Shown here piece after piece: positions 1 to 20,719 of a stretch of 20,719 nucleotides of DNA. Position 1 is the stretch's first letter. Every line of letters starts with the position of its first letter. Origin of the DNA: a virus. The translations under genes were made by a program, and so were the position numbers. The notes under the pieces are model-generated. The model had not been told where the DNA came from, made no database searches, and saw only the letters and a program-made list of their open reading frames with translations. The stretch is taken from IMG/VR virus record IMGVR_UViG_3300025131_000531, positions 1 through 20,719 of that record, one strand, 5' to 3'.

Positions 1-1
1 T

Positions 2-223
2 GGCACAATGATTTATAATGGAGTGTTAGAACAAGATTACATTGATGGCAAAGCAAATGGTAATTATCCATCTGATAGTACATGGATTGCAGAAAAAGAA
101 GTTCCTGTTTATCAATCAATAGACCAAGCAAAACTTGTTCCTTTACTGACAAGTGCCTTACAAGAAGCAATAACAAAAATAGAAACTTTAGAAGCTAGAG
201 TACAAACATTGGAGAACGCATAA
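2..223 (+). CDS. Tail fibre/tail spike, C-terminal fragment with S74-chaperone-like end (partial, 5' end outside window)
   Basis: The frame is open to the left edge, so this is most likely the 3' end of a longer fibre gene and not a complete 71-residue gene starting at the ATG at 8. The visible part ends with the pattern KLVPLLTSALQEAITKIE followed by a short heptad stretch (IETLEARVQTLENA). This KLxPLLxxALQEA plus coiled-coil ending is typical of the C-terminal intramolecular chaperone domain (peptidase S74 type) that trimerises phage fibres and then cleaves itself off. The catalytic Ser/Lys part would lie upstream, so autocleavage cannot be judged. The stop codon overlaps the next gene's ATG by one base, suggesting translational coupling. 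An independent small protein starting at position 8 is possible but less likely. Confidence 0.6.
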   Translation, partial: GTMIYNGVLEQDYIDGKANGNYPSDSTWIAEKEVPVYQSIDQAKLVPLLTSALQEAITKIETLEARVQTLENA

Positions 224-1395
224 TGGCAACAAGCAAGGTAACAAACTTATCCATACTAGATGATGCAGTAAGAACGGCAGGCATACAGGATGCGGCTGTC
301 ACAGCAGCCAAGACTTCTGGTGTTCCTACTTTGTTTAGACCTAATGCAAAGCCATTAATTATAAATGGTAATATGGCTGTGGCTCAAAGAGGTACTTCTG
401 CTACTGGTAAAACTGCTACTGGTTATTATGTTTGTGATAGATGGAATTTAGCAATATCAAGTTCTGGTACTTGGACTATTTCCCAAGATACAGATGTACC
501 AAGTGGTTATGGTTTTTTAACTTCAACTAAATATGATTGTACAACAGCAGATGGCTCATTAGGTGCATCTGATTATATATTACATAAACAAAGTATTGAA
601 GGTCAAAATTTACAGTTACTTAAAAAAGGTACTGCTAATGCAGAAAAGGTTACAATATCATTTTGGGTTAAAGCAACTAAAACTGGAACAAACATTTTAG
701 AATTATATGATAACACTAATAACAGACAAGTTTCACAATCATACACAATATCATCAACTGATACTTGGGAAAAGAAAGTGGTTAATTTTCCAGCAGATAC
801 TTCTGGTGCTTTAGCTAATAATAATGGTGGTGCTTTAAATGTTCAATTTTATTTAGGTGCAGGTAGTAATTTTACTAGTGGCACATTACAAGAAACTTGG
901 GCTAGTTATGTAAATGCAAATAGAGCAGTAGGACAAGTTAATCATGCTGATAGCACATCAAATGATTTTTGGATTACAGCAATACAACTAGAAGTAGGCG
1001 AATATACTTCTTCTACTCTACCACCTTTTCAACATGAAAGTTATGGAGATAATTTAGCTAGGTGTCAAAGATATTTTTTAAATTACATAGAGGGTAATGA
1101 AAAAATTGTAGGTATGACAGCATCATATACTTCAGGTACAGTTGTATTGATGCATAATTTTCCAACAACAATGAGGATAGCACCTGCTTTAGAAATAGCT
1201 ACTGGAAGTAGTTATTATCAACATGGACAAGCTAATTCAGTAGAGGCTATTACAGGAAGTGCCATATCTATTGATAGAGCTACACTTAATGGCACTCAAC
1301 TATTACTTACTTCTATGAGTGCTAATGAAGGTGATGCAGGATTTATATATACAGGTAGTTCTTCATCTAAAATATCATATACATCGGAGTTATAA
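223..1395 (+). CDS. Putative tail fibre / receptor-binding protein with a jelly-roll (carbohydrate-binding-like) domain
   Basis: This 390-residue protein starts with a short helical lead (MATSKVTNLSILDDAVRTAG) and then the pattern LIINGNMAVAQRGTSAT at about residues 45-61, a lead-in I recall from many phage tail proteins. Residues of about 69-265 run from CDRWN through ISFWVKATKTGT to ITAIQLEVGEY, the pattern of a CBM-like jelly roll. After LARCQRYF (near residue 280) comes a second beta-rich domain typical of phage fibre tips. The role is probably cell-surface glycan or receptor binding; this is inferred from fold-like patterns, not a database match. The gene is noticeably more A/T-rich than the genes after 5100. 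It overlaps both neighbours by one base. The start is fixed by the TAATG overlap. Confidence 0.7.
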   Translation: MATSKVTNLSILDDAVRTAGIQDAAVTAAKTSGVPTLFRPNAKPLIINGNMAVAQRGTSATGKTATGYYVCDRWNLAISSSGTWTISQDTDVPSGYGFLTSTKYDCTTADGSLGASDYILHKQSIEGQNLQLLKKGTANAEKVTISFWVKATKTGTNILELYDNTNNRQVSQSYTISSTDTWEKKVVNFPADTSGALANNNGGALNVQFYLGAGSNFTSGTLQETWASYVNANRAVGQVNHADSTSNDFWITAIQLEVGEYTSSTLPPFQHESYGDNLARCQRYFLNYIEGNEKIVGMTASYTSGTVVLMHNFPTTMRIAPALEIATGSSYYQHGQANSVEAITGSAISIDRATLNGTQLLLTSMSANEGDAGFIYTGSSSSKISYTSEL

Positions 1396-1583
1396 TGTTT
1401 GAAAATTGTACTTTAAAATATGTTGCAAGAGATGGGATTAATGTTTCTATTTCTGTAATTTACCCAGAAGATAATAATGGAACTACAAAAAAATTATCAG
1501 TACCAACTAATGAAGATAACACAGACTATCAAAATATTCTTCAATGGGTAGCAGATGGTAATACAATAGAGGAGGCTGATTAA
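1395..1583 (+). CDS. Small fibre-associated protein (possible tail fibre assembly/chaperone-like)
   Basis: This 62-residue protein lies directly after a fibre gene and overlaps it by one base. Its C-terminal half reads VPTNEDNTDYQNILQWVADG followed by an acidic end. The pattern (V/I)P-x-D/E-x(2)-N-x-(D/E)YQ-x-(I/Y)LxW-x-A-x-GN resembles the conserved end of small tail-fibre assembly or fibre-tip proteins in many phages. The first 30 residues form a short beta-rich piece. A role in folding or attaching the preceding fibre is an inference from this motif and position. A small structural tip protein is the alternative. Base composition matches the preceding A/T-rich gene, so the two have probably moved together. 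Confidence 0.55.
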   Translation: MFENCTLKYVARDGINVSISVIYPEDNNGTTKKLSVPTNEDNTDYQNILQWVADGNTIEEAD

Positions 1584-2032
1584 TGCCATACGTAGGACGC
1601 GATTTAGACATAGGGAGTAGGAAGATCCTCGCAGTGAGTGGATCAACACCTGCAACAACCTATACCCTTCAGTATGATTCTGTGGACTACCATCCGTCAG
1701 CGGCGCAGAACTTGATTCTGAGCATTTCAGGTGTTATTCAAGCACCAGGAACGGCGTACACTGTTTCAGGAGCGACATTGGATTTCGGCGGAGTTTCCGT
1801 TGCATCGGGTGACATTGATTTTATTGTTGCGATGGGCGAAAACGTTGATGTTGGGACCCCCTCGGATGGGACGGTAACAGTTGATAAACTGTCCGCAACA
1901 TATTATAGTGAAAACCCAGTAACTTACAGCACGCTCACGATGAACGCCAGCAAGAATGGCTTGATTGCAGGGCCTGTCAGCTTTACGGGAACGGTAACAA
2001 TTCCTTCGGGATCAACATTGGTAATAGTATAA
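1583..2032 (+). CDS. Tail fibre adaptor-like protein (phage fibre N-terminal-type beta domain)
   Basis: This 149-residue protein opens with MPYVGRDLDIGSRKI. Residues 26-66 then carry a recognisable phage-fibre pattern: YTLQYD, SAAQNLILSISGVIQAPGTA and YTVSGATLDFG. In other phages such modules usually sit in the N-terminal, virion-proximal part of fibres. Here the protein stops soon after a short Thr/Ser-rich tail, with no obvious receptor-binding domain. The gene is clearly more GC-rich than its left neighbours. It overlaps 1395-1583 by one base (SD GAGGAGG-like just upstream) and abuts 2033 directly. It may be an attachment protein for the separate short fibres that follow, or a fibre gene that has lost its distal domain. 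Confidence 0.6.
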   Translation: MPYVGRDLDIGSRKILAVSGSTPATTYTLQYDSVDYHPSAAQNLILSISGVIQAPGTAYTVSGATLDFGGVSVASGDIDFIVAMGENVDVGTPSDGTVTVDKLSATYYSENPVTYSTLTMNASKNGLIAGPVSFTGTVTIPSGSTLVIV

Positions 2033-2641
2033 ATGAGTAAAGTAAACGTCAACGCAATAGAGCCTAGTACAGGAACCGACATCACGTTGGGAGCGTCAGG
2101 CGATACGGTAAGCATACCTTCGGGTGTGACATTAAGTACAGGTAGTGCAATCGCTACAGCTTCTCTTGGAAGTGGAACAGCAAGCTCTAGTACTTTTTTA
2201 AGAGGTGACTCTACTTGGGCGAGTGCTGGTGGAACTAACTCTGGAAAATTTATGGTTTATGATGCTTCTGTTACTGTTGCAGATGCAACTAATACGATTG
2301 TTACAGGATGGTCTGAAACGTATGATGTAGATAATTATTTTGCTAGTGATAAATATACTCCAACTGTTGCAGGATATTATTATCTTGCCGCAACTGCTCG
2401 TGCAAATAATATAGGTGCAACTGCAAGGTTTATTATAGGTATTCGTAAAAATGGTGCGGCTTTACCTTTAGGTGGCTATGATGCTGAAACAAATATAGTA
2501 GCTTCTAGTTATCCAACTGTTAGTAATAGTGCCATAGTTTATGCAGATGGTGATGATTACTTTGAGGTAAATCTTTATCAAAATAGTGGTGGCTCTACAG
2601 CTCTTTTTGATGTTGGTTTTTGGGGGTTTAAATTAATATAA
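2033..2641 (+). CDS. Short tail fibre protein with C-terminal C1q-like domain (copy 1)
   Basis: This 202-residue protein has two parts. Residues 1-65 (MSKVNVNAIEPSTGTDITLG, then SGDTVSIPSGVTL and STFLRGDSTWAS) form a repeat-rich module also present, diverged, at the start of the gene at 3155. Residues of about 72-202 look like a C1q/TNF-type jelly roll: alternating short strands, a central YTPTVAGYYYLAA (the F/Y-x-P-x-x-x-G-x-Y-x-F pattern of C1q) and a terminal FWGFKLI. C1q-like trimers at fibre tips are common in marine phages and are presumed to bind host surfaces. Codon use shifts from GC-richer in the first 120 bases to A/T-rich in the C1q part, consistent with a swapped domain. The ATG follows the upstream stop directly. 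Confidence 0.7.
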   Translation: MSKVNVNAIEPSTGTDITLGASGDTVSIPSGVTLSTGSAIATASLGSGTASSSTFLRGDSTWASAGGTNSGKFMVYDASVTVADATNTIVTGWSETYDVDNYFASDKYTPTVAGYYYLAATARANNIGATARFIIGIRKNGAALPLGGYDAETNIVASSYPTVSNSAIVYADGDDYFEVNLYQNSGGSTALFDVGFWGFKLI

Positions 2642-2692
2642 CATGATTTTAAAAGGAATTAATTAATGGCAAGCACGATACAAGTAGACAAG
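2637..2692 (+). repeat. 56-bp perfect direct repeat, copy 1
   Basis: This segment is identical, base by base, to 3730-3785. It spans the end of the upstream stop codon, the ribosome-binding region TTTTAAAAGGAATT, the ATG and the first nine codons (MASTIQVDK). It joins the 39-codon remnant at 2666 to the intact gene at 3759 and is long enough to serve as a recombination substrate. Confidence 0.95.
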
Positions 2693-2785
2693 GTTACTAT
2701 TACAGGTTATCATAATTATGGCTCTGATAGAGATTTTAATGGTACTTTTTCATACTTTGCTGGATATAAACTGATAGGAATATAA
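2666..2785 (+). pseudogene. Internal-deletion remnant of a short C1q tail fibre gene (39 codons)
   Basis: The ATG and first nine codons encode MASTIQVDK, the same start as the intact fibre gene at 3759 and identical at the nucleotide level. The remaining 30 residues end in TFSYFAGYKLIGI, which looks like the last strand of a C1q-like domain (compare TLTGYKLIG at the end of the 3759 product and FWGFKLI at the end of the 2033 product). Everything between, about 140-150 residues by comparison with the paralogues, is missing, yet the frame stays open to a TAA. The simplest reading is a fifth C1q fibre gene that suffered an in-frame internal deletion. The 39-residue peptide could still be made, since the RBS is intact, but it cannot form a fibre. 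Confidence 0.75.
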
Positions 2786-2802
2786 ATGGCTAACAATTTT
2801 AA

Positions 2803-2809
2803 AAGGAGG
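2803..2809 (+). promoter_or_regulatory. Strong Shine-Dalgarno (AAGGAGG) for the gene at 2815
   Basis: AAGGAGG lies five bases upstream of the ATG at 2815. It fixes that start and argues against the small overlapping frame opening at 2786. Confidence 0.8.
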
Positions 2810-2814
2810 TCTAA

Positions 2815-3144
2815 ATGGCACAGTTATCAACTAAGGTAAAAGCGTACGTGGAGGCGGCGGGCAAGACCGTTGACTTTACAAGTGACGTTCTCCTTCAGGA
2901 TGACTCCGACGGCAAAGGACCGTACATCAAGGAATGGAATATCGCGGGGCTTGCACAGCCTAGTGATGCCGACCTTGCCGTACACGAAGCCGCAGGGGAT
3001 GTTACTGAAGTGAACAACGTCGTGAGAAGCACGCGCAAAACAGCTTATGGTGATATTGGCGATCAGCTTGATGAGATATTTAAGGATATCGACGCGTGGA
3101 AAACACGTATTCAAGGGATCAAAGATGCAAACCCAAAGAGTTAA
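2815..3144 (+). CDS. Small phage protein with GDIGDQLDEIFKDID motif (XkdW/fibre-accessory-like)
   Basis: This 109-residue acidic protein has a beta-rich N-terminal half (residues 1-60). Its C-terminal half contains RKTAYGDIGDQLDEIFKDID followed by an I-K-D-A-N-P-K ending. In many phages a segment of the form R-x-x-x-Y-x-x-I-G-D-Q-L-D-x-x-x-x-D-I closes small proteins encoded beside tail fibres; it resembles the XkdW-type or DUF4376-type endings. A fibre-assembly or tip-accessory role is inferred only from that motif and position. It is GC-richer than the C1q domains on either side. A very good SD precedes it, suggesting high expression relative to neighbours. Confidence 0.6.
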   Translation: MAQLSTKVKAYVEAAGKTVDFTSDVLLQDDSDGKGPYIKEWNIAGLAQPSDADLAVHEAAGDVTEVNNVVRSTRKTAYGDIGDQLDEIFKDIDAWKTRIQGIKDANPKS

Positions 3145-3154
3145 GGAGTAAAAA

Positions 3155-3739
3155 GTGAGTAAAATATTTGTTGATCAGGTAGATCCAAAGACAGCTACCA
3201 CGCTAACGCTTGGCACGTCAGGTGATACGGTAACAGTACCATCAGGTGCGACCTTTAATGTGGCTGGAACTATGCAAAGTGGCGGAGTTGCTGTAGCTAA
3301 CACTCCTGCTTTTGATGCATATATGTCAGCAGTTCAAGATGTTACAGATAATGCAAATACAAAAGTTGTGGTTAATACAGAAGTTTATGATTCAGATGGT
3401 TGTTATGACAACAGCACAAATTATAGATTTACTCCAACTACCGCAGGAAAATATTATGTTTATGGTGCTGTTACATCATTAACAGATGCTTCACAAACAA
3501 AAGAAGCTAGGGCTATGATTTATAAAAATGGAGCTGCTTTAAGAAGTGCAACTATCGACCCAAGAGATAATTATGGGTATATGAATAGTAATTTTGTTTC
3601 AGCAATAATAGATATGGATGGCTCGTCTGATTATGTTGAGCTTTATGGAGTAACAAACAAACAGGGTGGAACTGATTGTAAATTTACAAATTTACATTAT
3701 CAAGCAACATATTTCGGAGCATATAGGATTATAACATGA
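3155..3739 (+). CDS. Short tail fibre protein with C-terminal C1q-like domain (copy 2)
   Basis: This 194-residue protein starts at GTG (SD AAGGAG at 3143-3148). Residues 1-38 (MSKIFVDQVDPKTATTLTLG, then SGDTVTVPSGATFNVAG) are a diverged version of the module opening the 2033 product. VANTPAFDAY at about residue 47 matches LANTPAFRVT in the 3759 product and marks the hinge into the C1q-like domain. That domain shows FTPTTAGKYYVYGAV in the middle and TYFGAYRI at the end. The presumed role is host-surface recognition at a trimeric fibre tip. The N-terminal module is GC-richer than the A/T-rich C1q part. Its last bases belong to the 56-bp repeat that continues into the next gene. Confidence 0.72.
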   Translation: MSKIFVDQVDPKTATTLTLGTSGDTVTVPSGATFNVAGTMQSGGVAVANTPAFDAYMSAVQDVTDNANTKVVVNTEVYDSDGCYDNSTNYRFTPTTAGKYYVYGAVTSLTDASQTKEARAMIYKNGAALRSATIDPRDNYGYMNSNFVSAIIDMDGSSDYVELYGVTNKQGGTDCKFTNLHYQATYFGAYRIIT

Positions 3740-3785
3740 TTTTAAAAGGAATTAATTAATGGCAAGCACGATACAAGTAGACAAG
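3730..3785 (+). repeat. 56-bp perfect direct repeat, copy 2
   Basis: Identical to 2637-2692. It contains the last bases of the gene ending at 3739, the ribosome-binding region, and the first nine codons of the fibre gene at 3759. Recombination between the copies would remove 2693-3785, including the gene at 2815 and the fibre at 3155. Confidence 0.95.
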
Positions 3786-4319
3786 ATACAGGATACGGGT
3801 GGCAATACTATTTTGCAATCTGACGGAAGTGGCACGGCCACTACCACATTGCCTGTAGGATTTGGAGGAACAGGCGCTACCACTTTGGCGGGCGCTGGGT
3901 TAGCTAATACTCCAGCTTTTAGAGTAACACTTTCTGGGGACCAAAGCATAAGTAGTGAAACTGCTACTAAAGTAACTTGGGACACAGAAAGTTTTGATAC
4001 AGATAATGCTTTTGCCTCCAATAAGTTTACTGTGCCAGCAGGAGAGGGTGGTAAATATTTTTTCTTTCATAAAATTTTTTATGATGATGTGGATGATGGA
4101 GAATATGTTCAACTTCGACTTTATAAAAATGGCTCTGAACAGAATATCTTTAGATCACAAAGATATGGCTCAAAAGCTACTGCAAATATGTATATGCAAG
4201 CTAGTGCTGTTTTAACTTTAGTTGCAACAGATTATATTGAAACTTATGTTTATGCGAATGCGGCTGGGGATCTCAATTCCTTATACTGCACATTAACAGG
4301 ATACAAATTAATAGGATAA
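3759..4319 (+). CDS. Short tail fibre protein with C-terminal C1q-like domain (copy 3)
   Basis: This 186-residue protein starts MASTIQVDKIQDTGG. A Gly/Thr-rich linker follows (LPVGFGGTGATTLAG), also seen as ANGGTGATSYAPG in the next gene. LANTPAF at about residue 47 opens a C1q-like domain with FASNKFTVPAGEGGKYFFFH in the middle and TLTGYKLIG at the end. It is the intact counterpart of the remnant at 2666 and shares its first nine codons exactly. The presumed function is receptor binding as part of a trimer. The domain is strongly A/T-rich and Phe/Tyr-rich. The start is set by AAAAGGAATT upstream and by conservation with the remnant. Confidence 0.72.
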   Translation: MASTIQVDKIQDTGGNTILQSDGSGTATTTLPVGFGGTGATTLAGAGLANTPAFRVTLSGDQSISSETATKVTWDTESFDTDNAFASNKFTVPAGEGGKYFFFHKIFYDDVDDGEYVQLRLYKNGSEQNIFRSQRYGSKATANMYMQASAVLTLVATDYIETYVYANAAGDLNSLYCTLTGYKLIG

Positions 4320-4320
4320 C

Positions 4321-4872
4321 ATGGCACTGACAACGGTTAAAAACGCAGGACTCGCAGGATCAATAGATCTGACAGCCAAGGTGACTGGTGCACTGCCTGC
4401 AGCTAATGGTGGTACAGGTGCTACAAGTTATGCACCTGGTAAGGTTTTGCAGGTGGTTAATGTAGTAAACGGAACAGTTGATTCAACAACTAGTTCAACT
4501 TTAGCAGACACTTCATTAACACTTAATATAACCCCAAGTGCAACTTCAAGTACAATTTTAGCGGTTGTTAAAATTAATGGAGTTTATGTTAGCCATGAAG
4601 ATACATCATTAGATTTAGCACTTTTTAGAGATAGTACTCAAATAGTAGATTTTGGTGGCACAGTTGGTCTTGTTACTAGTAACACAACAAACGATAGTGG
4701 ACAAACAGGTGATGGAATAACATATTTAGATAGTCCTTCATCTACATCACAATTAACTTACAAAGTAAAATTTGCTAGTTCAGACAACACAACCCAAATA
4801 CAGATTAATAATTACATAAGAGGTAGCATTAGACCAAAGAGTTCTATTACCTTAATGGAGATTTCAGCATGA
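4321..4872 (+). CDS. Short tail fibre protein with divergent C-terminal beta domain
   Basis: This 183-residue protein shares the linker GGTGATSYAPG and a short N-terminal module (MALTTVKNAGLAGSIDLTAK) with phage fibres. After GKVLQVVNVVNGTVDSTTSS its distal domain differs from the C1q copies. It follows the pattern (L-N-I-T-P-S-A-T-S-S-T-I, then a later R-P-K-S-S-I-T-L-M-E-I) that I recall from other phage fibre C-termini. The final IRPKSSITLMEI resembles the last strand of such domains. It begins one base after the previous stop and overlaps the next small gene by four bases (ATGA), a typical coupled pair. A host-recognition role is inferred. Confidence 0.65.
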   Translation: MALTTVKNAGLAGSIDLTAKVTGALPAANGGTGATSYAPGKVLQVVNVVNGTVDSTTSSTLADTSLTLNITPSATSSTILAVVKINGVYVSHEDTSLDLALFRDSTQIVDFGGTVGLVTSNTTNDSGQTGDGITYLDSPSSTSQLTYKVKFASSDNTTQIQINNYIRGSIRPKSSITLMEISA

Positions 4873-5042
4873 CCGATATAAAAGATAGAAAAAGTGTAAT
4901 TAAAGCTATACTTATATTAAATTCAAATGCTAAAGTTGTTGTAAGAGGAGATGACAATTTAGATACTTGTGAAATAGATTGGCTTGAAGGAACAACACCA
5001 ATATCTAAAGAAGATATTAAAATAGAATGGGATAAACTATAA
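4869..5042 (+). CDS. Small fibre-associated protein with W-L-x-G-T-T-P-I-S motif
   Basis: This 57-residue protein starts with an ATG inside the last codons of the preceding fibre gene (ATGA overlap). It begins MTDIKDRKSVIKAILILNSN and ends with EIDWLEGTTPISKEDIKI. Small phage proteins of this shape, with a helical start, an N-x-N-A-x-x-x-V strand and I-x-W-L-x-G-T-x-P-I-x-x-x-D-I, are found beside tail fibre genes in many marine phages. Their function is not known to me. It could be a fibre-tip component or an assembly factor. Base composition matches the A/T-rich fibre upstream, so the two probably travel as a pair. Confidence 0.6.
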   Translation: MTDIKDRKSVIKAILILNSNAKVVVRGDDNLDTCEIDWLEGTTPISKEDIKIEWDKL

Positions 5043-5098
5043 TGGCTTTCGGTGCAGGAGCGATTGATAAAATAACTTCCTTATATAAGGAGGCTTAA
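5042..5098 (+). CDS. Possible 18-residue coupling/leader ORF
   Basis: A tiny frame encodes MAFGAGAIDKITSLYKEA. Its ATG overlaps the preceding stop by one base and its own stop overlaps the next ATG (5098) by one base. It contains the strong SD AAGGAGG (5087-5093) of the next gene. It may be a translated spacer that couples the two genes, or the stump of a lost fibre protein (the MAFGAGA start resembles fibre-type beginnings). There is no evidence that the peptide itself has a function. Confidence 0.3.
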   Translation: MAFGAGAIDKITSLYKEA

Positions 5099-5766
5099 TG
5101 ACTTTCGCTGCGTCATCATTCGGTGAGCGCGCTTTCGCCGAGGACATCTCGCAGCACGCTGTTGTAGCCCTAACGGGCGAGCAGGCTAATTTCGCCCTAG
5201 GGACCGCACAGATTCTTGGGCATGCAACTGTAGAACCAGGTGGCCTTGCTGCATCGTTCGCGGTTGGAAGTGCCACAATTGACATTTCCATCACGGTCGC
5301 GCCAAGCGGATTACCAACTGAGTTCTCCCTTGGAACGACAACTGTAACTGGAACGGCATTGGTAACGCCAACGGGACTTCTTATTGAATCGTCCCTTGGA
5401 ACCGTCACTGTCACCGGAACGGCGCTCGTGGAACCAAGCGGACTTGAGGCAACCTTTACCGTGGGAGATTCCACGGTTACAGGAACGGCGTTGGTGACAC
5501 CAACAGGAGTTTCCTCGACATTTGCCGTTGGAACTGTTACACTTGTGTGGACAATAGTTCCGACTGGAGTCCAGGCGGAATTTGGAATGGGAACGGTTAC
5601 CGTAACTGGTACCGCGAAAGTTATACCAACGGGAGTTGAAGTGGCAGCCGCTGTTGGAGCACTTAAACTGACGATCTGGAACGGAGTTCCGGATACAGGT
5701 GGAGGTTCATGGAGCGTGGTTGATGATTCAAACACCTCAACATGGATTGAAGTGAATACAGGTTAG
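5098..5766 (+). CDS. Tail/fibre structural protein with tandem ~22-residue beta repeats
   Basis: This 222-residue protein has an N-terminal MTFAASSFGERAFAE. From about residue 23 to 190 it has roughly eight tandem repeats of about 22 residues with consensus V-x-P-(T/S)-G-(L/V)-x(3)-F-x-(L/V)-G-T-x-T-V-T-G-T-A. One unit, around VTLVWT, is two residues short. A Trp-rich end follows (residues 189-222, several W spaced like a small beta cap). The regular beta repeat suggests an elongated beta-solenoid or shaft-like structure, and such proteins occur next to fibres in marine phages. The repeats are also visible in the DNA (ACGGGAG, GGAACGGC-type blocks), so copy number may change by slippage. It is markedly GC-richer than the fibre genes just upstream. 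The start is set by the AAGGAGG SD four bases upstream. Confidence 0.65.
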   Translation: MTFAASSFGERAFAEDISQHAVVALTGEQANFALGTAQILGHATVEPGGLAASFAVGSATIDISITVAPSGLPTEFSLGTTTVTGTALVTPTGLLIESSLGTVTVTGTALVEPSGLEATFTVGDSTVTGTALVTPTGVSSTFAVGTVTLVWTIVPTGVQAEFGMGTVTVTGTAKVIPTGVEVAAAVGALKLTIWNGVPDTGGGSWSVVDDSNTSTWIEVNTG

Positions 5767-5774
5767 GAGGATAC

Positions 5775-6815
5775 ATGGCCGATACGACGATATTACAACT
5801 TAACAAGCTTACAACGGGTTCCCACTCCGGAACGTGGGGTGACCTGACCAATGACAACATGAGCAAGATTGATACCTCCATCAAGGGGTACACAGCTGTT
5901 GCTGTCGCAAGCACAACACAAACACTCACGACAGGATCGGCTGGAACAGGAAATCAAATCAACACTGCTTCCTTCAAGTTTACAGGAACACTTAGTGGAA
6001 ATTCGAACATCGTTTGTCCGGCGCAGCCAACATGGTATTTTGTGGATGACGCAACAAGCAGAACAGGAAATAACTGGACTTTAACCTTCAAGCCATCCGG
6101 CGGGACAGGTGTATTACTGGTTAATAACGCGAAGCATGTTCTTTACACCGACGGTTCAACAATGTTTGATGTTGGCGCGGACATGGGAAATATACTCGCC
6201 AACGGAACACTTACCGCTAATAATGCTGTTAGTTTTGATCCTGTAAATGCAACGGCTGCATCGACAGCTTTTACATTCAACAATTCCGAAGGGGATTATG
6301 ACGCACGCTTTGCGGGTGATAGTGAAACCAACCTTTTATTTATTGACGCCAGCACAGACCGTGTGGGTATAAAAACAGATAGTCCAGCCGATGACTTTCA
6401 TGTGGCTGGAACGGTCAAGGTTACAGGTGCTTCTGATTTTGACGGTGCAGGGTTTGTATGGAATGACTCCGCGGCGTCATTGGATTTTAGACTGGAAAGT
6501 GGTGGTTCCAACCCCCAACCAAATATGTTTATTGTGGATGGTTCAGCGGATAAGATTGGAATTGGCACGGCAACACCAGCGGATGCCCGTCTTGAGATTA
6601 ACCAAAAGGAATCAGCAGGCGCTATTGCCTGTCTCGCATTGGATCAGGATGATGAAGATAAACAATTTATTTATTTTGACGGAACAACAGCTACTGATAG
6701 TTCAACAAATGTTTCTACTTCAGCCGATTCAGGTGGGACTAAAAACGGAGCTATTTTAGTTAATGTTAATGGAATAGGAGCTTGTTGGATTAGAGTTTAC
6801 GATTCAGCAGTATAG
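5775..6815 (+). CDS. Tail fibre/structural protein
   Basis: This 346-residue protein follows a TAGGAGG SD that overlaps the preceding stop. It starts MADTTILQLNKLTTGSHSGTWGDLTND, a pattern (L-x-L-x-x-x-x-T-G-x-x-x-G-T-W-G) typical of the N-terminus of marine phage fibre-like proteins that fold around the virion attachment region. Two later stretches, DRVGIKTDSPADDFHVAG (about residues 195-212) and DKIGIGTATPADARLEI (about 256-272), form a pair of repeats of a kind often found upstream of S74 chaperone domains; here no S74 domain follows. The last 50 residues are beta-rich with a CWIRVYDSAV end. It may be a longer side fibre or a baseplate/appendage protein. The function is inferred from these patterns only. 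Confidence 0.6.
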   Translation: MADTTILQLNKLTTGSHSGTWGDLTNDNMSKIDTSIKGYTAVAVASTTQTLTTGSAGTGNQINTASFKFTGTLSGNSNIVCPAQPTWYFVDDATSRTGNNWTLTFKPSGGTGVLLVNNAKHVLYTDGSTMFDVGADMGNILANGTLTANNAVSFDPVNATAASTAFTFNNSEGDYDARFAGDSETNLLFIDASTDRVGIKTDSPADDFHVAGTVKVTGASDFDGAGFVWNDSAASLDFRLESGGSNPQPNMFIVDGSADKIGIGTATPADARLEINQKESAGAIACLALDQDDEDKQFIYFDGTTATDSSTNVSTSADSGGTKNGAILVNVNGIGACWIRVYDSAV

Positions 6816-6823
6816 GAGTTTAA

Positions 6824-8713
6824 ATGCCTCTTGTAGATATGCCTTTCACACCTGGAGTAGACAAGCAGGACACCCCCACGGGTGCTGAAGGAAGATGGAT
6901 TGATTCAGACAACATACGTTTTCGCTATGGTCTTCCGGAAAAGATTGGAGGATGGGAAAAGGTAACGAGTGATGCCCTTGTTGGCGCCGCACGCGGAATT
7001 CATGCATGGTCCTCATTGGACGGATCACCCTACACCTCAATAGGAACAAACAAGAAACTTTATGTTTATGTTGACAGTGAATGGGCCGATATAACACCAA
7101 TCCGTGCTTCAGGAACGGGAAACATTACAAATTTTACTACAATAGACACATCAACGAACGTGGTTGTCCATGACGCAACACACGGCGCAAGGGAAGGTGA
7201 CTTTGTCACCATTTCAGGAGTCTCAGGAACGGTCAATGGAATTGTAGCAGCGAACCTCGAAGGAGAATTCGAGATTACTGCCTTAGGTGATACAGCATCG
7301 CCGCCCACGGACCAAACAAACAAGTATCAAATAACAGCAAAGGCCGCGGCAACAAGCACAGGAGCTGCAGGTGAAACAGCTAACGCTGCGTATCAAATTA
7401 ACACTGACCCTCCTGTATCCACAGCAGGATATGGATGGGGTGCAGGAACATGGGGTGCTAGCACCTGGGGAACTTCGCGTGCAGGATTAACAGGCGTGGA
7501 AGCCGTTCAATTGGATTCAGGAAAATGGTCACTCGATAACTGGGGGGAAGACATGATTGCCCAGCAGTTAAATGGTGGTCTTTATTACTGGGATACATCC
7601 GTTGGAACTGGGACACGCGCAACATCAACAACCGTATCAGCTGCTCCTACTAAAAGTTTATTTACTATTGTGTCCGGTACTGACCGACATGTAGTATGTT
7701 TTGGAACAGAGACTACCATAGGTAGTACAGGCACACAGGATAATATGTTTATTAGGTGGTGTGATCAAGAAAATGTTAATGATTGGACTCCTAGTACAAC
7801 TAACACGGCTGGTTCACAAAGACTGACGGATGGTAGTTCATTGATATCCGCTAAGCGTTCACGTGGTGCGGTTCTTATCTGGAGTGATACAGCAATGTAC
7901 CAGATGCAATTGGTTGGAGCACCTTTCACATTTGGTTTCTCTCAACTAGGCGCTAACTGTGGTGCCGCAGGATTAAATTCTACCATTGATGTCAATGGAA
8001 CATCTTTCTGGATGGGAAAAGATTCTTTCTTTATGTTTGATGGTTCCGTGCAGAAATTAAGATGCGCAGTAGAGGATTATGTATTTAAGGATATTTCAGA
8101 AGGTAGCCAGCGTGATACTTTCGCGGCCAACAACGGTGAATTTAATGAAGTCACATGGTTCTATCCATCATCCGGTTCTTCTGTTATTAATCGTTGCGTA
8201 ACTTATAATTACGCAGACCAAGTATGGTATGTAGGAACCTTAAACAGATCCAGTTGGATTGATAAGGGAATTTATTCCTATCCGTACGCAACAACATATG
8301 ATTCAAGTGACACAACTGCAACGATCAGCACGATTACAGGGTTGACAGCAGGAAGAGCATACATGTATAGCCAGGAGTTTGGATCGAATGCGGAAGGTGC
8401 GGCGATAACAGCTTACGTGGAGTCAGGGGATTTTGTTATTCCACAGGCTGGGGAATATCTTATGTCAATAAAAAGATTTATTCCTGATTTCAAAAATTTA
8501 ACAGGAACAGTAAATGTTACATTAAAATTTAGAGACTATCCTACGTCAACGCAAAACACCATTGGACCTTTTGCCGTAACGACTTCAACAACTAAAGTTG
8601 ATACACGCGCACGCGGACGACAGGGTGCGCTTCGTGTAGAAAGTTCAGCGATAGATGACGCATGGCGTTTTGGCACATACCGTGCTGAAATTAGACAAGA
8701 CGGGAGAAGATAA
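6824..8713 (+). CDS. Virion structural protein, probable tail nozzle / packaged-DNA stabilisation-like protein
   Basis: This 629-residue protein opens with MPLVDMPFTPGVDKQDTPTG and then RWIDSDNIRFRYGLPEKIGG. That is the start of a conserved phage structural family (P-x-x-x-G-x-x-x-x-x-T, then G-R-W-x-x-x-x-x-x-R-F-x-x-G-x-x-x-x-I-G-G-W). Residues of about 95-185 carry an inserted Ig-like piece (VVVHDATHGAREGDFVTISG). The remainder has many Trp-containing beta blades, for example WYVGTLNRSSWIDKGIYSYP near residue 470 and a later IKRFIPDFKNLTG. It resembles beta-propeller head-tail closure proteins of podoviruses such as the P22 gp10 type, but I cannot confirm the family without a search. It stands between the fibre cassette and the internal-protein candidates, a position that suits a tail-tip or nozzle protein. 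Confidence 0.65.
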   Translation: MPLVDMPFTPGVDKQDTPTGAEGRWIDSDNIRFRYGLPEKIGGWEKVTSDALVGAARGIHAWSSLDGSPYTSIGTNKKLYVYVDSEWADITPIRASGTGNITNFTTIDTSTNVVVHDATHGAREGDFVTISGVSGTVNGIVAANLEGEFEITALGDTASPPTDQTNKYQITAKAAATSTGAAGETANAAYQINTDPPVSTAGYGWGAGTWGASTWGTSRAGLTGVEAVQLDSGKWSLDNWGEDMIAQQLNGGLYYWDTSVGTGTRATSTTVSAAPTKSLFTIVSGTDRHVVCFGTETTIGSTGTQDNMFIRWCDQENVNDWTPSTTNTAGSQRLTDGSSLISAKRSRGAVLIWSDTAMYQMQLVGAPFTFGFSQLGANCGAAGLNSTIDVNGTSFWMGKDSFFMFDGSVQKLRCAVEDYVFKDISEGSQRDTFAANNGEFNEVTWFYPSSGSSVINRCVTYNYADQVWYVGTLNRSSWIDKGIYSYPYATTYDSSDTTATISTITGLTAGRAYMYSQEFGSNAEGAAITAYVESGDFVIPQAGEYLMSIKRFIPDFKNLTGTVNVTLKFRDYPTSTQNTIGPFAVTTSTTKVDTRARGRQGALRVESSAIDDAWRFGTYRAEIRQDGRR

Positions 8714-8883
8714 TGGCACAGATTGCAATACCACGTTTACCACAAGCACCACTAGAATATGACCCATCACAGATTAACCAGTTAATCAACACCATTGATT
8801 TGTTAATACAAGTATTAAACACTTCCTATACACCGGAGCAATTACGCGCCGAAGAGGAAGCAATGGCATGGTATTTAGGATAA
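8713..8883 (+). CDS. Small conserved-type phage protein (56 residues)
   Basis: The ATG overlaps the previous stop by one base, and the stop at 8881-8883 is immediately followed by the next ATG. The 56-residue product starts MAQIAIPRLPQAPLEYDPSQ and continues into a helix (INQLINTIDLLIQVLN), ending with AEEEAMAWYLG. Small proteins of the shape P-R-(I/L)-P-x-A-P-x-x-Y-D followed by one amphipathic helix are known to me from many phages next to structural genes, without assigned function. A minor virion or assembly role is plausible from position. Confidence 0.6.
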   Translation: MAQIAIPRLPQAPLEYDPSQINQLINTIDLLIQVLNTSYTPEQLRAEEEAMAWYLG

Positions 8884-9201
8884 ATGGCTAACAGTTATAA
8901 AAAAGTTATGACAACGCTTACGAGCACTGGTGACTCTACAATTTATACAGTGCCATCCGTCACGACTACATTGGTTAAGACGGCGTGGGCCTATAATAAT
9001 TCAGGTGGATCAGCCATAATTACCCTAAAAGTTAATTCCACTGCGCTGAGCACCAATTCAGCAGTGGCTGATAAAGCCACGGAATCTTTCTTTTATTTGG
9101 CTTCCAGTGACATTGGGGTACTTGAAGAGGGGGATATCTTGAAAATTAATACTAATGTACAGCCAGTGAATATCTATCTGGCTCTATTGGAGATTTCATA
9201 A
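8884..9201 (+). CDS. Small beta-rich virion-type protein
   Basis: This 105-residue protein starts directly after the previous stop. It reads as short alternating strands (TLTSTGDSTIYTVPSVTTTL, then AIITLKVNS and a terminal IYLALLEIS), the pattern of a small all-beta decoration or fibre-tip protein. The block STIYTVPSxTTTLVKTAWAYN resembles beginnings of small phage head/tail decoration proteins. I do not recognise a specific family. A structural role is inferred from fold type and neighbours. Confidence 0.55.
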   Translation: MANSYKKVMTTLTSTGDSTIYTVPSVTTTLVKTAWAYNNSGGSAIITLKVNSTALSTNSAVADKATESFFYLASSDIGVLEEGDILKINTNVQPVNIYLALLEIS

Positions 9202-9241
9202 TGGTTGATAACAAAGAAAAAACTTGCTATAAGGAGAGATT

Positions 9242-9490
9242 ATGCCTATAAAAGATGACGGAGTAGTAGAATACGTGGAGATCAACGGGGAGAAAGTTCC
9301 CAAGATTGTGGTCCCTGCGGAAATCACTATTACCAACACGTTAACAGGCAAGGAATACGGATCAGCGAAGGAAGCTGATGATGATGTTGCCAATCCTGCA
9401 ACTGCCACGAAGTCAGAGCACATAAGACAAGACGTAGTAATCAAGGCAGCTATTCACGAAATACTACAGGGTAACGCAGGGAAAATATAA
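9242..9490 (+). CDS. Small acidic phage protein of unknown function
   Basis: This 82-residue protein has a GGAG-type SD (AAGGAGAG at 9231-9238) three bases before the ATG. The N-terminal half is beta-rich (VVEYVEINGEKVPKIVVP). The C-terminal half carries NTLTGKEYGSAKEADDDVAN and then KSEHIRQDVVIKAAIHEI, an acidic turn followed by a helix. I recall similar E-x-x-A-x-A-D-V-A-x-P-x-T-x-T-K-x-x-H-I-x-x-D-V patterns in small phage structural-module proteins, but no function. It overlaps the next gene by one base. Confidence 0.6.
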   Translation: MPIKDDGVVEYVEINGEKVPKIVVPAEITITNTLTGKEYGSAKEADDDVANPATATKSEHIRQDVVIKAAIHEILQGNAGKI

Positions 9491-10515
9491 TGGTAAACAC
9501 GGATATCTATAAACAAGCCTTCGACACTATGAAAGGAACTGGAATATCCAGTTTAGGACCATCTTATGCACCAACATTTACGCCTAATATAGTATCTAAT
9601 CCATGGGATGTTATTGACGATGTATCACAGTCTTATGATGTATCGTTTCCAACGAGAGAAATGGCAGATAGATTTGATTATGGTTATGGACAAATGGTTG
9701 GGCACATGACAAATCCAGATGGATCTATAGATCCATGGAGATATAGAGACAACGATTATCATGTAAATCCAGATATTTTTGCAAATATATATGGTGGTGG
9801 ACCAGATGGCCCTCATAATAGAGGCGCACGACTTGTTGCTGAGCAATTTAATAATCCTAGTATAACTGAAAATTTTGATTACGTTGGACCACAACAAGAT
9901 TTATTAAAGATGATTGCATGGAATAATGCCATGAATGCAGGAGAAATAGATGTAGATGAAATGTATTTAGATGAAGGAACCATGGATACTTATAGTCCTG
10001 ACTTATACATGACACAAGAAGAACAAGTAAAAAAATTACGAGAATCAGGTGATATTTATCAGGCTCTTATAGCCGATCAAATGGAAAAGTATGGAAGGGG
10101 TAATCCTTATGTGCAAAATTTAAGTGGTACATATGATAATTTCTTTGGAGAAACTTTTGGTATGGATGAAGATCAAGTAGGTCTAAGAGATGTAAACAGA
10201 GGGTATGCATTAGCTTATGCGGATTCTCCTATGACATCTCCAATAAATCAAATTTATCCTGATGAACAATTTTTACCTTCACCATACACTCCACCTTCAA
10301 ATAGACCACCAGCTGGTTATGATGATTTGGTAAATTATACTCAAACATGGCAAACAATAGCTGAGCGACTTGGAATAGAGGCAGCTAACGAATGGTTAGC
10401 AAAGGAACAATCTACCGACAAAGCTCATCTTGGAAATTATGATTTATATCATCTTATGGGCAATGGCTATACGCTAGAAGAAGCTCAACAACTACTTGAA
10501 ACACAATTAGGATAA
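9490..10515 (+). CDS. Hypothetical late protein, possible internal virion protein
   Basis: This 341-residue protein is acidic, rich in Asp, Tyr, Asn and Pro, and shows no signal peptide or transmembrane segment. Residues 60-120 are rich in aromatic and glycine motifs (DYGYGQMVGHMTNPDGSIDP, NIYGGGPDGPHNRGARLV). The middle has a short helical stretch (YMTQEEQVKKLRESGDIYQA), and the last 40 residues look helical (GYTLEEAQQLLETQLG). I do not recognise the family. Its codon use is more A/T-rich than the genes immediately following. It is the first of a run of five large genes placed where podovirus-like phages carry internal or ejection proteins, so a virion role is likely, but this is positional inference. 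Confidence 0.5.
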   Translation: MVNTDIYKQAFDTMKGTGISSLGPSYAPTFTPNIVSNPWDVIDDVSQSYDVSFPTREMADRFDYGYGQMVGHMTNPDGSIDPWRYRDNDYHVNPDIFANIYGGGPDGPHNRGARLVAEQFNNPSITENFDYVGPQQDLLKMIAWNNAMNAGEIDVDEMYLDEGTMDTYSPDLYMTQEEQVKKLRESGDIYQALIADQMEKYGRGNPYVQNLSGTYDNFFGETFGMDEDQVGLRDVNRGYALAYADSPMTSPINQIYPDEQFLPSPYTPPSNRPPAGYDDLVNYTQTWQTIAERLGIEAANEWLAKEQSTDKAHLGNYDLYHLMGNGYTLEEAQQLLETQLG

Positions 10516-10516
10516 T

Positions 10517-11653
10517 ATGGGCTGGCTAGACAAAGGTTTTAAAAACATAATTAAAGGCGGAAAGGACATACTATCAGGTCCTGCAGGAATCATGCTACTT
10601 AGTGCGGCGGCACCGTGGCTCTCTGCCAGTTTAGGAACTGGTGCTACAGGGTCGATGTTAGGTAAATTAAGAGCAAGTAAATATGGAGCTCTTCTTAAGT
10701 CACCATGGGTCAAGAACGCCTTAACAAACGCGGCAATGCAAGGTGGAATCGCAACGCTTACAGGATCAAAACATCCATGGAAATCGATGGGTTATGCGGC
10801 GCTTGGATCAATGCCATTTACGGCACTACAATCCGCACAAGCAGCGAGTGCTTATAATAAAATACCCGGATTAAAAGGAGCTGATAAAAAAAGCTGGTAC
10901 GATTTTGCCTTAGGTGATTTTGGCGATAGTGTATCAATTGCTGGAGATCCAGTGACCAAATATACACAAGGAAAAGAAATGATTCCTGAGTATGATATGA
11001 GTCACGCGGCAGAATTTATGGGCCCTACAGGTTATACAGAAGGAGCTGCTGTAGGTCCACCTAGAGTATCTACATATTTTCCTCCTAAACAAACTGCAGA
11101 CTTAGCGAAAGCAGGAGTTGATATGTCTTACTTCACGAATCCAGGAGCTTCAGAAGCAGCTTTAACCAATCCTGGTTTATCGGGACTAGCATCTGCTTTA
11201 ACAGGAGACCTCGACTTAATGGCGACATCCGTTCCACAAATTACAGGAATGTATGGCGGAAGAATGACCGAGGAAGAGCAATGGCTCGCAGGAAAAGAAA
11301 AACAAATAAGACTATGGGCGTTCCAGCACGGAATTCCATACGAGGAAGCAAAGGAGATATGGAAAGACGGATACCGTAATCCATACTACGAAACCAGAAC
11401 ACCAAAAGACTATAACTTCCAATTCAACAAAGGCGGAAGTGTTCCATACAAGGATGACTACACCGCAGGTGGAAGCGCCGTGGGCCCAGGAACTGGGACA
11501 TCGGATTCCATTCGACCTGTGGCATTATCCGACGGTGAATTCGTATTCACCGAGGAAGCAACAAACAATTTTCCAGGAGGGCATGAAGGACTTTATTCAT
11601 TAATGAATTCACTTGATCCCAATTCGGAACGACCAGAGGAGGCGAGAGTTTAA
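10517..11653 (+). CDS. Putative internal virion / tail-assembly protein with C-terminal LSDGEFV motif
   Basis: This 378-residue protein begins with a hydrophobic/basic stretch (MGWLDKGFKNIIKGGKDILS), and residues of about 23-110 are Ala/Gly-rich and probably membrane-active or buried (IMLLSAAAPWLSASLGTGA). Residues 250-285 form a charged helix (MTEEEQWLAGKEKQIRLWAF). The C-terminus carries AGGSAVGPGTGTSDSI then ALSDGEFVFTEEA. The G-x-G-T-x-D-S-I-x-x-x-L-S-D-G-E-(F/Y)-V pattern is common at the C-termini of phage tape-measure, internal or tail-assembly proteins; its function is unclear to me. It begins one base after the previous stop and overlaps the next gene by one base. Confidence 0.55.
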   Translation: MGWLDKGFKNIIKGGKDILSGPAGIMLLSAAAPWLSASLGTGATGSMLGKLRASKYGALLKSPWVKNALTNAAMQGGIATLTGSKHPWKSMGYAALGSMPFTALQSAQAASAYNKIPGLKGADKKSWYDFALGDFGDSVSIAGDPVTKYTQGKEMIPEYDMSHAAEFMGPTGYTEGAAVGPPRVSTYFPPKQTADLAKAGVDMSYFTNPGASEAALTNPGLSGLASALTGDLDLMATSVPQITGMYGGRMTEEEQWLAGKEKQIRLWAFQHGIPYEEAKEIWKDGYRNPYYETRTPKDYNFQFNKGGSVPYKDDYTAGGSAVGPGTGTSDSIRPVALSDGEFVFTEEATNNFPGGHEGLYSLMNSLDPNSERPEEARV

Positions 11654-12357
11654 TGGTAGATACGGGTAACTATCCAACGGGAACAACCGTAGGAACACAG
11701 ACAAGCGGAATGTCTCCGGAGATGGAGGCGAAATTTTTATGGTACTTGGACCAGGTTGTCGCGAACATGAATGAACCTCATGCCGGACAGGGTCCAATAG
11801 AGGCGCAACAGGTTGTAGGATTTACGGACGCACAAAACCAAGCGATGGAATCCGCCATGGATCCGGAAGGATGGAAGAAATATCTTAATCAATACCAGGA
11901 CTATGTAACAAAAGGAATTACCGATCAGTTTGATCAGTCAATCAACCAAGCCAACTTAGGTGCGGTTGGCAAAGGAGCTTTCGGGGGAGAGCGAAATCAA
12001 CTGTTTACGGGAATACTTGAGGGAGAAAAAGGACGAGCCGTAGGAGAATCACTCGCGGCAGGATATGGACAGGCACATGACATGTGGGGAAAAGGAATTG
12101 CCCAACAGATGGGTGTCGGTTCAGTACAGCAGCAACAGCAACAGCAACAATCTGATGCAAACTATCAAGCGTACTTGCAAAACCGTATGGATCCGTGGCA
12201 ACGCCTAGGATACATTGGTGACGCATTTTCAGGAACGCCGTCTGGGCAAATGGCAATGACGATGGGAACCTCTCCCGTCAGCAATCCTCTGTCACAGGCA
12301 TTGGGTGCTGGCTTAGGCATAATGGGAGCAGGAATCGCATCGGGCTACATGACCTAG
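11653..12357 (+). CDS. Virion-type protein with GAFGGER motif and polyglutamine tract
   Basis: This 234-residue protein has VVGFTDAQNQAMESAMDP (about residues 54-71), YLNQYQDYVTKGITDQFDQS (about 77-96) and GAVGKGAFGGERNQL (about 102-116). After a helix come eight consecutive Gln (159-166) and QAYLQNRMDPWQRLGYIGDA, then a Gly/Met/Ala-rich hydrophobic end. The order 'F-T-x-x-Q, P-Y-x-N-x-Y-Q, G-A-F-G-G-x-R, polyQ, Q-x-x-L-G' is a recognisable layout for a class of marine phage structural proteins of unknown exact role, probably internal or head-tail associated. It overlaps the upstream gene by one base; the next gene starts eight bases after its stop. Confidence 0.6.
   Translation: MVDTGNYPTGTTVGTQTSGMSPEMEAKFLWYLDQVVANMNEPHAGQGPIEAQQVVGFTDAQNQAMESAMDPEGWKKYLNQYQDYVTKGITDQFDQSINQANLGAVGKGAFGGERNQLFTGILEGEKGRAVGESLAAGYGQAHDMWGKGIAQQMGVGSVQQQQQQQQSDANYQAYLQNRMDPWQRLGYIGDAFSGTPSGQMAMTMGTSPVSNPLSQALGAGLGIMGAGIASGYMT
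12127..12150 (+). repeat. CAG/CAA triplet run encoding eight glutamines
   Basis: Eight consecutive in-frame Gln codons, mixed CAG and CAA, lie inside the gene 11653-12357. The mixed codons should reduce slippage, yet the tract may still vary in length between relatives. Confidence 0.9.
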
Positions 12358-12365
12358 GAGGCACG

Positions 12366-14402
12366 GTGGTTACAGGAATAGCAAAACTTCTTTTACAACA
12401 GGGTTTAAAACAGGGATCTAAACGGTTCGCGCAACCTCTGCGTGGAGCTTACAAAAACAATCCTTATTTTAAAAACTATGCAGACATGATGACTGGCCAA
12501 CAAGGCTGGAAAAAAGGTTCAGCTTCATGGTTTGGCACTGGACTCGCTATAGATGAAGTTTCTGATTTATTGCCGGAAAGAGTACAAGAAGATACAATCA
12601 TTACCGCAGAAGATTTGGCACCACCTGAATTTCCTAAAGATGATTTAGTGGACATGCCACCGGAGGTAATTAAAAACCCAGAAGTTATTCCTCTACCCGA
12701 TAAAAAAGACACAGCGAATGAAAAAATTCTTGAGGAAGAAAAACAATTAAAAAACGACGCACTCTCGGCCAATGGAAACCAAGTTCAAAGTGACCAAGCG
12801 ACAGTAGACGCCACAAACAATCCTAATTCAGCAACCATCGAAAGTGATTCCGTTAACCGCGTGAAGGCTTACAAGGATGTTGTTCGCCAGTTCCTAGGAA
12901 CAGGTGATAAAGGAATGCGTATGCAAAAAGGTGCACTCCTTATGCAAGTGGGTGGCATGCTTATGGCAGGCAAGTCTGATGATCCAGGTGTCAAGGGATT
13001 TGTTGACATCATTGGACAGACAGCGATGCAAACAGCACCAATGCTGTTCCAGATGGGCGTCGAGCAAGGAAAATCAGAAAGAGAAATAGGACAAGCTGCA
13101 TTGCAAATGTACATGCAGGATGTACAGGATGACAGCAAACGTACAGGTGACTTTGTTGGTGTGTGGGCAAATGAATATGAAAGAACAGGAGATGGTGGAA
13201 TCGCTTATGATAGATTTACAGGTGCCCCTATAGTAAAAAACAGAAGACTGGTGGGACAGTACCGTGCCAACAGCGATGAAATGAATTACTTCATGGACGA
13301 AAACAATACACTAGGAATTCCATTTTATACTTTCCAACCATCATCCGGCACAGCAGCTGGGATGACGGGGATGTCAGCACAGGGTGATACATCTTCCATG
13401 ATGATAACGGATGCTGGTAAGGATGCAATGTTGCGTTCAGCGAACTATATTAACTCTGCTATTAATTCCATGGCGGATAGTATTCTTCCAATGATGATTG
13501 AGAACAGAGACCTCATTGGTGTAAGAGGGTGGGTAACAAGAAAATTTGGACCATCAGCTTACGCTGCCACGGAAATAGCCAATGGGTTTAAGGCAGCCTT
13601 TGGACCTAATTCAGTTTCACAAATAACAGATAATGACTTTGTTGTTAACAGATCAAGCAAGCTTGGTGAATATTATGAATCACTTACACCAGGAAGCACT
13701 TTAGGAAATGAATATGATCAAGGTGATCCTAAAGGATTCGGAATGACATATGGTGTTCTTGAAAATGCAACTCCAGGAGAGTTTATTAAAATTGGAGGGG
13801 AAGACTACGCAGTGTATGTAGATACAAAAGGAAAATATGATGTGAAAGGTGGGCGTTACCTAACTCGTGGTTCACTAGAAAAAATGTTATTCGATCCTCG
13901 AAGAGGTGAGCTTCAAATCTTTGAAACAACTCTTGGTTTAGCGCTCGCAAGAAAACGTCAACCTACTGGACGTATGTTAGCAGACGTTCTTCGAAGATCA
14001 TTTGAAGAAACAAAAACGACAGATTTATTTGGAAGGGCTAACATGCCCCAGGTTGTTATTGGAAACTACGTTAAACTTTATAAAGAATTATATGAAGGAA
14101 TGTCTAGTCAACTTGATACGGCAGGATTTATTCCTAATGAAGAAGCGCGTCAAAACCAATACCAAAAAGTCAGTGAATTGTATACAATTCCAGGCGCACA
14201 AAACATGGCTAATATATATTATGACTTACGTAGAAATGATCCTTCCTATTCTACTTACAGTTTTGATATACCAGGACCAGGAATAGAATCATTCTCTTCT
14301 TTCATGGGGGGAAACACATCAGTTATAACCGCTGACACCCAGCAAACAAACAAAAACATTGGGGATGCTTTTGATTACTGGACTAACTTATTGGATCAAT
14401 AA
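12366..14402 (+). CDS. Large putative internal virion (ejection) protein with hydrophobic/basic N-terminal leader
   Basis: This 678-residue protein starts at GTG four bases after a TAGGAGG SD. Its N-terminus (MVTGIAKLLLQQGLKQGSKR) resembles the starts of three genes at the right end of the window. Residues 75-160 are acidic, Pro/Lys/Glu-rich and probably disordered. Residues of about 165-255 are helical and Met/Gln/Ala-rich (GALLMQVGGMLMAGKSDDPG, IGQTAMQTAPMLFQMGVEQG). The remainder is mixed, with no enzyme motif I recognise. Its size, Met/Gln-rich helices and position next to a still larger protein fit internal or ejection proteins, which enter the cell with the phage DNA. That assignment is inference; no sequence family was identified with certainty. 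Confidence 0.5.
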   Translation: MVTGIAKLLLQQGLKQGSKRFAQPLRGAYKNNPYFKNYADMMTGQQGWKKGSASWFGTGLAIDEVSDLLPERVQEDTIITAEDLAPPEFPKDDLVDMPPEVIKNPEVIPLPDKKDTANEKILEEEKQLKNDALSANGNQVQSDQATVDATNNPNSATIESDSVNRVKAYKDVVRQFLGTGDKGMRMQKGALLMQVGGMLMAGKSDDPGVKGFVDIIGQTAMQTAPMLFQMGVEQGKSEREIGQAALQMYMQDVQDDSKRTGDFVGVWANEYERTGDGGIAYDRFTGAPIVKNRRLVGQYRANSDEMNYFMDENNTLGIPFYTFQPSSGTAAGMTGMSAQGDTSSMMITDAGKDAMLRSANYINSAINSMADSILPMMIENRDLIGVRGWVTRKFGPSAYAATEIANGFKAAFGPNSVSQITDNDFVVNRSSKLGEYYESLTPGSTLGNEYDQGDPKGFGMTYGVLENATPGEFIKIGGEDYAVYVDTKGKYDVKGGRYLTRGSLEKMLFDPRRGELQIFETTLGLALARKRQPTGRMLADVLRRSFEETKTTDLFGRANMPQVVIGNYVKLYKELYEGMSSQLDTAGFIPNEEARQNQYQKVSELYTIPGAQNMANIYYDLRRNDPSYSTYSFDIPGPGIESFSSFMGGNTSVITADTQQTNKNIGDAFDYWTNLLDQ

Positions 14403-17400
14403 TGGCAGATAGAATAAAACAATATCAACAAAGCGTCTTTGACACTATGCCCGAGGACCAAGGACCAGCGGATAAAAAATTTGTTGACACTTCGTCAACA
14501 GGCATACCTATTACCCAAGCTCAAAAAATTATAGGACAGAATCAATTTCTAGCGACGGACACACTAATAGCACCTTTCCAAAAACTTGGTAACATGGCAA
14601 TTCCATTTGCGTCTCCTTTCGGTAAAAGCAACCCGTGGTTGATGAGCCAGGAAGACAAAAAGATTCAAGAATCACGTGAAGTTAATTCTGCTGCTTATGT
14701 TAAAAGAAAAGAAAACGTAAAAGATCAACTTGCCACGATATTTGATAAGGCACAGAAAAGATATGAAGAAACAGGTGATACAAAGTATCAACAGATGGCT
14801 CTTCAAGCAAAGACTGACATCCTCGCAGCTTCAGGTTTAACTGATGCTGATTTCCTACCCGTCGGTGCTGATACGTACCGACTCTATGATGAGTTTGGTT
14901 TGTTTACAAACGAACCTAATCCTTATCCAATGGTTGAAGCAGGCATGCATTTCGGAGCTGGATTGAAAGGAAGTCTTTACGGATGGAATGGTGGACTGAT
15001 TAAAAAATTTGCTAAAGGTGCAGGAAAAGGATTTATTAAAGGAAAAGGTGGATGGTTAGGACGTGTTGTAAGTAGTGTTGTTCATGGCGCCGTTGCCGTG
15101 GGTGCAGCTGACTTTGGATATGAAATGATTCTGGATGCAATGAACCGTGCAGGGAAAGCGAAGGCTTTTCTTTCCATGCCAAAAGCACAAAGAAATAAAG
15201 TTGTTGATGATTCCATCTCACCTTGGCTGGATAAAGCCTTGCAGGTGGGAGTGGATCCTCTTCTGGAAAAATTACCTGAGCGTTTGACGTTTGGTGATGA
15301 AGGAATTAACAGGCCAGAACTAGGAAGCTTTTCAGACCTTACTCCACACAGATTCAATCCTTTCAAAGCGGAAGGAAAACCTACACGTATCGCTAACGCA
15401 GTGGATGCGGCAATGGTAGACGCTGCCATTAGTACAGCTTTCTTTGGCATTCGACCGGCTTATATGGGCTTCAAGAAATTTGGTGGATGGTTAGGTGGCA
15501 TGAAAACAACACCTCCAGGTGCAGCAAGTAGCGTCTATAAAGGAAAGGACGCAGCGACAAAAGAATTATATGAGGATTTTGGAACGGAAACAGGGGAAGA
15601 ATTGGTGGCAGCTGAAAAAGCACTACAAAAATTTGATCCAGAAGAAGGTATGTTCATTGGAACAAAGGGGCGCGCAATCGTTCCGTGGGGTGGAAAAACT
15701 TTCCTCCCTGTAAAAGAAACAGTTCAAATGAATATTCCATTCATTGGAAAAGCATTAACACGTTTGGCAAATTCCAAAGCATTCAACTGGCTAGGGCCTA
15801 AATCCAACAGGTCAGATGAGTGGTTACCACCACTGGAAACAATTCCAGGAACAACTCTTCCACGATTTGCTGTATCAGGTAGACCATACATGGATGTTTA
15901 TATTGCGATGATGTCGCGTGTACCATTTGTTGGTAGACCAATCCAAGCAACACTACAAGTAGCAGGTGAAGCACAAAAAATAAGAATGATGGAAATGATT
16001 GGTCGCTTTGCACCGTATGTAGAAACAGCGGAAATGGGAGTGGACTATATTAAACTTGCTAACAAGCAGGCGCAAGGATTCAGGAAAGTGGCGCAGCAAT
16101 ATGATCAACAAATTTTAGACGCTGCAAAATCAGCAGGTGCGATTGTTGATGATGCATCACTGGTTCAAACAGCAAAAAACATTGTCTTTAACAATCAAAA
16201 AAGAGGAGCATTAAGTTCTGAATTTTCAAACTTCTTACAGAAAAATATTCTCAAGCCACCGCAAGGATGGACACCTGGCACAACTCTCTTGACACCAGGA
16301 AAAAGAACCGTGGGTGACATGTACAAATTAAAACGTCTCATGGATAGTGGCTATGAACGATGGTCTAAGAGTCCAGAGGTTGGATCAATTTATGATGATA
16401 TTAATTCAATCTACAAAGCATTCGAGACGGACATTGGAAGTCTGAACAACACACCTTTCTCCAATGTGACTAAACTGTGGACGGAATATGAAAATTTCCT
16501 TTCCAAAGGAATGCTTATCTGGGGAACAGATGCAGGCAAGCAGTTAGGAAACGTTAAAAGATTTGGATGGAACGTGGCCCTTGAGACACCACAGAAAGCA
16601 ACGGACATGTCCAAGAACTTATGGAATACGTTAGCGAAATCAACTGACACAGGTGCTTTCGTTGAAAGCAACCTTACGGCATTAAGAAACATCGTGGGTG
16701 ATAAAGCCTACAACAAAGGACTAGGACACTACCTTGCCAATACTTTTAAAAACTCAATGAAGAATGTGGAAGGTATTGAATACTTTGATTCAAAGGTTAT
16801 CAGTAAAGCCCTAGGAATAGGACAAGCTGGATCCCCTCTTCAAACACTTTTCAAAAAGGCATTACCTGGCCCAACAGTAACAGAATTTAAAATATTTAAT
16901 CCTAAAACACGACAAATGGAAAATTGGTATGATGATTTGTGGGGTAAGATTGATCCAAGCATTCCAAAAGATCATATTAAGGCTTACAACAGTCGTCTTC
17001 CTACGTACAAGGATTTTGAAAACCTATCAAAGGTTCTCGATCGAACGTTCAAGCATGGCATGCCATCAATGAGCACGTTCCTTGCACGTTCAGCCGTGCT
17101 CCAAGGACCAGGAGGTGCGCTTAAGTCAAGTTCACCAATGGGAAATGTAGTGGCGGCGTTAGGAACCGCAGCTGCGGCACAGAGTAGTGCAATACTTGCA
17201 TTAGTTCCTTTCTTTGGCATGCGTTTTGCCGGTAGAGTTTTTGCATCCCCTATTACAATGCGTAACTGGACAAATGCAATGGATGATACACTACCAACAC
17301 AGATTAGGGTTCGAAACATGTTGCGTTTGTTCCAGGAAATGCCTGATGAATATGAAGAATGGACTGTAACCATACAGGATATGGAAGAAGCCAACAGGAA

Positions 17401-17839
17401 TCAAAACTTAAGAAACCAAAACAAAAATTCAATCAAGGATATTGCTGATACCATTATGAATCAGGCACCCCAAGTACTACAGAATGTGGACCAAATGACA
17501 CCGGAGGTTTTAAAAAGACCTATTGGTGACTCACTGGGCATTACAGGACGAGAACAGCCAGCTCCTCCAGTGGAATATGATGACAGTACTTATTCCACAG
17601 GACAGACAACAGGTTCATCCATCACGAACAGCGGTGTAATGAATTCACAGGCTGCGGGACAATTATATACAGGCAATACAGATGCTGCACTAGCAAGTCA
17701 GTACGGAGGAATGAATCAAGGTGGAGTCGTCAGCGACCTCAACCCAGTGATGGGGAACGACGGAAAGTTTACGACACCACAAAAAGGAATACAGGACAAT
17801 CCTTTCCTTAAACAAGCGAAGGATAAGGGAGTTATATAA
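14402..17839 (+). CDS. Very large putative internal virion / DNA-ejection protein (1145 residues)
   Basis: This is the largest gene in the window. The N-terminal 200 residues are soluble with a charged helix around residues 80-140. Residues of about 195-245 are Gly/Lys/Ala-rich and hydrophobic (LIKKFAKGAGKGFIKG, then VVSSVVHGAVAVGAADFGY), which could be membrane-active. A long helix-rich centre follows. A second strongly hydrophobic, Ala-rich stretch lies at about residues 913-947 (VVAALGTAAAAQSSAILALV). The tail is Gln/Asn-rich and ends with GGVVSDLNPVMGNDGKFTTP. Two separated hydrophobic stretches in a giant helical protein beside another large virion candidate fit an ejection protein that forms a trans-envelope conduit. 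No lytic transglycosylase motif was seen. It overlaps the genes on both sides by one base. Confidence 0.5.
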   Translation: MADRIKQYQQSVFDTMPEDQGPADKKFVDTSSTGIPITQAQKIIGQNQFLATDTLIAPFQKLGNMAIPFASPFGKSNPWLMSQEDKKIQESREVNSAAYVKRKENVKDQLATIFDKAQKRYEETGDTKYQQMALQAKTDILAASGLTDADFLPVGADTYRLYDEFGLFTNEPNPYPMVEAGMHFGAGLKGSLYGWNGGLIKKFAKGAGKGFIKGKGGWLGRVVSSVVHGAVAVGAADFGYEMILDAMNRAGKAKAFLSMPKAQRNKVVDDSISPWLDKALQVGVDPLLEKLPERLTFGDEGINRPELGSFSDLTPHRFNPFKAEGKPTRIANAVDAAMVDAAISTAFFGIRPAYMGFKKFGGWLGGMKTTPPGAASSVYKGKDAATKELYEDFGTETGEELVAAEKALQKFDPEEGMFIGTKGRAIVPWGGKTFLPVKETVQMNIPFIGKALTRLANSKAFNWLGPKSNRSDEWLPPLETIPGTTLPRFAVSGRPYMDVYIAMMSRVPFVGRPIQATLQVAGEAQKIRMMEMIGRFAPYVETAEMGVDYIKLANKQAQGFRKVAQQYDQQILDAAKSAGAIVDDASLVQTAKNIVFNNQKRGALSSEFSNFLQKNILKPPQGWTPGTTLLTPGKRTVGDMYKLKRLMDSGYERWSKSPEVGSIYDDINSIYKAFETDIGSLNNTPFSNVTKLWTEYENFLSKGMLIWGTDAGKQLGNVKRFGWNVALETPQKATDMSKNLWNTLAKSTDTGAFVESNLTALRNIVGDKAYNKGLGHYLANTFKNSMKNVEGIEYFDSKVISKALGIGQAGSPLQTLFKKALPGPTVTEFKIFNPKTRQMENWYDDLWGKIDPSIPKDHIKAYNSRLPTYKDFENLSKVLDRTFKHGMPSMSTFLARSAVLQGPGGALKSSSPMGNVVAALGTAAAAQSSAILALVPFFGMRFAGRVFASPITMRNWTNAMDDTLPTQIRVRNMLRLFQEMPDEYEEWTVTIQDMEEANRNQNLRNQNKNSIKDIADTIMNQAPQVLQNVDQMTPEVLKRPIGDSLGITGREQPAPPVEYDDSTYSTGQTTGSSITNSGVMNSQAAGQLYTGNTDAALASQYGGMNQGGVVSDLNPVMGNDGKFTTPQKGIQDNPFLKQAKDKGVI

Positions 17840-18036
17840 TGGAAGGAGAAAAAATGGCACAGAACCGTGAAGATATTATTAAGATTAATGGTGAATTAAA
17901 ACTGATTAACCAGAAGCTGGACAATCATATTCACCATCTTTCTGAAAAGATTGATACGATCTTCAAGATTGTGTGGACAGTCTCATTCGGAGTGCTGGGT
18001 TTAATTCTCAAGGCAATTTATACGGCGATGATGTAA
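17839..18036 (+). CDS. XhlA/holin-like small membrane protein (lysis)
   Basis: This 65-residue product (60 from the inner start) has a heptad-type helix (INGELKLINQKLDNHIHHLS) followed by one membrane segment (IVWTVSFGVLGLILKAIY) close to the C-terminus. That coiled coil plus one-TM layout matches XhlA/haemolysin-type phage lysis proteins. It lies one base before the lysozyme gene, supporting a holin-like role in releasing the signal-less lysozyme. There are two possible starts. The ATG at 17839 overlaps the previous stop and has AAGGGAG upstream. The ATG at 17854 has AAGGAG five bases upstream and is probably the main one. The outer form adds MEGEK. A membrane-anchored virion protein is the main alternative. 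Confidence 0.65.
   Translation: MEGEKMAQNREDIIKINGELKLINQKLDNHIHHLSEKIDTIFKIVWTVSFGVLGLILKAIYTAMM
17843..17848 (+). promoter_or_regulatory. Internal Shine-Dalgarno for the inner start (17854) of the holin-like gene
   Basis: AAGGAG lies five bases before the ATG at 17854, within the codons of the outer frame (MEGEK). A second SD, AAGGGAG (17825-17831), precedes the outer ATG at 17839. Both starts therefore look usable. Confidence 0.6.
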
Positions 18037-18470
18037 TGAACTACGATAAATTATTAGAGTCAGTAAAAAAACACGAAGGGTTCAAGGACCATGTGTATCT
18101 GGACTCACTTTCCAAACGCACCGTGGGCTACGGCCACCTCTGCGTGGAGGACCACTGGGAAGACGGAAAAACATACGACCAGGAATATCTGGAAGACATA
18201 CTAGAAAAAGATTTACAGTCAGCAATTGATCAGACACATGACATGTGTAAGGACCTAAAGATTTCAGATGATGCGAAGACTATTATCTGTGAAATGATTT
18301 TTCAGCTTGGGGGGAGAGGAGTTTCCAAGTTTAGAAAAATGTGGGTGGCGCTTCAAGAGGATCCACCAAATTATTTTGAAGCGCACGTCCAAATGCTGGA
18401 TTCAAAATGGGCCAAACAGACATCTGCGCGCGCCCATGAGATGGCAGAACAAATGCAGAACGCAGGATAA
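18036..18470 (+). CDS. Endolysin, T4-type lysozyme (glycoside hydrolase family 24)
   Basis: This 144-residue muramidase should cleave the beta-1,4 bond between N-acetylmuramic acid and N-acetylglucosamine in peptidoglycan at the end of infection. The catalytic region is near the N-terminus: KKHEGFKDHVYLDSLSKRTV then GYGHL. Glu14, Asp23 and Thr29 are spaced exactly as Glu11, Asp20 and Thr26 of T4 lysozyme, and the VGYGH strand is present. The length is close to that of small GH24 enzymes. No signal peptide or SAR segment is visible, so export should depend on the holin-like protein upstream. The ATG at 18036 overlaps that gene's stop (TAATG) and is preferred over an in-frame ATG at 17973, which would add 21 unrelated residues read out of frame across the holin gene. 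Confidence 0.92.
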   Translation: MNYDKLLESVKKHEGFKDHVYLDSLSKRTVGYGHLCVEDHWEDGKTYDQEYLEDILEKDLQSAIDQTHDMCKDLKISDDAKTIICEMIFQLGGRGVSKFRKMWVALQEDPPNYFEAHVQMLDSKWAKQTSARAHEMAEQMQNAG

Positions 18471-18473
18471 GAT

Positions 18474-19262
18474 ATGGAAGATATAGATTCAAAATTAAAT
18501 CAACTACAGGATTTTCTCAATCAGGATTTAATCACGCAGGAAGATTTTGATAAAAAATACTCTAGTTTATATGATAGATTCACGACTGAAACCACTCCGG
18601 CCATGAAAAGTTACGCTGAATATCAACAAATGAGAGATGAGCTTATTAATAATATTATACCTATGTTTAATAAATCGGCAGCCGATGTTGGAAACATAGA
18701 TCCAATTGGAACTGATACTTTGGGAGAAATGAAGGAGTATGTAAATTCCATTACAGGACCGGAACTGGAGAAGGTTTACAATAAAATGGTAAAGACTCTA
18801 ACTCTAAATACGCAGTGGGGTGAACTTTCTCGACCGTGGGTTAATCCAAAAGGAATTGAGACAATTATTGCTGAAGGTAAAGGATTGACGGAAGCACAAT
18901 TAATGCCCGACTTATGGACAGCTTTACGTAAAGCACCGGGTGATATGATTAAACCACCGATGTTTGAAACCTATGATACAAACCAGCCATGGAAACCACA
19001 TCTGAATTTAACCCCAAGGTATTTAACTGAATTAACGGGCAATTACTCTAATATACATGAAACACCTCTATTCAATGATGATAGAGTTGATGTAGGATAT
19101 AGTAATATGGACCAAATCCACCATCCCACAAATGAATCAAATATTGGAAATTGGACACCAAAACCTCAAGGACCTCCAGGACAACCAATTAATGGTCCTC
19201 ATATTGGATATGAGTCCAGTGGAATCACATCACTACAACCAAACCCACACGGAGGATGGTAA
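18474..19262 (+). CDS. Unknown late protein with SHOCT-like N-terminal helix pair
   Basis: This 262-residue protein was not recognised as a whole. Residues 5-33 (DSKLNQLQDFLNQDLITQED, then FDKKYSSLYDRF) resemble the SHOCT pattern: a short helix, a G/D-L-I-T-x-E-E-F turn and a second short helix. This small domain mediates oligomerisation or attachment, and it is usually C-terminal. The middle is mixed helical. The last 40 residues are Pro/Gly/Asn-rich and probably disordered (GNWTPKPQGPPGQPINGPHI). Placed three bases after the lysozyme gene and before genes with the shared leader, it may be a virion or late accessory protein. The SHOCT resemblance is by eye and weak. Confidence 0.45.
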   Translation: MEDIDSKLNQLQDFLNQDLITQEDFDKKYSSLYDRFTTETTPAMKSYAEYQQMRDELINNIIPMFNKSAADVGNIDPIGTDTLGEMKEYVNSITGPELEKVYNKMVKTLTLNTQWGELSRPWVNPKGIETIIAEGKGLTEAQLMPDLWTALRKAPGDMIKPPMFETYDTNQPWKPHLNLTPRYLTELTGNYSNIHETPLFNDDRVDVGYSNMDQIHHPTNESNIGNWTPKPQGPPGQPINGPHIGYESSGITSLQPNPHGGW

Positions 19263-19780
19263 TGTACGGAATACTTAGTCAACTAGCTAAAAAAATGGGA
19301 CGCCCAGCAATGAAGCGTGTCCTTAATATTATTAAACAATACCCAGAAGCACGTCCGGTGAAAACAATAAAGTCTGAAGGGCTCCCTTACTATGGCGCCA
19401 CTGAGGAATCACGACTTGGTGCTGCGGAACATTTAGCGGAAGGCGCATCACGTTGGCTGGATCCACATCCAGGGACCTTCATGAACTATGTTCGCGGAAA
19501 GGTGAACAATGACCCGCAAAGATTTAAAAAAGTTTCGGATTTCTTCCGTGCCAATCCGGATAAAAGAAAAACAATGGATGACTGGTACCAGGAGATGGGA
19601 TCCGAAGGATGGTGGGGTCGAAGTTTCCTTGACGACATGATTGATGAAGCGGAAACAACGGCGATGTCCCTTGAGGATCTCGCAGCTGCGGAGCTCTCAC
19701 GTGTCGGTAAAAAACCCTATTCAACATCAGGAATCAACCGTTATCTGACCAAAGAATATAAAGACTTGCTGGGGGACTAA
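19262..19780 (+). CDS. Unknown late protein with shared hydrophobic/basic N-terminal leader (172 residues)
   Basis: The start chosen is the ATG at 19262, overlapping the previous stop and six bases after a GGAGG. An ATG two codons earlier lacks spacing from that SD. The N-terminus (MYGILSQLAKKMGRPAMKR) is of the same type as those of the next two genes and of the gene at 12366. The rest is charged and probably helical, with a basic stretch (KKVSDFFRANPDKRKTMDD) and an acidic one (DDMIDEAETTAMSLEDLAAA). No catalytic motif was seen. It is GC-richer than the gene that follows. A packaged virion-associated protein is a hypothesis based on the leader only. Confidence 0.5.
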   Translation: MYGILSQLAKKMGRPAMKRVLNIIKQYPEARPVKTIKSEGLPYYGATEESRLGAAEHLAEGASRWLDPHPGTFMNYVRGKVNNDPQRFKKVSDFFRANPDKRKTMDDWYQEMGSEGWWGRSFLDDMIDEAETTAMSLEDLAAAELSRVGKKPYSTSGINRYLTKEYKDLLGD

Positions 19781-20514
19781 TGTATAAAGGAATAGCAAAT
19801 TTATTAGCTAAACTAGCATTAAAAAGAGCTGGAGTGAAAATGACTCGTTTAGATGGGTCAATGAGGAATCTTCCAATTAAATTAGATAATGAGGCTTTGC
19901 CACCTCCTGATGTATTAAAATTTTTATTACCGCAGGCAAAAGATTTAACTGGTATGCCATTTTTTCCACCTAAAGGAGGTGTGACACCTGCTATGTTTAA
20001 ACAATTCAAAAAACATGACTATAGCAAACATCCAGCTATAAGAGCTTTAATGAAGGACACATACAGCGGAAAAATTAGAAATATATTTAGAGGAGAAACT
20101 ATGTTTCCTGATAAAAAACTTATTTCTGAAGCTGGATTATCAGTAGGTAAAAAACCAGGTACCTGGTGGAGTACTTCACCATGGGAATCAGCTGATTATG
20201 CGATACGCCCAAGTAAAGGAATCATGGGAGCATCTATTAATAATCCAGGTGTTATGAGAAGAATTCCAATGAATAGAAAATTAGAAGATTTACCCGAAGG
20301 TTTTATTAGGGGAAAATCACCTACTCATATTCATCCAACACAGGCAGCTATAGATGATTCAAAAATTTCTATGGTTTATTCTGTTGTAAGTAGATTAAGA
20401 GACATGGGATGGAGTAAAGCGCAAATTTTTAAATACGTGCGAATGATAATGAACAAGAAAAACGCAGCCGGAAAGCGCGACTGGATGCTATATAATCGTG
20501 GCGGAATGGTATAA
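19780..20514 (+). CDS. Unknown late protein with shared leader and a possible ADP-ribosyltransferase-like core
   Basis: This 244-residue protein starts MYKGIANLLAKLALKRAGVK, the same leader type as its neighbours. Residues 98-107 (KIRNIFRGET) and 125-141 (KPGTWWSTSPWESADYA) look like the first two signature elements of R-S-E-type ADP-ribosyltransferases: an Arg on a strand (Arg104), then a W-S-T-S strand (131-133) followed by a helix with A-x-x-Y-A (Tyr140). A clear catalytic ExE motif was not found; Glu169 is in a possible region but unconvincing. The domain may be degenerate or structural. An ADP-ribosylating effector packaged in the virion has a precedent in T4 Alt, but this call is by eye. 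It is more A/T-rich than the gene before it and overlaps both neighbours by one base. Confidence 0.45.
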   Translation: MYKGIANLLAKLALKRAGVKMTRLDGSMRNLPIKLDNEALPPPDVLKFLLPQAKDLTGMPFFPPKGGVTPAMFKQFKKHDYSKHPAIRALMKDTYSGKIRNIFRGETMFPDKKLISEAGLSVGKKPGTWWSTSPWESADYAIRPSKGIMGASINNPGVMRRIPMNRKLEDLPEGFIRGKSPTHIHPTQAAIDDSKISMVYSVVSRLRDMGWSKAQIFKYVRMIMNKKNAAGKRDWMLYNRGGMV

Positions 20515-20719
20515 TGTGGGGAGGACTCGCATCACTGCTGGCCAAGCTGGCTGCTAAACAAGCGGCTAAAAAATCTAAAGGCCTTTCATCATTAGGTAAA
20601 ACATTCCCTAGACACCTGAGGACTAAACCCAGGACTAATCTATCAGATCTAAAAAATGTTTTAACAAAACATATAACTAAACATAATCCAATAGACATGG
20701 GCTCAGACGTAGCAGCGGC
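20514..20719 (+). CDS. Partial late protein with shared leader (3' end outside window)
   Basis: An ATG overlapping the previous stop opens a frame that runs off the window end with 68 complete codons visible. The start (MWGGLASLLAKLAAKQAAKK) is the clearest match to the leader of the 19780 product, sharing G-(I/L)-A-x-L-L-A-K-L-A-x-K at the same positions. The following residues are very basic (SKGLSSLGKTFPRHLRTKPR). Nothing can be said about the rest of the protein. Confidence 0.6.
   Translation, partial: MWGGLASLLAKLAAKQAAKKSKGLSSLGKTFPRHLRTKPRTNLSDLKNVLTKHITKHNPIDMGSDVAA

Follow-up and report, generated by a model that had tools for sequence, protein, structure and literature searches.

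A duplicated fibre start, a 39-codon fibre stub and the exchange of C1q-like heads in the fibre cassette of a marine phage

How does the start of a fibre gene come to stand twice, letter for letter, in a phage fibre cassette, and what is the 39-codon open reading frame (ORF) that the first copy opens? We addressed this question in the window, the whole stretch of DNA analysed, which is an entire virus record of 20,719 bases. Over the first ~6.8 kb, short fibre genes follow one another, accompanied by small neighbours, and after them comes gene 6824-8713, a relative of phage stabilization proteins; the window is that of a marine podovirus-like phage with a multi-fibre cassette, in which each fibre gene consists of a conserved anchor (~25-50 codons) and an exchangeable C1q-like head (Table 1). 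When the profile of fibre 3759-4319 was compared with PDB chains, C1q-related factor (4qq2) was matched at 1.2e-7, and the structure model of this fibre (pLDDT 84.8) matched C1QL2 in Foldseek (4qpy, E 1.4e-7, TM 0.71-0.74 on the target). By model as well as by profile, the head is predicted to have a C1q/TNF-like fold. The XkdW-like gene exceeded the curated cut-off of Pfam PF09636 with a match spanning residues 19-60 only. Further along, positions 5098-5766 encode a protein of repeated TVTGTALVxPTGV-type units, for which PHROGs and Pfam gave no family match.

The named phages closest to gene 6824-8713 were DSL-LC04 (48.9% identity), HTVC027P, 023Pt_psg01 and HTVC023P, and those closest to the cassette DNA were nine Pelagibacter phage records. 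SAR11 is the likely putative host. A scan of bacterial and archaeal genomes found no relatives of XkdW, and therefore this gene indicates no host.

Table 1. Positions of the cassette features in the window, and of a second stub found in related contigs
Feature	Position	Strand	Evidence or remark
149-aa gene heading this part of the cassette	1583-2032	+	most contigs with a 1583-type gene stop shortly beyond it
Complete C1q-like fibre preceding the stub	2033-2641	+	profile; relatives in L021, L020, L017 and L010 directly before XkdW
Repeat copy 1, 56 bp (stop, spacer, RBS, nine codons), likely ectopic	2637-2692	+	exact match; gene order of relatives
Fibre stub, 39 codons, MASTIQVDK in frame with a C1q C-terminal tail	2666-2785	+	ORF translation; profile search
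Predicted C1q-like head, last 30 codons and stop	2693-2785	+	profile; last two strands in the model of fibre 3759-4319
XkdW-like gene	2815-3144	+	Pfam XkdW, 40.8 bits against a cut-off of 24.6
Complete C1q-like fibre, anchor VSKIFVDQV	3155-3739	+	translation; profile
Repeat copy 2, whose first bases are the final codons and TGA of fibre 3155-3739	3730-3785	+	same place in relatives L003 and L004
Complete C1q-like fibre, anchor MASTIQVDK	3759-4319	+	profile; structure model; PDB comparison
Next fibre-like gene	4321-4872	+	start region common to the window and L019
Second stub	L230:4001-4093; L229:3498-3590; L231:4001-4093		three near-identical contigs

An earlier reading of the sequence alone had reported an exact 56-bp repeat that includes the ribosome-binding site (RBS) and the first nine codons of a fibre gene, and both statements were confirmed. 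The two copies are identical over 56 bases and the match is maximal, being extendable on neither side; copy 1 contains the ribosome site AAAAGGA, an ATG at 2666 and nine codons (2666-2692) that read MASTIQVDK. The exact-repeat listing of the window showed no other repeat of at least 18 bases. With copy 1 taken out the longest exact repeat was 14 bases, and in 200 first-order Markov resamples of the window the longest never exceeded 19 bases (mean 14.2). In both copies the left edge of the repeat is a head end. We also observed a motif, TTTTAAAAGGA, 18-19 bases ahead of three gene starts in the window (2797-2807, 2647-2657 and 3740-3750); most relatives checked had a single occurrence near a gene start, before XkdW.

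Following MASTIQVDK, whose nine codons are those of fibre 3759, the ORF continues in frame as VTITGYHNYGSDRDFNGTFSYFAGYKLIGI. Searching 1,510 ORFs of 103 records with a profile of 194 columns, built from 213 fibres of the window and its relatives, matched this tail to columns 154-189 with an iE of 0.0054, which rose with the number of ORFs searched to 0.0066 and then 0.01 (2,831 ORFs); taken by itself, the 30-codon tail gives a weak profile match (iE 0.005-0.01). The last 30 residues also aligned with the ends of C1q-like heads, and this alignment puts them on the two final strands of the fibre 3759 model (159-166 and 176-183). A search for the full-length parent of the stub did not find it; only one record (L098) matched the tail pattern, with a distant 517-aa C1q-type protein that ends ..DYLEPTGYHNNGSDRS.. 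and is similar to the stub tail. The proposed in-frame fusion to the final ~30 codons of a C1q-like domain thus agrees with translation, profile and alignment alike. Since the start of fibre 3759 and a C1q tail end are joined in it, the ORF is, as far as its sequence tells, a fibre gene that has lost nearly all its body, as had been proposed. It has the start and the end of a fibre, the body is missing and no contig end cuts it, which places it among fibre pseudogenes. Because the domain is reduced to its last two strands, the stub is most likely non-functional and transient.

With the 39-aa ORF as query, family searches found no match, neither at E up to 0.001 in PHROGs nor at E up to 0.1 in Pfam. 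A search of viral_contigs for the fusion gave no match either; relatives that keep the 39-residue ORF were not seen, and this particular stub is present in one genome only. To see how common such remnants are, we can turn to a survey of 231 records and 2,831 ORFs, with 396 fibres (278 distinct) in 143 records, in which records overlap and one contig may count as several loci. The stub of the window was the sole ORF in the survey in which a fibre start meets a C1q tail; the remaining short tails of C1q type (L095, L061, L070, L227 and L228) were open to the locus edge. Two further records (L142 and L143) have one 94-aa ORF each with a weak internal profile match (iE 0.0012). The survey revealed a second stub, in which 23 codons of an MSKIFVDQ anchor run in frame into the final seven codons of a small neighbouring gene. 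At the junction the two parents have short sequences that resemble each other, the anchor GGTGATACG and the neighbouring gene GGTAACACG. Two of the three contigs that carry it (L229 and L231) were 99.96% and 99.75% identical to the third (L230), indicating that the second stub is one event in three assemblies. Fibre stubs recur, and the second one is independent of that in the window.

We then asked which copy of the repeat is the original by examining gene order in relatives. XkdW-like loci were found 274 times and 80 were kept; 89 records, window included, had an XkdW-like match, and 81 of these had an ORF just upstream. In the 80 records other than the window this ORF was at least 61 aa long in all and never a stub, several records being the same contig and several of the upstream ORFs being non-fibre; what stands there is a full-length fibre or some other gene. 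In two contigs, represented by L021, L020, L017 and L010, XkdW comes directly after a 2033-type fibre, without a stub. A further contig (L019/L008) has a full-length fibre ending YSYFTGYKLIG, then XkdW and then a MASTIQVDK fibre, with no 3155-type fibre in between; window positions 3758-3920 were 89.6% identical to L019. The window is a mosaic of these two kinds of arrangement.

Among 134 records, the repeat spacer TTTTAAAAGGAATTAATTAATGGC was found only in the window (twice), in L003/L075 (one contig) and in L004, and a shorter spacer pattern occurred in three contigs of the viral collection, the third of which (L002) has it before an unrelated gene. In L003 and L004 the spacer is flanked by an MSK-type and a MAST-type fibre, which corresponds to the position of copy 2. 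Within copy 2, ACATGA forms the end of fibre 3155, whereas in copy 1 it is non-coding; six bases present in L003 are absent from both copies. The spacer position in relatives, the coding role of ACATGA in copy 2 only and the shared lack of six bases together suggest that copy 2 is likely the source and copy 1 the ectopic copy. The copies are perfectly identical, against 85-90% identity to the nearest relatives, and the duplication would therefore be recent, unless the copies are being homogenized by gene conversion.

The broader behaviour of the cassette was seen in pairs drawn from 249 distinct complete fibres. At least 80% of the first 25 residues were shared by 1,208 pairs, in 1,109 of which the heads were less than 40% identical. 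Conversely, 13 pairs had heads at least 75% identical on anchors only 4-28% identical. In the DNA of these 13 pairs similarity began 66-148 bases into the gene, within the motif N-T-P-x-F/W or a close variant in six of them, and was lost between 25 bases before and 22 bases after the stop codon in every one; in control pairs with the same head and the same anchor it ran more than 25 bases beyond the stop in 13 of 15. Selecting pairs by their C-termini favours similarity that reaches the stop, not similarity that ends there. Furthermore, a single record (L022) carries one head (94.9% identity over 449 bases) on two unrelated anchors (1002-1553 and 3242-3787). The sharp ends in the 13 pairs, together with L022, demonstrate that heads move between anchors, and that the ends of the moving unit lie at the hinge and the stop codon. 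Searching all ORFs for common C-termini yielded 124 pairs whose starts differ; most of them looked like products of start-codon choice or edge effects, and this search was not used.

A synonymous-codon test in the heads showed a strong excess at their two ends (tail G z 21.7, hinge T 17.8, hinge A 12.3 and tail L 11.2, values that assume independent sequences); two inner columns were also high (12.6 and 11.0) and anchors showed an excess too. Synonymous codons thus give a hint of possible conservation at the DNA level at head ends.

Is the repeat itself the means by which the cassette gains and loses genes? The sequence-only reading had predicted that recombination between the copies deletes the DNA between them. 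The arithmetic of this 1,093-bp deletion is right, and the deletion would also remove, a point which that reading had not mentioned, the XkdW-like gene and the whole of fibre gene 3155-3739; its cost is thus the XkdW gene, a gene with 274 relatives. The predicted product, a 2033-type fibre followed directly by a MAST fibre, was not seen among relatives. Nor did gain and loss at a shared start module, as had been put forward, find backing: none of the 143 records with full-length fibres had two of them sharing residues 2-9, and no exact repeat of at least 28 bases was present at a fibre start in the other records scanned. A duplicated start is therefore not supported as the cassette's usual route of gene turnover. 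What stands of the earlier view is a fibre cassette in flux, mainly by head swaps onto different anchors and not by start repeats. One relative (L129) has a 44-base exact repeat at 3214 and 4771, inside small genes of 116 and 92 aa, which suggests that neighbours of fibres are duplicated too.

For the window, we consider it probable that ectopic or illegitimate recombination during head exchange made both copy 1 and the stub. The end of the 2033 head would have become attached to copy 2's block of stop, spacer, RBS and anchor, and the copied block would then have been fused, at a point other than the usual hinge, with the tail of the head formerly upstream of XkdW. After the nine codons of copy 1 the frame runs on into the final 30 codons of another head, so that a stub stands before XkdW. 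A simple internal deletion, by which a duplicated full MASTIQVDK fibre upstream of XkdW lost codons 10 to about -30, would yield the same product, and with the full-length parent of the stub not found, deletion in place and illegitimate joining are indistinguishable. The second stub resembles such a deletion, lying as it does between short similar sequences. However, the duplicated intermediate was seen in none of the 143 records, and copies 1 and 2 differ immediately past codon 9; we regard an internal deletion as possible but somewhat unlikely.

An assembly mis-join, in which two co-occurring strains sharing the 56 bases were joined and the copies do not lie in one genome, appears quite unlikely. 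The last default k-mer of metaSPAdes is 55, and the repeat is one base longer than that, whichever assembler was used here. Contigs with a 1583-type gene (L105-L135) end within 750 bp downstream of it in 18 of 31 cases and upstream in 1 of 31; these ends fit strain variation, and the region is also hard to assemble. Repeat-driven joining, however, only mispairs flanks, and the fusion at 2692/2693, at the repeat edge, needs reads of its own; the stub would therefore exist in some genome even under a mis-join. In addition, fibre stubs exist elsewhere, one of them common to three contigs. A role for the 39-residue ORF as a small functional gene, for example one carrying translation into XkdW, is very unlikely: both stubs are in frame and the kept end of the L230 stub bears, for the next gene, a GAGGAGG ribosome site and a stop-start overlap, but chance gives in-frame joins one third of the time, the fusion was unmatched in viral_contigs and XkdW has its own strong AAAAGGAGGT site within 29 bases past the stub.

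One could speculate, though the scheme as a whole is unlikely, that the cassette is a modular exchange system with slot-bound anchors, mobile heads whose ends are conserved in DNA (AATACTCC at the hinge and GGATATAAATTA at the tail) and an inter-head block of stop, spacer, RBS and anchor that can be copied to new positions, in which stubs would be failed or half-finished exchanges and maybe landing sites for the next head.

Marine phages alter their host-binding parts fast, and read mapping shows only gaps. Stubs and pairs of one head on different anchors record single events and their breakpoints, so that the rate and breakpoints of exchange could become countable in natural populations; the second stub, common to three assemblies, indicates that scars persist long enough to serve as markers. 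Exchange of parts between short conserved motifs has a precedent in T-even phages, whose distal tail fibres were reportedly found by Tetart in 1998 to be swapped between conserved motifs. Adhesin parts are likewise exchanged between short conserved motifs there; the phage type is different, and here several fibre genes stand in a row. A literature search on the combined terms of this case returned no paper, and we do not claim head exchange as unpublished beyond such searches. Exchange of C1q genes and domain shuffling of receptor-binding proteins in phages are already in print, and the scars described here are unusually clear.

Hypervariable host-recognition regions are described for pelagiphages in the portions of the reports considered here (PMC7029224, PMC10504331). 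Metaviromic islands of marine phages, also in relatives of pelagiphages, hold variable host-recognition genes including C1q-like genes, tail fibres and XkdW (Mizuno 2014, PMC3909814), the same gene set as in the window. That work rests on lost read recruitment; the exchange of heads on anchors, the duplicated start and the stub are shown here and do not appear in the part of that paper compared. In cryoconite phages, according to the part of the study drawn upon, recombination swaps C1q variants in genomes that are otherwise nearly the same (PMC7468147); there variants are exchanged at one locus, whereas here heads also cross between anchors. Phage receptor-binding proteins in general are described, in the sections used from a further paper, as having a conserved N-terminus and exchangeable C-terminal domains, with recent shuffling at 70-90% identity (PMC10684548). 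In comparison with those sections, the present analysis pins the boundaries of the mobile unit to the hinge and the stop codon, and shows the broken by-products of its exchange.
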